DNA of 64,000 bases from an uncultured Phycisphaerae bacterium. Lineage in GTDB: Bacteria > Planctomycetota > Phycisphaerae > UBA1845 > Fen-1342. The position numbers and the translations under genes are program-made. Below, in pieces: positions 1 through 64,000 of this stretch. The stretch spans positions 1 through 64,000 of the forward strand of contig CALGJV010000006.1 of assembly GCA_937928595.1 (NCBI GenBank). Direction: 5' to 3'. Each line of letters opens with the position of its first letter. Within the stretch, counting starts at the first letter, position 1. The notes beneath the pieces were generated by a model. That model was not told the DNA's origin, did not search any database, and was given only the letters and a program-made list of their open reading frames with translations.

Positions 1-1980
<1,980 letters not shown>

Positions 1981-2242
1981 ACATTTGTGAACGGCTGTGG
2001 CCAGCATCGTACCAGTCTCCAATCAGAGAGAACGGAGTTCGGAACCGCCGCCGCCGGCCCCCAACGGGACCGCCGACGACCGGCCGACTCCTCAAGCCCG
2101 GCAGATACCTGTACGTCCACCTATGAACTTGTCACAGAACCCACCGGCCGGCGACCCGCGCCGCCGACCGACACCCGCTTCCGCGGGCCTCCAGGCACCC
2201 GACCGGTGCCCGGAGGCTCACGCCCCCCGCCCGACCGCTCAC

Positions 2243-2315
2243 TGGAGCCGACCGGGATCGAACCGGCAACCTCCGCGTTGCAAACGCGGCGCTCTCCCGA
2301 TTGAGCTACGGCCCC
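2243..2315 (-). tRNA. tRNA-Ala (anticodon TGC)
   Basis: A 73-nt cloverleaf on the minus strand. The anticodon loop TTTGCAA sits between the arms CCGCG and CGCGG. The T arm contains GGTTCGATCCC. The acceptor stem pairs GGGGCCG with CGGCTCC, including the G3:U70 wobble that is the identity element of alanine tRNAs. The terminal CCA is not encoded (the discriminator A is followed by GTG). It lies 262 bp upstream of the 23S 5' end and 174 bp downstream of tRNA-Ile, as in a normal rRNA operon spacer. Confidence 0.97.
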
Positions 2316-2489
2316 GAAACCGCTTCGGCCAGGACACGCCTAGCCACACTTGCCGGGGCCTCAGCTCCCGCCGCCGCGGACCAGCTTCCACACGATCAGC
2401 CCCAGGAAGGCGCCAACCGCCAGAAACTGCAACCACGCGACATCCACGGCCTGCTCCCTGCGACTCCGCCGCCCATCATCGGACGGCAC

Positions 2490-2563
2490 TGGGCCCGACA
2501 AGATTCGAACTTGTGACCTCGTCCTTATCAGGGACGCGCTCTAACCAACTGAGCTACGAGCCC
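2490..2563 (-). tRNA. tRNA-Ile (anticodon GAT)
   Basis: A 74-nt cloverleaf on the minus strand with anticodon loop CTGATAA between GTCC and GGAC, D arm AGCTCAGTTGGTTAGAGC and T loop GTTCGAATC. The acceptor stem pairs GGGCTCG with CGGGCCC. CCA is not encoded. It is the first structural RNA of the transcript; the 16S gene normally found directly upstream is absent and bamA begins about 285 bp further on. Confidence 0.97.
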
Positions 2564-2710
2564 TTTCGCTCGAGGTCGCCGACCCGAATGTCGCCGGTCG
2601 GAGCAGCTCACCGTGCTGCGGCCCGGAACATGCGGGCGTCACACCTCGGCACGTTGCCTGCCGCACCTGGCCCGGCGGAACCCGGTCCACCGTTCCAGTC
2701 GGAGCATCGT

Positions 2711-2738
2711 AATGTACCCGGTCGGCCGACGCTGTCAA
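2711..2738 (-). promoter_or_regulatory. Candidate promoter of the tRNA-Ile - tRNA-Ala - 23S operon
   Basis: Read on the minus strand, a perfect TTGACA (2738-2733) is followed after 16 nt by TACATT (2716-2711). Transcription would start near 2704, giving a leader of about 140 nt before tRNA-Ile. It lies in the only gap between the end of bamA and the tRNAs, which is where a promoter is needed if the 23S unit is transcribed without 16S. Confidence 0.6.
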
Positions 2739-2847
2739 GCCCGCCAGCGCCGAAAATCCGCCAAATCCGGAAAATCGCACCCCTTTTCGAATGCGATCAT
2801 AAATATCCGCCAATAAGAAACTTACACATTTGCGACAGTGGAGCTCA

Positions 2848-5265
2848 TCAAAAGGACGCACCAAACGCAAAATTGAACACCTGCGTCTCGTCGTTGTCAT
2901 CCTTCGCCAGCGGGAACCCGAAATCCATCACGATCGGGGCCGGCCCGAAGAAGTCCACCTGAATCCGCAGACCGAACCCCACACTCGCCCGCCAGGTCGT
3001 GATCCGGAAATCCTCCTCGACCGTCCCCATGTCGAGGAACGTCACCCCGCGGAACGTCTTGGCGTACAGCGGGAACGAGTACTCGCCGCCCGTCAGCAGG
3101 ATCCAGTTCCCGCCGATCGGCTGCTCCTTGATGCCGCCCCGCGGCGACACCCCGCGGAATCGAAATCCGCGCAGCGAGCCGAACCCGCCCGCGTAGTACC
3201 GCTCAAACACCGGTGCGTCCGCCACGATGTACGCCGTGTCCGCGCGCATCGCGAGCACGCTCTTGCGATCCAGCAGGTCCGTGCTCACCGTCTTGTAGTA
3301 CGCCGCGCCCAACGACGGCTTCCCGAACGTGTGATCTCCGCCGAGCGCGCCGACCTGCTCCCACCCCGCGTTCAGCCGGTATCCCTCGGTCGGGAAGAGG
3401 CGGCTGTCGGTCGTGTCCCGCACGAGGCCGAACTTGGCCGCCGTCAGGAAGTGGCTGCCCTCGGCGTTGCGGATGTCGCGCGCGGCCAGCGGGTCCACAT
3501 TGTCGATATCGACCCCTTCGAACCGGCCCGCGCCTTCCACCGCCCAGCCATCCAGGAAGCCGCCGCGGAAGCGCCGCGACAGCCCGAACGTGTACCCCAG
3601 CCGCTGCTCGTCGTACCCGTCGCGCCCGCGCTGGAACAGGTACACCGACGTGTCGTAGCGCAGCCGCCGATCAAACAGGTACGGCTCGGTGAACGCGATC
3701 CGGAACCGGCTCACCTCCGTACCCGGTTCCGCCTCGAACAACAGCCGCTGGCCGTCGCCCTTGAACGCCCGCCCGCGGAAGAACTCGCCCGGCGTCCGCG
3801 GCCAGTCGAACAGGTCGAAGTTGCGGTTGTCGATCGAGAGCGTACCGATGACGCCGTTGTCCGTGCTCACGCCCACCCCGACGATGAAGTTGGTCGTTTC
3901 CGTTTCGGTCACCTTGACCAGCGCTTCGCGCTCGCCGTCGATGTCCTCGAGGGGGACGATCTCGATCCCTTCCGCCCGGAACAGGCCCGTCTCACGCAAC
4001 CGCTGCTCGGCCCGCCGCGCTTCCACCGTGTTGTAGTACTCGCCCGGATAGAACCGCAGCTCGCGCCGCACGACCTCGTCCTTGGTCCGCTGGTTGCCGC
4101 GGATCGTGATGCGCCCGAAGCGCGAACGGTCGCCCTCGGTGATCGTCAGCCGCAGCCGCACGACGCCCGGCTCCTCGAGGAAGTCCGTCCGCGGCTCGAC
4201 CCGCGCGGCCACGTAGCCGATCTCCCCGTAGAGATCCTGCACGCGTTTGACGTCGGCCTGCAGCACCTCGTCCCGCAGGAACGCGCCCGGCGTCAGCCGC
4301 ATCTCCTGTCGGATGCGCTCGGGGCTGAACACCTCGGGCCCCTCGATGATGACCTCCTGGACGCGGTACCGCACGCCTTCCTCGATCACGAACACCAGTG
4401 TCAGGTCGGCCCGGTTCACCTCGTCGAACTCCAGCCGGTATCCGACCCGCGCGTCGAGGAAGCCCTCCTCCCGGTGGAACCGCTGCAACGCCAGCGCGTC
4501 GCGGTCCGCCCGCTCTTCGTCGAACTCGCCCGTCCGGAAGATCCAGATGTACGTCTTGGTCTCGATCTTGCCGCCCAGCTGAAGCGGCCCGTACTTGCGG
4601 TTGCCTTCGTAGCGGATCTTGCGCACCCGCACGCGCGGGCCTTCCACGATCCGGTACACGACCCGGCGGTCCAGCCGCAGCGCATCCTCGTCCAGCTCCA
4701 CCGTCGCGTAGTAATAGCCCTTGGCCTTGTACTTCTGGAGAATGTCCTGCCGGGCGCGGTTGATTGCGTACTGGTCCAGCACCTCGCCCGCGGCCGGCGT
4801 CAGTTCGAACAGCTCCGCGTCCTTGAAACGCTTGTTGCCCTCGAGTTCGACCGACACGATCGTCGGTTTCTCCTGCACGTTGAACACCACGACGACCTGG
4901 CCGTCCTCCACCCGCGTCGTCGCGAACGCCGCCAGGAACTTGCGGGACCGCAACAGCTCCCGCACGTCCTCCTCCGTCTGCCGCAGGTTGAACGGCTGCC
5001 CCTCGCGCGTCTTGATCGTCCGCCGGATGAACGGCTCGCCGATCGCCTCGAGGCCGCGAATCTCGACCGCCTTGATGAGCATCCCGTCCGTCAGCGGCGG
5101 CTCCTGCATGCGGGCCGCCCCGCCGAACAGCACCATCAGCCCGACCAGGATCCCGCCGCCCAACCGGGTCCAGCCCCGGGTGCGCCGGCCCGCCCGGCCG
5201 GACGCCCGCCCAACTGTGTCCTGCGCTACGCGTTCGCCACCGCCGGGTCTGCCGCTGGTCAGCAC
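2848..5265 (-). CDS. bamA: Outer membrane protein assembly factor BamA (Omp85 family)
   Basis: 805 residues. It inserts beta-barrel proteins into the outer membrane. A hydrophobic leader (about residues 36-52) precedes a series of POTRA domains (from about 63 to 430, the first with IKAVEIRGL and the second with VSVELEGNKRF), then a C-terminal 16-strand-type barrel (about 445-805). The conserved barrel loop motif RGFRFRGVSP is present and the chain ends in phenylalanine, as expected for an outer-membrane barrel. The start is a GTG with no clear ribosome binding site, so the N-terminus is uncertain by some 20-30 residues. It sits directly upstream of the 23S operon on the same strand, in the place of 16S. 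It has its own promoter candidate at 5340-5367. No skp/ompH or lpx genes follow, unlike in many diderms. Confidence 0.95.
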   Translation of the reverse strand: MLTSGRPGGGERVAQDTVGRASGRAGRRTRGWTRLGGGILVGLMVLFGGAARMQEPPLTDGMLIKAVEIRGLEAIGEPFIRRTIKTREGQPFNLRQTEEDVRELLRSRKFLAAFATTRVEDGQVVVVFNVQEKPTIVSVELEGNKRFKDAELFELTPAAGEVLDQYAINRARQDILQKYKAKGYYYATVELDEDALRLDRRVVYRIVEGPRVRVRKIRYEGNRKYGPLQLGGKIETKTYIWIFRTGEFDEERADRDALALQRFHREEGFLDARVGYRLEFDEVNRADLTLVFVIEEGVRYRVQEVIIEGPEVFSPERIRQEMRLTPGAFLRDEVLQADVKRVQDLYGEIGYVAARVEPRTDFLEEPGVVRLRLTITEGDRSRFGRITIRGNQRTKDEVVRRELRFYPGEYYNTVEARRAEQRLRETGLFRAEGIEIVPLEDIDGEREALVKVTETETTNFIVGVGVSTDNGVIGTLSIDNRNFDLFDWPRTPGEFFRGRAFKGDGQRLLFEAEPGTEVSRFRIAFTEPYLFDRRLRYDTSVYLFQRGRDGYDEQRLGYTFGLSRRFRGGFLDGWAVEGAGRFEGVDIDNVDPLAARDIRNAEGSHFLTAAKFGLVRDTTDSRLFPTEGYRLNAGWEQVGALGGDHTFGKPSLGAAYYKTVSTDLLDRKSVLAMRADTAYIVADAPVFERYYAGGFGSLRGFRFRGVSPRGGIKEQPIGGNWILLTGGEYSFPLYAKTFRGVTFLDMGTVEEDFRITTWRASVGFGLRIQVDFFGPAPIVMDFGFPLAKDDNDETQVFNFAFGASF

Positions 5266-5339
5266 TCTGCACCGCCGCGCGTAAGGGGAAGGGTTCGCGT
5301 CCGGCTCGCTCGACCGGGACCACGCCAGAATCGCGCGTT

Positions 5340-5367
5340 ACTATAACCACGGGCGGTGGCCTGACAA
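5340..5367 (-). promoter_or_regulatory. Candidate bamA promoter
   Basis: Minus strand: TTGTCA (5367-5362), a 16-nt spacer, then TATAGT (5345-5340); both hexamers match the sigma-70 consensus at five of six positions. The predicted start near 5333 leaves a leader of about 68 nt before the GTG of bamA. Confidence 0.55.
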
Positions 5368-5441
5368 CAACCGCCCGCCCGCGGTCCCGGGCCGAGCCCG
5401 GGGGAGCCGACAGGGCTACGCCCGCTTTTCAGGACGACGCG

Positions 5442-6176
5442 ATGCGTCCGCTCATCGGCATCACCGTCAGCGCCGAGACCGTCGACACCGTGCCCCCGCG
5501 CGACCGGTTGTACCTCAACGCCGCGTACGCCGACGCCGTGCTCGCGGCCGGTGGACTGCCGTACCCGTTGCCCCTCCCCGCTGCCGTCACACCCAACGTG
5601 CTCGACGACCTGCTGGCCCCGCTGGCCGGCCTCGTCTTCACCGGGGGTGAGGACCTCGACCCACGGCACTACGGCGCCGACCGCCACCCGACGACCGAGG
5701 TCATGCACCCCCGTCGCGACGCGTTCGAGCTTGCGTTCTTCCGCCGGGCCGACGCCGCGCGCCTCCCGATTCTCGCCATCTGCCTCGGCTGCCAAGTCGC
5801 GCACGTCGCCCGGGGCGGGCGGCTGCACCAGCACGTGGACGATGTACCCCGCACGCCCGCGCTCCACCATCGGACCATCGAGAAGCGGCTGGCTTACCAC
5901 ACCGTGCGAATCACGCCGGATTCGCACCTCGCGCGCATCGTCGGCACGACCGAGCTCGAAACCAACAGCCGCCACCACCAGGCCGTCGACGCCACGCGGC
6001 CCGGACGCGGACTGCGGACCGTCGCGGAGTCCGACGACGGCGTCCTCGAAGCGTCCGAAGACTTCGCCGACGGCCGCTTCCTCCTCGCCGTTCAGTGGCA
6101 CCCGGAGGACATGATCGACCGCAGCCCGCACCTGCGGCTGTTTGAGGCCCTCGTGGCAGCCGCGCGGTGCCCTTAG
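5442..6176 (+). CDS. Gamma-glutamyl-gamma-aminobutyrate hydrolase-like class I amidotransferase
   Basis: 244 residues, the usual length of the peptidase C26/PuuD family, which hydrolyses gamma-glutamyl amide bonds in the cytoplasm. The N-terminus (RPLIGIT) and the motif FTGGEDLDPRHYG are typical. The nucleophile elbow ICLGCQ supplies Cys114, and VQWHPED near the end supplies His220 and Glu222, completing the Cys-His-Glu triad. The true substrate cannot be read from sequence; members act on gamma-glutamyl-GABA, folate polyglutamates or other gamma-glutamyl compounds, and no putrescine genes are nearby. It is transcribed divergently from bamA. Confidence 0.85.
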   Translation: MRPLIGITVSAETVDTVPPRDRLYLNAAYADAVLAAGGLPYPLPLPAAVTPNVLDDLLAPLAGLVFTGGEDLDPRHYGADRHPTTEVMHPRRDAFELAFFRRADAARLPILAICLGCQVAHVARGGRLHQHVDDVPRTPALHHRTIEKRLAYHTVRITPDSHLARIVGTTELETNSRHHQAVDATRPGRGLRTVAESDDGVLEASEDFADGRFLLAVQWHPEDMIDRSPHLRLFEALVAAARCP

Positions 6177-6493
6177 CGGACGCCCGGGGCGGATTATGGG
6201 CAACCGACGCGATTCCTGTCCTCGGCGGCGGTCCCGGCCGGCGCGGATCGCGCGCCGCGCTGCGGATTTCCGGGCCGCACCGCACGCGGCTGGATTCGGC
6301 GCGGCCGCGGGGGAAGAATCGAGTGGAGAGTGCGAACGGAACCGAGCCTGAACTCTCCCGTGCATCCTCTTCCGCGAAACCGCACCGGGCCGGTCACGAC
6401 GAGTGGCCGGCCCGGCGGCGTTATCGACGTCAACGGCCCGTCCGGCGCCGGCCGATGGCGGACCACCGGGCGGCCGATACACTGCGGCACCGT
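6177..6493. other. Intergenic stretch with one GC-rich hairpin
   Basis: About 317 bp between the amidotransferase and the sugar transferase. No coding signal fits. It contains an 11-bp stem with a 5-nt loop (arms 6387-6397 and 6403-6413, one G-U pair) without a T tract; this could be a weak or Rho-assisted terminator for the upstream gene or an mRNA element ahead of the transferase. Nothing else is recognised. Confidence 0.4.
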
Positions 6494-7159
6494 ATGACCG
6501 ACGCGCCTCCGCTCGTGCCAACCCGCTGCCCGGCGTCGCGGCTCTACCTGCGCGTCAAGCACGGCTGCGACCGCGTCGCGGCGCTGGTCGCGCTGCTGCT
6601 GTTGCTGCCGCTGCTGGTGGTGCTCGCGTGGCTTGTGCGGCGCGACGGCCATCCGGCCCTGTTCCGCCAGACCCGCGCGGGGCAACACGGCCGGCCCTTC
6701 CAGCTCTACAAGTTTCGGACCATGCGGGCGGACGTGGACCCGTTCGGCGATTCGCCGCAGAGCGGCGACGATCCGCGAATCACGCCGATCGGGCGCTGGC
6801 TGCGCGAAACGAGCCTCGACGAGCTCCCGCAGCTCATCAACGTGCTCCGCGGGGAGATGTCCCTGGTCGGTCCCCGGCCGCTGTACCTCCAGCAGATGGC
6901 GGAATGGACGCCACGGCAACGGGCTCGCCTCCTTGTCCGGCCGGGCCTCACCGGCCTCGCCCAGGTCCGGGGGCGCGGGCGCCTGACGATCGAAGAGAAG
7001 CTCGAATGGGACGTCCGCTACGTGGAGACCGTCTCCCTCGCAACCGATCTGCGCATTATCTGGGAAACCCTCCGCGGGCTGTGGCGGCGTTCCGACATCT
7101 ACGAGGTGCGGTACTCCGCGACGCGCGTTCGCCGCAGCGGCGATCAGCCCCCGCCGTAG
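6494..7159 (+). CDS. Monotopic phosphoglycosyl transferase (bacterial sugar transferase, PglC-like short form)
   Basis: 221 residues from the ATG at 6494. The family transfers a sugar-1-phosphate from a UDP-sugar to undecaprenyl phosphate, the first membrane step of polysaccharide or glycan assembly. An N-terminal hydrophobic re-entrant segment (about residues 29-53) is followed by the motifs LYKFRTMRAD, TSLDELPQLINVLRGEMS and LVGPRPL; the Asp-Glu pair of SLDEL matches the catalytic dyad. The length matches the catalytic core without the extra transmembrane domains of WcaJ-type enzymes. It stands alone here; the polysaccharide operon lies 26 kb away. Longer upstream in-frame starts lack family similarity. 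Confidence 0.9.
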   Translation: MTDAPPLVPTRCPASRLYLRVKHGCDRVAALVALLLLLPLLVVLAWLVRRDGHPALFRQTRAGQHGRPFQLYKFRTMRADVDPFGDSPQSGDDPRITPIGRWLRETSLDELPQLINVLRGEMSLVGPRPLYLQQMAEWTPRQRARLLVRPGLTGLAQVRGRGRLTIEEKLEWDVRYVETVSLATDLRIIWETLRGLWRRSDIYEVRYSATRVRRSGDQPPP

Positions 7160-7165
7160 CCGCCC

Positions 7166-8710
7166 TCACCACGTCGTGCCGGTCGGGCCGTCCTTCAGCT
7201 CGATGCCCAGGGCGGCGAGTCGGTCGCGAATCGTATCACTCAGAGCGAAGTTCTTCGCCTTGCGGGCTTCGGTCCGCAGGTCCACCAGCAGTTGAATCAG
7301 GGCCCGACGCGCCTCCGCGTCGCCGCCGCCCACCGCGTCGCGCCAGCGGAATCCAAGCGCGTCGTGCACGAACCGCCGCATCAGCGCATCGGCCGCGACC
7401 AGGTCCTCGGCCGTCAGCCCCGCCCGCAGCCAGCTCCCGGTCTGCCGCGCGTAATCGAACGCCACGGCCAGCGCGGCCGCCGTGTTGAAATCGTCGTTCA
7501 TCGCCTCCGCGAACCGGCGCTCGTACTCGGCCAGCGCCGTCCGAACCGCCTCCGTCCGGGCCGCGGGCAGCGCCCCCGGCGGCCCCGGCGGCGCGGGCTC
7601 CCCGCCGACCTGCCTGAGCCTTGCGGCCGTCGCCCGCAGCAGCTCGCCCGCGGCGTCGCGCAGCTTGTACGAGCCGCTCTCGGCCGCCTGGAGCGCCTCG
7701 TTCGAGAAGTCGAGCGGGGCGCGGTAGTGGCTTGTCAGCACGAAGTGCCGCACGATCACCGGCTCGAACGCGCGCGCGATCAGGAGCCGCCCCTCACGGT
7801 CGTGCAACGGCCGTTCCGTGTACAGGATGTCCTTGAGCGACACGGCGTTGCCCAGGCTCTTGCCCATCTTCTGGCCGTTGATCGTGCACATGTTGTTGTG
7901 CAGCCAGTAGCGCACAAACGGCGCGCCGGTCGCACATTCGCTCTGGGCGATCTCGCATTCGTGGTGCGGGAACTGGTTTTCGAGGCCGCCGCCGTGGATG
8001 TCGAACGTCCGGCCGAGATACTTCTGGCTCATGGCCGAGCACTCGAGGTGCCAGCCAGGGAAGCCCTCGCCCCACGGACTGGCCCAACGCATAATGTGGC
8101 CGCCCTCGGCCTTCTTCCACAGCGCGAAGTCGGCCGGGTGCCGCTTCTCCTCGTTCACGGCCACGCGCGCTCCCGCCTCCTGATCCGCGACGCGGCGGCC
8201 GCTCAGCTTGCCGTAGTCGGGGTCGGACGTCACGTCGAAGTACACCGAGCCGTTCACGACGTAGGCATGCCCGCGCGCCAGGAGCTGCTGAGCGAGCTCG
8301 ATCTGCTCGGGAATGTGCCCGGTGGCCCGCGGCATGATGTCGGGCCGGACGACGTTCAGAGCGTCCATGTCGTCGAGGAAGCTGCGCATGAACGTCTCGG
8401 CGACAGCCATCGGGTGCAGCCCGCGGCGCCGCGCCTCGCGGATGATCGGGTCCTCGCCCGCATCCTCGTCGTTGTTGGTCATGTGCCCGACGTCGGTGAT
8501 GTTCTGAACGTAGCAGACGTCATACCCGCTGCACCGCAGCCAGCGGACGATCACGTCGAAGCTGAGGTAGCTCTTGGCGTGCCCCAGGTGGCTGTGGCTG
8601 TAGACCGTCGGCCCGCACACGTACATGCCCACCCGCGGCGGGTTCAGCGGCACGAACTCCTCGAGTTTGCGACCCAGCGTGTTGAAGACGCGCAGACCCA
8701 TGGTCACCAT
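7166..8710 (-). CDS. cysS: Cysteinyl-tRNA synthetase
   Basis: 514 residues from the ATG at 8710 (an alternative ATG at 8701 removes three residues). Class I synthetase that charges tRNA-Cys. CGPTVY at residues 32-37 supplies the first zinc Cys; the HIGH signature appears as HLGH (41-44); further zinc ligands are in ECSAM and HHECE; KMGKS (281-285) is the KMSKS loop. The C-terminal helical DALR-like region and the tail [22 protein letters not shown] are typical. It converges on the sugar transferase gene, with only 6 bp between the stops. [12 protein letters not shown] differs from the common HIGN-AR form but is an accepted variant. Confidence 0.96.
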
Positions 8711-8900
8711 CCGTCGTCGGCCCCCGAACCTGGCCCCATAGTAGCACCCCGTCGAAAAACCGCAGCGCCCGACCCCGTGCCCGACAGCCTTCCGCCGTGT
8801 CCGCCGCGCCGGCCCCATGGATCCGGCGGGCTTTTACCGCGCCTGTGGCGCAAGACCTCCGCGTCTGGCGTCGTGCCGGGTCGGCCCTCCCACCCGCAGC

Positions 8901-9782
8901 CTATCCGATCCGCTGAACCGTCGCCGCGATCTTCCGAATGTGTTCCGGCCCGGTTCCGCAACACCCGCCGATCAGGTTCGCCCCGGCCTCAATCAGCGGC
9001 GGCAGGCTGGCCGCGAACTCCTCGGGCGATTGCCGGTAGACCGGCCGCCCGTCTTCCAGCTCCGGCAATCCGGCATTCGGCTTGACCCACAGCGGCAGCT
9101 CGGTCGCGGTGCGCAGCGCCACCACCGCCGGCAGGATCGTGCCGATTCCGCTGCCGCAGTTGCAGCCGATCGCATCGGCCCCGGCCGCCGTCAGCGCCTT
9201 GGCGCACGCCCCGGCCTCCGCCCCCATCATCGTGCGCGTCCGCTGCGGCCCCGAGTCGTACGACAGGCTCGCGATTACCGGCAGCCCCGTCGCCGCCTTC
9301 ACCGCCCGCAATGCGATCAGCACCTCCGCCAGTTCCGAGAACGTCTCCAGCACCAGCACGTCCGCCCCGCCCTCCTGGAGCGCTACCGCCTGCTCGCCGA
9401 ACACCTCCGTAAGCTGTTCCTCCGTCGCCTCCCGCACCGCCAGGATCTTGCCGCTCGGCCCGATCGAACCGGCCACCAGCGCGTCCCGCCCGCCGACCGC
9501 TTCCCGCGCAAGCTCGGCCCCGCGTCGATTCAGCGCCGCCACCTGCTCGGCCAGCCCGCGCCGCGCCATGTTGATCCGGTTGGCCGCGAACGTGTTGGTC
9601 GTGATGATCCGAGCGCCAGCCTCCAGGTAGGCCCGCGCCAGCTCCACGACGACCGCCGGGTGCGACAGGTTCGCCGTCTCCGCCGGCACGTCCGCCGAAA
9701 CGCCGCGTAGCTGGAGCTGCGTCGACCAGCCGCCGTCGGCCACCGTCACCTTCTGCCGCAGGATCTCGCGCTCGAATCGCAT
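8901..9782 (-). CDS. Homocysteine S-methyltransferase family protein (stand-alone Hcy-binding barrel)
   Basis: 293 residues from the ATG at 9782, chosen because AGAGGG lies 6 nt upstream; an upstream ATG at 9800 lacks this. The protein is a TIM barrel like the first module of MetH or BHMT, which moves a methyl group to homocysteine through a zinc-bound thiolate. Visible zinc ligands are the Cys of GCNCGSG and the pair in GGCCGTG. TNTFAANR and SIGPSGK are family signatures. No cobalamin or methyl-folate domain is fused, so the methyl donor is unknown (betaine, S-methylmethionine, or a separate corrinoid protein). It is the last gene of the minus-strand run that starts at guaB, 36 bp after the sugar isomerase gene. 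Confidence 0.88.
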   Translation of the reverse strand: MRFEREILRQKVTVADGGWSTQLQLRGVSADVPAETANLSHPAVVVELARAYLEAGARIITTNTFAANRINMARRGLAEQVAALNRRGAELAREAVGGRDALVAGSIGPSGKILAVREATEEQLTEVFGEQAVALQEGGADVLVLETFSELAEVLIALRAVKAATGLPVIASLSYDSGPQRTRTMMGAEAGACAKALTAAGADAIGCNCGSGIGTILPAVVALRTATELPLWVKPNAGLPELEDGRPVYRQSPEEFAASLPPLIEAGANLIGGCCGTGPEHIRKIAATVQRIG

Positions 9783-9818
9783 GTGCGTCCCTCTGTGCAT
9801 CCCGCCGCGGACGCCTCG

Positions 9819-10631
9819 TCACGCCGCCGCGAGGATACGCCGCAGCCGCGCCGCCGCGTCGGCCGGGTCGCCGCCGCCCTCGTACGTCAGCGGCCCGTCG
9901 TAGCCCGCGGCCCGCAGCGCCGCGAGCGTCCCGGGCCAGTCCACGCTGCCCTCCCCCAGCGGGCAGAAACCGGCCCACCCGGGCTTGCTCACGTCATAGT
10001 CTTTCGCATGCACGCGGGCGATGCGATACCCCAGCGTGTTCACCCAGTCCACCGGATAACCGTACGCCAGCACGTTGCCGGTGTCGAAATAGAACCGCAC
10101 GCACGGCGAGTTCACCCGGTCCAGCAGGTCCGCCGCCTCCACCGGCGACAGCAGGAACCGATTCCACACGTTCTCCAGCGCGATGACGACCTCGCGCGCC
10201 TCGGCGTCGAACCGCAGCCGCTGCAGCGCATCCAGCGTCCGCGCCAGCGCGTCAGCGTACGGGACGCTCGGCCGGGCGTCGCCCGCCTTGCCGACCAGCG
10301 CCGGCACCACGAGGATCGCCCCGACGCGCGCCGCGGCCGCCAGATCCAGCAGGCGCCGCGTCAGGTCCTCGGCCTGCTGCCGCACGGCCGGCTCCGGCGA
10401 CGCGTAGTTGCAGTTCCAGAACTGCGCCGTGGCGAGGCTCGTCAGGCGTACGCCGTGCTCCGCCGCGCGGTCGGCCAGGCGCGCCAGTTCGCGGGGCGGC
10501 GTGTCGGGACGGAGCGGGTCTTCCGGGCCGACGACCAGCTCCAGACCCTCAAATCCCGCGGCACGCGCGGCCTCGATCTGCTCGACCGGCGTGAGTTTGG
10601 GAAAGGTCCACGCGTTGACGGCGGCATACAT
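9819..10631 (-). CDS. Sugar phosphate isomerase/epimerase-like TIM barrel protein
   Basis: 270 residues, AP-endonuclease-2/xylose-isomerase-like fold. The expected metal ligands are visible in order: Glu in IALENVWN, Asp in FYFDTGN, His in ARVHAKD and Glu in TYEGGG. This is the arrangement of L-xylulose-5-phosphate 3-epimerase and related hexulose epimerases. The substrate cannot be assigned; planctomycetes carry many paralogues. It follows the lipoprotein gene by 46 bp and precedes the homocysteine methyltransferase by 36 bp, so they are probably co-transcribed, although no functional link is apparent. Confidence 0.85.
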   Translation of the reverse strand: MYAAVNAWTFPKLTPVEQIEAARAAGFEGLELVVGPEDPLRPDTPPRELARLADRAAEHGVRLTSLATAQFWNCNYASPEPAVRQQAEDLTRRLLDLAAAARVGAILVVPALVGKAGDARPSVPYADALARTLDALQRLRFDAEAREVVIALENVWNRFLLSPVEAADLLDRVNSPCVRFYFDTGNVLAYGYPVDWVNTLGYRIARVHAKDYDVSKPGWAGFCPLGEGSVDWPGTLAALRAAGYDGPLTYEGGGDPADAAARLRRILAAA

Positions 10632-10677
10632 GCGGCAGCTCCGTCACGGCGGGGCGATCGGTGGCCGCGTCGCGCGG

Positions 10678-11232
10678 CTACTGCGCCGCAGGCGGGGTCG
10701 TCGCGGCCGCGGGCGGCGGCGCCGGCTCGGCCGTGGTGGCCCGGGAGGCGTCGTGGTCGTAGCCCAGCGCTTGCCGGCTCAGGAACCCGTCGCTCTCCAT
10801 GATCGTCCACGGCGGCGTGACGACGGCGCTGACCGGCAGCGCCAGCCAGTTCAGCGTGAAACGCGCGGGGCAATAAGCCAGCGCGACGAAATCCTCCCAG
10901 CCGTAGCGGTACACGTTGTGCGGGTCGGTCGCGTCCGTCCGTCCGTGGCCTTTGTCCTCGAACGGATCCTCGGTGTACAGCGGCCAGTGCCGCACGATCC
11001 CGCTCTCGGCCGCGACGGTCGTCGCCTCCCAGTCGCGGTGGCGCGCCGGGCCGGGCTCGAAGCGGGTCTTCACGTCGGCCGTGGTGGGCGAATCCCAGGC
11101 CATCTCGGCGGACGGCCCGGTCTCGCGGAAGTGGTTGATCGACATCGAGCAGCCGGTAAGCCCCACCAGCAGAACCAGCCCCGCGCCGCCGCGTCCCGGC
11201 CTCCCTGATCGCCGCTCTCGTCGCGTGTGCAT
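10678..11232 (-). CDS. Hypothetical lipoprotein
   Basis: 184 residues. A basic N-terminus and hydrophobic stretch end in the lipobox LTGCS (Cys near residue 28), predicting a lipid-anchored envelope protein. The mature part is rich in Trp, Tyr and Asp, with a central segment YRYGWEDFVALAYCP, and ends in an Ala/Pro/Thr-rich tail. I recognise no family. It starts 9 bp after the guaB stop codon and is therefore likely in the same transcript. Confidence 0.75.
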   Translation of the reverse strand: MHTRRERRSGRPGRGGAGLVLLVGLTGCSMSINHFRETGPSAEMAWDSPTTADVKTRFEPGPARHRDWEATTVAAESGIVRHWPLYTEDPFEDKGHGRTDATDPHNVYRYGWEDFVALAYCPARFTLNWLALPVSAVVTPPWTIMESDGFLSRQALGYDHDASRATTAEPAPPPAAATTPPAAQ

Positions 11233-11241
11233 GTGCCCGTC

Positions 11242-12717
11242 CTACTCGTCTGCGTGGAAGTCGATCGCGTAGTTCGTCGGTTCCTTCGTGATCACGATGT
11301 CGTGCGGGTGCGACTCCGCCATTCCCGCGCTGGTCACGCGGACGAAGCGCGCGTCGCGCCGCAGCTCCTCGATGTTCCGGACGCCGCAGTAACCCATGCC
11401 CTGCCGCAGGCCGCCCACGAGCTGGAACACATACTCGCTCAGGCCGCCGCGGTACGGCACCCGTCCTTCGACGCCCTCCGGCACCATCTTCTGCGGAACG
11501 TCCACCTCTTGTCCATAGCGCTCGGCACTCCCGCGCGCCATCGCCGCCACGGAACCCATCCCGCGGTACTCCTTGTACCGCCGCCCCTTCCACAGCACCA
11601 GCTGCCCGGGCGACTCATCCATCCCCGCGAACAGCGAACCCAGCATGACGCTGTGGGCCCCCGCCGCCAGCGCCTTCACGATGTCCCCGCTGTAGCGGAT
11701 GCCGCCGTCGGCGATCAGCGGCACGTCCGCCGCCCCTACGCAGCTCAGGATCGCCGTGATCTGCGGAATCCCGGCGCCGGCCACGACCCGAGTCGTGCAG
11801 ATCGCCCCGGGCCCGATCCCGACCTTGACCGCATCGGCCCCCGCGTCGGCCAAATCCCGCACCCCATCGCCCGTCGCGACGTTCCCGGCGATGATGTCGA
11901 TCCCGGTCTGCTTGCGGAGCGTGCGCACCGTCTCGATCACTGCATCGCTATGGCCGTGGGCCGTGTCGACCACGAGCACGTCCACGTCGGCGGCGATGAG
12001 CTGGGCCGCCCGCTCGTAGTCATGCACGCCGATCGCCGCGCCCACCCGCAGCCGCCCCCGGTCGTCCGAGCACCGCTGCGGAAACTCCTTCGACCGCTCG
12101 ATGTCGCGCATCGTGATCAGGCCGGCCAGCTTGCCCCGCTCGTCAACCAGTAGCAGCTTCTCGACCTTGGCCTGCTTCAGCAGCGCCTCAGCGGCGTCGA
12201 GCGTCGTGTGCGGCGGCGCCTTGACGAGGTTGTTCTTCGTCATCACGTCCGCGATGCGCTTCTCGAACGACTCGAGGAACTTCAGGTCGCGCCGCGTCAG
12301 GATGCCCACGAGCGTCCCGTCGGCCTGCGTAATCGGAATCCCGCTCACGTTCTGGAGCCGCATGACCTCCCGGGCCCGCGCGACCGAGTCCTCCGGACGC
12401 AGCGTCACGGGGTCGAGAATCACGCCGCTTTCCGACCGCTTGACCTTCCGCACCTCGCGCGTCTGCTCCTCGATGCTGAGGTTGCGGTGGATGATGCCGA
12501 TGCCGCCCTCCTGCGCCAGCGCGATCGCCAGCGTGCTTTCGGTCACCGTGTCCATCGGAGCGCTGACCAGCGGGATCTTCAGCCGGATGCGGCGGGTGAG
12601 CTGCGTGCTGACGTCCAGCTCGCGCGGATGCACCGACGCGCGGCGTGGTACCAGCAGCACATCGTCGAACGTGAGTGCTTCCCCGACGATCTTGGCGGCG
12701 TGCGTTCGGTCGTCCAT
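11242..12717 (-). CDS. guaB: Inosine-5'-monophosphate dehydrogenase
   Basis: 491 residues from the ATG at 12717, the normal length. It oxidises IMP to XMP with NAD+, the committed step of GMP synthesis. The N-terminal [11 protein letters not shown], a CBS domain pair (about residues 95-210), the active-site loop [11 protein letters not shown] with catalytic Cys307, and the flap region with the typical RGMGSVAAM are all present. In-frame sequence further upstream is non-coding in character and belongs to the neighbouring protease region. First gene of a probable four-gene run. Confidence 0.97.
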
Positions 12718-12782
12718 AGGCCGAGAGAGTACGAATCCACCGGGGCTCGTCAAGTCCCCGCCGACCGAGCGGCTTGTTGCCC

Positions 12783-13625
12783 CTACCGCGCCCCCACCGC
12801 CTCCGGCACCAGCAGCGCCACAGTGATCGTCCGCGCGTTGAACAGCATGTGGATCAGCACGCACGGCCACAGCGCGCCCCACCGGACCCGGACGTATCCG
12901 AGCACAATGCCCATCACCGCCAGCGGCGCCACGTCCTGCGGCTGGGCGACATGGATCAGCCCGAATGCCACGCCCGCCAACACGATCGCGGTGCCCGCAC
13001 TCCGCACGTGCCGCCGCAGCACCCCGAGCAACACCCCGCGAAAAAGCAGCTCCTCCAGCAGCGGTGCGACCACCACCGCCCCCACCGCGATCTGCCACCG
13101 CCCCGCCGCACCCCACGCGCTGGTGTGCAGCGCCTGCAGCATCGCGTGCAGCGGCGCCGCCTGCCCGGGGCGCAGCTGCTCATACAGCAGCCGGCCCCCC
13201 TCGTAGAGGACCGTCAACATCGGGAGCAGCGCCAGCACGCCCAGCACCGCCACCGTGACGCCCGTCCGCAGCGCCGGCCCGGACTCGCCCGCGAATGGCC
13301 GCCGCGCGAGCAGCACGCCCAGGGCCCCCGCGGCCAGAAGATTCCCCGCCTGAAGCCCCGCCTGCGCGGCGTGCCACGCCGCCGAGCCCGGCTGCTGCCA
13401 ATCCGACGCGGACCCGACGGCCGCCAGAACCCCCACATTCTGGAGCAGCACGCACAGCACCAGGCCGGCCAGCAGCTCGGCCCAGCCCGGCCCACCCGGC
13501 CGCATCGGCAACTCACGCAACAGCCGCCGCCAACGCCCGCCACGGCCCAGCCGCACCGCCGTGCCCAGCACGACCAGCACGCCGGCGGACGTGATCGCGA
13601 TGTCGGCCGCCTGTACGACGTCCAT
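12783..13625 (-). CDS. CPBP family intramembrane metalloprotease
   Basis: 280 residues from the ATG at 13625. About seven hydrophobic segments. The family motif EELLFRG carries the Glu-Glu pair and Arg (the EExxxR motif), followed by the His-containing segments FGLIHVAQ and LIHMLFN, which together form the metal site of Rce1/CAAX-protease-like enzymes. Function in bacteria ranges from bacteriocin immunity to membrane-protein processing; none can be assigned here. It is divergent from trpC, separated by 66 bp. Confidence 0.88.
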   Translation of the reverse strand: MDVVQAADIAITSAGVLVVLGTAVRLGRGGRWRRLLRELPMRPGGPGWAELLAGLVLCVLLQNVGVLAAVGSASDWQQPGSAAWHAAQAGLQAGNLLAAGALGVLLARRPFAGESGPALRTGVTVAVLGVLALLPMLTVLYEGGRLLYEQLRPGQAAPLHAMLQALHTSAWGAAGRWQIAVGAVVVAPLLEELLFRGVLLGVLRRHVRSAGTAIVLAGVAFGLIHVAQPQDVAPLAVMGIVLGYVRVRWGALWPCVLIHMLFNARTITVALLVPEAVGAR

Positions 13626-13691
13626 GCCGGCGACTAGTGTAAGCGGCAGCGGCCGGATCCGCCCCGGGGCGACCGGCCGCGGAGGGCGACC

Positions 13692-14495
13692 GTGGCCAAC
13701 GTGCTCGATGCGATTCTCGCCAACAAACGCCAGGAAGTGGCGGCCGCGCGGCACGCGCGCCCCATCGAGGCGCTCCAGGCGCTGCCGGGCTATTTCCTGC
13801 CGACGCGCGGGTTCTACAGCGCCGTCGCGTCACCGCGCAATCACGGGCCGAACCTGATCGCGGAAATCAAACGGGCGAGCCCCTCCGCGGGCGTCATCTG
13901 CCCCGCGTTCGACCCCGTGGCCATCGCGAAGACGTACGCGGCCGCGGGTGCCCACGCCCTGAGCGTCCTCACCGACGCGACCTACTTCGGCGGGCGGCTG
14001 GAGTTCATCGAGCAGATCAAGGCCGAGGTGGACCTGCCGGTCCTGCGGAAGGACTTCCTGATTGACCCATACCAGGTGCATGAGTCGCGCGCGTTCGGCG
14101 CGGACGCCGTGCTGCTGATCGCCGATGCGCTGCCGACCCCGACGCTCCGCGAACTGCTGCAACTGGCCCGCGGGCTTGACCTGGCGGTTCTCGTGGAGGC
14201 CCACGCCCGGGAGCGCCTCCTCGATGTCCTCCAGATCCTCCCCGAAGCCCGCCCCGTGGGCGTCCTGGTGGGCATCAACAACCGCGACCTCCAGGCCCAG
14301 CGCGTGGACCTCGCCACCACGGAAACCCTCGGGCCGCTCGTGCCCAAGCGTTTCCCGCTGGTCGCCGAGAGCGGCATTCGCACGCGCGCCGACGTCCGCC
14401 GCATGCACGCCGCCGGCGCCCGCGCGCTGCTCATCGGCGAGACGCTCCTGCGGTCGGGCGACCCGGTCGGGGCGGTGCGGGAGTTGTTCGGCTGA
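13692..14495 (+). CDS. trpC: Indole-3-glycerol phosphate synthase
   Basis: 267 residues. Closes the indole ring in tryptophan synthesis. The start is a GTG at 13692 with GGAGGG 5 nt upstream. Signatures in order: LIAEIKRASPS with the catalytic Lys, LRKDFLIDPYQV, VLVEAH, GINNRDL and LVAESGI near the phosphate site. Length is normal for the single-domain enzyme. No other trp genes are adjacent, so the pathway is dispersed. Confidence 0.96.
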   Translation: MANVLDAILANKRQEVAAARHARPIEALQALPGYFLPTRGFYSAVASPRNHGPNLIAEIKRASPSAGVICPAFDPVAIAKTYAAAGAHALSVLTDATYFGGRLEFIEQIKAEVDLPVLRKDFLIDPYQVHESRAFGADAVLLIADALPTPTLRELLQLARGLDLAVLVEAHARERLLDVLQILPEARPVGVLVGINNRDLQAQRVDLATTETLGPLVPKRFPLVAESGIRTRADVRRMHAAGARALLIGETLLRSGDPVGAVRELFG

Positions 14496-14551
14496 CCGCA
14501 ACGCTCGGCGCGGCGCGCGTGCGGGCGGCCGGCGCCCCCGCGCAAATCAGC

Positions 14552-14585
14552 ACGGGGCCGGACGGCGCAGGCCGCCCGACCCCGT
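14552..14585. terminator. Possible bidirectional hairpin between trpC and flagellin
   Basis: Between two converging genes lies a GC-rich hairpin: outer arms ACGGGG (14552-14557) and CCCCGT (14580-14585), continuing inward for seven further pairs with two mismatches. There is no clear T tract on either strand, so this is only a plausible terminator. Confidence 0.35.
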
Positions 14586-14677
14586 CCCCACGAGACGGAG
14601 GTCGCCTCAGTGCCGGGCCGGGCCCGGTACGCCCGCCGAGGCGGGCCGTCCGGACCCGGTCCCCCGGATCCGATCCG

Positions 14678-16093
14678 CTACCGCAGGAGCTGCAACACCT
14701 GGCCGGTCTGCTGGTTCGACACGCCCAGCAGCGACAAAGCCGTCTGCATGAGCACGTTCACGCGGTTCAGCTCCGCCGTCTCGGCCGCGTAGTCCACGTC
14801 GTTGATCACGCTGCGGACCTTCTCGAGCCCCTCCTTCGTGTCCTGGAGCGACTTGAGCGAGGTCTGCACCTGGAACTTCTGGAAGCCACCGATCCGGCCG
14901 CGGAGTGTCGCGACCTGCTGGCTCGCCGTGCGGGCGATGTCCGCCGCCTTGCTCGGGTCGTTGACCAGCGAGTTCGCGCCGCCGCTCTTGATCGTCGACA
15001 GGTAGCCGTTCACGGCGTCGCCGAGCTGGTACGTGTACATGCCGTCGAAGCCGAGTGTCGCCCGCGTGTCGGACCGCGAACCGAGGTTGAACGTGGCGCC
15101 GCTTGGACCGCCCGCGCTCTCGCCCCGGACGATGATGTTCACCGACGAGCCGGCCGCGAGCGTGCCGATGTTGAACGAGAGGCTGGTGCCGTTGCCGGTG
15201 TAGGTCACGTGATCGCCGTCCACGCCCGTCACCTGCCCGTTGACCGTCACGACCGCGTCCACGCCCGTGTCGCTCCTGTTCAGCACGCGGGCGCTGTCGC
15301 CGTCAAGCAGCTTGGTGCGCACGAACGCGCGCTCGCCCCGCGACGTGCTGAAGATCCGCAGTGACCCGCTCGCGCCGCCGGCGTCGGCCGACAGGCCGGT
15401 CTGGGCCCGCGACGCATTGATCTTGGCCGCGATCGCCGAGACCGCGTCCGCGCTGCCGATCTGGATCACCGCCGTGCCCAGCTTGCCCTGGATCGACAGC
15501 GTCGAATCCCGCGCCAGGCCGCCCGCCAGCACGACGCCGCTCACGCCGGCCGCGGAGGCCGCCGTCGTCAGCCTCACGTTCAGCGTCGTGTCGCTCTGCC
15601 CAGGACGCCGAGTGTACACGCGCACGTCCGTCACGGCGCCGGGCGTCGCGACGTCGGCGTTGATCGCCAGCGAGCCGTCCAGCAGCTTCGTGCCGTTGAA
15701 CTGCGTCGACCCGATGATGCGGTCGATCGACGCCAGAGCGTCGTCGATCTGGGCCTGGTTCGCGGCCACTTCGTCCGCCGTCAGACCCGCGTCGTTCGCA
15801 CTCTCGAACGCGAGCCGCTGCACTTCACCGAGGAGCTTGCTCACTTCGGTGAGCGCGCCGTCGGCCACGCCCAGAATGCTGTCCGTGCGCTGGTTGTTCG
15901 AGATACCGGCGTTCACCGCGCGCAACTCGGAGTCGAGGCTTGTTAACGCCAGCATGCCGGCCGGATCATCCGCCCCGCGGTTGATCTTCGAGCCGGTCGA
16001 CATCCGGTTGAACACGTTCTCCTGCGCCATGGTTGTCCGCGACAGGATGTTCAGAAGGTGCAGTGTCCCGAGGTTGTTGACTGTCATCGCCAT
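14678..16093 (-). CDS. fliC: Flagellin
   Basis: 471 residues from the ATG at 16093, which has AAGGAG 8 nt upstream. Filament subunit of the flagellum, exported by the flagellar type III apparatus. The N-terminal coil (LHLLNILSRTTMAQENVF, MSTGSKIN, ADDPAGMLA) and C-terminal coil (LEKVRSVINDVDYAAETAEL, ending QTGQVLQLLR) are conserved; between them lies a variable surface domain with Thr/Gly/Ala-rich beta structure (about residues 145-390). No chaperone, hook or motor genes are nearby. A FliA-type sigma gene lies 5 kb away on the same strand, but I found no convincing sigma-28 promoter in front of this gene. Confidence 0.95.
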   Translation of the reverse strand: MAMTVNNLGTLHLLNILSRTTMAQENVFNRMSTGSKINRGADDPAGMLALTSLDSELRAVNAGISNNQRTDSILGVADGALTEVSKLLGEVQRLAFESANDAGLTADEVAANQAQIDDALASIDRIIGSTQFNGTKLLDGSLAINADVATPGAVTDVRVYTRRPGQSDTTLNVRLTTAASAAGVSGVVLAGGLARDSTLSIQGKLGTAVIQIGSADAVSAIAAKINASRAQTGLSADAGGASGSLRIFSTSRGERAFVRTKLLDGDSARVLNRSDTGVDAVVTVNGQVTGVDGDHVTYTGNGTSLSFNIGTLAAGSSVNIIVRGESAGGPSGATFNLGSRSDTRATLGFDGMYTYQLGDAVNGYLSTIKSGGANSLVNDPSKAADIARTASQQVATLRGRIGGFQKFQVQTSLKSLQDTKEGLEKVRSVINDVDYAAETAELNRVNVLMQTALSLLGVSNQQTGQVLQLLR

Positions 16094-16094
16094 G

Positions 16095-16478
16095 CCGTGT
16101 TCTCCTTGCAGCCGTGCGAATGGAACCGAGGGAAGCGTTCCAAACGCGCGCGCCGCGAGGCAAGCACGGCTGGCAGAAAAATCGCGAGGTCCAAATGCGC
16201 GGCCCCCCGCGGCTTGATACGGCTGCCGCCCGGTTCCGGCCCCCGCGCCGCGCCCGAGAATCGCGACCACGGCGGAACGCGGCGCCCAGGCCCGCACGAC
16301 CCGCCCGCCCGCCGCGTCGGACCCGCATCCACCCGGTCCCGGCCGCCGCGGCGGTTATGAGGCGTCCGCTACTCGGCCCGCCCCGTGCCACTCCCCCGGC
16401 GCGGCCACCGCGGCGGCGCGTGCCGCCTGCCCGCGGTCGCGTGGCCCGCGGCAACCGCCGCACGGGCGCCGGTGCGCT
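16095..16478. other. Non-coding stretch upstream of flagellin
   Basis: About 384 bp, extremely GC-rich except near 16170-16195, where the only A-rich tract lies. It must contain the flagellin promoter and leader and the 3' end of the small lipoprotein transcript. I see no match to TAAA-N15-GCCGATAA or to a sigma-54 GG-N10-GC element, no T-tailed hairpin and no gene. Confidence 0.4.
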
Positions 16479-16694
16479 CTAGTCCCACCAGTCGAACCAG
16501 ACGTCGAACCCGTCGCCCCCGCAGCACGTTCCGGGGTACGTCCAAGTTTCCTCGTAGTAGTACCCGGTGTCGTAATAGCCGGGCCCGTAGTAGCCCGGCG
16601 CGTACCACGCCCCGGGATCACACGCGATGACCGTCTGAAGACACACGCCCGCCGCCAGCGCCGCGAGCCCCGTCCACTTCCGCCACCGATGCAT
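16479..16694 (-). CDS. Small Tyr/Gly-rich lipoprotein
   Basis: About 71 residues. The start at 16694 is preferred because AGGAG lies 7 nt upstream; the in-frame ATG at 16700 would have only 1 nt spacing. A short hydrophobic leader ends in VIAC, a usable lipobox (Cys near residue 24), followed by a short mature chain with repeated GYY/YY motifs and two adjacent Cys near the end. Proteins of this type are common in uncultured planctomycetes and have no known function. It is downstream of gpmI on the same strand with a gap of about 73 bp, so co-transcription is possible. Confidence 0.65.
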   Translation of the reverse strand: MHRWRKWTGLAALAAGVCLQTVIACDPGAWYAPGYYGPGYYDTGYYYEETWTYPGTCCGGDGFDVWFDWWD

Positions 16695-16767
16695 CTTCAT
16701 GCTCCTGCGCAGCCCGCGCTGCACCAGAGCTGACACGGCGGACCCCGCCAGGTTGGGCCGGCCCCGC

Positions 16768-18384
16768 CTAAAGCAGCAGCGACCGGCCGGTCATCTCCGT
16801 CGGCACATCCAGCCCCATGAGCGTGAGCGCCGTCGGCAGGATGTCCGCCAGCCGTCCCCCGTCGCGCAGCTTCGCCCCCTTGAACGGTGCGCCGAACAAG
16901 TACAACGGAACCGGGTACGTCGTGTGGGCCGTGTGCGGACCACCTGTCTCCGGGTCCACCATCTGCTCGAAGTTCCCGTGGTCGGCCGTGATCAGGCCGC
17001 AACCCCCGGCCTTCAGCACCGCGTCGTACACCTTCCCGACGCACTCGTCGACCGCCCGGCAGGCCTTCACGGCGGCCTCCAGCGAGCCCGAGTGCCCCAC
17101 CATGTCCGGGTTGGCGTAGTTCAGCACGATGAAATCATCCACACCGCTCGCGATGCGCTTCAGCATCAGCTCGGTCACGGGGTACGCCGACATCTCCGGC
17201 TGGAGGTCGTACGTCGCCACCTTCGGCGACGGCACGAGCTGCCGCTCCTCGCCCGGGAACGGCTCTTCGCGGTAATCGTTGAAGAAAAACGTCACGTGCG
17301 CGTACTTCTCGGTCTCCGCACAGCGGAACTGACGCAGGCCCAGCGCTCCCAGGTACTCGCCGGCGATGTTCCGCATCTTCGGCGGCTTCGGAAACGCCAC
17401 CTTCACCGGCAAGCCCTTCTCGTACTCCGTCAGCGTCACATAGAAGAGGTCCAGCTTCTCCCCCCGGTCGAAGCCCATCAGGACCTCCTGTCCGCTCTTG
17501 TCCTTTTCCCGGTACGGAAACGTCGGGTACATGAACGCCTTCGTCAGCTCCCGCGGGCGGTCGCCCCGGAAGTTGAAGAAGATCACCGCGTCCCCGCTGC
17601 GCACCGTCGCGACCGGGTTGCGGCCGTCCTCGCTGACGACCGTCGGCGTGACGAACTCGTCCCCCTGCATGTTCGGCTCGAGCGGATGGTCGTAGTAGCG
17701 CTGGATCGCCGCCGCCGCGCTCGGCGCCGCGTCGGCCTCGCCGTGTACCAGCATCCGATACGCCTTCGCGACGCGGTCCCAGCGGTTGTCGCGGTCCATC
17801 GCCCAGTACCGCCCGCAGACGCTGGCGATCCGTCCGACGCCGATCTGCCGCAGGCGGGCCTCGATCGCCTGGACGTAGCCCAGGCCGCTGGTCGGCGGCG
17901 AGTCGCGCCCGTCCATGAAGCAATGCACGAACACGCGCCGCAGGCCGCGCCGGGCGGCCAGCTCGACGCAGGCGTACAGGTGCTCGAGCAGCGCATGCAC
18001 GCCGATGTCGCTGGCCAGTCCGAACAGGTGCAGGCTGCTGTTGCGCGCCAGGCAGTTCTGCACCGCGGCGACCAGCTCCGCGTTCTGGAAGAACGTCCCG
18101 TCGCGAATCGACTTGGTAATTCGGACCGATTCCTGGTCCACGATCCGCCCGGCCCCGATGTTCTGATGCCCGACCTCGCTGTTGCCCATCGTGCCTTCGG
18201 GCAGCCCGACGTCGAACCCGCTCGTCGCGACCAGCGTCATCGGCCACGTTGACCGGAGCATCGCGTCAACCGGCGGCTGGGCCACCTTCACCGCGTTGGC
18301 GTGATCCCAGCGCGGATCCGGGTTCTCTCCCCATCCGTCGCGGACGATGATGATGCACGGTCGGAGCTTCGGTTTCGTCGTCAT
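16768..18384 (-). CDS. gpmI: 2,3-bisphosphoglycerate-independent phosphoglycerate mutase
   Basis: 538 residues from the ATG at 18384. Interconverts 3- and 2-phosphoglycerate in the lower part of glycolysis. Alkaline-phosphatase-like metal centres are visible: Asp16 in RDGWG, the phosphoserine site GNSEVGH with Ser69, MDGRDSPP, ADHGNFEQM and PHTAHTTYPVP. Length is slightly above the usual 510-515 because of a few loop insertions. The upstream in-frame extension is spurious. The other lower-glycolysis genes gap and pgk are 42 kb away in this window. Confidence 0.96.
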   Translation of the reverse strand: MTTKPKLRPCIIIVRDGWGENPDPRWDHANAVKVAQPPVDAMLRSTWPMTLVATSGFDVGLPEGTMGNSEVGHQNIGAGRIVDQESVRITKSIRDGTFFQNAELVAAVQNCLARNSSLHLFGLASDIGVHALLEHLYACVELAARRGLRRVFVHCFMDGRDSPPTSGLGYVQAIEARLRQIGVGRIASVCGRYWAMDRDNRWDRVAKAYRMLVHGEADAAPSAAAAIQRYYDHPLEPNMQGDEFVTPTVVSEDGRNPVATVRSGDAVIFFNFRGDRPRELTKAFMYPTFPYREKDKSGQEVLMGFDRGEKLDLFYVTLTEYEKGLPVKVAFPKPPKMRNIAGEYLGALGLRQFRCAETEKYAHVTFFFNDYREEPFPGEERQLVPSPKVATYDLQPEMSAYPVTELMLKRIASGVDDFIVLNYANPDMVGHSGSLEAAVKACRAVDECVGKVYDAVLKAGGCGLITADHGNFEQMVDPETGGPHTAHTTYPVPLYLFGAPFKGAKLRDGGRLADILPTALTLMGLDVPTEMTGRSLLL

Positions 18385-18544
18385 CCTGCTCTGTCTCCCG
18401 GGCGCGCCGGCTGAAAAACCGCGGGCCGGCCCGCAGACAACCAGCGCCTGCGCCGTCATAATAGCCGCCCGGCGGCTTTGGGACGAACGCGGTCGGCCGG
18501 TCGGCACGTCTGGTACGCTCCGGCCCGTGACATGGGAGCATGGG

Positions 18545-19363
18545 GTGGCAGGCACGAGACTCGAAAGCGGACCCGCCCGGACGGATGCGCTGTGGCACCT
18601 CGCCCGCGCGCTGCTGTTCATCGGCTTCGGCCTTTACTGTGTATACGACGGCGCAGTCGGATATCCCGGCCGCAACCAGGCGGAAGCGCTCAAGCGGCTC
18701 CAGGACCCGAACACCTTCAACGGACAGGTCCGCTGGGATCAACTGGGTGACGTGCCCGACCTGGCCGACTGGGAGCGGGTCGTCAAGACCGCCCCGAAGA
18801 CCCGGGCCGAGGTGGAGCAGCGCCTCGGCATGAAGCCCACCATCACCATCGCCGGCGACGACTACTTCGTCAGCCGCACGGGGTATGTCCGTGTCAGCGG
18901 CAAGTCCGACCGCCTCACCGTTTCCAGTAAGGATTGGGTGAGCTGGTACAAGACCCGCAGCGAGATTCGCACGCAGTTCATCATGGCCGTGATTTGCGCC
19001 GTCCCCGGCCTGTTCTTCGTGCTGCGCCTCATCAAGGCCCTCACGCTCCGCGTTGTGATTGACGACGAGGGCATGACCTACGCCGGCCGCCGCATCGCCT
19101 TCGCCGACATGACCAGCCTGCGCGACTACAACAAGAAGGGCTGGATCGACCTGTACTACCGGGCCGGCGGCAAGGAAACCCGCCTGCGGCTCGACAACGA
19201 GAAGGTGGCCCGCTTCGACGAAATCGTCGAGGCCATCTGCCGGGCGAAGGGCTTCCGCAACGAGGTCAAGGTCTTCCGCGAGGACAAGGCCCGCCGCGCG
19301 GCCGACGCCGCCGCCGCCCGCGCCGCGGAGGACGTCGCCGACCGCGACGAACCGCAGACGTAG
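18545..19363 (+). CDS. Two-pass membrane protein with PH-like C-terminal domain, function unknown
   Basis: 272 residues from a GTG at 18545, chosen because GGGAG lies 6 nt upstream; the longer open frame overlaps gpmI and is unlikely. Two hydrophobic segments (about residues 19-41 and 140-163) flank a soluble region of some 100 residues. The C-terminal segment IDDEGMTYAGRRIAFADMTS and the following strands resemble the small PH-like domains common in planctomycete membrane proteins (inference from pattern only). It ends in a highly charged Ala/Arg/Glu helix. Divergent from gpmI. Confidence 0.7.
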   Translation: MAGTRLESGPARTDALWHLARALLFIGFGLYCVYDGAVGYPGRNQAEALKRLQDPNTFNGQVRWDQLGDVPDLADWERVVKTAPKTRAEVEQRLGMKPTITIAGDDYFVSRTGYVRVSGKSDRLTVSSKDWVSWYKTRSEIRTQFIMAVICAVPGLFFVLRLIKALTLRVVIDDEGMTYAGRRIAFADMTSLRDYNKKGWIDLYYRAGGKETRLRLDNEKVARFDEIVEAICRAKGFRNEVKVFREDKARRAADAAAARAAEDVADRDEPQT

Positions 19364-19449
19364 GCCCGCCGGCCGCGTTGCGCCGGGCACCTCGCGCCGG
19401 CGGCCCGCCCCGGTCTTGTGGCGGCCTGCCGAGCGCTACAATACGCGAC

Positions 19450-20037
19450 ATGACAGCCGTGGCCCCTCGCACCGGAACCCGCATCCGCGGGCCGCGCGTC
19501 CTCGCGACGTTCGCGGCGCTCGGCGTCCTCACCTTCGCGCTCGTCTGGTGGCAGACGACGCGCGACCCGAAACGCTTCGCGGTCGTGGACACCGGCCACC
19601 TCTACCGCTGTGGCAGCGTCTCGCCCGGGCAATTGGAACGGCTCCAGCGCGCCCACGGCATCGGCCGCGTCATCTCGTTGCTCGACCCCGACGCCCCCGA
19701 GAGCGTTCTCGAACGCGCCGCGGCCCAGCGCCTCGGCCTCATCTGGGAGAACGTCCCGCTCCGCGGCAACGGCGAGAGCACGCCCGAGGCCCGCGACCGG
19801 CTGCGCGCCCTGCTCACCGACGCCACCGCGCCGCCGACGCTCGTCCATTGTGCGGCCGGCGTCAACCGCACGGGCCTGGCCGTCGGCATGTACCGACTGC
19901 ACGTGCAGGGCTGGACGCTCGACCGCGTGATGGCCGAACTGCGGTCGACGGACTTCGCCGACCTGCCCAAACACGAGAATCTCCGCCAGGCGCTCGCGGA
20001 CGAAGCCGCACAGGCCGCCGCCCGATCGCCCCGCTAG
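19450..20037 (+). CDS. Membrane-anchored dual-specificity protein phosphatase
   Basis: 195 residues. An N-terminal transmembrane segment (about residues 17-35) is followed by a tyrosine-phosphatase-like domain. The P-loop VHCAAGVNRTG contains the HC-x5-R signature with Cys134 and Arg140. Substrates may be phosphotyrosine, phosphoserine or a phosphorylated lipid or nucleotide; the sequence does not decide. It lies 86 bp after the PH-like membrane protein gene on the same strand. Confidence 0.85.
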   Translation: MTAVAPRTGTRIRGPRVLATFAALGVLTFALVWWQTTRDPKRFAVVDTGHLYRCGSVSPGQLERLQRAHGIGRVISLLDPDAPESVLERAAAQRLGLIWENVPLRGNGESTPEARDRLRALLTDATAPPTLVHCAAGVNRTGLAVGMYRLHVQGWTLDRVMAELRSTDFADLPKHENLRQALADEAAQAAARSPR

Positions 20038-20203
20038 CAACCGGCGCTTCCCAGCCCAACGACCGCGCGAACCGCAGAACTTGCCCGGGACGTCGCGCTC
20101 GTGGCTCCCCCCGAGAAGCGTTTCCCGATTTCCACCGCGCGCCGCGTGCTTGCCCTGCCTCAACCCACCGGCCACACTGCTCGTGAACCCTGCCGGGACC
20201 ACC

Positions 20204-21109
20204 ATGGCGATTGAGGCACTGAACACACCCGCGGCCCCCGAACCGGCCGCTCCACTGCCGCCGCCCCCCGTGCCGACCGACCCCATCGTCCCGCTCGATG
20301 CCGACGGCCGCGTGGCCGCCGACCTCCCGTGCGACCGGTGCCGCTACAACCTCCGCACACTCCGCGCCGACGCCCTGTGCCCGGAGTGTGCCCACCCCAT
20401 CGCGTACTCGATCGCGCCGCTCACGCTTCAATACGCGACGCCGGAGTACCGCGCATGCCTGCGTATCGGGGTGAGACTGCTGCGCTTCGGGTTCATGACA
20501 GCGTCGCTCGGGGCGGCGATGGCCCCCGTCGTCGAGGCAGCGGACTCCTGGCTCTTTTCGGAGCCACGCACGGCGGCCGACGACTCTCTTGCTTGGTTGT
20601 TCGTCTTTTTTTCGCGGATTTTGACCGTTGGGGGCGTCTTCATCGGCCTCGTCTTCGCATTCTGCGGCGCATGGCTGTTCGGCGCGCCCTACCCCCGATC
20701 TTTCGTCGCCCACCGCGAGCCGCGTTCGCGCCGTCTGCTTCGAACTTGCAACGGGGGGGCTCCGTTCGCCCTGCTGCTCGCGCTTCATGGGGCGGACATA
20801 CACCTCGAAGCCTCCCTTTGCGCGAGCGTGATGTTGCTGCTTCTCTGCGCGGGTATCTTCGTGAGCTCGCTTCGCTACGTGAGCTCTTTCGCGACACGCG
20901 AGGGAAACGCCGTGTTGCAACGCGCTGTCAGAACCTTCGCGACGGCGTCCTGGCTGGTTCCGCTCGGCGTTGCTCTGCTCGGCACGGCCGACCGGTCGCT
21001 CATGGCCTTTTGTGCGCTCGCAGCGGGCATCCTGATTCTGATACACCTGGGGTGGCGCCTGCTCGGCCAGCTGCGCAGCGCCGTAAACCCGGTCGCCGGC
21101 AGGCAGTGA
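20204..21109 (+). CDS. Multi-pass membrane protein with N-terminal zinc ribbon
   Basis: 301 residues from the ATG at 20204. A Pro/Ala-rich start is followed by a zinc ribbon with Cys43, Cys46, Cys59 and Cys62 (CDRCRYNLRTL and CPECAHP), then six or so hydrophobic segments. The ribbon plus membrane-domain layout is a recurrent planctomycete arrangement whose role is unknown. The codon bias is weaker in the middle (20560-20900), where AT content is higher than in its neighbours. No motif suggests transport or catalysis. Confidence 0.7.
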   Translation: MAIEALNTPAAPEPAAPLPPPPVPTDPIVPLDADGRVAADLPCDRCRYNLRTLRADALCPECAHPIAYSIAPLTLQYATPEYRACLRIGVRLLRFGFMTASLGAAMAPVVEAADSWLFSEPRTAADDSLAWLFVFFSRILTVGGVFIGLVFAFCGAWLFGAPYPRSFVAHREPRSRRLLRTCNGGAPFALLLALHGADIHLEASLCASVMLLLLCAGIFVSSLRYVSSFATREGNAVLQRAVRTFATASWLVPLGVALLGTADRSLMAFCALAAGILILIHLGWRLLGQLRSAVNPVAGRQ

Positions 21110-21254
21110 GCACCCAACCGAGCGGCACGCGCCGCGCCTGAAGCCCCGCCGAACACGAAGCGGGCCGGCCACCGGTAGTCCCGCGCGCCGGCCCGACTAA
21201 GGTCCAACTCGCCCGCCGAATCTTGCCTGCCGAACGCGCGGGCCGCCCCACCGC

Positions 21255-22025
21255 CTACGCCACCAGGTCGCACGCCGCGTTCGCGAAGCGCGCCCGGAGC
21301 TGGTCGACGATTTCCGCGTGCCGCTGGCAGACCCGCGACTCGCTCACCCCCAGCACCTGCCCGATCGCCGCCATCGTCAGCCGCTCGTAGTAATACAGCG
21401 TCAGGATCAGCCGGTCCTGTTCCTTCAGCCCCTTCGTGATGTGCTCGCGGATCAGCTCGCGCTCGGTGTGGTGCGTTGGCCCCGGGTTCGGGTCCACCGG
21501 CACCAGCGACGCCGCCCGCGACTCGTCGCTGCGGTCGTTGTGCGACTCCAGCGGTACGCAGTGCGACGCCGATACCGTCCGCTTCATCTTCACGAATCGC
21601 GAGACCGACAGGTTCATCCGTCGGGCCAGCTCCGGCGTCGACGGCAGCCGCCCGTTCTCCGCCTGGAACCGCTCCTCGGCCGCGTTCATCGTCCGCTCAA
21701 AGTTCCGCCCCGACCGCCCCAGCGGATCGATCTCCCGCTGCCAGTCCCGGATCGCGCCCAGGATCCGCTGTCGACAGTAGGTCTCAAACTTGACACCCCG
21801 CTTCGGGTCGTAAGACGTGACCGCCGCGATCAGACCGTCGTAGCCCGCGCTCGCCAGCTCGTCGGCGGAGACCCGCGGCCACAGTCGGCGGGCCATGATC
21901 TCGGCCAGCTTGTGGACGATGGGCACGTAGTGCTCGACGAGCCGATTGCGAAGATCCACCGACTTGGTTCTGCGATATTCCCGCCACTGCGCCGCGAGCG
22001 TGTCCTTCCGGGGCTTGGTCTGCAT
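21255..22025 (-). CDS. fliA: RNA polymerase sigma factor of the FliA/WhiG family
   Basis: 256 residues from an ATG with AGGAG 8-9 nt upstream. Alternative sigma factor with regions 2, 3 and 4: region 2 includes ASAGYDGLIAAVTSYDPKRGVKFETY, the conserved patch for core binding and -10 recognition; region 3 has LPSTPELARRMNLSVSRFVKMK; region 4 ends with LTMAAIGQVLGVSESRVCQRHAEIV, a helix-turn-helix. The family directs flagellar or motility genes in many bacteria. The flagellin gene lies 5 kb away, but no anti-sigma FlgM gene is visible here. The unusually AT-rich upstream region carries its own promoter candidate and repeated heptamers. Confidence 0.9.
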   Translation of the reverse strand: MQTKPRKDTLAAQWREYRRTKSVDLRNRLVEHYVPIVHKLAEIMARRLWPRVSADELASAGYDGLIAAVTSYDPKRGVKFETYCRQRILGAIRDWQREIDPLGRSGRNFERTMNAAEERFQAENGRLPSTPELARRMNLSVSRFVKMKRTVSASHCVPLESHNDRSDESRAASLVPVDPNPGPTHHTERELIREHITKGLKEQDRLILTLYYYERLTMAAIGQVLGVSESRVCQRHAEIVDQLRARFANAACDLVA

Positions 22026-22405
22026 ACGCGGGGCTCCTGCGCTTTTGCGTACTACCGCGCTGGCTGGTCAGTCGGTGCGACGGGGACGGCGACCGGCTCG
22101 ACCGCGACTCCTCTCAACAGGTGACGAGGGTGTTATCGAACTGGCCAACTTGAGTTCTTTAGTTTGGGAATCATATGTGACGCCTTTGATGATTATCTAT
22201 CTTAACTTTTTTCGGGCGTCAATGCATAACGTGGATATTTTCAGCGTACTTAGGCGTCACGCCGCGGATCGTGGAAACTTCGCGCGTCGCCCTGTCCGAC
22301 GTGTCGGTTTTCCGTCAGGGAACTTCGCCGCGCGGGCAGCCGCACAGCCGCAGAGCCGCGCTTCGAGCCGCCTGCACAGGGCGATCTGAACTGTAAGAAT
22401 TTTTT
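22026..22405. other. AT-rich regulatory stretch upstream of the FliA-type sigma gene
   Basis: 380 bp with no gene. The part 22140-22260 is far richer in A and T than the rest of the window. It contains the candidate promoter described separately and three copies of the heptamer GGCGTCA/TGACGCC at 22178-22184, 22215-22221 and 22253-22259, spaced 37 and 38 bp. The remaining part towards 22405 is ordinary GC-rich DNA. Confidence 0.5.
22192..22222 (-). promoter_or_regulatory. Candidate promoter of the FliA-type sigma gene
   Basis: Minus strand: TTGACG (22222-22217), then TAGATA after 17 nt (22199-22194) or the better GATAAT after 19 nt (22197-22192). The predicted start near 22185 gives a leader of about 160 nt. 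The -35 hexamer overlaps one of the three GGCGTCA heptamers. Confidence 0.5.
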
Positions 22406-24109
22406 CTACTTCGGCTTGTGATTAGACGTGTGCGCTGGCATCCAGTCCGTCACGCGCACTCCTGCGGACTCCAATAATTCCGCCGCCTCCTTCGGATCCG
22501 TCAATAACTGGGGCCGCTTGAACTGCTCCGCGGGCCCGCGGCGCTTCCCATCCAGCGCCGCTACCACGTCAGCCCACTCGGGACCCGAAAGCGGCACGAT
22601 CCGCAAGCCTCCGAGGCGCATAGACTTGCGGCGGGACGCGTACTCCTCGTTCTGCTCCGCCAGGGCGGCGTCGACCGCTTCCCCGATGTCCGCGTCCAGC
22701 GGTCCACGGCATGTTAAGACGTAGAAAGGTGGTTCGCCCCACCACGGGGCCAGCAAGAACTCAAACGCGGCCACGCCCAGCCGCTCGGCGGCAGCCTTCA
22801 CGGCCGTCGCCGCCTGGTTCTCAGTCAGTTTCTCGCCGGCCACCGACGCCACCCGCCCCCAGCGGTACAAGAACTCCAGGAGCGGCGCCTGCGCCACCCA
22901 CCCCCGCACCCGTACGACATCGTCCAGTCGATAGCGGATCAGCCCCGTGGTGTTCGACAACACCACCACGTATTCCCGCCCCGCCTCAACCTCGCGCGGC
23001 CCGACCGCCTCGGCCGCCGGCTTATCAGCCGACGCCACCGGGATAAACTCCCACACGCCCGCTGTGACGTCCAGCACGCCGACCGGCTCGCCGTCGGCCA
23101 GCGGGACCGTCACCCGCCCTTCGCTCGCCAGCAGCCCCACGTCCCGGACCGGCACCGGCCCCCACCAATCCGCCACGCCCGGCAGGTAGTGCCCCAGGCT
23201 CCCCCCTGTCCAGCACGCCACGAACACGAGCCGCCAATAGTCCTGCGGCCGTAGGCGCCCGTGCATCCGGCGGAGCCGCGCGAGTTCCGCCGCCCGAATG
23301 GGGTCGGGTCGCAACCGCGCGGTGATTGCGCCGCGCAGCGCGGCGTCCGGCACCAGCGCGGGCGAAAGCGTGCCATCGTGCACGTCCCGGATCAGCATCT
23401 CGCTGTGCTCGTCGGCCGTGCGGGCGAGCCGGATGAGCGTGGCCGGGTTTGCCGTGATCGCGAACGCGACATCTCGCACCACGCCGCAGCGCATGAGCGT
23501 GTAGTACCGCGCGGTGGCATCGTCGATCCGGGCGATGTCCGGCGACCCCACGTAGAAGCGACGCACGATGCGCTTCTGTGAGCGGGCGAGCAACCCGGTG
23601 ATCGCCCCGCACGGCACCCCCGTCGGGCTGTGCTCGCTGTCATGCCGCCCGCTGCTCTGCAGGATCGCGCGCAGGAACGCCGCCGGGTGGTCGCTCAGCA
23701 TCCGCAGCCCGAATACGTTCCAGCCGCGGCGGTAGTCGGCCACGAACGCCGGCGTGACGGGGATGCGTTTGGGCTCGGCCGTGGTGCCGCTGCTGCTTGC
23801 GAACATCAGCGGCGCCTGGCGGGGGTGCAGGAGGGCGGTGGTGTCGCCGGTCCAGACGCGGCGCAGGTACGGCGCGCGGTCGGCGTACGTCCCGAGCGGC
23901 ACCGCCCGGGCCAGGTCCCGCGGCGTGCGCACGCGCGCGAGGCCGTAAGTACGCGCGAACTCGCTGTCGGCGACCACCGCCAGCGCCCGCCGCAACGCAA
24001 GCTGCTGCGCCGCAGCGACGTCGGCCAGCGCCGCGTCGAAGCGCGCCGCGACGCGTCGCGCGTGCCACGCCGCGACGCGGGCCAGCATGTGCTCGAGCAG
24101 CGTAGGCAT
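22406..24109 (-). CDS. GH3 family acyl-adenylating protein
   Basis: 567 residues, normal for GH3 (auxin-responsive promoter family) proteins. In plants these enzymes adenylate a carboxylic acid and join it to an amino acid; bacterial homologues are poorly characterised. The ATP-binding loop SSSGTTAEPKRIP (about residues 104-116) and the C-terminal IRYRLDDVVRVRGW are clear. The gene is 15 bp downstream of the alpha/beta hydrolase gene on the same strand, suggesting a two-gene operon, perhaps making and processing an acyl amide or ester (inference). Confidence 0.9.
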   Translation of the reverse strand: MPTLLEHMLARVAAWHARRVAARFDAALADVAAAQQLALRRALAVVADSEFARTYGLARVRTPRDLARAVPLGTYADRAPYLRRVWTGDTTALLHPRQAPLMFASSSGTTAEPKRIPVTPAFVADYRRGWNVFGLRMLSDHPAAFLRAILQSSGRHDSEHSPTGVPCGAITGLLARSQKRIVRRFYVGSPDIARIDDATARYYTLMRCGVVRDVAFAITANPATLIRLARTADEHSEMLIRDVHDGTLSPALVPDAALRGAITARLRPDPIRAAELARLRRMHGRLRPQDYWRLVFVACWTGGSLGHYLPGVADWWGPVPVRDVGLLASEGRVTVPLADGEPVGVLDVTAGVWEFIPVASADKPAAEAVGPREVEAGREYVVVLSNTTGLIRYRLDDVVRVRGWVAQAPLLEFLYRWGRVASVAGEKLTENQAATAVKAAAERLGVAAFEFLLAPWWGEPPFYVLTCRGPLDADIGEAVDAALAEQNEEYASRRKSMRLGGLRIVPLSGPEWADVVAALDGKRRGPAEQFKRPQLLTDPKEAAELLESAGVRVTDWMPAHTSNHKPK

Positions 24110-24124
24110 CTTCGCCGGTACCGC

Positions 24125-25210
24125 TCAGCCCGCGGCCCGCGCCGCGGCCGGCCCGGCGGCGGGCGGCGAGCCGCCCTCGCGCAGCCAGTCGGCCGCGCCC
24201 GCCGGCACGGGCCGGCGCGCGAGGTGGCGATCGAAAAACGTCACCGTGAGCAAGGCATAGAGGTCCGGGTGGACGATGACCGCCTGGTTGTGGCGGGCGT
24301 CGGGCGCGACCCAGAGCTGCTTCGGCTGGCCCGCCAGCGCGTACAGCCGGCGGCTCTGCTCGACGGGCAGGTACGAGTCCTTCTCGCCGTGGATGAACAG
24401 GATCGGCCGGGGCGTCATGCGACGAACGGCCTTGCGGACGGAGGGGAAGCGGCAGCGAAATTCGCGGCGGGCGAAGTGCATCATCGACCAGCGCAGGAAG
24501 CGCCAGAACGCCGGCGGGTGGTTCTCGTACACGATCCGCACCTTCGCGAAGATGTACGCCCAGCGCTTCATGAAGTACTCGATCGTCGTATCGGTGCTGA
24601 AAGCGCCGTCCGCGACGAGCACCCGGATGCGCGGGTCCTCCGCGGCGATCAGCAGCGCCGCACACGCCCCGCGCGAAATGCCGAACACGCCGAACTCGAC
24701 CGGCCAGGCGTGCTCCTCGCACCAGCCGGCGGCGAACTCGACCGCCCCGCGCATGTCATCGAGCTCGCGGTCGGTGACCCACTGCCGCGGCGTGTAGTCC
24801 GGCGGACACTCGGACTGCCCGTGCCCGCGGAAGTCGAACGTGAGAATGTCGTAGCCGACCGCCTGGAGCGGGCGGCAGTAGCGCGCGCAGGAGTGCATGT
24901 CGGCGCAGAACTCGTGCGCGAAGAGAATCAGTCCGCGGCGCGCCACGCGCGGATTCGCCCGGATCAGCATCCCCTGAAGCCGCAGGCCGTCATACGCGGG
25001 AAACGACACGGGCTCGCCGATGAGCGGCTCGTAGTCGCGCGGGTCACGGGCCAGCGGCGGCTTGGTCGTCCGCATGATGTTGAGGGAGATGCGCACGTAC
25101 TTCAGGATCACAAGCGTCGGCACGACCACCAGCGAGGTGATCGTCAGCGCAATCAGGACCATCGCCCAGTTGCGCGCCAGCACTTCCCAGACGGACCACG
25201 CCAGCAGCAT
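24125..25210 (-). CDS. Membrane-anchored alpha/beta hydrolase
   Basis: 361 residues from the ATG at 25210. One N-terminal membrane segment (about 17-37) precedes a serine-hydrolase domain: oxyanion-hole motif AHEF, nucleophile elbow FGISRGA (a G-x-S-x-G elbow), the Asp in IHGEKDSYLP and the His in DARHNQ. FDFRGHGQSE is typical of esterase/lipase and dienelactone hydrolase families. The substrate is unknown. It ends 15 bp before the GH3 gene and starts about 105 bp after the ispF stop codon. Confidence 0.85.
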   Translation of the reverse strand: MLLAWSVWEVLARNWAMVLIALTITSLVVVPTLVILKYVRISLNIMRTTKPPLARDPRDYEPLIGEPVSFPAYDGLRLQGMLIRANPRVARRGLILFAHEFCADMHSCARYCRPLQAVGYDILTFDFRGHGQSECPPDYTPRQWVTDRELDDMRGAVEFAAGWCEEHAWPVEFGVFGISRGACAALLIAAEDPRIRVLVADGAFSTDTTIEYFMKRWAYIFAKVRIVYENHPPAFWRFLRWSMMHFARREFRCRFPSVRKAVRRMTPRPILFIHGEKDSYLPVEQSRRLYALAGQPKQLWVAPDARHNQAVIVHPDLYALLTVTFFDRHLARRPVPAGAADWLREGGSPPAAGPAAARAAG

Positions 25211-25315
25211 CGTCTCACGCGCCTCGTTGCCGCGCTGCGCCCCGGGCGGGCGCTCCCGCCCGGCCTCGCTCGGGGGCATCGTACGCCGGGCGCGCCCCGC
25301 GGCCAAGCCGCCGCG

Positions 25316-25813
25316 TCACGCGCCGCGCGTCCGTGCCGGCCCCAGCAGAACCGCCGCCCAGCAGCCGATCGCCTCGCCCCGCCCGATCGCGTCCAGGCCC
25401 TCGTTCGTCGTCGCCTTCACGCCCACGTCGTTCGGTGCCACGTCCAGCAGCTCCGCGACCCGCGCCCGAACCGCCGCCTTGTGCGGCCCCAGCCGGGGAA
25501 CCTGCGCGTGGATGACGACATCCGCGTTGACTACGCGCCGCCCGGCCGCCCGCACGCGCTCCATCACGTCGCGCACGAACCGCGCGCTGTCGGCTCCGCG
25601 CCACGCCGGGTCCGTGTCGGGGTACAGCTCGCCGATGTCGCCCGCGCCCAGTGCGCCGAGCAGTGCGTCGCACAGGGCGTGCAGCACCGCGTCCGCGTCG
25701 CTGTGACCGAGCAAGCCGCGCTCGTACGGAATCGTCACGCCGCCGAGAATCAGCGGTCGCCCGGGCACGAGCCGATGCAGGTCGTAGCCGATGCCGATGC
25801 GGGGGTCGTCCAT
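25316..25813 (-). CDS. ispF: 2-C-methyl-D-erythritol 2,4-cyclodiphosphate synthase
   Basis: 165 residues from the ATG at 25813. Forms the cyclodiphosphate in the MEP pathway to isoprenoids. The N-terminus GIGYDLHRL gives metal ligands Asp11 and His13; HSDADAVLHALCDALLG gives His45; GDIGELYPDTDP and VKATTNEGLDAIGRGEAIGC are highly conserved. No ispD is fused or adjacent. Confidence 0.96.
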   Translation of the reverse strand: MDDPRIGIGYDLHRLVPGRPLILGGVTIPYERGLLGHSDADAVLHALCDALLGALGAGDIGELYPDTDPAWRGADSARFVRDVMERVRAAGRRVVNADVVIHAQVPRLGPHKAAVRARVAELLDVAPNDVGVKATTNEGLDAIGRGEAIGCWAAVLLGPARTRGA

Positions 25814-25972
25814 CGCGGGCACTCCTCGGCGGCTTGCGCCGGCCGCATTATTCCGCGGCGCAGCGCGGATGAAAACGGGCACGTTCACCGTCCTGTCCGC
25901 CGCGCGGACCGGGCCGCCCCGCCGCAGGCGGCCGCTTGCGGCTCCTGCCGGTGCCGTGGGACACTGCCCGGC

Positions 25973-26881
25973 ATGTCACGAGTCGTGCGGGCCTGGCACG
26001 CGCTGCACCGGCTCCCGCGCCGCCGGCGCTGGCCGCTGAAGGCGGGTTTCTTCCTGCTCGCGCTGCTGCTGGTGCTCTATCCGCGTGTGTGGCTGCTGCC
26101 GGTCACGATCGCGCGCATGGCCGACACGAACACCGTCATCGACCCGACCGAGCCGCGTCTCGCGCCGCTGGAGTCTCAGGTTCGTGCGTCTCTGCCGGAT
26201 CAACCCGAACTCGCCGTCGTGCGCCGGCGCGTCGAGCAGATCGTCTACCAGCACATTCCGTACGCGTTCGACTGGGAAACGTGGGGCGTCATGAGCTTCC
26301 TGCCGACGACGGCCGAAGTGCTCGACCGGCGGCGGGCCGACTGCGAGGGGCGGGCGGTCGTCGCGGCATCGCTGCTCCGCCGCCTCGGCTACCAGGCGTG
26401 GCTGGTGGCCGACCTGAAGCACATGTGGGTCGTCGCCCGCGATCCGGCCACGGACACGGCGCAGGAGCTCATGAGCCCGGGAGAAGGCACCAAGAGCGTC
26501 GTCGCGACGCCGGAGGGTACGCGGATTGCGTTCGACCTCGGCCTGCTGGCGAACCTCGGTCGCGGCCTGTCGTTCGGCGTGGCCGTATTTCCCCTGCTGC
26601 GCGAGCTGATCATCGTAGCCGCGCTCGCGCTCGTCACGCTCCAGCCGCGTTCTTCGGTGCGACGGCGCGGCGTGGGCGTCGCGCTGCTCCTCGCGAGCCT
26701 GTTCCTGCTGCGGGCCGGCCATGATCCGACCACCGGCGTCGCCACGCACCCGGTCTGGACCTGGCTCGGGCTGTCTGCGCTGGGCGTGGGCTGGCTGACG
26801 CTGGCCGTCAGAGGGGAAGCGTCCCGTTCGCTGCCAGCGCCGTCTGGATCACCGGCAGCGGATGGTGGACGCCCTGATTGA
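25973..26881 (+). CDS. Membrane-anchored transglutaminase-like protein
   Basis: 302 residues from the ATG at 25973. An N-terminal membrane segment (about 24-44) precedes a transglutaminase-like core: RRADCEGRA gives Cys124 and DLKHMWV gives His150, the Cys-His pair of the papain-like fold. Two or three further hydrophobic segments lie in the C-terminal third. Bacterial members are thought to be proteases or peptide cross-linkers; the target is unknown. The final 74 bp overlap the 3' end of the converging YkgJ-family gene. The much longer upstream open frame is antisense to three real genes. Confidence 0.8.
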   Translation: MSRVVRAWHALHRLPRRRRWPLKAGFFLLALLLVLYPRVWLLPVTIARMADTNTVIDPTEPRLAPLESQVRASLPDQPELAVVRRRVEQIVYQHIPYAFDWETWGVMSFLPTTAEVLDRRRADCEGRAVVAASLLRRLGYQAWLVADLKHMWVVARDPATDTAQELMSPGEGTKSVVATPEGTRIAFDLGLLANLGRGLSFGVAVFPLLRELIIVAALALVTLQPRSSVRRRGVGVALLLASLFLLRAGHDPTTGVATHPVWTWLGLSALGVGWLTLAVRGEASRSLPAPSGSPAADGGRPD

Positions 26882-27254
26882 GCCCCGGACAGTGACGCCC
26901 CGTGGCCTTCCATGCAGCCGGCGTCTCGAGATTGGACTGCCAGAAGGGCCAAGTCCGGCACTGCGTCGGGCGGACCTCGTGGATCCGGCAAGCGGCCCGC
27001 CCGGACGGATCCCGGGCGAGAAACTCGCAGTCGCCGTTCGGTCGCTCGAGGAGGCTGCGGCGCACGCCGGCCACGCGCGTATGGTTCGCCTCGAACTCGG
27101 CGAGGGTCTGCCCGAGGAAAGCGGCGATGCTACGGCGCTCGTCGGCGTTCACCCAAACGTACCCGGGAGCGCCGCCGCAGCAGTTGCCGCAGCGAGTACA
27201 CGCGAAGCGCAGGCCGTCGGCGTACCAGGGGACAGGCGGCCTGGGACCGCTCAC
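26808..27254 (-). CDS. YkgJ family cysteine cluster protein
   Basis: 148 residues from a GTG at 27254 whose sequence GTGA overlaps the stop of the SEC-C gene, indicating translational coupling. A longer start at 27299 would overlap that gene by 49 bp and is less likely. The family signature CTRCGNCC supplies Cys19, Cys22, Cys25 and Cys26; further Cys lie in GDCEFL, AACRIHEVRPTQC and HCPGL, together a probable zinc or iron-sulfur site. PWYADGLRF at the start is characteristic. Its 3' end overlaps the converging transglutaminase-like gene by 74 bp. Confidence 0.85.
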   Translation of the reverse strand: MSGPRPPVPWYADGLRFACTRCGNCCGGAPGYVWVNADERRSIAAFLGQTLAEFEANHTRVAGVRRSLLERPNGDCEFLARDPSGRAACRIHEVRPTQCRTWPFWQSNLETPAAWKATGRHCPGLNQGVHHPLPVIQTALAANGTLPL

Positions 27255-27460
27255 GCCTGCTTCCCGCAGCACTTCTTGTACTTCTTGCCGGAGCCGCACG
27301 GGCAGGGGCTGTTCCGCTCCGGCGCGTCGCTGGCCCGGGCTTGCTCCACCGGGGCGTCCGGGAGCGGGACGTCATCCTCGGAGACGACCGCCGCCTGGCG
27401 CTTCTTGCGCTCCTGCTGCTTGTCGTAGTGTCGCGAGAACCGATCGAAGATTCCGGCCAT
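27251..27460 (-). CDS. SEC-C motif protein
   Basis: 69 residues. The C-terminal SPCPCGSGKKYKKCCGK is a complete SEC-C zinc motif (Cys53, Cys55, Cys64, Cys65) like the tail of SecA, here on a small stand-alone protein with a charged helical N-terminus. GAGG lies 8-9 nt upstream of the ATG and a perfect TATAAT is at 27491-27496 on the same strand. In SecA this motif binds SecB and ribosomes; whether that applies here is unknown. It is coupled to the YkgJ-family gene by a GTGA overlap. Confidence 0.85.
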   Translation of the reverse strand: MAGIFDRFSRHYDKQQERKKRQAAVVSEDDVPLPDAPVEQARASDAPERNSPCPCGSGKKYKKCCGKQA

Positions 27461-27490
27461 GCGATTCCCTCACGGGCCTTTTCGTGCGCC

Positions 27491-27496
27491 ATTATA
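27491..27496 (-). promoter_or_regulatory. -10 element upstream of the SEC-C/YkgJ pair
   Basis: A perfect TATAAT on the minus strand, about 31 bp upstream of the SEC-C ATG; the region at the -35 distance is only GC-rich, so the second hexamer is not identified. Confidence 0.4.
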
Positions 27497-27571
27497 AGAT
27501 GGAATCGGATCACGCGCGCGGCGACTTTTCGGGACTGGCGGCCGGGGTCGCGGCCGCGTGTTTCCGAGGGC

Positions 27572-27600
27572 TTGACGGGCGTACGCCGGCCCATTATGTA
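27572..27600 (+). promoter_or_regulatory. Candidate promoter of the acidic-protein gene
   Basis: TTGACG (27572-27577), a 17-nt spacer and TATGTA (27595-27600). A start near 27607 would leave about 40 nt before the ATG at 27646. The -35 hexamer is good and the -10 weak. Confidence 0.4.
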
Positions 27601-27645
27601 GCCCGCGCGTTTCGCGGTTGCTTACTGAGAACAAGGAGCGTGGGT

Positions 27646-28008
27646 ATGTTCCTGGAACCGGAGCTGAACGAGCTGGAGCGGCCGAACCGCGGGGCAATCG
27701 GCCTGCTGAGCGGTGACGGCGACGGCGACACGGCCGATGCCGGGTTCGCCGCGCCGCCCGTCGGGGATGCGTCGAAGTCGGACGAGCTCGAGTGGCACGG
27801 GGCGCTCGGGCTGCGGTCGGACGCCAAGCGCCGGGCGGACGACGAGGATGACGAAGAGCTCGATGACGAAGTCGATGACGAGGACGAGCTCGACGAGGAC
27901 GAGGAGGAGTTTGACGACGATACCGACGACGACTTCGACGACGACGAGCTCGACGAGGAAGACGATGACGAGCTCGAGGAGTTCGACGACGACGATGACG
28001 ACGTCTGA
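27646..28008 (+). CDS. Highly acidic Asp/Glu-tailed small protein
   Basis: 120 residues from an ATG with AAGGAG 7 nt upstream. The first 65 residues are ordinary and moderately acidic; from about residue 66 to the end almost every residue is Asp or Glu, with Leu or Phe at intervals (motifs EDELDED, DDELDEE). The DNA repeats GAGCTCGA and GACGAC units, so the tail may vary in length between strains. Such tails can bind cations or basic proteins; no family is recognised. A strong intrinsic terminator follows at 28084-28117, so this is a single-gene unit. The antisense frame encodes poly-Ser and is not a gene. Confidence 0.75.
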   Translation: MFLEPELNELERPNRGAIGLLSGDGDGDTADAGFAAPPVGDASKSDELEWHGALGLRSDAKRRADDEDDEELDDEVDDEDELDEDEEEFDDDTDDDFDDDELDEEDDDELEEFDDDDDDV

Positions 28009-28083
28009 GCCCTGAGCCGCGGTCGCGCCCGGGCTACGGCCGCGCCTCGCCCGGCGGCGGAGCCCACGCGGGGTTCGGGAGCC

Positions 28084-28117
28084 GGAACGGCGCGCAACTG
28101 CTGCGGTGCGCCGTTCC
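28084..28117 (+). terminator. Intrinsic terminator of the acidic-protein gene
   Basis: A 12-bp stem (arms 28084-28095 and 28106-28117, one G-U pair) with a 10-nt loop, followed within 8 nt by TTTTT at 28125-28129. It excludes the GTG at 28106 as start of the next gene. Confidence 0.85.
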
Positions 28118-28198
28118 GACTTCGTTTTTATGAACCCCTGCGGCGGGACTTTGCCCAGCGAGCTTCAGCCAGTGCGGCCCCGGGCCGATGTAGCCGGT

Positions 28199-28624
28199 AT
28201 GGCTCAGCCGCACCTGGACGCTCCGACTTCGGCCCGCCTTGCCTCCGTGCCCCCGCCCCCCCCGGCACCGCCGCCCGCCGATCCGCCCGCGGCTGCCGCC
28301 GGGACTCCGCCCGAAGTGGAGCGACGCAGCGGTGACGACCAGCGGTGCGGGTACGACCGGCGCTCGGGTCTCGACCGACGCCGCGGCCCCGGCCGACGGC
28401 GTACGGACTACCGCCGGGCGGCCGAAGAAGGCCACATGAACGAGGAGCAGGTGGACTTCCTCAAGGCCGTGGAAGAATACAAGCGTGTCAACGACCGCCC
28501 GTTCCCGACCCTCACCGAGATCCTCGACCTGCTCCTGTACCTCGGCTACCGCAAGGTGGCCCCGGTCGGTGAGTTCAAGCTTTGCAAGGGTCGCCAGCAC
28601 CCGCGGCCCGACCCCGTCGACTGA
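28199..28624 (+). CDS. Hypothetical protein with Arg/Asp-rich linker and conserved C-terminal helix domain
   Basis: About 141 residues from the ATG at 28199; the start is uncertain, and a short form from the ATG at 28436 would contain only the C-terminal domain. The middle part has RRSG/DRRRG repeats (DRRSGLDRRRGPGRRRTDYRR), the end a compact domain beginning MNEEQVDFLKAVEEYKR and containing PFPTLTEILDLLLYLGYRKV. This last part looks like a small helical DNA-binding or adaptor domain, but I cannot name it. It ends 74 bp before the cystathionine beta-synthase gene and may be co-transcribed with it. Confidence 0.6.
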   Translation: MAQPHLDAPTSARLASVPPPPPAPPPADPPAAAAGTPPEVERRSGDDQRCGYDRRSGLDRRRGPGRRRTDYRRAAEEGHMNEEQVDFLKAVEEYKRVNDRPFPTLTEILDLLLYLGYRKVAPVGEFKLCKGRQHPRPDPVD

Positions 28625-28698
28625 AACGCCCTTCGCCCCGTCGCTCGCGCCGGCGCTATGCTGAGCTACAATCGCGTCAGCGGAGTGCGAGTGTCGCG

Positions 28699-30078
28699 AT
28701 GCGGATGGCCGCCGAGCAGATCCTGGACACGATCGGTCGGACGCCCCTCGTGCGTTTGCGGCGCGTCGCGGAGCGAGCCCCGTGCCCCGTGTACGGCAAG
28801 GCCGAGTTCTTCAACCCCGGCGGCAGCACGAAGGACCGCATCGGCCGCGCAATGATCGAACAGGCCGAGCGCGACGGGGCGATCCGGCCGGGCGTCACGA
28901 CCATCATTGAGGCGACGGCCGGCAACACGGGGGTCGGGCTGGCGCTGGCGGCGGCGGTCAAGGGTTATCGCTGCATCTTCGTTCTACCGGACAAGATGAG
29001 CGCCGAGAAGATCCGCCTGTTGAGGGCCTACGGCGCGGAGACGGTGATCGTCCCGACGAACGTGCCGCCCGACTCGCCCGAGAGCTACAACGGCGTTGCG
29101 AACCGCCTGCTCAACGAGATCCCGAACGCGTGGCGTCCGGACCAGTTCGGCAACCTCGCCAACCCGGAGGTGCACTACCGCACGACGGGGCCCGAGATCT
29201 GGGAGCAGACCGAGGGCCGCGTCACGTGTTTCGTCGCGGGCATCGGCACCGGGGGCACGATCTCGGGCGTCGGACGCTTTCTGAAGGAGCGCAACCCGCG
29301 CGTGCGCGTTGTCGCCGCCGACCCGGAGGGCTCCGTGTTGTCGGGCGACACGCCGAAGTCCTGGAAGGTCGAGGGCATCGGCGAGGACTACGTGCCCCGC
29401 ACGCTCAACACCCAGGTGGTCGATGACTGGGTGCGCGTTGCCGACCGCGACTCGTTTCTGACGGCCCGGGAGCTGGCGCGGCGCGAGGGGCTCCTCGTCG
29501 GTGGCTCGGCCGGCACTGCCACCGCCGCCGCGCTTCGCTACGCGGAGCGCCTGACCCCGGATGATCTCATCGTTGTGATGCTCCCGGATACCGGACGCAA
29601 CTATCTCAGCAAGTTCTACGACGACGGGTGGATGGCTGCGAACGGCTTCCCCACAACGCCGCGCAGCCTCACCACGGTCGCCGAGCTGCTCGAGCGCCTC
29701 GGCCCGCGCCCGCTCCTGTCCCTCAGCCCGGATCAGACCGCGCAGGATGCGATCGAGCTGTGCCGGCGGCATGCGATCTCGCAGATCCCGATCGTCGTCG
29801 GTGACCGGGCCGTCGGTGCGATCCAGGAGGTCACGCTGGCCCGACTGCTCCACGAGGGCCGCGACCCGCGCCGGGTGGCGCTGCGGGACGTGATGGCCCG
29901 GCCGCTCCCGGAGCTGGCCGCGACCGCGTCGCTGGACGAGGTGTACCGGCTCCTGATGTCGGGACAGACCGGCGTTGTCGTGCGGCGCGGCACGCAGATC
30001 GCGGGTATCATCACCCGCATCGACCTGGTCGAGTTCTGGCGCTCGCGGCCGCCGACCGACGGGGCGTCCAACTCGTGA
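28699..30078 (+). CDS. cbs: Cystathionine beta-synthase
   Basis: 459 residues from the ATG at 28699. PLP enzyme joining serine and homocysteine to cystathionine. The PLP lysine is Lys45 in NPGGSTKDR; GNTGVGLA and the phosphate loop GIGTGGTISG follow. A C-terminal pair of CBS domains (about residues 325-455) makes it a beta-synthase of the eukaryote-like type rather than a plain O-acetylserine sulfhydrylase; these domains usually sense adenosyl compounds. Its stop codon overlaps the start of the gamma-lyase gene (GTGA), so the two form a reverse-transsulfuration operon. Confidence 0.92.
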   Translation: MRMAAEQILDTIGRTPLVRLRRVAERAPCPVYGKAEFFNPGGSTKDRIGRAMIEQAERDGAIRPGVTTIIEATAGNTGVGLALAAAVKGYRCIFVLPDKMSAEKIRLLRAYGAETVIVPTNVPPDSPESYNGVANRLLNEIPNAWRPDQFGNLANPEVHYRTTGPEIWEQTEGRVTCFVAGIGTGGTISGVGRFLKERNPRVRVVAADPEGSVLSGDTPKSWKVEGIGEDYVPRTLNTQVVDDWVRVADRDSFLTARELARREGLLVGGSAGTATAAALRYAERLTPDDLIVVMLPDTGRNYLSKFYDDGWMAANGFPTTPRSLTTVAELLERLGPRPLLSLSPDQTAQDAIELCRRHAISQIPIVVGDRAVGAIQEVTLARLLHEGRDPRRVALRDVMARPLPELAATASLDEVYRLLMSGQTGVVVRRGTQIAGIITRIDLVEFWRSRPPTDGASNS

Positions 30079-31283
30079 GAAAGGGCTCCATGCGCTTCGC
30101 GACGCAGGCGATCCACATCGGGCAGGCGCCCGATCCGACGACGGGCGCGACCGTTCCGCCGATTTACGTCACCAGCACTTACACGCAGGCTGCGCCGGGT
30201 GAGCACAAGGGCTACGAATACTCGCGCACGCAGAACCCCACCCGTCAGGGTCTGGAGGCGTGCCTCGCGGCGCTGGAGGGCGGCGCGGGCTGCGCCGCGT
30301 TCGCGTCCGGCCTGGCCGCCGAGAACGCCGTGTTTACGGCCCTGCTCCGCCCGGGCGACTCGGTCGTCGCCTACGGCGACCTGTACGGCGGCACCTATCG
30401 GCTGTTGGAGCGCGTGTTCCGGCCGTGGGGTCTGGCCACCCGCTACGCGACCGACACGTCGCCCGCGGCGCTGGCCGAGCTGGTGGACGCGACGACGCGG
30501 ATGGTGTGGCTCGAAACGCCGACGAACCCCCTCCTGCGGCTGCTGGACATCGCCGGCATCGCGGCCGCCGTTCGGGACGAAGCCCGCTCGCTCGCGCCGC
30601 ACCGCGCGCCGCTGGCCCCCGGTCTGCCCGACGTCGTGGTGGTCGTCGACAACACCTTCGCCACGCCTGCGCTCCAGCGACCGCTGGCGCTGGGGGCCGA
30701 CCTCGTCCTGCACAGCACGACGAAATACCTCGGGGGGCATTCGGACGTAATCGGCGGCGCGGTCGTCGCGGCCGCGCCGGCGGTCCTCGAACCGATCCGG
30801 TTCTTCCAGAACGCGGCCGGCGGCGTCCCGGGCCCCTTCGATTGCTTCCTCGTGCATCGGGGGATCAAGACGCTGGCGGTGCGGATGCGGCAGCACTGCG
30901 AAAACGCGCTGCGCATCGCGCAGTGGGCGGCCGGGCGGACGGAGTTCGAGCGGGTCGTCTACCCCGGCCTGCCGACTCACCCCGATCACGCGCTCGCCGC
31001 GCGGCAGATGTGCGGCGGGGGCGGGATGGTCACGGTCGTGCTGCGCGGCGGACTGGCGGCGGCGCGCCGCTTCATGAGCCGGACGCGTCTTTTCGCCTGC
31101 GCCGAGAGTCTCGGGGGCGTCGAATCGCTCGTGAATCACCCGGCCAGCATGACGCACGCGTCCGTGCCGCGTGACGTGCGCGAGCGAATCGGCCTGACCG
31201 ATGGCCTGGTCCGCCTCAGCGTCGGGATCGAGGACGCCGACGACCTCGTCGCGGACCTGGAGCAGGCGCTGCAAGGCACCTAA
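30075..31283 (+). CDS. Cystathionine gamma-lyase / trans-sulfuration PLP enzyme
   Basis: 402 residues from a GTG overlapping the upstream stop; an ATG at 30090 is an alternative. Cys/Met metabolism family: YEYSRTQNPTRQ, the Tyr in AYGDLYGGTYR, ETPTNPLLRLLDI, the PLP lysine Lys217 in HSTTKYLGGHSDV, and SLGGVESLVNHPASMTHA. Coupled to cystathionine beta-synthase, the likely role is cleavage of cystathionine to cysteine; gamma-synthase activity cannot be excluded from sequence. Converges on trxB with 12 bp between the stops. Confidence 0.9.
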   Translation: MRKGSMRFATQAIHIGQAPDPTTGATVPPIYVTSTYTQAAPGEHKGYEYSRTQNPTRQGLEACLAALEGGAGCAAFASGLAAENAVFTALLRPGDSVVAYGDLYGGTYRLLERVFRPWGLATRYATDTSPAALAELVDATTRMVWLETPTNPLLRLLDIAGIAAAVRDEARSLAPHRAPLAPGLPDVVVVVDNTFATPALQRPLALGADLVLHSTTKYLGGHSDVIGGAVVAAAPAVLEPIRFFQNAAGGVPGPFDCFLVHRGIKTLAVRMRQHCENALRIAQWAAGRTEFERVVYPGLPTHPDHALAARQMCGGGGMVTVVLRGGLAAARRFMSRTRLFACAESLGGVESLVNHPASMTHASVPRDVRERIGLTDGLVRLSVGIEDADDLVADLEQALQGT

Positions 31284-31295
31284 GCACGCCGCGCG

Positions 31296-32261
31296 TCAGT
31301 CGATCCCTTGCGCGGCCAGCCAGCGTTCCGCGTCCAACGCCGCCATGCAGCCCGTCCCCGCCGCCGTCACCGCTTGCCGGTACACGTGGTCCGCGACGTC
31401 GCCGGCCGCGAAAACCCCTTCGATGCTGGTGTGCGTGCTGCCCGGCCGCGTTTTCAGGTAGCCCTTGTCGTCCGTTTCCAGCGCGCCTCGGAACAGGTCG
31501 GTATTGGGCGTGTGGCCGATCGCGAGAAAGAGACCCTTGCAGGGCAGCTCGCGCTCGGCGCCGGTCTTGACGTCGCGGAGCTGCACGCCGCTGATGGTCT
31601 TTTCCCCCAAAACGTCCGTCACGATACTGTCCCACACGGGCTCCATCTTGCCCTCTCGGACCAGACGGAAAAACCGGTCCTGCATGGCCTTGCTCGCGCG
31701 GAGCTGATCCCGACGGTGCACGAGGTAGACCTTTCTGGCGAACTTCGTCAGATAGCTGCCTTCCTCGATGGCGGAGTCTCCGCCCCCGACGACGACCAGG
31801 TCCTGCCCGCGGAACATCGGCAGCGCTCCATCGCACACCGCACACGCGGACACGCCGCCGCCGCTCTGCGCCAGCCGCTGCTCGTTCGGCAGGTTCAGCC
31901 AGTTCGCCCGCGCCCCCGTTGCGATGATCACCGCATGCGCCTGGACGGCTCGACTGTCGCTCTTCACCGTGAACGGCCGCTGCCGGAAGTCCACCGCTTG
32001 CACGTCCTCGCGGATGTAGCGCGCCCCGCAGCGCTCGCCCTGGTCGCGCATCGCCTTCATCAGCTCAGGGCCCATGACCCCGTGCGGGAAGCCTGGGAAG
32101 TTCTCCACCTCGGTCGTAAACATGAGCTGCCCGCCGGGAATCAGCCCACCCGCGTTGAACCCCTCGAAGCACAGCGGCGACAGGCTCGCCCGCGCCGCGT
32201 AGATGGCCGCCGTCAGGCCGGCCGGCCCCGACCCGATGATCACGACTTTCTCGACGCTCAT
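31296..32261 (-). CDS. trxB: Thioredoxin reductase
   Basis: 321 residues from the ATG at 32261 (GGAG 5 nt upstream). FAD-dependent transfer of electrons from NADPH to thioredoxin. FAD-binding GSGPAGLTAA at the N-terminus, redox pair Cys140 and Cys143 in ACAVCDG, NADPH-binding GGGDSAIEEG, and the C-terminal FAD motif VFAAGDVAD. The linker RRDQLRASKAMQDR is typical. A TACAAT (-10-like) on the same strand at 32319-32324 may belong to its promoter. Confidence 0.95.
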   Translation of the reverse strand: MSVEKVVIIGSGPAGLTAAIYAARASLSPLCFEGFNAGGLIPGGQLMFTTEVENFPGFPHGVMGPELMKAMRDQGERCGARYIREDVQAVDFRQRPFTVKSDSRAVQAHAVIIATGARANWLNLPNEQRLAQSGGGVSACAVCDGALPMFRGQDLVVVGGGDSAIEEGSYLTKFARKVYLVHRRDQLRASKAMQDRFFRLVREGKMEPVWDSIVTDVLGEKTISGVQLRDVKTGAERELPCKGLFLAIGHTPNTDLFRGALETDDKGYLKTRPGSTHTSIEGVFAAGDVADHVYRQAVTAAGTGCMAALDAERWLAAQGID

Positions 32262-32622
32262 GGCCGCTCCGACACCAGGTTCCGCGTTCTCTCGCCGCCC
32301 GCCGCGGGCGGGTCGCGCATTGTAGGGCCGCGCCCGGGGCTTCGCCTTAGCGGCCCCAGGCCGGACCGCTCCCCGCGGACCGCCCGGACGCTGCCCGGGC
32401 CGGCGGCCCGCCATTGACGCCCGTTGGCGCGTTCGTTCCAATGCCGAGGAACTGGACGGGCCGCGCCCCCGAACGGCCGCGCAGTGTGTGCGCGGTCGCG
32501 GGACCGCGGCGGGCTGCCGATCCGAAAGGGTCAGATAACCCGGTCACCGGTGCAGCGGCCGTGCGCGCGTTCGTCGCGCGACCGCCCGCGAGCCACCGGG
32601 ACGAGAAGGTCGGGCTCAGACG
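32262..32622. other. Divergent regulatory region between trxB and the polysaccharide operon
   Basis: 361 bp without a credible gene. It holds the promoter candidate for the polysaccharide operon (32414-32442) with a leader of about 170 nt, and a -10-like element for trxB. No T-tailed hairpin or known riboswitch is seen. Confidence 0.4.
32414..32442 (+). promoter_or_regulatory. Candidate promoter of the polysaccharide operon
   Basis: TTGACG (32414-32419), a 17-nt spacer and TCCAAT (32437-32442), matching the consensus at five and four positions. The next start codon on this strand is at 32623. Confidence 0.4.
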
Positions 32623-34197
32623 ATGACGCAGGCGTCACCCATGTCGGGGTACGGGTCCTGGGCGCCGCTTCCCCCGCTGGAGTACGCCGCGCCCGAACGC
32701 CCAGGGCTTCGCACCGACGCGCTCCAGGCCGCACTATGGGTCGGTGGGCTGACCATCGCAGGGGTCGTATTTTCGTTCGCGACGCGCTGGATCTGGTACG
32801 ACTACACATTCACGTTCCGTGTGTCGTGGGTATACGTGCCGGTCGCATTCGTCGCGATCCTGTTCCTCGCGCAGCTCCGCTTTCCGGTGGCGGCGGCGCT
32901 CTTCTACGGGTACCTGCCCATCGGGCAAGCGGCTCACGCGCAGAATTTTCTAATCGGCGACGTGAACGCGGCGCTCACGTACGAGATGGTGCTCGCTCTG
33001 CCGCTGATTCTGGCCGGCGCGCTCGGCACCCCCGGCAGCGCCGGCCTCCCGCGGCGCCCCGTCCCCATGTCCGTGAAGCTCTCGTTGGCGGGGTTCGTCC
33101 TGGCCGGCCTGGTGGCGGCCATGCTGTCGAGCGACCTGCCCGTGTGCCTGACGGCGTGGGTCGGCCGTTTCCTGCTGCCGTTTCTGGTAACGATCGTGCT
33201 CGTGCGCCGGCTCGAAAGGCTGGAGGACTACCGCACGGTCTGGTACGGGCTGATCGTCGGTCTGTCCGCGATCGCGGTGTTCGACTACCGGCGCGCGGTG
33301 CTGGGTGAAGTCGAGTCGTACACGGACATTTCGCAGCGCTACATCGGCGCCACACAGAGCTTCGCGATTCCGTTGCTCTACGCGCTCGGCGGTGCGCTGT
33401 GGCTCGGCGTCGCGCGGGCGCGGCGCGGCGCGGTCGTGCAGAGTCTGTTCTGGTTCGGGCTGTTCGCCGGCAGCTTCCTGCTCATGTGGCTCGGGGCTTC
33501 ACGCGGGCCGCTCATCGGGATCGGCCTGCTGGTGCTCTGGTGGCTGCCCACGCTCGCGCGCCAGCTCCATCGCCCCGGCATCATCCTGATGGTCCTGATT
33601 GGCAGTGCCGCCGGCGTGTACTTCGTGCGCGACGCGCTGACCCGGACGACCCTCGACGTGCAACTGACACTCGATCGGCTGAAGGAGCTTCAGGCCGGGG
33701 GGCTGACCGGTCATAACCGTGCCGCCATCTGGTCGCAAGCGTTGGACCTGTGGGCGCAGCAGCCCATCTTCGGGCTGGGGCCCAATCACTGGGTCACGCT
33801 GGACACCGGTTTCGAATCCGTGCACAGCACCTGGGTCGGGTTGTTGTTCGACACCGGCGTGCTCGGGGCCGCGGTCTTCACGGTGTTCGTGATCGCCGTA
33901 CTGCGGGTTGCGCGGCGCTCCACGGCCCAGCACCTGTCCGACCTCGATCGCGCGTTCTTCCTGGGATGCCGTGCGGGCTGGGTCGTGATGCTCTTGATCC
34001 TCTGTACCAATCTGCCGTTCACGTCCGGCCAGCCGCGCAACCAGATTTTCGCCTACATGGTGTTCTTCTTCCCGGCCCTCGCGCTTGTGACGTATCAGCA
34101 TCACGGCGCCGCCGGCGGGGCCACCCCGGCCGGGCCGCCCCTGCCGCCATCCATCACTGGAACCGCCCACCCGCGCCCGGCCGACTTCATGCCATGA
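32623..34197 (+). CDS. O-antigen ligase/polymerase-like membrane protein (Wzy_C family)
   Basis: 524 residues with about ten to twelve hydrophobic segments. The long periplasmic loop with GHNRAAIWSQALDLWAQQPI and FGLGPNHW is typical of the O-antigen ligase/Wzy_C domain, which joins or polymerises lipid-linked sugars at the periplasmic face. First gene of a three-gene operon; its stop codon overlaps the next start (ATGA at 34194-34197). Whether it acts as polymerase or ligase cannot be decided. Confidence 0.88.
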   Translation: MTQASPMSGYGSWAPLPPLEYAAPERPGLRTDALQAALWVGGLTIAGVVFSFATRWIWYDYTFTFRVSWVYVPVAFVAILFLAQLRFPVAAALFYGYLPIGQAAHAQNFLIGDVNAALTYEMVLALPLILAGALGTPGSAGLPRRPVPMSVKLSLAGFVLAGLVAAMLSSDLPVCLTAWVGRFLLPFLVTIVLVRRLERLEDYRTVWYGLIVGLSAIAVFDYRRAVLGEVESYTDISQRYIGATQSFAIPLLYALGGALWLGVARARRGAVVQSLFWFGLFAGSFLLMWLGASRGPLIGIGLLVLWWLPTLARQLHRPGIILMVLIGSAAGVYFVRDALTRTTLDVQLTLDRLKELQAGGLTGHNRAAIWSQALDLWAQQPIFGLGPNHWVTLDTGFESVHSTWVGLLFDTGVLGAAVFTVFVIAVLRVARRSTAQHLSDLDRAFFLGCRAGWVVMLLILCTNLPFTSGQPRNQIFAYMVFFFPALALVTYQHHGAAGGATPAGPPLPPSITGTAHPRPADFMP

Positions 34198-36191
34198 ACC
34201 TCGAGCGGCTGGTCCTTAAGCTCCGGCGGGATGGCCCCCGGCAGCTCGCGCTCAAGTTGGCGGATCGCGCGTGGCGCCGCGTTCTCACCCGCCGCCGCCG
34301 GCGCGCCTGGAGCGACCGCGACCGCGCCGTCCGCCCGCACGACTTGTCTTCCGCCTGCTCGACCGCGGCCTGCGCCGAACTCTGGCCCGGCGCGGCGGAC
34401 CGGACTTGGCTCGCCGAGGCCGCCAGCCGCTGGCCGACCGAGCACGCCGCCGCCTGTGAGATCGCTGCTGCGGCCGAGGGCGGCCGGTTTGATCTCCTCG
34501 GCAGCGGCTGGACCGACGTGAGCGCTGCCGACGGGGGGCTGCGGTGGCACGAGGACTTCAAGTCCGGAGCGATGTTCCCCGCCGACTGCCTCTATCTCGA
34601 TGTGCCGATCTGCCTGCCGCAGGAAGGCACCGACATCAAGGTCCCGTGGGAGCTCTCCCGCTTTCAGCACGTTTTCGCCGGCCTCTGGACCCGGCCCGAC
34701 GCGGCCGGCGCCGCCTTCCTGCGGCACTGGGAGCATTGGCACGCCGCCAATCCGCTCGCCCGCGGCGTGAACTGGGCATGTGCGATGGACGTCGCCCTGC
34801 GAGCCATCAGTTGGACAGCCGCCGCAGCGGCCTGGGGCGCGACGTGGGACCGCGACTTCCAACAGCGCGTGCTGGCGGCGCTGGCTTCGCATGGTTGGTT
34901 CATCCGCGAAAACCTGGAATGGGTGGTCGGCCCACGCACCAACCACTACTTCAGCGACATCGTCGGCCTGGCCGTGATCGCGGTCGCTTTGCGCGGATAT
35001 CGACCGGCTATCGCGTGGGGGCACTTTGCTGCGCGGGAGCTCCGGCGTGAGATCCTCGCTCAGTTCGCCCCCGACGGCTTCAACCGCGAATGCTCAACCG
35101 CGTACCACCGCCTTATGCTCGATCTCGCGACGCTGGGCTACCACGCGTGCCGCGTGGCGCACTACGACTTGGGCGAGGTCGTCCGTCAGCGGCTGCTCGC
35201 CGCCTACCGCGCTCTCGACGTCGTCTGCGACCCGTGCGGCCCGGCTCCGCTGATTGGCGACAACGACAGCGGACGGGTCTTTCCGCTCGCTCCGCGGGCC
35301 GACGAGGACATGCGCTACGCGCTCTCGATCGGCGCCGTCGTGCTCGGCGCCCCCGAGCTCGCGCTCGTGCCCGCCGCACCGGAAGTCGCCCTGCTCGCGG
35401 GGCCCCACGGCCTAGCGGCGTACCCGAACCGGTCCGCGCCCGCGCACGGGCCGGCCGGCCGGGCCCTGCCTGACAGCGGCCTGTTCGCGCTCGGTTGCGG
35501 CGCCGACCATCTCGTCGTCCGCTGCGGGCCGCTGACGTACCGCCCCTCCGGCTCGCACCGCCACGTCGACCAGCTCGCCCTGACGCTCTCGATCGCGGGC
35601 CGGCCGATCCTCGTTGACCCCGGGCAGTACTGCTACACTCCGTGGCCGGAGTGGCGAAACCATTTCCTTCTCTCGCAGGCACATAACACCGTGACCGTGG
35701 ACGGCGAGCCGCAGTGCCGGTTCTTTCCGCTGGGCCGGATGCCGTTCACGATCATCGACGAAGCGGAGCCCCGCTGCCTGACCTGGGAGGCCGGGCTGCA
35801 GCACGCGCAATTCGTCGGCCGGCACCGCGGCTACCGCCGGCTCCCCGGCGGTGGCGATCACGAGCGTCACGTGACATACGACGCGGGCGCGCGCCGTTGG
35901 ACCGTCCGTGACCGACTCCTGCTGACGGGACCGCACACGCTCACCTGGCAGTTCCAGGCACATCCCGACGTCCGGCTGTCGGGCGCGGACCGGGCGTGGC
36001 GCTTCGTCGCCGGGAAACAGGCCGTCGCGCTTCGGTGGACCGCCGGTGAGCCGGCCTCCGCCGTCATCGAGGCAGGCTGGTACGCGCCCGCGTACGGGCG
36101 TAAACTCCCGGCCCCGCGGCTCGTCGCTCATGTGCGCGGCGACGGGCCCTTCGACACGACGTTCGTCCTCCAGGCAGAGGAGTGGACCTGA
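34194..36191 (+). CDS. Heparinase II/III-like protein
   Basis: 665 residues from the ATG at 34194. An N-terminal helical toroid (about residues 90-390, with TNHYFSDIVGLAVIA) and a C-terminal beta-sandwich domain of the heparinase II/III family: SHRHVDQLALTLSIAGRPIL, VDPGQYCYT and AHNTVTVDGEP. Proteins of this type occur in exopolysaccharide operons, where they may cleave uronic-acid polymers. No signal peptide is visible, so the cellular site is open. Coupled to the ligase-like gene upstream and the glycosyltransferase downstream (TGATG). Confidence 0.87.
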   Translation: MNLERLVLKLRRDGPRQLALKLADRAWRRVLTRRRRRAWSDRDRAVRPHDLSSACSTAACAELWPGAADRTWLAEAASRWPTEHAAACEIAAAAEGGRFDLLGSGWTDVSAADGGLRWHEDFKSGAMFPADCLYLDVPICLPQEGTDIKVPWELSRFQHVFAGLWTRPDAAGAAFLRHWEHWHAANPLARGVNWACAMDVALRAISWTAAAAAWGATWDRDFQQRVLAALASHGWFIRENLEWVVGPRTNHYFSDIVGLAVIAVALRGYRPAIAWGHFAARELRREILAQFAPDGFNRECSTAYHRLMLDLATLGYHACRVAHYDLGEVVRQRLLAAYRALDVVCDPCGPAPLIGDNDSGRVFPLAPRADEDMRYALSIGAVVLGAPELALVPAAPEVALLAGPHGLAAYPNRSAPAHGPAGRALPDSGLFALGCGADHLVVRCGPLTYRPSGSHRHVDQLALTLSIAGRPILVDPGQYCYTPWPEWRNHFLLSQAHNTVTVDGEPQCRFFPLGRMPFTIIDEAEPRCLTWEAGLQHAQFVGRHRGYRRLPGGGDHERHVTYDAGARRWTVRDRLLLTGPHTLTWQFQAHPDVRLSGADRAWRFVAGKQAVALRWTAGEPASAVIEAGWYAPAYGRKLPAPRLVAHVRGDGPFDTTFVLQAEEWT

Positions 36192-37441
36192 TGCCCGAGC
36201 GACCGGCCGGCCCGCGGATGATTTCGGTCGCCGGGGACGGCCTCTTCTCGCCCGTCCTCGATTCGCAGGTGGTCGTGCCGCTGGCCGTCCTCGGCCGCAT
36301 CGCGCCCCACGTCCGACGCGCCCTCTTGGTGCTGACCAGCCGGCGCCACAACCGCCATCCGCGGCTGGCCGAACGCAAGGCTAACGTTGAGCACGCCGTC
36401 GCCGGAGCGCAGGCTTTCCTTTGGGACCGCTGGCCGCTGGGGACGCCGTGGGAGGCCCATCACTGGGCCCGCCGGCTGCGCACCGCCCTCGACGCCGCCG
36501 GTTATACCGGCCCGCAGCCGATCATCGTGCACTGCCGAGGCTTTGGGGCGGGGGCGGCCGCCGCCCTGCTGAAGCGGCGCGACCCGCGGTTGCGTATCCT
36601 GCTGGACGCGCGTGGCGCGCCGACCGACGAAGTCTTAGCCCCCGGCCTGCTCGGCTGGTGGCAGCGGCGCGTGGCTTCAAAGGCCCTGCGGGCCGCGATC
36701 GGCGCCGCCGACGCGCTCAACACCGTTTCCACCGTCCTCGCAGCGCACCTAGAGGAGTTCGGTCGCTTCCGCCCCGGCATCCCGCGCACAGTCATCGGCT
36801 GCTGCGCTGACACACAGCGGTTTTACTTCGACCCGGCCGTGCGGGCCCGGCGTCGGGCCGAGCTGGGCCTCGACGGCCGGTTCGTGGTGTGCTACTGCGG
36901 TGCGATGTCGCACTGGCAGCGCCCCGACGCTCTGGCGGCCGCTTTCGCCGCCATCGCGGCCGCCATGCCGGACGCGCACCTGCTCATCGTGTCGCGCGAG
37001 GCTGAGCCGCTCGTCGACCAGCTCCGCCTGGCCGGCGTCGCGCCGGAGCGCTGGACAGCGCGCAGCGCTCGCCACGAGGAAGTCGCTTCGTACCTCATGG
37101 CGGCCGACGTGGGTTTGCTGCTACGCGAGAACACGCTCACCAACCGCGTGGCCTCGCCGGTCAAGTTCACCGAGTACCTGCGGTGCGGCTTGCCCGTCAT
37201 CCTGACGCCCTACATCGGCGACTTCAGCGGGTTCGCCGCCCGGCACGGCGTCGGCCTGGCCATCGAGTTCCCCGTCCGCCCCGCCGAGGCCGTGGCGGCC
37301 GCCCGGCAATTGCGCGAGCGCCTCGCGGCCGAGGGCGACGCGTACCGCGCCCGGTGCAGCGCGGTCGCCGGCGAGCACTTCTCGTGGGACGCGCAGATCC
37401 GCCAGCTCGTCGACGTCTACGAGCGGCTGGCGGCCACGTAG
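36191..37441 (+). CDS. GT4 family glycosyltransferase
   Basis: 416 residues from the ATG at 36191, which overlaps the previous stop by one base and has GAGGAG 8 nt upstream. A GT-B fold is suggested by an N-terminal Rossmann-like part with PIIVHCRGFGAGAAA, a linker VIGCCADTQRFYFDPAVR and the C-terminal VVCYCGAMSHWQRPD, LLIVSREAEP and the donor-site region SPVKFTEYLRCGLPVILT. Donor and acceptor are unknown. Third gene of the polysaccharide operon. Confidence 0.87.
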   Translation: MPERPAGPRMISVAGDGLFSPVLDSQVVVPLAVLGRIAPHVRRALLVLTSRRHNRHPRLAERKANVEHAVAGAQAFLWDRWPLGTPWEAHHWARRLRTALDAAGYTGPQPIIVHCRGFGAGAAAALLKRRDPRLRILLDARGAPTDEVLAPGLLGWWQRRVASKALRAAIGAADALNTVSTVLAAHLEEFGRFRPGIPRTVIGCCADTQRFYFDPAVRARRRAELGLDGRFVVCYCGAMSHWQRPDALAAAFAAIAAAMPDAHLLIVSREAEPLVDQLRLAGVAPERWTARSARHEEVASYLMAADVGLLLRENTLTNRVASPVKFTEYLRCGLPVILTPYIGDFSGFAARHGVGLAIEFPVRPAEAVAAARQLRERLAAEGDAYRARCSAVAGEHFSWDAQIRQLVDVYERLAAT

Positions 37442-37477
37442 CTCGCGCCGCCGCCCGGCCCCGGTAGAATCCCCCAC

Positions 37478-38368
37478 ATGGCGGCCGTGACGGACATCGT
37501 GCTTTCCGTCCGCGACCTGGTCGTCCGCTTTCCCCGCCCCGATGGCGAGGGCTTCGCGACGGTCCTCAGCGGCGTCACGTTCGACGTGTTCCGCGGCGAG
37601 ACGCTGGTCATCATGGGCGGCTCGGGGTGCGGCAAGACCACGCTCCTCAACACGCTGATCGGCGAGCTCCCGGCGGACGAAGGGGTTGTGCGCTACCACC
37701 TGCCCGGCCTCGGCCCGATCGATCTCACGCAGGCGTCGGAGACGCAGGCCAACGCGCTGCGCAAGCGGATCGGGATTCTCTTCCAGTCCGGCGCGCTGTT
37801 CAGCTCGCTGACGCTGGCCGAGAACGTCGCCCTGCCGCTGCGGGAGCATTCGCACGTCGCCCCGGACATCATCGACATCGTCGTCGCGATCAAGCTTCAG
37901 CAAGTGCGCATGCTACCGCACCGCGACAAGTACCCGGCGCAACTCTCCGGCGGACAGAAGAAACGCGCCGGCCTGGCCCGGGCCACGGCCCTCGACCCCC
38001 ACGTCCTGTTCTATGACGAGCCCACCGCCGGACTCGACCCCGTGACGTCCTCGGCCATCGACGAGCTGATCATCGACCTGTCCCGCAAGCTCCACGTGAC
38101 CAGCGTCGTCGTCACGCACGACATGAACTCCGCCTTCCGCATCGCCGACCGCATGATCATGCTCGACCGCGGCCGGGTGCTGCGGATCGGGTCGCGGGCG
38201 GACTTCGAGCACCTGCGCGACACGCCGCCCGAGCAGCTTCCGACCGATGCCGACCGCATCCGGCAGTTCCTCATGGGATGTTGCGTTGGCCCGCTCACCG
38301 ACGCCGAGGGCCTCAGCGAGTTCGAGAAGGTCCTGCGGATCGGCGGCCCCCGTCAGACAACGCTCTGA
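37478..38368 (+). CDS. ABC transporter ATP-binding protein, MlaF-like
   Basis: 296 residues. Walker A GGSGCGKTT (47-55), signature LSGGQKKRAGLARA, Walker B VLFYDEPTAGLDP and switch VVTHDM. LFQSGALFSSLTLAENVALPL is typical of the MlaF/Mkl branch, which powers phospholipid transport between the membranes. A C-terminal extension of about 50 residues (TPPEQLPTDADRIRQFL) matches that branch. The usual permease (MlaE) and MCE protein (MlaD) are absent next to it; the following gene encodes another membrane protein. It lies 36 bp after the glycosyltransferase gene. Confidence 0.88.
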   Translation: MAAVTDIVLSVRDLVVRFPRPDGEGFATVLSGVTFDVFRGETLVIMGGSGCGKTTLLNTLIGELPADEGVVRYHLPGLGPIDLTQASETQANALRKRIGILFQSGALFSSLTLAENVALPLREHSHVAPDIIDIVVAIKLQQVRMLPHRDKYPAQLSGGQKKRAGLARATALDPHVLFYDEPTAGLDPVTSSAIDELIIDLSRKLHVTSVVVTHDMNSAFRIADRMIMLDRGRVLRIGSRADFEHLRDTPPEQLPTDADRIRQFLMGCCVGPLTDAEGLSEFEKVLRIGGPRQTTL

Positions 38369-38505
38369 ACCGCTCCGATCCCCGCCCCGCCCGCGGGCCC
38401 GCCGCCGCCGGGTGCCTGCACCGTTCCGCCGCGCGGCGGTAAAGTATGGCCCGGCGAATGCACCGGCCGCGCCGGCGGCCGCCATCACCGCCGCAGGAGC
38501 TCCGC

Positions 38506-39363
38506 GTGAGCACCCCACCACAGCCGCCGTCGCAACCGCCCGCCCCAACGCCCCCGCCGCCGGACACCGGGCCGGACCGCTCGCGCCGCCCGGTCCACGA
38601 GGTCACGTTCGTCTCTTACCCCAAGCTCCTCTTCGTCTGGCCGATCATCCTCCTCGGCTACGCGCTGTGGCCGCTGGCGTACCCGCCCGCGCCCGCTGCC
38701 GCACCCGCAGTAAACGCGGCGCCGGCGGCAGCGCCCGGCGTGGTAGAGGCCCCCGCGGCCGCGTCGACGCGCGCAACCTCCGGGCGGCTCGAGGTGCTCG
38801 GCTGGATCTACCTGTGGACGACGTTGGTCGTGCTGCTGGCGATCGGCGTCGACATCGACCGCAACCACGCGGCGTTCTGGATCCTGCTCGTCGGCGTGCT
38901 CTGGCTGCTGGGGCTGTGGCTACGCGACGCCAAGCACTTCACGCTGTTTGGCGAGATCTACCGCTGGTTCGCCGATCTGAACCTGCAATACGACCGCGCC
39001 CTCGGCCTCACGCTCAGCATCCTGCTCTCGGTCCCGTACGCCATCATGCTGGTCTGGGCCCGGCTCAACGACCGCTGGCGCATCACCCACAACGAGTTCG
39101 AGCACTACTCGTTCGGCAAGTCGGACGATTCGCTGGGCCGCGGGGCCAAGATGATCCGCTCCGACTTCCCCGACGTGTTCGAGCTGCTGCTGGGGCTGTC
39201 CGGCACGCTCATCGTCCTCAATGCCACCGGGACGCGCGAGCTGCGCCGCATTCCGCACGTGCTCGGGCTGCCTATCGTCCGGCGAAAGCTCAACACCATC
39301 CTCGAGCGCACCGCGGTAACGGGCTCCCAGTCGGAAGAAGAGGAAGAGGAGACGCAGCCGTGA
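38506..39363 (+). CDS. Multi-pass membrane protein with Pro-rich N-terminus, function unknown
   Basis: 285 residues from a GTG at 38506 with AGGAG 6 nt upstream. A Pro-rich cytoplasmic start is followed by about four membrane segments (near residues 45-62, 106-123, 128-143 and 163-183) and a C-terminal domain (RWRITHNEFEHYSFGKSDDS, IVLNATGTREL) that resembles PH-like domains, ending in poly-Glu. It is downstream of the MlaF-like gene by about 138 bp; whether it substitutes for a permease is speculative, since it lacks MlaE signatures. Confidence 0.65.
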   Translation: MSTPPQPPSQPPAPTPPPPDTGPDRSRRPVHEVTFVSYPKLLFVWPIILLGYALWPLAYPPAPAAAPAVNAAPAAAPGVVEAPAAASTRATSGRLEVLGWIYLWTTLVVLLAIGVDIDRNHAAFWILLVGVLWLLGLWLRDAKHFTLFGEIYRWFADLNLQYDRALGLTLSILLSVPYAIMLVWARLNDRWRITHNEFEHYSFGKSDDSLGRGAKMIRSDFPDVFELLLGLSGTLIVLNATGTRELRRIPHVLGLPIVRRKLNTILERTAVTGSQSEEEEEETQP

Positions 39364-39734
39364 CCCGGCCGGAACCGGTCGGCGACACGTTGGGCGGCTC
39401 CGGCGGGACCATCATTTCCAACGGCGCGCGGAGACGAGTCCGCGTTTCCGCATTGAAACCATGTCCCAATAAACATTTATGATCGCCAGCGCTTCACGCT
39501 TTTTTCCGGGCGAAGCCCTTGAAAGTCCGGTACCGGTACCGATATAGTATCGGACGTAGGGTTGTTCGTGGACAGCGGGAAAGACGAAGCCACACGTTTC
39601 AGTTTCTCCCCGGCGTGCCTTCGCCAGACCGGTCGGAGCCGGTCGTGTCGTGTGCCCCGCTGACGGCCGTCTGTGCCGGCGCGCGGTTGCGCGCCGACGA
39701 TTCGCCGCGCCACCGACCCGACCGGAGGTGGGAC
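39364..39734. other. Intergenic region with promoter of the large secreted protein
   Basis: 371 bp. The part 39450-39560 is relatively AT-rich and carries the promoter described separately; the leader of about 180 nt has no recognised riboswitch. The perfect repeat GGTACC at 39529-39540 (GGTACCGGTACC) lies between the promoter hexamers. No gene fits. Confidence 0.45.
39519..39548 (+). promoter_or_regulatory. Candidate promoter of the large subtilase-like gene
   Basis: TTGAAA (39519-39524), an 18-nt spacer and TATAGT (39543-39548); both hexamers match at five of six positions. The spacer contains the palindrome GGTACCGGTACC. Confidence 0.55.
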
Positions 39735-42700
39735 ATGGCTCGTCGGTCACTCCCTTCATACACAGCTCGCCTGATCTGTGGTCCGCTCGCGCCGGCCGCG
39801 ATGGCGCTCCTAACCGTCGCGGTGCCCGCGCAGGGTCAGCCCGCTTTTTCCCCGACGCCGGGTGACACCCGCGCGGACGAGCCGATGCTCGCGCCATTGG
39901 TGACGACGAGCGGCACGGCGCATGCCGGAGACACCGCGGACGCCGAGGCGCTGGCCCCACCGCCGGGCGTCGTCTGGGCGGAATCGCCCGCCGCGGCACT
40001 GGCCCGCAAGCGCACCGAAGAGCCCTGGGCCACAAAGATCACGACCATGGTGCGCGAGCGCTTGCAGGCGCTGGCGCTGGCGGCCAAGAGCACTCACCCG
40101 CTGCCGCCCGAGTCGTTCTCCACCGAATTTGTGCAGATCGACGCGTTGGGGCGGCTGCGCATTGAATGTCGCGTGGACGACGAGCGGCTCTTCGACGCGC
40201 TCTACCTCCGCTCGCTCGGCGGCGAACTCGAAGTCCGCGCCGACGGCTACGGCCACTTCGTGGCGTGGGTGCCGCCCGCGGGGATTCAGACGCTGGCCAA
40301 GCGGCCGGACGTCCGCGTCATCCGACACGTGGATCCGCCGTTCACGGACACGGGCTCGGTCAACAGTGAAGGCGACGCCGGGCACAACGCGAACAACGCC
40401 CGCACGCTCCTGGGGCTGTCGGGCGCGGGCCAGCTCGTGGGGGTGATCTCCGACGGCGTGACCAACCTCGCCGCGTCGCAGGCGCTGGGCGACCTGCCCG
40501 CGACGGTGACCGTGCCGGGCGGCTGCACCGGCAGCGGCGACGAAGGCACGGCGATGCTCGAGATCGTGAACGACCTCGCGCCCAACGCCGCGCTGGCCTT
40601 CTGCGGCGGCGGCGGCGGCACGGCGGGCATGATCAACGCCATCACGACGCTGGCCGCGATTCCGGGCATCACGGTCATTACCGACGACATGCCGCACCCG
40701 CAGGAGCCGCTGTTCGAGGACGGCCCGATCGCGCAGGCCAAGCAGGCGGCCTTCGCGGCCGGCATTTTCTACACGTGCTCCGCGGGCAACCGCGCGCTCG
40801 AGCACTATCAGGGCAACTTCAACTGCACGGGCGGCAACATCACGATCGGCCCCAACACGTACGACTGCCCGCACGACTTCGGCGGCGGCGACCGGCGCCT
40901 GCGGATCCAGGTCGGCAGCGGCGGCAGCGTGACGATCTACCTCCAGTGGGCTGAGCCGTTCGGGGCGGCCGCCACGGACCTCGACCTGTACCTGCTCGAC
41001 ACCGCCGGCAACGTGCTGGCGTCCTCGACCAACACGCAGAACGGTACGCAGGACCCGGCCGAGACGGCCACGGTCAACGCCGCGAGCGGTACGCTCGTGG
41101 ACATCGTGGTGGACTACGTCGGCGGCGGCAGCGCACCCACCGTGTTCTTCGACCTGCGCGGCTTCGGCTCGCGGTTCCAGGAGTTCAACACGCCCGCCGG
41201 CAGCATCAACGGCGCGTCGCGGCAGACCGAGGTGTACGCCGCCGCGGCAGCGCAGTGGAGCACTCCGGCAACCATCGAGAACTTCAGCAGCCGCGGGCCG
41301 ATCCGGCACTTCTTCCCCGCGCAGTTGACGCGGAACAAGCCGGACGGGACGGGCGTGGACGGCGTCACCGTCACCGGGGCGGGCTGCTTCGCCTGCCCGG
41401 CCCCGTGCCCGCCGATCACGACCTGCAACTTCTTCGGCACGTCGGCGGCGACGCCGCATGTGGCCGGCGTGGCCGCGCTACTGCTGGAGATGCGGCCGAC
41501 GCTGACGCCGGCGCAAGTGGCCCAGGTGCTCAACGACACTGCGGTCGACATCGATGCCCCCGGCTACGACCTGAACGCCGGTTTCGGCCGGGTCGACGCG
41601 CTGGCGGCGGCCTGCACAGGCGATACTCAGGCGCCGGAAGTGACCATCCAACTGGCCGACGGCGTGCCCGCGGCCGACGGCAACTGCACCATTCGCGTGT
41701 ATTTCACCGGAACGGCCGGCGACGACCGCTGCCTTCAGGTGGTGGATTTCTTGCCCACGTTCGAACTGCCGCCGGGCAACGGCACCGTCAGCAACTACGA
41801 GGTCGAGTACACGCAGGAGGACGAGGGCTACTTCTCGTTCTCGGGTTGGGTGGAGGTCCGCGACCTGACGTCCTGCCCGGCGTCCCTCCTGATCCGGATG
41901 AGCGCCGCGGATTGCTGCGACAACGTCGGTTCGGCCGGCGTCACGGCCACGCTGACCGACAGCACGCCGCCGCAGACCACGTGCAGCGCGACCGGCGGCG
42001 CCGTGGATGACAACTGCGAGTTCGTCGTGCCGTTCTCCGCGCAAATCACGGACAACTGCTGCCTCCGCACCGCGGACGTGAACGTGATCGTCGACCTGCC
42101 GACAAACAACGCGACGCTCGGTACGCCGCAGATCCAGGTCACCGCGGTGAACGACCGCGAGATTCGGGTGACGGGCACCGTGCTCGTCTCGCAACTCACC
42201 AGTTGCCCGGCCACCGTGCGGGTGACGGTGCAGGCGACAGATTGCTGCGGCAACCCGGCCGAGCCCTGCGTGGCGACCGCCGACGTCGTCGACGTGACGC
42301 CGCCGCAGATCACCTGCCCGCCGGACACGTACTTCGAGCACGGCAGCTACATCTGCGAGCCCGGCATCCTCGACTGGCTCAACAGCGCCTACGCGACCGA
42401 CAACTGCGACACGGACGTGCAGATCACCAACGGCGCGCCGCTGTGCGGCTTCCCGTACGGTACGACGACGACCGTCACGTGGACCGCCACGGACAACTGC
42501 GGCAACTCCTCGACCTGCTGGGCGACGATCACCATCGCGCCGCCGGGCCGTGGTCAGCCCGGTCAGAAGGGCAGCTTGCTGTTCTTCCCGAGCGTGGAGG
42601 TGAAGTGGAACGCAGCCGGCCAGGTCACGCAGGACACGTTCATTCAGCTCAGCAACGACGCCAACTCCGACGTGCGCGTGCAGATGTACTTCGTGCAGGG

Positions 42701-43655
42701 TGACAAGCCGCTGGCGGCCGCCGGCGGCGAGCGGGCGCACCCCGGCTGGAACTGGTACGACGTGAACATCGGTCTCACGCACAACGAGCCGACCTACTGG
42801 TCGGTCCGCACGGGTGACCCGAAGGGCGTCTCGCCGTTCACGGTCCTCGATCCGGGCAACCCGCCCGGCCGCCCCGACCCGGATGGTCCGGCCGGCAGCC
42901 GCATGCTCCGCGGCTACATCATCGCGTGGGTCGTGGACAACGCCGGCCACGAGATCCGCTGGAACCACCTCACGGGCGTGGCGACCGTCGTGGATTACGC
43001 CCGCGGCGCCGCGTGGGAGTACGGAGCGTGGGCGTTCACGACGACGTGCGTGGACCAGGGCCAGGAGCCGGAGGACTGCATCGTGGCCGACGCCAACGGC
43101 GTCTGCTGCGATTCGCAGGTGATCGCCGGTCGGATCGATTTCGACGCGTTCCAGTACGACATGGGCCCGAACCGGCTGCTGCTGAACTTCTTCGCGACCA
43201 ACGCGCAGGCGTTCAGCCGCCCGGGCGGCCCCACGGTCACGCACAACACCGATCTGACACTGGTCGCGCTGAAGCAGGACCTGCGGCAGGATCACGCGCC
43301 GCCGGTGAAGACCAAGGTGCAGCCGCAGATCTGGAACCAGAACGAGACCTCGTTCGCCGGCACGACGCGCTGCATCACGCTCTGGGAGCAGTCGCTGCTG
43401 CCGGTCTACGGGAACCTGTTCCTGCGGGCGAATCTCCAGACCAACGCGGGCCGCGCCCGCCTGGACGGCGTCGGCAGCACGCAGTGCCCCGGCAGCGTGG
43501 ACACGCCGCTCCTGGGTGTCGAGAACCGCATCCTCGTGTTCGGCAACGGCAAGTACGAACTGACGGGCGAGACGCTCCAGATCAGCGGGACTGAGTTCGC
43601 CCAGCTCCTGTACGACCTGCCCTCCGTGCCGGAGGAGAAGAACCTCGGGCGCTGA
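39735..43655 (+). CDS. Secreted subtilase-fold (S8) protein with Cys-rich modules and HYR-like domain
   Basis: 1306 residues from an ATG with GGAGGT 5 nt upstream. A signal peptide (about residues 1-35) is followed by a propeptide-like part and an S8 domain (about 228-625). Asp240 in VGVISDGV, oxyanion Asn352 in SAGN and Ser570 in GTSAATPHVAG are in place, but the position of the catalytic His (normally HGT) reads GDEGTAMLEIV, with Glu270. This resembles a subgroup with an Asp-Glu-Ser set; activity is unproven. An inserted pre-peptidase-like beta domain (about 380-480) lies within the subtilase domain. Two homologous Cys-rich modules follow (about 649-742 and 759-853, both with LTSCPA and CC pairs), then an HYR-like domain (854-935) and an unknown C-terminal part of some 360 residues. 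A terminator follows at 43708-43739. Confidence 0.85.
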   Translation: MARRSLPSYTARLICGPLAPAAMALLTVAVPAQGQPAFSPTPGDTRADEPMLAPLVTTSGTAHAGDTADAEALAPPPGVVWAESPAAALARKRTEEPWATKITTMVRERLQALALAAKSTHPLPPESFSTEFVQIDALGRLRIECRVDDERLFDALYLRSLGGELEVRADGYGHFVAWVPPAGIQTLAKRPDVRVIRHVDPPFTDTGSVNSEGDAGHNANNARTLLGLSGAGQLVGVISDGVTNLAASQALGDLPATVTVPGGCTGSGDEGTAMLEIVNDLAPNAALAFCGGGGGTAGMINAITTLAAIPGITVITDDMPHPQEPLFEDGPIAQAKQAAFAAGIFYTCSAGNRALEHYQGNFNCTGGNITIGPNTYDCPHDFGGGDRRLRIQVGSGGSVTIYLQWAEPFGAAATDLDLYLLDTAGNVLASSTNTQNGTQDPAETATVNAASGTLVDIVVDYVGGGSAPTVFFDLRGFGSRFQEFNTPAGSINGASRQTEVYAAAAAQWSTPATIENFSSRGPIRHFFPAQLTRNKPDGTGVDGVTVTGAGCFACPAPCPPITTCNFFGTSAATPHVAGVAALLLEMRPTLTPAQVAQVLNDTAVDIDAPGYDLNAGFGRVDALAAACTGDTQAPEVTIQLADGVPAADGNCTIRVYFTGTAGDDRCLQVVDFLPTFELPPGNGTVSNYEVEYTQEDEGYFSFSGWVEVRDLTSCPASLLIRMSAADCCDNVGSAGVTATLTDSTPPQTTCSATGGAVDDNCEFVVPFSAQITDNCCLRTADVNVIVDLPTNNATLGTPQIQVTAVNDREIRVTGTVLVSQLTSCPATVRVTVQATDCCGNPAEPCVATADVVDVTPPQITCPPDTYFEHGSYICEPGILDWLNSAYATDNCDTDVQITNGAPLCGFPYGTTTTVTWTATDNCGNSSTCWATITIAPPGRGQPGQKGSLLFFPSVEVKWNAAGQVTQDTFIQLSNDANSDVRVQMYFVQGDKPLAAAGGERAHPGWNWYDVNIGLTHNEPTYWSVRTGDPKGVSPFTVLDPGNPPGRPDPDGPAGSRMLRGYIIAWVVDNAGHEIRWNHLTGVATVVDYARGAAWEYGAWAFTTTCVDQGQEPEDCIVADANGVCCDSQVIAGRIDFDAFQYDMGPNRLLLNFFATNAQAFSRPGGPTVTHNTDLTLVALKQDLRQDHAPPVKTKVQPQIWNQNETSFAGTTRCITLWEQSLLPVYGNLFLRANLQTNAGRARLDGVGSTQCPGSVDTPLLGVENRILVFGNGKYELTGETLQISGTEFAQLLYDLPSVPEEKNLGR

Positions 43656-44004
43656 CGCGGCTTCGCCGCCCGGCCCCGGACGAACCCCCGAGGGACACGA
43701 CGCGAGCGCCGCGTGCGGGCTACACGGTCCGCACGCGGCCTCTTCTTTCTGGCGTATGCTCACGGCCGACGAACCGCCGCACCTGACCACGAACGGCCCC
43801 AGATGCCCCGCGTCACGCCGGCCCCCCGCATCAGAGGGTCCCGCAACAGGCCAACGCATTCGAGCGCGCCCATGCCCTGCGGCGGGGTGACCTCTGCGGA
43901 GCGCTGACAGGCCGGCAGCGCGGCCCCGCTGCACACGCGGGCCGTCGCGGGTAGAGTACCGCCCAGCGCGGTGGGACGTGTACCGCCGGGCAAGGAGACG
44001 GGCC
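43656..44004. other. Intergenic region with terminator
   Basis: 349 bp between the large secreted protein and the PAP2 gene. Apart from the terminator at 43708-43739 I see no gene or promoter with a good score; the downstream gene's ribosome binding site AAGGAG is at 43992-43997. Confidence 0.4.
43708..43739 (+). terminator. Intrinsic terminator after the subtilase-like gene
   Basis: An 11-bp perfect stem (arms 43708-43718 and 43729-43739) with a 10-nt loop, followed by CTCTTCTTTCT. Confidence 0.8.
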
Positions 44005-45159
44005 GTGACATTGCGACGACATCACGGGCAACAGATGCATCCTTCGTGCGGATTGTTCGCGCTCCTCGGCACCGCCGCGCTGCTGACGCTCGCGGTCGTC
44101 CCGGCCGGCTGCACGACGCCGGCGCACGGCACCGACGAACTGGGCGTGCGCGGCGCCATCGAGCGGTATACGCAGACTCGCTGCGACGCGCTGCAAGCCC
44201 GGGCCGAACACGCGGGCGAGCCGTATGTCGTCTTCCGCCGGACGCCGGCCCGGACCCTCGCCGACGCCCCGCCGCTCATGCTCGCCGCCGCGACGCCCGC
44301 CGGGCGCCCGACCGCCGGTGAGGCCGTGCTGACGCTCGGTGCGCTGGCGCTCGACGAGCCGGCCACCCGCCCCGCCAGCCAGCCCGCGACCCAGCCCGGC
44401 GCAGCGCCGCGGCGCGACGGGCCCTGGGTCGCGCCCGAAGGCTACTGGCGGCAGGACGCGTGGCGCCAGATGGGTCGCGAATCGCTGGAACTGGTGCGAC
44501 GCGAGTTCTGGCGCGGGTTCAAGACGAGCTTCTGGGACGTCGAGAACGCCATCGTGCTCACCGCCACGCTCGGCGCGAGCATCGCCATCCGCGAGACCGG
44601 CGTCGATGACACGGTTGCCGACCGCGCCTGGCGGCACCGCCAGCTCGGCGACATGGACGAGCCGATCCAGATCCTCGGCCACCCCGGTACGCACTTCGCG
44701 GCCGCGGGCGTAATCTGGCTCGGCAGCACGCTGACGAAGAGCGTCCGCGAGCACGAGTTCGCCAAGGCTCTGACCGAGGCGCTGGCCGTCAACGGCGTGA
44801 CGACCGTGCTGCTCAAGGTCGCGACCAACACGAGCTCGCCCGACGGCGAGCGCTACGCCTGGCCGAGCGGCCACACCTCCAGCGCGTTCACGTTCGCAGC
44901 CGTCGTCAACGAGTACTACGGGCCGCTGGCCGGCATCCCGTCGCTCGCGCTGGCCGGGCTGGTCGGTTACCAGCGGATCGACTCGCGCGTCCACGACTTT
45001 TCGGATGTCGTGTTCGGCGGCATGCTCGGTTACATCGTCGGCACGTCGATCGCGCGCGATCAGAAGGCGCAGTTCCCCGAGGTGTTCGGCCTGAAGGTGC
45101 TGCCCTATGCCGACCCGGAGACCGGCGCCGCCGGCCTCGCCCTGCTGAAGCGCTTCTGA
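44005..45159 (+). CDS. PAP2 family phosphatase, lipoprotein-anchored
   Basis: 384 residues from a GTG at 44005, chosen because AAGGAG lies 7 nt upstream. A leader ends in the lipobox VPAGC, followed by a linker with repeated Pro-Ala-Thr-Gln. The C-terminal domain has the phosphatidic-acid-phosphatase type 2 signatures: a Lys in KVATNTS, PSGH at residues 287-290 and SRVHDFSDVVFG (the SR-x-x-H-x-x-x-D block). Such enzymes remove phosphate from lipid or isoprenoid phosphates at the periplasmic side. Converges on the M48 protease gene. Confidence 0.85.
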   Translation: MTLRRHHGQQMHPSCGLFALLGTAALLTLAVVPAGCTTPAHGTDELGVRGAIERYTQTRCDALQARAEHAGEPYVVFRRTPARTLADAPPLMLAAATPAGRPTAGEAVLTLGALALDEPATRPASQPATQPGAAPRRDGPWVAPEGYWRQDAWRQMGRESLELVRREFWRGFKTSFWDVENAIVLTATLGASIAIRETGVDDTVADRAWRHRQLGDMDEPIQILGHPGTHFAAAGVIWLGSTLTKSVREHEFAKALTEALAVNGVTTVLLKVATNTSSPDGERYAWPSGHTSSAFTFAAVVNEYYGPLAGIPSLALAGLVGYQRIDSRVHDFSDVVFGGMLGYIVGTSIARDQKAQFPEVFGLKVLPYADPETGAAGLALLKRF

Positions 45160-45178
45160 GCGTCGGCCGGCGTGGCCG

Positions 45179-46708
45179 TCACGCCGCGCCGGGCGGAACC
45201 ACCTCGATCCGCGCCCCGCACTTCGAGCACCGCAGCGCCGGCGCCGAGAACGCGGGGCCGACCTGGAGCGGGTTGCCGCAGCCGCACTTGAAGGACTCCC
45301 ACCCGCCGCCGCGCCGCCGGTAGCGCATTGGCGGCGGGGCCTTCTGCCGCGGTGCGACCGCCGCGGCGGCCGCGGCGGGGATGGCCAGCGCTTCGGCCGC
45401 CGGTACCGCGTGCGTCCGTCCGCAACGCGGACACGTGACCTGGGTCTGACGATCACCCGGGGGGAGCTTGAGGCGCACGCCGCACGCGCAGCCGATCACC
45501 ACGAAGTTGCCCACGCGGTCCAGCAGCTCGCCGACCTGCCGGGCCCGCTGCGCCGCGTCCTCGGCGACCGGACGGGGCGGCGGTTCGCGCAGCGGAGCCG
45601 TGTCGGCCGCCGCGAGCGTGCGCGCTCCGATGCACGCGCGCCGCCCGGTCGTCTGCCGATACGCTCGCTCGTAGGCGGCGAAGCCCGCGTCGCCCATGCT
45701 GCGGAGGATGCGGATGCGCTCGCGCGTGGGCGGGTGCGTGGACCACAGCCCGGTCAGCCCGCCGCTCAGCGGGTTCACGATGAGCAGGGGGGCCAGGGCC
45801 TTGTACATCTCCGCCGGCTGCGCCTGCCGTTCGATCTTCTCCAGCGCCGACGCCAGCGCGGCCGGGTAGCGCGTGAACCGCGCGGCGGAGGCGTCCGCGA
45901 GGTACTCCCGCCGCCGGGAGCACGAGAAGTACAGGAGCTGCGCCGCCAGCGGCGCCAGGATCGCGAAAACAATCGTGATCAGCAGCAGGATCGCGGCCGC
46001 CTGCCCGCCCCCGCGCGACGACGAACGGCGGCCCCGCCCCACGTGCCGCAGCCCGCGCAGGAACAGCTCGGCCAGCAGCGCGATGGTTCCCATCATCACC
46101 GCCGCCAGCGTCATGAAGCGCGCGTCCGCGTTGCGGATATGCCCGATCTCGTGCGCGACAACGCCCTGGAGCTCGTCCCGGTCCAGCCGCTTGAGCAGCC
46201 CCGACGTGACCGCAACGGCCGCGCGCTCCGGCCGATAACCGACGGCGAAGGCGTTGAGCGCCGCGTCGTCGATGATGTAGACCGCGGGCATCCGGGGCAG
46301 CCCGGCGGCGATCGTCATCTCCTCGACGACGTTCCAGAGCTGCGGCGCGTCCGACTTCTCGATCCGGCGGGCGTTCGCGGCGCTGAGCAGCACGCTCTCG
46401 CCGCGGCCGACCGCCAGCCCCCACAGCAGCAGGCAGACCGCGCCGGCCGCGAGCGCACCCCAACCGGCCCCGGCCCGCGCGCCGGGATCGGCCGCCAGCG
46501 CGGCAAACACCCCCTGCTGCGGCGGAGAAACGCCGCGCGGCACGGGCGCACGGCGCGGGGGGTACGTGTACTCGTGCTCCGGAGTGGCCGTACCCACGGC
46601 CGCGCCGACCGTCGCGCCGATCAGCGCGCCGAGCGTCACGAGGACGACGCCCATGAGCACGATCAGCACGCGCGACCGGCGCCGGTTGCTTTCGATGGCC
46701 TCCCACAT
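45179..46708 (-). CDS. M48 family membrane metalloprotease with C-terminal zinc ribbons
   Basis: 509 residues. HtpX/M48-type protease: N-terminal membrane segments, the zinc motif HEIGH (186-190) and the third ligand Glu in REYLADA, with two more hydrophobic segments between. The protein is longer than HtpX by about 170 residues: the tail carries two or three Cys-pair motifs (CACGVRL with CPRCGRTH, and CGCGNPL with CSKCGARI) typical of zinc ribbons. It lies 75 bp downstream of lemA, a known pairing that suggests membrane-protein quality control. Confidence 0.9.
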   Translation of the reverse strand: MWEAIESNRRRSRVLIVLMGVVLVTLGALIGATVGAAVGTATPEHEYTYPPRRAPVPRGVSPPQQGVFAALAADPGARAGAGWGALAAGAVCLLLWGLAVGRGESVLLSAANARRIEKSDAPQLWNVVEEMTIAAGLPRMPAVYIIDDAALNAFAVGYRPERAAVAVTSGLLKRLDRDELQGVVAHEIGHIRNADARFMTLAAVMMGTIALLAELFLRGLRHVGRGRRSSSRGGGQAAAILLLITIVFAILAPLAAQLLYFSCSRRREYLADASAARFTRYPAALASALEKIERQAQPAEMYKALAPLLIVNPLSGGLTGLWSTHPPTRERIRILRSMGDAGFAAYERAYRQTTGRRACIGARTLAAADTAPLREPPPRPVAEDAAQRARQVGELLDRVGNFVVIGCACGVRLKLPPGDRQTQVTCPRCGRTHAVPAAEALAIPAAAAAAVAPRQKAPPPMRYRRRGGGWESFKCGCGNPLQVGPAFSAPALRCSKCGARIEVVPPGAA

Positions 46709-46783
46709 GCTCGCTGCTCGCGGCGCCGCGGGGCGGAGCGCCGGCCGGCGCCCGGGTCCGTGGTTCCGCCCCCGCTGCCGGGT

Positions 46784-47350
46784 CTAGAACTTCACCTGCG
46801 GCGCCCGCCGCTCGGCCGCGCTGTCCACCTCGAAGAACGGCAGCTCGTGGAACCCGAACATGCCCGCGATCACGTTCGGGGGAAACGTCTGGATGCGGGT
46901 GTTGTAGGTCATGACCGAGTCGTTGTAGTGTTGCCGCGCGAAGCCGATGCGGTTCTCAGTGGAACTCAGCTCCTCCTGGAGCGCCAGGAAGTTCTGGTTG
47001 GCCTTCAGGTCCGGGTAGCTCTCGACCAGCATGAGCAGCCGCCCCAGGGCCTGCGACAGCTCGCCCTCGGCCTTGACCTGCTGTTCGAGGCCCTGCGCCG
47101 ACACGGCCCGCGTCCGCGCCGCGACGACGGCCTCGAGCGTGCCGCGTTCGTGGCCGGCATAGCCCTTGACGGTCTCCACGAGGTTCGGGATCAGGTCGTG
47201 CCGCCGCTTGAGCTGCACGTCAATCTGGGCCCAGGCGTTCTTGACTTGGTTGCGCAAGCGCACAAGGCCGTTGTAGACCCCGACCACCCACAACAGGATC
47301 ACCACGACCAGGCCCAGCACGATCAACAGCGCGATTCCGAGTGACGTCAT
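46784..47350 (-). CDS. lemA: LemA family protein
   Basis: 188 residues. One N-terminal membrane segment (about 7-25) followed by a helical bundle: YNGLVRLRNQVKNAWAQIDVQLKRR, RHDLIPNLVETVKGYAGHE and ENRIGFARQHYND, all family signatures; the end FPPNVIAGMFGF is typical. The function is unclear; it is often next to M48 proteases or TPM-domain proteins. It starts 3 bp after the stop of the zinc-finger gene, so the three genes form an operon. Confidence 0.93.
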   Translation of the reverse strand: MTSLGIALLIVLGLVVVILLWVVGVYNGLVRLRNQVKNAWAQIDVQLKRRHDLIPNLVETVKGYAGHERGTLEAVVAARTRAVSAQGLEQQVKAEGELSQALGRLLMLVESYPDLKANQNFLALQEELSSTENRIGFARQHYNDSVMTYNTRIQTFPPNVIAGMFGFHELPFFEVDSAAERRAPQVKF

Positions 47351-47353
47351 CGC

Positions 47354-47770
47354 TCATCCTTTCGTCGAGTCACCGACCCGGTATCGGAACAGCTCCGCCA
47401 GAAAAGCCGCCACCGCCCGTCCCTCCGGCGTGCCCGCACCGCCGGTGGCGGCCAGTGCCACCCGATCAAGCTCGCCGGCGTCGAGCCAGAACCCGTGGCC
47501 GACGCGGCAGCGCTCGACCTGAACCGAGGGAGCGTCGCCCACCGCAACTGTTTGGAGGCGGCGGCCGCACCGCAAGCACCGTCGGCCGGACCGCTCCGTG
47601 GGCGTCGCCGCCAGCGCCGCCCGGAGCCGCTCGGCATCGCCGCCCCCCAGCGAAACGAGCACGTCGAGCTCGCCGGCGTCGAACCATAGGCCGTGGCAGG
47701 CACAGCAGTGGTCAACTTCGACGCCCTCGAACTCCACGACGATCAGCGGGCCGCCGCACGCCGGGCACAC
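47354..47770 (-). CDS. Protein with two TFIIB-type zinc fingers
   Basis: 138 residues from a GTG with GGAGGAG 5 nt upstream. Two copies of the zf-TFIIB module: the first has Cys2 and Cys5 and ends CHGLWFDAGELD; the second has Cys65, Cys68 and Cys88 and ends GHGFWLDAGELD, where His92 may replace the fourth Cys. These small proteins are common in bacteria with unknown role. First gene of the operon with lemA and the M48 protease, whose tail also carries zinc ribbons. Confidence 0.85.
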   Translation of the reverse strand: MCPACGGPLIVVEFEGVEVDHCCACHGLWFDAGELDVLVSLGGGDAERLRAALAATPTERSGRRCLRCGRRLQTVAVGDAPSVQVERCRVGHGFWLDAGELDRVALAATGGAGTPEGRAVAAFLAELFRYRVGDSTKG

Positions 47771-47883
47771 GCACGCTCCTCCATTCGACCGGGGCGAACC
47801 TACTGAAAAATACCCGCGCAGCAGCCCCGTGTCGCGGCGTTTCGCGTTACAACCTCGCGCGTTTTGTATAGGCCTTGCCCCCC

Positions 47884-48351
47884 CTACCGCCGCCGCCGCT
47901 GCGCCCGCTCCATCTCCCGGGCATCGTCCTTCCGGCGCAGGGCCTCACGTTTATCCCCGTGCGTCTTCCCGCGGGCCAGCGCCAGGGCCACTTTGATCCT
48001 CCCGCGCTCGTTGAAGTACAGGGCGACCGGCACGATCGTGAGTCCCCGCTGGGTGACCTTGGCGGCCCACTTCCGAATCTCGCGGGCGTGCAGCAGAAGT
48101 TTCCGCTCGCGGGTGGGCTTGTGCTGGGCGTACCCGGCCATCGGATAGGGCGAGATGTTGCACCCGATCAGGAACATTTCGCCCCCCCGAATCAGCGCAT
48201 AAGCCTCGTCCAGCGAAGCCTTTCCGTCGCGCAGGCTTTTCACCTCGCTGCCGGTGAGAACGATCCCGGCCTCGAGCTCGTCCAAGAGCTCGAAGTTATA
48301 TCGGGCTTTCTTGTTCTGGATCCGCGGCGTCGCGGATGGACGCTTGGCCAT
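47884..48351 (-). CDS. smpB: SsrA-binding protein
   Basis: 155 residues from the ATG at 48351. Binds tmRNA and helps it enter stalled ribosomes. Conserved NKKARYNFELLDELEAGIVL, GSEVKSLRDGKASLDEAYAL and REIRKWAAKVTQRGLTIVPVALYF; the C-terminal basic tail (KREALRRKDDAREMERAQRR) is the part that enters the decoding channel. The tmRNA gene is not in this window. Divergent from the ECF sigma gene by 75 bp. Confidence 0.96.
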   Translation of the reverse strand: MAKRPSATPRIQNKKARYNFELLDELEAGIVLTGSEVKSLRDGKASLDEAYALIRGGEMFLIGCNISPYPMAGYAQHKPTRERKLLLHAREIRKWAAKVTQRGLTIVPVALYFNERGRIKVALALARGKTHGDKREALRRKDDAREMERAQRRRR

Positions 48352-48426
48352 CTCGCCGTTAAATTTAGGTGTTATCGAGGATTGCCGCAACTTACGCTCC
48401 GGCCGGCCGGTACAAGGTGGTGCGAC

Positions 48427-49062
48427 GTGCTTGAAGGTGAACCGAATGGCGCGAGCCAGGTTATGCCGCGCGACGAGGAGCAGAAGCTGATCGCGCGGGC
48501 GCGGCGCGGGCATGCGGATGCCTACCGGGCCCTCGTGGACGCCTACAAGGAGCGGCTGTACGCCTTCGTATGGCGGACGGTGCGCCATCACCACGAGGCC
48601 GAGGACATCTGCCAGGCCGCATTCGTGAGGGCCTATGAGTCGCTGGACAGCTACTCCGGTGAGTACGCGTTCAGCACGTGGCTTTTCACGATCGCCTACC
48701 GCCTGTGCCTGAACCACGTCCGCAAGCGGAAAGCCCTTTCGGGCGAAGTGGACTTCGCGCACGTCGGTCGGGCGGAGCCCGACGCACCGCAGGTCTTGGC
48801 CAACACGGAGGAGGCCCGCCGCCTGCGTCGCACGATCTGGAGCGCGGTCGAACGGCTCTCGCTGCCGCAGCGTTCGGCGGTGCTGCTGTTCTACCGCGAA
48901 GGCAAGAGCTGCGAGGAGATCGGCCGCGTGCTGAATACGCCGACCGTGACCGTCAAGAGCCACCTGCATCGGGCGCGGGCCAAGCTGCGCAAGCTGCTCA
49001 GCGCCGAGCTGGTGGACGACTGGATGGCGCTCCAGTTCCTCGGCGATACGCATTCGGCGTGA
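48427..49062 (+). CDS. ECF-type RNA polymerase sigma factor
   Basis: 211 residues from a GTG at 48427 with AAGGTGG 6 nt upstream; an ATG at 48463 gives 199 residues. Region 2: YRALVDAYKERLYAFVWRTV, EAEDICQAAFVRAYESLDSY and FSTWLFTIAYRLCLNHVRKR; region 4: LPQRSAVLLFYREGKSCEEI and NTPTVTVKSHLHRARAKLRK. The stop lies 9 bp before the anti-sigma gene, so the two are an operon, as is usual for cell-envelope-responsive ECF factors. Confidence 0.93.
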   Translation: MLEGEPNGASQVMPRDEEQKLIARARRGHADAYRALVDAYKERLYAFVWRTVRHHHEAEDICQAAFVRAYESLDSYSGEYAFSTWLFTIAYRLCLNHVRKRKALSGEVDFAHVGRAEPDAPQVLANTEEARRLRRTIWSAVERLSLPQRSAVLLFYREGKSCEEIGRVLNTPTVTVKSHLHRARAKLRKLLSAELVDDWMALQFLGDTHSA

Positions 49063-49071
49063 GTCGGATCC

Positions 49072-49725
49072 ATGAACTGCCTACAGGCCGAACAACTGTT
49101 TGACGCCTACCTCGACGGGCAGCTCGCCGGGTCGCTCCGGCTCGAGTTCGACGCCCATCGCCTCCGGTGCCGGCGCTGCCAGCAGACGCTCGCCATGCTC
49201 GAGTCCGTCGGCACGCTCATCGCGACAGACCCCGCCCAACCCCGTCTGCCGGGCGATTTCACCGACCGTGTCATGGCGCAGATCGCGCGGCGGGCGGCTC
49301 GTCGGCCGCGCCCCCTGCGCCGCCTCCTGCTGGTTGCGGGCGCCGTTTGCCAAGCGGCGGCCGTGCTCGCCTTCGTTTTTTACTGGATGCCGCAGCGGTC
49401 GAACCCCTCGGCGGACCGCGTGCCCACGGCGCCTCGCGTCGCACCCGAATACGCGAACAACCCCGAGTTTCGGGCGGTCCGCGAACTGGTGGTCGACCGC
49501 GTCGAGCGCCGCCTTTGGGAGATGCATCACGCCGGCTCGCAGCTCACCACCGACCTCGTCGCCCTTGCCCGCTATCTGAATATCAGCCTCCCGGCCGATG
49601 TCGCGCGCGAGTCCCTCAAGATGGCCGGTGCCAATCCCTGGCAGGCGCTGTGGGATGCGTTCCTGCCCCGCGCGGAGGAGGAGACGGAGACGCCGCCCAC
49701 GACGGATGAGCTCCACTCCATCTAG
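49072..49725 (+). CDS. Zinc-binding anti-sigma factor (ZAS-like), membrane-anchored
   Basis: 217 residues. The N-terminal HRLRCRRC contains the His29-x3-Cys33-x2-Cys36 zinc motif of ZAS domains; a membrane segment lies at about 83-103. The C-terminal extracytoplasmic part has no recognised domain. Expected to hold the sigma factor encoded just upstream. Its last 20 bp overlap the start of the PDZ-protein gene. Confidence 0.85.
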   Translation: MNCLQAEQLFDAYLDGQLAGSLRLEFDAHRLRCRRCQQTLAMLESVGTLIATDPAQPRLPGDFTDRVMAQIARRAARRPRPLRRLLLVAGAVCQAAAVLAFVFYWMPQRSNPSADRVPTAPRVAPEYANNPEFRAVRELVVDRVERRLWEMHHAGSQLTTDLVALARYLNISLPADVARESLKMAGANPWQALWDAFLPRAEEETETPPTTDELHSI

Positions 49726-51955
49726 TCAACCCGCCCGCCGCACTCTGTCCGCGTGGCCGCCCGCCGGCCAGGTTCGCGCGCGCGCCGGGCTGCCGCTGGC
49801 CTTTATCGCCGTTCTGGCCTGCGCGTCCGTCGGCCGCGGAGCGGATTCGCTGGCCGTGCATGTGCCGGCGGATGTGCGGCTTTTCGTGGAGCTCGAGAGC
49901 GCGCCCGATCTGCTGCTGCCTTTGCTGGACCCCGAGGCGTGGCTGACACTCACCGAGCTTCTCGGACAACCGGCACGCCGCGAGGACGCCGATCGGTGGG
50001 CTCGCCAGGTGCAGGAAACGCTCCAGATGCCGCCGGACGAGGCGCTGCGTACGCTCTTCGGCCGCCGCGTCGCGCTGGTCGGCACGGGCCTGCAACCGGA
50101 CGAGGAGGCCGTCGTGCTCTGCCGGCCCGCGGGCGACCCGGCCGAACTGCTGCGTCGCTGGCCGGTTCGGCCGCTGCCCTCCACCGGGCAGACATCGATC
50201 TTTCGGCTCCACAGCAGCCTGCGGGTCGCGAGCTTCGGCCCGCTGCTGCTCCTCGCGGACGATGCGGCCGGTCGGACGTTCGACCGCCTTCTGACGCAGC
50301 TCGAGACCAACGCAGCGCCCGCTTTAGCAAACGATCCCGTGTATCGCCGGCTGCTGGCGCGCGTCCCGGCCGACCCGTCCGGCGTGCTGTTCGCGCGGCT
50401 GATCGCGCCGCCCGCCTGGCCGGGACTGCCGACGCTTGCGCTGGCGTCGCCGCGGCTCGCCGCGCTGGCTCCGCTGCTGGGTAACTCGACCAGCGTTCTG
50501 TGCGCGCTGCACCGCGAGGACCGCCTCGTTCACCTGACAGTCGTGGGCGACGCCCCCGGCAGCGCCGTGGCGCGGATCGCCGCGCTCCGCCCGCTGGTCG
50601 AGCGGCTGCCGGAGCGCACGCTCGCCGCATGGGCAGGCCATGTGCCCTACCGCGACCTCGACGGGCTGGTCGCCAGTTTGCCCGAACAGAATCTCGTGCG
50701 GGTCGCCGTGGAGATGCAAAACAAGGTCGGCACCCTGCGGGCGCTGACGGACGTGCTGAGCACGGCCACCTGCGCGGCGGTCGGCACGGTCCTGCCGGCG
50801 GGGCGTCCCGCCGGTGGTCCGCCAGCGCCGGCCCTGGCGGTGCTGATCAACACGACCGATCCCGCGGCAGCCGCGCGCGAGTGGACCGCGCTGCTGCATT
50901 CCACTGTCGCGCTCTACAAGTTGTTGGCCCTGCGCCTAGGGAACCGCCCGCCGACGCTGTCGTTCGAGCCCGTGCCGGTCGGGGAGTTGACCGGGGAACA
51001 GCTCGATCTGACCGGTCTGCTGAGCGACGGCCCGCGGGCGGTGCTCGGCGAGCTGCATCTGTCCTGGGTGGTCGAGGGCGACGCGCTGATCATCGCCTCG
51101 CACACGCACTGGCTGCGCGAGATCGTCGCGGCCCGCCGCGGCGCAGCGCCCACGCTGGAAACGACGCTGGAGCGTACACCGCGGCCCCCAACCGGCCGAC
51201 GCGACACGATCATCGTCGTGCACTCCGGTCCGCTTGCGGACCTCGGCAGCCTGTGGCTCGCGCACCTGGAGCGTGTCGCACCCGCCACCCTCAGCGAGGA
51301 CTGGTGGCGAAACTACCAGCCGGGCGGCCCGCAGGTCCGTCTGGGAGCCCAAGTGACCGCCGACGGCGAGGCCCGCCGTCTGACCGTGCGGGCCGTGCTG
51401 CCCGGCTCGCCGGCCGACGGCGTGCTGCGTCCCGGCGACGAGATCATCGGCGTGAACCGCCTTCGCTTCGCGACCACGCAGCCGATTGCGGAGTTCACGC
51501 GCGGGCTGGTGGCGCGGGAGAACCCGCGGTGGGTCGATTTGATCGTCGAGCGGGACCGCGTGGTGCGCGTGCGCCGCGTGCCGCTGCCGTTCGTGGACCC
51601 CGTGCAGGTTCTGCGGCGTGTCGTCGCCATCGGCAGGATCGTGCAGCGTGCCGTGTACCACGACGATGCGCCGGATGTGGATGGCCCGCGAGCGTCCCTC
51701 ACGCTCGAACTCCGCGCGGGCGCGCCACCGCTTTTCCCGTTCGAGATCCAGCCCCCGGAGAGCCAGCCTGCGGCTCCCGGCCCAGCCCCCGCGCCGCCTC
51801 CGACGACGGCATTCGCCCCCGCGGATCAGCCTTCGTCTCAGCCGGCCGACCCCGGCCACCCACCGGCGCCCGCGCCAACCGACTCGGCCCCGGCCCCTCC
51901 GCCGGCCACGAATCCGCCTGAGACCGCCCCCGCGCCGCCGGCGGCCGGCGGCTAA
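49706..51955 (+). CDS. Secreted protein with PDZ domain and Pro/Ala-rich tail
   Basis: 749 residues from the ATG at 49706. A signal-like segment (about 25-46), a long beta-rich region starting VHVPADVRLFVELESAP (similar in style to DUF3352-type proteins, tentative), a PDZ domain (about 540-635; LPGSPADGVLRPGDEIIGVNRL spans its ligand-groove strand, with the block SPADGVLRPGDEI visible), and a disordered Pro/Ala/Gln tail. No protease triad is seen, so it is not a DegP-type enzyme. As third gene of the sigma/anti-sigma operon it may act in the signal pathway or be its target. Confidence 0.7.
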   Translation: MSSTPSSQPARRTLSAWPPAGQVRARAGLPLAFIAVLACASVGRGADSLAVHVPADVRLFVELESAPDLLLPLLDPEAWLTLTELLGQPARREDADRWARQVQETLQMPPDEALRTLFGRRVALVGTGLQPDEEAVVLCRPAGDPAELLRRWPVRPLPSTGQTSIFRLHSSLRVASFGPLLLLADDAAGRTFDRLLTQLETNAAPALANDPVYRRLLARVPADPSGVLFARLIAPPAWPGLPTLALASPRLAALAPLLGNSTSVLCALHREDRLVHLTVVGDAPGSAVARIAALRPLVERLPERTLAAWAGHVPYRDLDGLVASLPEQNLVRVAVEMQNKVGTLRALTDVLSTATCAAVGTVLPAGRPAGGPPAPALAVLINTTDPAAAAREWTALLHSTVALYKLLALRLGNRPPTLSFEPVPVGELTGEQLDLTGLLSDGPRAVLGELHLSWVVEGDALIIASHTHWLREIVAARRGAAPTLETTLERTPRPPTGRRDTIIVVHSGPLADLGSLWLAHLERVAPATLSEDWWRNYQPGGPQVRLGAQVTADGEARRLTVRAVLPGSPADGVLRPGDEIIGVNRLRFATTQPIAEFTRGLVARENPRWVDLIVERDRVVRVRRVPLPFVDPVQVLRRVVAIGRIVQRAVYHDDAPDVDGPRASLTLELRAGAPPLFPFEIQPPESQPAAPGPAPAPPPTTAFAPADQPSSQPADPGHPPAPAPTDSAPAPPPATNPPETAPAPPAAGG

Positions 51956-51974
51956 GGCCCCGCCCCCGGCCGCC

Positions 51975-52433
51975 CTACCGGCCGGCCACCGCGACGATCA
52001 GCGAATCGCCGTTCTCGAGCTTCTGCCCGCCCATGAGCTGGAACTTGCCCAGCGGCACGGTGACGGTCGCACTGTCGGGTTTGTCCGTGCCCTTGGCGAT
52101 TTCGATCTGGAGCTTCACCCGCTTGGTGTCGTTCTCCTTCGGCGTCACGCGCGCTTCCCACCCCTCGAACAGCGGCGTCTTGAACGCCTCGTCGATGCCG
52201 GCCGAGCCCGTCGCCCGCTTCTCCAGCTTGAAGCCCGTGAACTTGAACTGCTTCTTGAGCTCGTCGGCGATCTCCTTGAGCTCCGGGGAGATCTCCGTGT
52301 TCTTGTTGGTCGCACGGATGGCCAGCACCTGGATGTCGGTCTTCCGCTTGCTTGTGTCCTGCGCCTGCCCAAACGACGCGCTCAGGAGCGCCATCGCCAG
52401 AACGGCCGCCAAGCCTGTCTGCCAGTGCCGCAT
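51975..52433 (-). CDS. Secreted protein of unknown function
   Basis: 152 residues. The start at 52433 is preferred because GGAGG lies 7 nt upstream; the in-frame ATG at 52439 would be only 1 nt away. A signal peptide ends near AFGQA/SFGQAQ (about residue 24), then a basic/acidic alternating domain with LKEIADELKKQFKFTGFKLEK and the C-terminal GGQKLENGDSLIVAVAGR. Proteins with a similar pattern occur behind ECF sigma operons in planctomycetes; no function known. It lies 122 bp downstream of the anti-sigma-like gene on the same strand. Confidence 0.7.
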   Translation of the reverse strand: MRHWQTGLAAVLAMALLSASFGQAQDTSKRKTDIQVLAIRATNKNTEISPELKEIADELKKQFKFTGFKLEKRATGSAGIDEAFKTPLFEGWEARVTPKENDTKRVKLQIEIAKGTDKPDSATVTVPLGKFQLMGGQKLENGDSLIVAVAGR

Positions 52434-52555
52434 CGTCATTCCTCCGGCTTCGCCGACGTCACGCCGGCCGTTGCATCCTGCCGGGCCGCAGCCCGGGCTG
52501 CAAGCATGAAGTGCGCCGCGCCGTCGCAGGCGCACCAGTCCCGCACCCGGCGAAC

Positions 52556-53071
52556 TCACCCGGCCATGTCCGCCAACGCCCAGATCACCACCGGTCCGTC
52601 CGGCCGCAGCCGGATCACCACGGGCGTCGTGCTGTCCTGCATGTCGATGTCGTCGATTTCCACGTCCGCTGCAAGGCGGATCTCCCACGCATCGCCGCCC
52701 CGCCGCTCCCAGTTCCACCAGGTGCCGATCGCCAGCAGCACAGCCGCCGCGGCCGCCAGCGGCACGCGCAGCCGCAGCCAAACGCTCGCCCGACGTGCGA
52801 CCGCCGGCCGCATCGCGGCCGCCGTCCCCGCGGAGATGTTATCCCACACGCGGGCCCACTCCTCCGCGGTCGGCGTGGGAGTCGTGCCGCCGACGGCTGC
52901 GACCAGTGGATCTCCAACGCCGGCGGGTTCCGCCGCCAGCGCCGCCGTCAGCCCCGGATCCGCCTCGAGCGCAGCCTCGATCCGCGCCAGGTCCTCGTCC
53001 GAAACCGCGCTCGGATCGCCACGGGTCAGGGCCCGCAACAGCTCGTCGAGTTCTCGCGGCGGACCCTGCAT
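52556..53071 (-). CDS. Probable membrane anti-sigma factor
   Basis: 171 residues, ATG preceded by GAGGAG at 6 nt. A cytoplasmic acidic part (RELDELLRALTRGD, EEWARVWDNISAG), one membrane segment (about 100-119) and a short periplasmic domain. No zinc motif is present. The position 76 bp after an ECF sigma gene and the topology suggest an anti-sigma role (inference). Confidence 0.7.
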   Translation of the reverse strand: MQGPPRELDELLRALTRGDPSAVSDEDLARIEAALEADPGLTAALAAEPAGVGDPLVAAVGGTTPTPTAEEWARVWDNISAGTAAAMRPAVARRASVWLRLRVPLAAAAAVLLAIGTWWNWERRGGDAWEIRLAADVEIDDIDMQDSTTPVVIRLRPDGPVVIWALADMAG

Positions 53072-53147
53072 GGTTCACTCCTCGTGCGGCCGCCCGCGGC
53101 GGCCAATGCACTCACAACCCGTAATACCGACGGCCACACGCCGCGTC

Positions 53148-53768
53148 TTATTTGGGCGGCGGCGTCTCGACGCCCCATTCCGCGGCCAAGTCCGGTAGCC
53201 GCTCGTAGAGCCGCCGCCGGGCGTGAAAGAGGCGGCTCATGACCGTCCCGATCGGAATCCCGAGCGTCTCGGCGATCTGCCCGTAGCTCAACTCGCCGGT
53301 CGCATACAGGGCGAACACCGCCCGCTGGTCCGGCGGCAGGGTCTCGATGGCCACCCGCAGCCGCGCCGCGAGCTCACTCTGTTCGAGGGCGGCGTCCGGT
53401 TGCGGCGAGCGCTCGTCCGCGGGCACTGTCGCCCGACCGTCCGCGTCGTCCGCATCCAAGGGCACGGCCAGCCGGACGCGTCGCGCCCGGACCAGGTCGA
53501 GCGCCCGGTTGGACACGATCCGCAGGAGCCAGGTCTGAAACCCGGCCTCCCGCTGGAACTCCGCCAGACCGTCGAACGCCCGGATAAATCCGTCCTGCAC
53601 AACATCCAGGGCGTCCTCGTGCCGCCCGGTGATCCGCAGGGCCACGCGATACGCGACCTCGCGATACCGCTCGAACAGCGCATGCCGCGCGGCCGCGTCG
53701 CCGCGGGTCGCGGCGTCGATCTGGCGCAGTTCCGACGTATCGACGGACGAGCGTACCAAGCTATTCAC
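53148..53768 (-). CDS. ECF-type RNA polymerase sigma factor
   Basis: 206 residues from a GTG at 53768; the start is not certain because no strong ribosome binding site is seen. Region 2: FERYREVAYRVALRITGR, EDALDVVQDGFIRAFDGL and FQTWLLRIVSNRALDLVRAR; region 4: LPPDQRAVFALYATGELSY and GIPIGTVMSRLFHARRRLYE. It is divergent from the gene for the 15-residue-repeat protein and upstream of a probable anti-sigma factor. Much longer in-frame extensions are antisense to the repeat protein gene and are not real. Confidence 0.9.
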   Translation of the reverse strand: MNSLVRSSVDTSELRQIDAATRGDAAARHALFERYREVAYRVALRITGRHEDALDVVQDGFIRAFDGLAEFQREAGFQTWLLRIVSNRALDLVRARRVRLAVPLDADDADGRATVPADERSPQPDAALEQSELAARLRVAIETLPPDQRAVFALYATGELSYGQIAETLGIPIGTVMSRLFHARRRLYERLPDLAAEWGVETPPPK

Positions 53769-53951
53769 ACATTCTCGCGAAATTCGCGCGCCCGCAGCAT
53801 ACCGACCCGGACGCTCGATTTCCCCCCGGTCGGGCGCGAATACCGCGGGCCGACACCTCGTCCGTTCCGGTGCCCGCAGGAGGCCGCGCCCGGGTGGACG
53901 CGACCTGCCGGAGCCGGCCCTGAGCCGCCCCGGCCGGGCAAGGAGAAAGCC

Positions 53952-54662
53952 ATGCGACGACTGGTGACCCTGAGCCTCGGAGCCCTCCTGGCGACCGCCG
54001 CCCTCGCCGGCGAGGCCACCGCGATCTCGATCGCGACCAACGGCGGCAGTGCTTCCGCGACGGCCACCGCGACGGGCAGCAGCCGGTCGCTGGCCGTGGC
54101 CGGTGCGACGCGCGGCGGACGTGCGGTCGCCAACAGCGACGCCATCGGGACCGGCGGCGGTTTCGCCGACAGCCGGGCGGTCGCGACGGCGGACCGCGGC
54201 GTGGCGCTCAGCAACTCGACCGCGGATGCGCGGGCGGCGCTGGGCGGCATCGCGGTGGCGGACAGCGAGAGCATCGCGGCGGCCATCGGGGGCCTGGCGG
54301 TGAGCAACAGCGACGCCCGGGCGGACGGTGTCTGGTACGGCACCGCCCACAGCCGCTCGACCTCGACCGCCCTCAGCCGTTACGGCACGGCGGTCAGCGA
54401 AAGCCAGGCCGTCAGCCGCGGAGTGTGGGGCGGCCGCGCCGTGAGCGACAGCGACGCGCAGTCGTCGACGACCGGCGGCTGGTCCGTCAGCCGCACCAAC
54501 GTGCTGAGCGATGCGCGCTACCACGCCCGGGCCGAGGCCAACGGCATCGGGATCAGCGCCAGCGGTCAGCTCCGCCGTAGCGATGCGGTCGTCCGGGCCG
54601 AAAGCCGCGCCGAGCGCGGCGCCCGCGGCCGATCCGAGGCGGTCGTAATCCGGGTGCGGTAG
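53952..54662 (+). CDS. Secreted protein made of 15-residue Gly/Ala/Ser repeats
   Basis: 236 residues from an ATG with AAGGAG 6 nt upstream. A signal peptide (about 1-24) precedes a body of eight to nine units beginning near residues 55, 69, 83, 98, 113, 130, 145, 160 and 175, with the pattern G-G-x-A-V-S-x-S-x-A and a unit length of mostly 15. Small hydrophobic and polar residues alternate, as in beta-solenoids. The C-terminus (from about 205) is basic and Arg-rich. I recognise no family. Possible roles are surface layer, matrix or adhesion. The gene is divergent from an ECF sigma gene and followed by a terminator-like hairpin. Confidence 0.7.
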   Translation: MRRLVTLSLGALLATAALAGEATAISIATNGGSASATATATGSSRSLAVAGATRGGRAVANSDAIGTGGGFADSRAVATADRGVALSNSTADARAALGGIAVADSESIAAAIGGLAVSNSDARADGVWYGTAHSRSTSTALSRYGTAVSESQAVSRGVWGGRAVSDSDAQSSTTGGWSVSRTNVLSDARYHARAEANGIGISASGQLRRSDAVVRAESRAERGARGRSEAVVIRVR

Positions 54663-54691
54663 CACGCGGTTTGAGCGAGGTGAGTGCAACG

Positions 54692-54727
54692 GGCCACCGG
54701 CGTGTCCGACCTGGCGCGCCGGTGGCC
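54692..54727 (+). terminator. Hairpin terminator after the repeat-protein gene
   Basis: An 11-bp perfect stem (arms 54692-54702 and 54717-54727) with a 14-nt loop. The tail (GCCTTGTTGC) has few Ts, so termination may be incomplete. Confidence 0.6.
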
Positions 54728-54858
54728 GCCTTGTTGCGCTGCGGCGCGTACTTTTCCGCAGGCGGACAGTCGGCGTACGGTCACCCCGCGACGTGAATAG
54801 AGCGAGCGGGCGATCCGTCCATAGAGCGTACGAAGTGCATCACAGCGAGGAGACGACC

Positions 54859-55443
54859 ATGAAACCGATGAGCCTCAACACGATGATCCGGTTGGCGATG
54901 GCGGCCCTGGTGACCCTGATGATTGCCGCGGCGGCCCGCGCGAGCGACGCGGAGACGCAGGCCTGGGCCAACAGCGGGCGCGGCGGTCGGGGCGCCGCGG
55001 GCGGGCAGGCTTCCTACCGCGGCGACCTCGGCTTCTCCCGGACCGAAAGCCGCTCCGGCCGCGTGAACGCGGCGCGATCGGTGGCCGTGGGCGTGGACGA
55101 GCGCGGGCTGTCGCTGTCGATCAGCACGGCCGTGTCTCCGCAGCGTGGGCCGGCGCTTGGCACCACGCTCAACATCAGCATCGATCGGGATGGCGACGTG
55201 GCGACCAGCGTGGGCGCCGGCGGCGCGGCAGGCGGCCTGGCGCGAACGGTAGACGTGAGCGGCGCGACGAGCACGGGCGGCGCCCGGCCGACCGCGGCGG
55301 CTCAGGCCACCGGCCGCACCGAGCTCGGCGGGATCGCGCGGGCGGTGAGCCGCAGTGACTCCGGCAGCGGGCGCAAAGCGGCAACCATCCGTCTGAGCGC
55401 ACCCGACCAGTTTGGCGGCGCTCGCCGACCGGTTGGACGCTGA
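54859..55443 (+). CDS. Second secreted Gly/Ala/Ser-rich protein
   Basis: 194 residues from the ATG at 54859 (GAGGAG 6 nt upstream). A signal peptide ends near AAARA/S (about residue 29); the mature chain is rich in Gly, Ala, Ser and Arg with alternating beta-type pattern (SLSISTAVS, TTLNISIDRDGDVATSVG) but without the strict 15-residue period of its neighbour. The end (RSDSGSGRKAATIRLSAP) resembles the basic C-terminus of that neighbour. No family recognised. It has its own terminator. Confidence 0.65.
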   Translation: MKPMSLNTMIRLAMAALVTLMIAAAARASDAETQAWANSGRGGRGAAGGQASYRGDLGFSRTESRSGRVNAARSVAVGVDERGLSLSISTAVSPQRGPALGTTLNISIDRDGDVATSVGAGGAAGGLARTVDVSGATSTGGARPTAAAQATGRTELGGIARAVSRSDSGSGRKAATIRLSAPDQFGGARRPVGR

Positions 55444-55474
55444 AACGCCACGGCGCTCGTGCTCGCAGTGAACC

Positions 55475-55503
55475 ACGCCCCGCACAGGCACGGTGCGGGG
55501 CGT
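55475..55503 (+). terminator. Intrinsic terminator of the second secreted-protein gene
   Basis: An 11-bp perfect stem (arms 55475-55485 and 55493-55503) with a 7-nt loop, followed by CTTCTTATAT. Confidence 0.85.
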
Positions 55504-55576
55504 CTTCTTATATGGCGGGCGACAACCATCGCATCAAGTAGCGCGGCAGCGCGGAGGACATCGCGTCTCGGGTGGC

Positions 55577-55592
55577 TGACGGAAATCCGTCA
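55577..55592. promoter_or_regulatory. Inverted repeat, possible operator
   Basis: TGACGGA-AA-TCCGTCA, a perfect 7-bp inverted repeat with a 2-nt centre, 79 bp upstream of the porin -35 hexamer. Such a short symmetric site could bind a dimeric regulator; no factor is known. Confidence 0.4.
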
Positions 55593-55670
55593 ATCACATG
55601 CGAATTCCGTGCGCGGTTTAGCGTGCAGCGCCGCGCAAACGCTTTTTAGTCAAGTTGTTGCTCCGTGCCC

Positions 55671-55699
55671 TTGACGCTCAGGGAGCCGGGGGCTATAGC
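55671..55699 (+). promoter_or_regulatory. Candidate porin promoter
   Basis: TTGACG (55671-55676), a 17-nt spacer and TATAGC (55694-55699). A start near 55706 leaves a leader of about 258 nt before the porin ATG. Confidence 0.55.
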
Positions 55700-55963
55700 T
55701 TTGCCCTTGCGAGGGTTGGGTACGGCGCGTGTCTTGTGGCCGCTCGCAGCACATCGAAGGCCGCGGGTTGCGGCCGGTGAGTTGGGCGAGCGGTTCGACG
55801 ACAGGCGTGGCGCGGTGTCGAGTTTCGCCGGAGCCCAGCCGAAACGGTTCGTTGAGTTGAAGCGTATCGCACACCAGTGTCAGGAACAGTCGTCCGTTCA
55901 AGTTGGACGGGCCGTCAGCGTTTGGTAGCCTTTTCACGTAACCAGTGAAGGAGTCCAAAGATC

Positions 55964-57478
55964 ATGCTGCGATTCAGACATGGATGGCTTCTGGCAGCCT
56001 GCTTGGCGTGCCCGCTCGGCAGCGCGGCCCTGGCGGATGACGCCAGCAAGAAGACTGATCTCGAGACGGAGGTTCTGCGGCTACGGGCGCAGCTGGACGC
56101 CCAGCAGCAGGAAATCGCGGAGCTGAAACTGTCGGGTGCCCAGCAGGACGCCGACCAGGCTCGCGTCGCCCAGATGAAGGCTCAGATCCGGGAGATTCTG
56201 AGCGAGCGCGAGTTCCGCGAGAGCCTGATGCCGTCGACGCTCCAGGCCGGCTATGACAACGGGTTCTTCATCCGCAGCAGCGACGACAAGTTCAAGATGC
56301 AGTTCAACGGCCTGCTGCAGTTCCGCTGGACTTACTACAACAACCAGACGACGAACGCGTACCAGCTGCCCGGCTATAAGCGGGACGATCTGACGGGCTT
56401 CGACCTCCAGCGCGTCCGGTTCGCGATCAGCGGGCACGCATACGATCCGAACCTGACGTACTTGATGGAGCTCAAGTCCGACGCGCCGACGAACTATGAC
56501 TTTGTGCTCAACGCCGGCTGGGTTAACTACCGCTTCGCCGATGAGTTCCAGGTGCGAGCCGGTATGTTCACGCTGGCGTCGACCCGCGGCGAAATGACCA
56601 GCGACGCGGGCCGCCAGTTCGTCGACAAGAGCGTGGTCGACTCGGTGTACGGGCTGGGCACCGGCGTCGGCGTGCGGCTGTGGGGCCAGCTCCTCGACAA
56701 GCGCATGGACTACTACATCGACGTCGTGAACGGCACGTCCGAGGGCGCCAACACGAACGGTGGCCGGGTGATCACCCCGGATCCGGCCGAGCTGGACAAC
56801 AACCCGGCCATCCTGGCCCGCGTGCTGTTCCGCATCCTCGGCGACGAGCCGGGCAAGGACTTCGCGGACGAGGGTGACCTCAACATTCGCTCGACGCCGG
56901 CCTGGGAAGTCGGCTTCCACTATGCGTTCAACGAGGACCGGTTCGACGCGCAGTCGACGCGGATTCCGTTGCCGCGGATCCGCCCCTACGGCGTTGACGG
57001 CGGCTTCGGTCTGGTCTCGACGAACGGTCTCCAGTTCCACCAGTTCGGGATCGATTCGGCCTTCAAGTGGATGGGCTTCTCGCTGACCGGGGAGTACATC
57101 GGCCGCGTCGTCGACCCACGGCGCACGACGACGGATCGCCTTCCGCTGTCGCCCTGGTTTGTCGCGTCGGGTGACGATTCGACGACGCTTCAGCAGGGCG
57201 CGTACCTTCAGGCCGGCTACTTCCTGCCGATCCCGGGCCTCGAAAAGAAGTTCGAAGTCGTCGCGCGTGCCGGCGGAATCGCCGCGCTGGGTGAGCGCGC
57301 GGAAGGCGTTTGGGAGTACGCGGCCGGCTTCAACTACTACATTGACGGCAACCGCGTGAAGCTCCAGGCGGATGTGACCAAGATCTACGAGTCGCCGACC
57401 ACGGACTCGTACGCCAGCTTGGCGAACGTGAACGACGACGCCCTGATCTTCCGCACGCAGCTTCAGTTGGCGTTCTAA
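55964..57478 (+). CDS. OprO/OprP-type porin
   Basis: 504 residues; AAGGAG lies 10 nt upstream of the ATG. A signal peptide (about 1-24) is followed by a coiled-coil segment (about 28-85, LETEVLRLRAQLDAQQQEIAELK), then a beta-barrel of the phosphate-selective porin O/P family ending in phenylalanine, as expected for outer-membrane barrels. FDLQRVRFAISGHAYDPN and NGLLQFRWTYYN are characteristic. Members need not be phosphate-specific. The coiled coil probably links the barrel to the cell wall. No phosphate-transport genes are adjacent. Confidence 0.88.
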   Translation: MLRFRHGWLLAACLACPLGSAALADDASKKTDLETEVLRLRAQLDAQQQEIAELKLSGAQQDADQARVAQMKAQIREILSEREFRESLMPSTLQAGYDNGFFIRSSDDKFKMQFNGLLQFRWTYYNNQTTNAYQLPGYKRDDLTGFDLQRVRFAISGHAYDPNLTYLMELKSDAPTNYDFVLNAGWVNYRFADEFQVRAGMFTLASTRGEMTSDAGRQFVDKSVVDSVYGLGTGVGVRLWGQLLDKRMDYYIDVVNGTSEGANTNGGRVITPDPAELDNNPAILARVLFRILGDEPGKDFADEGDLNIRSTPAWEVGFHYAFNEDRFDAQSTRIPLPRIRPYGVDGGFGLVSTNGLQFHQFGIDSAFKWMGFSLTGEYIGRVVDPRRTTTDRLPLSPWFVASGDDSTTLQQGAYLQAGYFLPIPGLEKKFEVVARAGGIAALGERAEGVWEYAAGFNYYIDGNRVKLQADVTKIYESPTTDSYASLANVNDDALIFRTQLQLAF

Positions 57479-57536
57479 GGATGGACCGGACCGGCGGCGG
57501 CACGCCCCGGTGTCCTCAGCTACGAAGGGAATCCAA

Positions 57537-57836
57537 ATGACGAAGATGAATCTGAAGAAGACCCTCATGCTGCTGGCGCTCGGCAGCACCACGTTGGCGG
57601 TGACGTTCATGCCGGGCAGCACGGGCTGCACGAACGCGTTCTGGGCGGACTTCACGAAGGGGCTCGGCCTCGGCGCGATCAGCGCCGGCACCGGCGCCCT
57701 CCTCGACCCCCTGCCGGATGATACGCAGGCCGTCATCCAGACGCCGGTCAACACAGCGCTCGGCACGGCCTGGTCCAACTGGGTGAGCGTGCAGTGGCCC
57801 GTCGTGATCGTGCGCGAGGAGCTGTTCAAGAACTAA
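57537..57836 (+). CDS. Small secreted protein downstream of the porin
   Basis: 99 residues from the ATG at 57537 with AAGGGA 6 nt upstream. A basic start and hydrophobic segment end in GSTGC, which could be a weak lipobox (Ser at -3 is unusual), followed by a short Gly/Ala-rich part and a C-terminal TAWSNWVSVQWPVVIV. No family recognised. It is 58 bp downstream of the porin and shares its terminator at 57880-57907, so the two are likely co-transcribed. Confidence 0.65.
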   Translation: MTKMNLKKTLMLLALGSTTLAVTFMPGSTGCTNAFWADFTKGLGLGAISAGTGALLDPLPDDTQAVIQTPVNTALGTAWSNWVSVQWPVVIVREELFKN

Positions 57837-57879
57837 CTGGATCAGGACCCTGACGGGTAATCGGACGGTTGTGACGCGG

Positions 57880-57907
57880 CACGGGGTATGCTTCGGCGTG
57901 CCCCGTG
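57880..57907 (+). terminator. UUCG-capped intrinsic terminator
   Basis: A 12-bp stem (arms 57880-57891 and 57896-57907, two G-U pairs) capped by the stable tetraloop TTCG and followed by a T-rich tail (TCCGTTTCGTTGTTTCGTT). It ends the porin transcript before the converging coiled-coil gene. Confidence 0.85.
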
Positions 57908-58049
57908 TCCGTTTCGTTGTTTCGTTGCCACCCCCGGGGGTCGCCCACCGGCGTCCCGTTGCGGGCATGGATCCGCCCGCGTCGCCCGTTTTCCCGGAGA
58001 CCTCCCATCGCCCAGGTGTGGTGGGTGCCGCAAGTCGCTGGCGCGAGCG

Positions 58050-58586
58050 CTACCGCTCGGCGTTGGACGTGCCGGGCGCTACCGCAGCCGGCGCCGACGC
58101 CGGATTCGTCGCAGACTGCGAGGCCGGGGCCTCGCCGCGCACGTCGGCGATGACCCCCTCAAACCCCCGTCGCAGTTCCTCCCAAGCCGCTCCGGACGCT
58201 TCCAGCAGCCGACCCAGCGCCGCCCGCCCACGCGCCGCCCGCTCCTCCAGTTCTTTGAGCTGCCGCTCGAGCTCCGGACGGGCCGCCTCCGTCGCCTCCG
58301 CGAGCCTCCGGCGAGCCTCGGTCACCTGCTCATCGAGCCGCGCCAGTTCGCGTTCGAGCACCTGCCGGTACTCGTCACGCTTCTGCCGGGCCGCTTCCTG
58401 CGCCGCGGCCAGGCGCCGCTGGATCTCCTCTTTCAACCCGCCCGCGCTCTCGCTGGACGGAGCGGTTGTCGGAGCCGGTGCGCTACCGTTCTTGCCGGGC
58501 TGCGTCGTCGCCCCGGGGGGCGATTGCTCACACCCAGCCGCCACGAACGCGCCGATCAGTGCGAGCCACACCATCCTGCGCAGCAT
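58050..58586 (-). CDS. Coiled-coil lipoprotein
   Basis: 178 residues. Lipobox FVAAGC (Cys19), a Ser/Pro/Thr-rich linker, a long charged coiled coil (about residues 50-135, Arg/Glu/Leu/Ala-rich) and an Ala/Ser tail. No family recognised; the layout suggests a structural envelope protein. It begins 15 bp after the menG/ubiE stop codon and is probably co-transcribed with it. Confidence 0.75.
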   Translation of the reverse strand: MLRRMVWLALIGAFVAAGCEQSPPGATTQPGKNGSAPAPTTAPSSESAGGLKEEIQRRLAAAQEAARQKRDEYRQVLERELARLDEQVTEARRRLAEATEAARPELERQLKELEERAARGRAALGRLLEASGAAWEELRRGFEGVIADVRGEAPASQSATNPASAPAAVAPGTSNAER

Positions 58587-58601
58587 GTCGATGTCCTCCG
58601 T

Positions 58602-59372
58602 TCAGCGCGGCGGCGGGGGCTTCAGCGCCCGATACAGGACCACGCCGCCGAAATTCATGCGCCGCAGTTGCACGTCCGTCAGGCCGGCGTCCTCCAGCCG
58701 GCGCACCATCGTCGCCGTGGTCTCGAACGTCCGGATCGATTGCGGCAGGTACCGATACGCGCCCGTGCGGTCGCGGCTCACGACCGTCGCCAGCCACGGG
58801 AGCACCGTATCGCAATACACGGCGTACGCCCAGCGCAGCACCGGGTTGGCCGGTTGCGCAAACTCGAGGATGACCACCCGCCCCCCGGGCCGCAGCACCC
58901 GGCTCAACTCGTTCAGGCCCGCCTGGAGATCGGCGAAGTTCCGCACACCGAAGGCGCAGCTCACGACATCGACCGCCGCGCTCGCCAGCGGCAGACGCAA
59001 CGCGTCCGCCCGCAGCACCTGCACCGGGACGCCCCCGGTCTCGAACGTCCCGGCCGCCAGCATCCCCGCGGCGAAGTCCACGCCGATCAGCCGCGCCGGC
59101 GCCGGCCGCCCGGCCGCGAACGCCCGCAGCATGTCGCCCGTGCCACAGCAGACGTCGAGCACGACGTCCGTGGGGCGCACGGCCGCGGCCGCGACGGTCG
59201 CGCGGCGCCAGGCCGCGTCGCGGCCGAACGTCGCGAGGCGGTTGACGCGTTCGTAGGTGGGAGCGATGGCGTCGAACATGGCCTCGACGCGGTGGGCCTT
59301 GTCCGGCTGCGCATGCGGATTGCGCAAGGTCTGCGCGTCCCAAGCGGGCGGATTGGAGCGCGACGGCGTCAT
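58602..59372 (-). CDS. menG: Demethylmenaquinone methyltransferase (MenG/UbiE family)
   Basis: 256 residues. SAM-dependent C-methylation in menaquinone (or ubiquinone) synthesis. N-terminal FDAIAPTYERVNRLATFGRD, the SAM motif VLDVCCGTGDM, DVVSCAFGVRNFADL and the C-terminal GVVLYRALKP are family signatures; the length is normal. Menaquinone is likelier in this group, but the sequence alone does not decide. Confidence 0.93.
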   Translation of the reverse strand: MTPSRSNPPAWDAQTLRNPHAQPDKAHRVEAMFDAIAPTYERVNRLATFGRDAAWRRATVAAAAVRPTDVVLDVCCGTGDMLRAFAAGRPAPARLIGVDFAAGMLAAGTFETGGVPVQVLRADALRLPLASAAVDVVSCAFGVRNFADLQAGLNELSRVLRPGGRVVILEFAQPANPVLRWAYAVYCDTVLPWLATVVSRDRTGAYRYLPQSIRTFETTATMVRRLEDAGLTDVQLRRMNFGGVVLYRALKPPPPR

Positions 59373-59474
59373 CCGCGGGCATCATCGCGCGCCGACCCCG
59401 GCCCGACCAGACGCCGCCATGCCAGCGGTCGGGCGGTGCGGCTTGCGACAGCGGCGGCCGACGATGCGGGAGCG

Positions 59475-59518
59475 TAAAACAACAACGGGCGGTTCGTGCC
59501 GGATGGCCGACCGCCCGT
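59475..59518 (-). terminator. Intrinsic terminator of the candidate RNA
   Basis: Minus strand: ACGGGCGGT (59518-59510) pairs perfectly with ACCGCCCGT (59493-59485), loop of 16 nt, then TGTTGTTTTACG. The T tract on this strand only shows the direction of transcription. Confidence 0.75.
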
Positions 59519-59727
59519 CGTCTGGTTTCGGAAAGAATCCGCGATTGCCGGTGGGAGCGGTTTGCTGGAACCCTCTAGCAAGGTGGGTGGCCCGTGCTGC
59601 CCCGGCCACGCGCTCGGAGGCGCTTCCGTCGGGGACAAGTCATCCTGGCCTCCCGGGGTTCAGCATATCGGTTCGCGCAAACGAGTTCTCCCGGGTCGCA
59701 CAACGCAGAAATCCTTCCGAGACCTCT
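59475..59727 (-). ncRNA. Candidate structured non-coding RNA, 6S-like (unconfirmed)
   Basis: Minus strand. A TATACT -10 element (59739-59734) is followed at about 59727 by an RNA whose ends pair: residues from 59720-59704 (TCGGAAGGATTTCTGCG) pair with 59543-59528 (CGCGGATTCTTTCCGA) over some 15 bp with few defects. In between, an inner stem pairs TGCTG-AA-CCCCGG with CCGGGGCAGCA. A perfect 9-bp terminator stem with a T-rich tail (59518-59475) follows directly. Length about 200 nt, long closing stem and interior bulges recall 6S RNA, including ACCGATAT in the bulge region, but I cannot prove this. Confidence 0.5.
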
Positions 59728-60092
59728 ATCGGGAGTATACCGGGTCACAAGTCGACATGACGGAGAAAAACGTGTCGTTTGGGCGCACGGCGAGCAAGCC
59801 CCCTGCTCGTCGGTACTTGGCGACGACGCGCGGGCGTGCTTTTCGGCGCGCGCGGTTCGCGAAATGCGGTCGCGAAGGACTCTACGCACGGCTGGTCGGG
59901 GCTGAAACGCTTTGATGCGTGCCGGCTGTGAGCTTGCGCCGCGGCGCCGGTCCTCGGCGTCGGTCCGCGGTGCGAGTCCGGGCTCGGTCGCCGACCGACA
60001 GTCCGGGCGGCGCGGTGCCGCAACCGCCGCGATCCGAGCGAGTGCGGTTTTGTGGCTTTTTCACACGCTGAATCGGCTTTATTGGACGATAA

Positions 60093-61220
<1,128 letters not shown>

Positions 61221-61230
61221 CGGCGAGTTC

Positions 61231-61292
61231 AGAGCGGCGAGCAGCGCGTGCCTCAGCGGCCGGCGGCAGACGCGCTACTCGCTGTTCGCTCT
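61231..61292 (+). repeat. Imperfect inverted repeat between gap and pgk
   Basis: Arms 61231-61248 and 61271-61292 can pair as AGAGCG, then (after a 4-nt bulge) GCGAGCAGCGCG with one mismatch; the apex is 22 nt. There is no T tract, so it is not a classical terminator. It may stabilise or process the gap-pgk mRNA or be a dispersed repeat. Confidence 0.45.
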
Positions 61293-61328
61293 TGATCCCT
61301 CGCGCCCCGGCCGTCCCGGAGATCAACC

Positions 61329-62582
61329 ATGGCGAAAATAACAGTCCGCCAGCTCGACGTCCGCGGCAAGAAGGTCTTCATTCGAGCGGATCTCAACGTC
61401 CCGCTCGACGCCGAATGCCGCGTGACCGACGACCGCCGCATCCGCATGTTTCTCCCCACACTCCAGCACGTGCTCGACCACGGCGGGCGGGCCATCGTGG
61501 CCAGCCACCTCGGCCGGCCGGAGGGCAAGGACCCGGCGGCGGATGCGAAGTTCTCGCTGAAGCCCGTGGCCGAGAAGATGAGTCAGCTCCTCGGCAAGCC
61601 GGTGAAGTTCGCGGGGAAGGTCATCGGGCCCGAGGTGGAGGCACAGGTAGCGGCGCTGCGCGACGGCGAGGTGCTGCTGCTCGAAAACGTCCGGTTCCAC
61701 AAGGGCGAGGACATCATCGACAAGGCCAAGAAGAACCCGGACAAGAAACTGACGCCGGAGCAGGACGCCCGGCGGGTCGAGCTCGCTCACGGCCTCGCCC
61801 GGCTCGGCGAACTCTACGTCAACGATGCGTTCGGCACCTGCCATCGCAAACACGTCAGCATGTACGACGTGCCGGGCCTGCTGCCGAAGGGCACGCGCGC
61901 CCTGGGCTTCCTCGTCGAGAAGGAGTTGAAGTACCTCGGCGACGCCCTCAACAACCCGCAGCGGCCGTTCGTCGCCGTGCTGGGCGGCGCCAAGGTGAGC
62001 GACAAGATCAAGGTGATCGAGAACCTGCTCGCGAAGGTCGACCACATCCTGATCGGCGGCGCGATGATGTTCACGTTCTGGGCGGCGCAGGGCCAGAGCG
62101 TGGGCAAGAGCCTGTGTGAGCGCGACCAGCTCGACCTCGCCCGCTCGCTGCTCGAGAAGGGCCGCGGCAAGATCCACCTGCCGACCGACACGATCGCCGC
62201 CGCCGAACTGAAGGCCGGTGTCGCGACCCAGGTCGTCGCGGGTGAAGTGCCGGCCGACCTGCTGGGCCTGGACATCGGGCCGCAGACGCTGGCCGAGTTC
62301 GGCCGCGTGCTGGGCACCGCGCGGACGATCGTCTGGAACGGGCCGCTGGGCGCGTTCGAGGTCAAACCCTTCGACACCGGCACGGTGGCGGTCGCGAAGC
62401 TGCTCGCCGAGGCGACGGCCCGCGGCGCGACCACGGTCATCGGCGGCGGCGACAGCGCGGCGGCGATCGAGCAGGCCGGGCTTGCCGAGAAAGTCTCGCA
62501 CATCAGCACCGGCGGCGGCGCGAGCCTCGAGTTCCTCGAAGGCAAGTCGTTCGGCCCCATCGAGGTGCTGGACGACGCGTAG
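61329..62582 (+). CDS. pgk: Phosphoglycerate kinase
   Basis: 417 residues. Makes ATP from 1,3-bisphosphoglycerate. VFIRADLNVPLD, HLGRPEG, LLENVRFHKGE, FVAVLGGAKVSDKI and the C-terminal GGGDSAAAIEQAG with STGGGASLEFLEGK are conserved. An insertion of about 20 residues after FHKGED (KNPDKKLTPEQDARRVE) is common in planctomycete and chlamydial-type enzymes. Coupled to gap. Confidence 0.97.
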   Translation: MAKITVRQLDVRGKKVFIRADLNVPLDAECRVTDDRRIRMFLPTLQHVLDHGGRAIVASHLGRPEGKDPAADAKFSLKPVAEKMSQLLGKPVKFAGKVIGPEVEAQVAALRDGEVLLLENVRFHKGEDIIDKAKKNPDKKLTPEQDARRVELAHGLARLGELYVNDAFGTCHRKHVSMYDVPGLLPKGTRALGFLVEKELKYLGDALNNPQRPFVAVLGGAKVSDKIKVIENLLAKVDHILIGGAMMFTFWAAQGQSVGKSLCERDQLDLARSLLEKGRGKIHLPTDTIAAAELKAGVATQVVAGEVPADLLGLDIGPQTLAEFGRVLGTARTIVWNGPLGAFEVKPFDTGTVAVAKLLAEATARGATTVIGGGDSAAAIEQAGLAEKVSHISTGGGASLEFLEGKSFGPIEVLDDA

Positions 62583-62600
62583 CAGGGCCCCGGCCGCCGC

Positions 62601-63074
62601 TCAATCGCCGGCCACGGCGAAGGTGACATCGACCTCCACGGACGCGTTCAGCGGCAGCTCGGCCACGCCGACCGCGGCGCGCGCGTGCCGCCCCGCGTCG
62701 CCGAAGATCTCCGCCAGCAGCTCGCTCGCGCCGTTGGCGACTTTGTGCTGGTCCGTGAAACCGGGGTTCGAGGCCACGTACACGACCAACTTCACGACGC
62801 GGGCCAGCCGGTCGACGCCGCCGGCGGCCTCCGCCGCAGCCGCCACGGCGTTGAGCACGCATTGCCGCGCGGCCGCCTGGGCCTCCTCGAGGGTGCGGCC
62901 GTCCGACCCGCCCACGCGGCCGGTCCACGCGAGCTCACCGTCGCGCAGCGGGATCTGGCCGCTGAGAAAAAGCAGGTCGCCGTGCCGCAGCGCGGGCACG
63001 TAGGCCCCCACGGGCTTCGCGACAGTTGGCAGCGTCAGGTGGAGCGAACGGAGTCGCTCGCTGGGTCGGGACAT
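62601..63074 (-). CDS. RidA (YjgF/UK114) family protein
   Basis: 157 residues from an ATG with GGAG 8 nt upstream, overlapping the 3' end of scpA by 40 bp. Family of enamine/imine deaminases; signatures LLFLSGQIPLRDGEL, QCVLNAVAAAAEAAGG, VVKLVVYVASNPGF and RAAVGVAELPLNASVEVD, with the substrate-binding Arg in ARAAVGV. Length slightly above the typical 125-130 because of an N-terminal extension, as in the YjgH/Rid5-type members. Confidence 0.88.
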   Translation of the reverse strand: MSRPSERLRSLHLTLPTVAKPVGAYVPALRHGDLLFLSGQIPLRDGELAWTGRVGGSDGRTLEEAQAAARQCVLNAVAAAAEAAGGVDRLARVVKLVVYVASNPGFTDQHKVANGASELLAEIFGDAGRHARAAVGVAELPLNASVEVDVTFAVAGD

Positions 63075-64000
63075 GGCTTGGGCTCCGGGTTCCGGGTCAT
63101 GGGACCGGGTGGCGACGGCGAGTCGTCGACCAGGCCGGCCGCGAGGCGATCGAAGACGGACATCCCGCCGTCGGCGGGGCGGGCGGGACTCTCCGCGCCG
63201 GCGTGGTCAGGAATGGTTGCGAAGCCTGTGGAAGCGCCGCCGCTCGGGCCCTTGCCCAGCAGCGAGTCCAGGTCCGCGACCGACTCGGCCGGTGCGTCCG
63301 GCGCCTCGTCGATCGGCCGTTCGTCTTCCGGGACTTCTTCCAGCAAGAACAGGTAGATCGTGCCGAACGCCGCCTCCTGCTCGGCGCGGATGCGCTGCTT
63401 GCGAATCAGTTCAAGCAGCGCGAGGAACCGGCCGACGACGTGCAGGCGGTCCGGCGGGCCGTCGAAAAGGGCCTGGAAGGTCGCGGGCCCTTCGCGCTCG
63501 AGAATCGCGATGATCTCGGCGGCGTGCAGCTCGATGGGCGTGTCGTCGTAGCGGACCTGGTGCACGCCCGGGCCCCGGCCGATGCTGGCCATGACGCGGC
63601 CGAAGGCCTCGAGCAGATCCCACACCTCCGCTTCCTCGAGCTCGACGCCGCGCAGCTCCGGCGGAAGGTTGGCGGGGCGGCGGACGAAGCGACGGGCGCG
63701 CTCGTCGGCGGCGGCGCCGAGGGCGCGGGCGGCGTCCTTGAAGCGCTTGTACTCGAGCAGCTGGCGCACGAGGGGGGCGCGGGGGTCCTCGGGCTCGTCG
63801 CCGAGGGTAACCGGCGGCGCGGGCAGCAGCGCGCGGGACTTGAGCTCGATGAGCGTCGCGGCCAGGACCAGGAAGTCGCTGGCGGCGTCCGGGTCGAGAT
63901 GCTCGAGCAACCGCACCTGCGCGATGTACTGCTCGGTGATGTGCGCGATGGGAATGTCGTGGATATCGATTTCATCGCGGCGGATGAGGTAGAGCAGCAG
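63035..64000 (-). CDS. scpA: Segregation and condensation protein A, partial (5' end beyond the window)
   Basis: 321 residues visible; the reading frame is open to the window edge, and the edge sequence LLLYLIRRDEIDIHDIPIAH matches the conserved start of ScpA, so only about 20-30 residues are missing. Kleisin subunit that joins SMC and ScpB in chromosome condensation. The middle part (EHLDPDAASDFLVLAATLIELKS; residues after ARRFVRRPANLPPE) and the winged-helix end (FQALFDGPPDRLHVVGRFLALLELI) are typical. A low-complexity C-terminal extension of about 90 residues (Pro/Asp/Ser-rich) is unusual. Overlaps the RidA-family gene by 40 bp. Confidence 0.93.
   Translation of the reverse strand: MLLYLIRRDEIDIHDIPIAHITEQYIAQVRLLEHLDPDAASDFLVLAATLIELKSRALLPAPPVTLGDEPEDPRAPLVRQLLEYKRFKDAARALGAAADERARRFVRRPANLPPELRGVELEEAEVWDLLEAFGRVMASIGRGPGVHQVRYDDTPIELHAAEIIAILEREGPATFQALFDGPPDRLHVVGRFLALLELIRKQRIRAEQEAAFGTIYLFLLEEVPEDERPIDEAPDAPAESVADLDSLLGKGPSGGASTGFATIPDHAGAESPARPADGGMSVFDRLAAGLVDDSPSPPGPMTRNPEPKPCPDPASDSVRST

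Follow-up and report, generated by a model that had tools for sequence, protein, structure and literature searches.

A single 6S RNA gene in an uncultured Phycisphaerae bacterium

Introduction

6S RNA is a well-known bacterial RNA that mimics an open promoter and keeps RNA polymerase in check. The locus studied here, a structured segment on the minus strand in front of the gap gene of an uncultured Phycisphaerae bacterium, raises the question of whether such an RNA is encoded there, or whether the structure belongs to one of the neighbouring genes or to another kind of RNA. A 6S-like identity had been proposed from the sequence (the original prediction). All coordinates refer to the window, the whole 64,000-nucleotide stretch of DNA that was analysed. 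Taking the evidence together, the best explanation is almost certainly a single planctomycete (Phycisphaerae-related) 6S RNA gene (ssrS) on the minus strand, with a TATACT promoter and its own terminator.

Results

Covariance-model searches with the 6S family and the other Rfam models identified the element. The 6S model RF00013 matches positions 59532-59714 on the minus strand over its full length (model positions 1-187), with an E-value of 1.5e-7 in 951 nt and 1.4e-7 genome-wide, and this is the sole RF00013 match in the whole 3.69 Mb genome. The score of 44.6 bits lies 1.8 bits below the gathering cut-off of 46.4; at the default gathering threshold, Rfam reported nothing at the locus, and RF00013 appeared once E-value reporting was used. 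Close relatives score above the Rfam cut-off, and the arms of the structure covary (see below). The locus is a genuine 6S RNA gene, a further member of a known family, and the 6S-like reading was thus borne out. With 6S RNA/SsrS it shares, besides the full-length match, the closing stem, the central bubble, the apical stem, a length of ~185-200 nt and, judged by sequence, a probable free-standing gene; it differs in its score slightly below the gathering cut-off and in being G+C-rich. A CRISPR repeat-like match at 59941-59976 reached 14.5 bits where 42 are needed, and was rejected as a chance match.

The RNA itself occupies the following segment:
59524-59724, minus strand: 6S RNA body with closing stem, central bubble and apical stem (RF00013 match, fold z-score, covariation)

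As had been predicted, a long closing stem, an inner structured arm and the motif ACCGATAT are all present on this strand. In the closing stem, about 59724-59704 is paired with 59543-59524; ACCGATAT lies at 59672-59665. The single-sequence fold of the minus strand has a z-score of -3.74, and 1 of 200 dinucleotide shuffles was equally good; the plus strand folds less well (z = -2.10). A covariance model built from 23 family sequences, termed R1, matches the window at 59520-59728 on the minus strand.

The same number of family sequences (23) was aligned for the analysis of covariation, with a consensus of 47 pairs in 9 helices. Compensatory changes in the arms, which had been put forward as a check on the structure, were found: both sides have changed in 23 of the 47 pairs, compared to 9 in shuffled alignments, and 64 changed cells were observed versus 15.9 in the shuffles. 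Paired cells amount to 94.8% (88.8% when shuffled), and none of 500 shuffles, a control that ignores the relatedness of the sequences, reached any of the observed covariation values. When the partners were slid by 1-3 columns, pairing fell to 40-53%. Because this slid control collapses and many helices are involved, covariation by chance is very unlikely. The layout of closing stem, central bubble and apical stem is maintained by covariation.

A putative template for product RNA (pRNA) synthesis is located at the edge of the central bubble:
59667-59681, minus strand: predicted pRNA template UUUGCGCGAACCGAU (homology to E. coli U44, invariant CCG)

The predicted start, opposite the U at 59667, is homologous to U44 of E. 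coli 6S RNA, the pRNA start in that species (PMC8876501), and would yield a pRNA beginning 5'-AUCGGUUCGCGCAAA; the pRNA predicted from the central bubble reads 5'-AUCGGUUCGCGC. Over the template, GAACCGAUAU in the window compares with GAGCCGAUAU in E. coli, and the motif at the start, adjoined by A in both cases, is GAACCGAU in the window and GAGCCGAU in E. coli. The CCG of the template is invariant in 23 of 23 family sequences. Both the GG at predicted pRNA positions 4/5 and the A adjoining the start agree with characterised 6S RNAs; such a GG is described from E. coli, Aquifex and Rhodobacter (PMC8414754). Judged by sequence comparison, the bubble edge thus appears to carry a conserved, E. 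coli-like pRNA template, and the start motif resembles that of E. coli rather than that of Bacillus.

Two further segments could form a competing helix:
59656-59664, minus strand: GCUGAACCC, the distal 5' part of the central bubble, which would supply the 5' strand of a collapse helix (folding and alignment tests)
59564-59573, minus strand: GGGUUCCAGC, 3' strand of P2, the helix beside the bubble, which can swap to 59656-59664

When the template was blocked in folding calculations, most family sequences shifted to a helix between GCUGAACCC (59664-59656) and GGGUUCCAGC (59573-59564). In this calculation the pRNA start was misplaced for two genomes, G011 and G002, in which a CCG lies farther upstream; the alignment-based test is unaffected. 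A competing helix of 8-10 bp was predicted in 23 of 23 sequences, with shuffles as good in a fraction of at most 0.032 per sequence, and was absent from E. coli 6S RNA, as expected. Its compensatory changes are few (2 pairs, 3 cells) because the 3' strand is shared with P2 and hence is also constrained by P2. Bacillus 6S-1 and Aquifex 6S RNA are inferred to form a central bubble collapse helix (PMC8876501), and the folding predicts that the competing helix corresponds to it in position, unlike the E. coli type. The predicted complementarity of the distal 5' bubble to the 3' strand of P2 would be shared with Bacillus subtilis 6S-1 and Aquifex aeolicus; the predicted helix in the window differs from theirs in pairing GCUGAACCC with GGGUU-C-CAGC over 8-10 bp that are G+C-rich. 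In one family member (G007, locus L024, 6S core at 1501-1684), an altered opposite strand, GGUUUUAGC, is matched by the template, GCUAAAACC, as well as by the distal bubble, GCUAAAACC, so that the template helix and the competing helix change together in an apparent three-way covariation.

The boundaries of the gene and its neighbours are given by the following features:
59734-59739, minus strand: -10 element TATACT of the 6S gene (sequence and 22 of 23 family homologues)
59475-59522, minus strand: intrinsic terminator, a hairpin and a T tail with interruptions (fold; comparable hairpins in most homologues)
58602-59372, minus strand: ubiE-like methyltransferase gene, the next gene downstream, separate from the RNA (open reading frame)
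60201-61220, plus strand: gap (glyceraldehyde-3-phosphate dehydrogenase), a divergent, unrelated neighbour (open reading frame)

The TATACT element of the original prediction was found at 59739-59734, and transcription is predicted to start at about 59727-59729. Such a box precedes the 6S core by 18-68 nt in 22 of the 23 homologues, as TATACT in 21 and as TATAAT in one; no recognisable -35 box lies upstream of TATACT. The terminator hairpin (59522-59481) is G+C-rich and comprises 18 bp, and most family homologues likewise have, downstream of the 6S core, a G+C-rich hairpin and then a T-rich stretch. It had been described as a perfect terminator with a T tail; the hairpin and the tail stand, whereas 'perfect' does not, because the stem contains two one-base bulges, and the tail is interrupted. 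A generic promoter and terminator scan flagged neither element on the minus strand at the locus, owing to a weak -35 region and to breaks in the T run; conservation of the box and terminator among relatives is the better evidence. The expected lack of a reading frame was seen for the 6S core on the RNA strand, which no open frame crosses, each frame being stopped once. The conserved promoter box and terminator, together with the presence of gap beside the RNA in this genome only, argue for a free-standing, minus-strand RNA gene with its own promoter, as originally proposed, and against a leader of gap.

Could the structure instead be a leader at the 5' end of ubiE, which comes next on the same strand? 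That gene begins ~100 bp past the terminator, and within the short flanks examined, 8 of the 23 family loci (this one and seven others) have a UbiE homologue that follows the 6S RNA on the same strand, so a conserved 6S-ubiE gene order is possible. The terminator, however, stands between element and gene, the remaining homologues are without ubiE in the flanks examined, and a leader would account neither for the pRNA template nor for a 6S match that spans the whole model. Read-through into ubiE would also be compatible with a 6S gene, as E. coli ssrS precedes fau; the downstream neighbour itself differs between the two loci. We regard a ubiE leader as very unlikely.

From its position ~470 bp upstream of gap, the element could also be that gene's leader, another cis-regulatory element of it or an RNA antisense to the gap leader. 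The two are divergent and on opposite strands, however; it is the minus strand that carries the covarying structure, with a promoter box and a terminator belonging to the element itself. No gap gene was found within about 1.5 kb of the 6S RNA in the other 22 family loci. A gap leader, which had been named as an outcome that would speak against a 6S RNA, was rejected on the missing synteny and the opposite strand, and we give this reading hardly any credence. The original placement upstream of gap is correct for this genome but incidental, gap being a divergent neighbour here only. Elsewhere in the window, positions 1-2563 hold part of an rRNA operon, with a partial minus-strand 23S rRNA that is truncated at the edge of the window and preceded by two tRNAs.

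An RNA that is 6S-like but binds polymerase otherwise, such as the Ms1 RNA of Actinobacteria with core polymerase, would have an interrupted long hairpin of similar overall fold and belong to the same class of polymerase-binding RNAs. The Ms1 model (RF02566) does match the locus weakly, but its 10.3 bits (E 4.4) fall far short of the cut-off of 162; RF00013 has a lead of 34 bits and of seven orders of magnitude, and the pRNA template signature is retained. Ms1 was rejected on these scores, and a relative of it is exceedingly improbable here. A small coding gene or a chance structure has a negligible probability: the overlapping frames of 89 and 104 aa are long chance ORFs of G+C-rich sequence, most homologues have stops in all RNA-strand frames and indels that are not multiples of three, which led us to reject a coding gene, and the covariation far exceeds that of shuffles.

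The 6S RNA gene recurs in most of the family, a homologue being present in 23 of 27 genomes. A BLASTN search with the element recovered homologues from 18 additional family genomes; three genomes from other families gave weak, partial matches. RF00013 matches 19 of the 27, five of them above the cut-off and the best at 58.3 bits. Four more were found by BLASTN only; three of these match RF00013 over its full length under permissive filters (32.6-38.7 bits), and the fourth, G015, is matched by R1, whose training set includes it. The R1 matches in 23 of 27 family genomes are by construction.

Discussion

Membership in the 6S family is established by this analysis, and the mode of action can be outlined from what the family does. 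The TATACT promoter would drive transcription of the RNA on the minus strand up to the gene's own terminator, and the transcript would fold into a long hairpin with interruptions, in which the central bubble would mimic an open promoter. By analogy with other 6S RNAs, it should bind RNA polymerase with the housekeeping sigma factor and reduce transcription as growth slows. Once nucleotides are available again, the polymerase would use 59681-59667 as the template for a short pRNA (AUCGGUUCGCGC...). Its synthesis would open P2, allowing GGGUUCCAGC to re-pair with GCUGAACCC in the bubble, and the polymerase would be released; we infer both binding and release.

The locus assigns a global transcription regulator to a poorly studied lineage. 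It is also of modest use, as the 6S gene here goes unreported at the default Rfam threshold, and the cut-off conceals such genes. At the level of the order, R1 matches 91 of 114 genomes and RF00013 61, only 30 of those above the cut-off; in 46 of 46 genomes outside the family matched by both, the two models coincide in place. Annotation at the default threshold understates the spread of 6S RNA in the phylum. In a sample of 294 Planctomycetota genomes, RF00013 matches 129, with up to 86.9 bits, and yields no match in 165 under strict filters; R1, with 30 matches, is too narrow for the phylum.

We lean slightly towards the view that Planctomycetota broadly have 6S RNA, and that in the lineage of the window a pRNA start like that of E. 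coli may go together with a collapse-helix switch as in Bacillus/Aquifex. According to the passage of PMC5673643 that cites Wehner et al. 2014, 6S RNA has been taken as absent from some planctomycetes, a published screen having found none in two pirellulae. If true, a broad occurrence would run against the absence from some members as it is given in that passage. In the same order as the window, one genome (G057, contig C1) carries two 6S-like copies, at 1597033-1597242 and 1228682-1228892, which score 97.6 and 94.3 bits with R1 and recall the two 6S RNAs of Bacillus subtilis.
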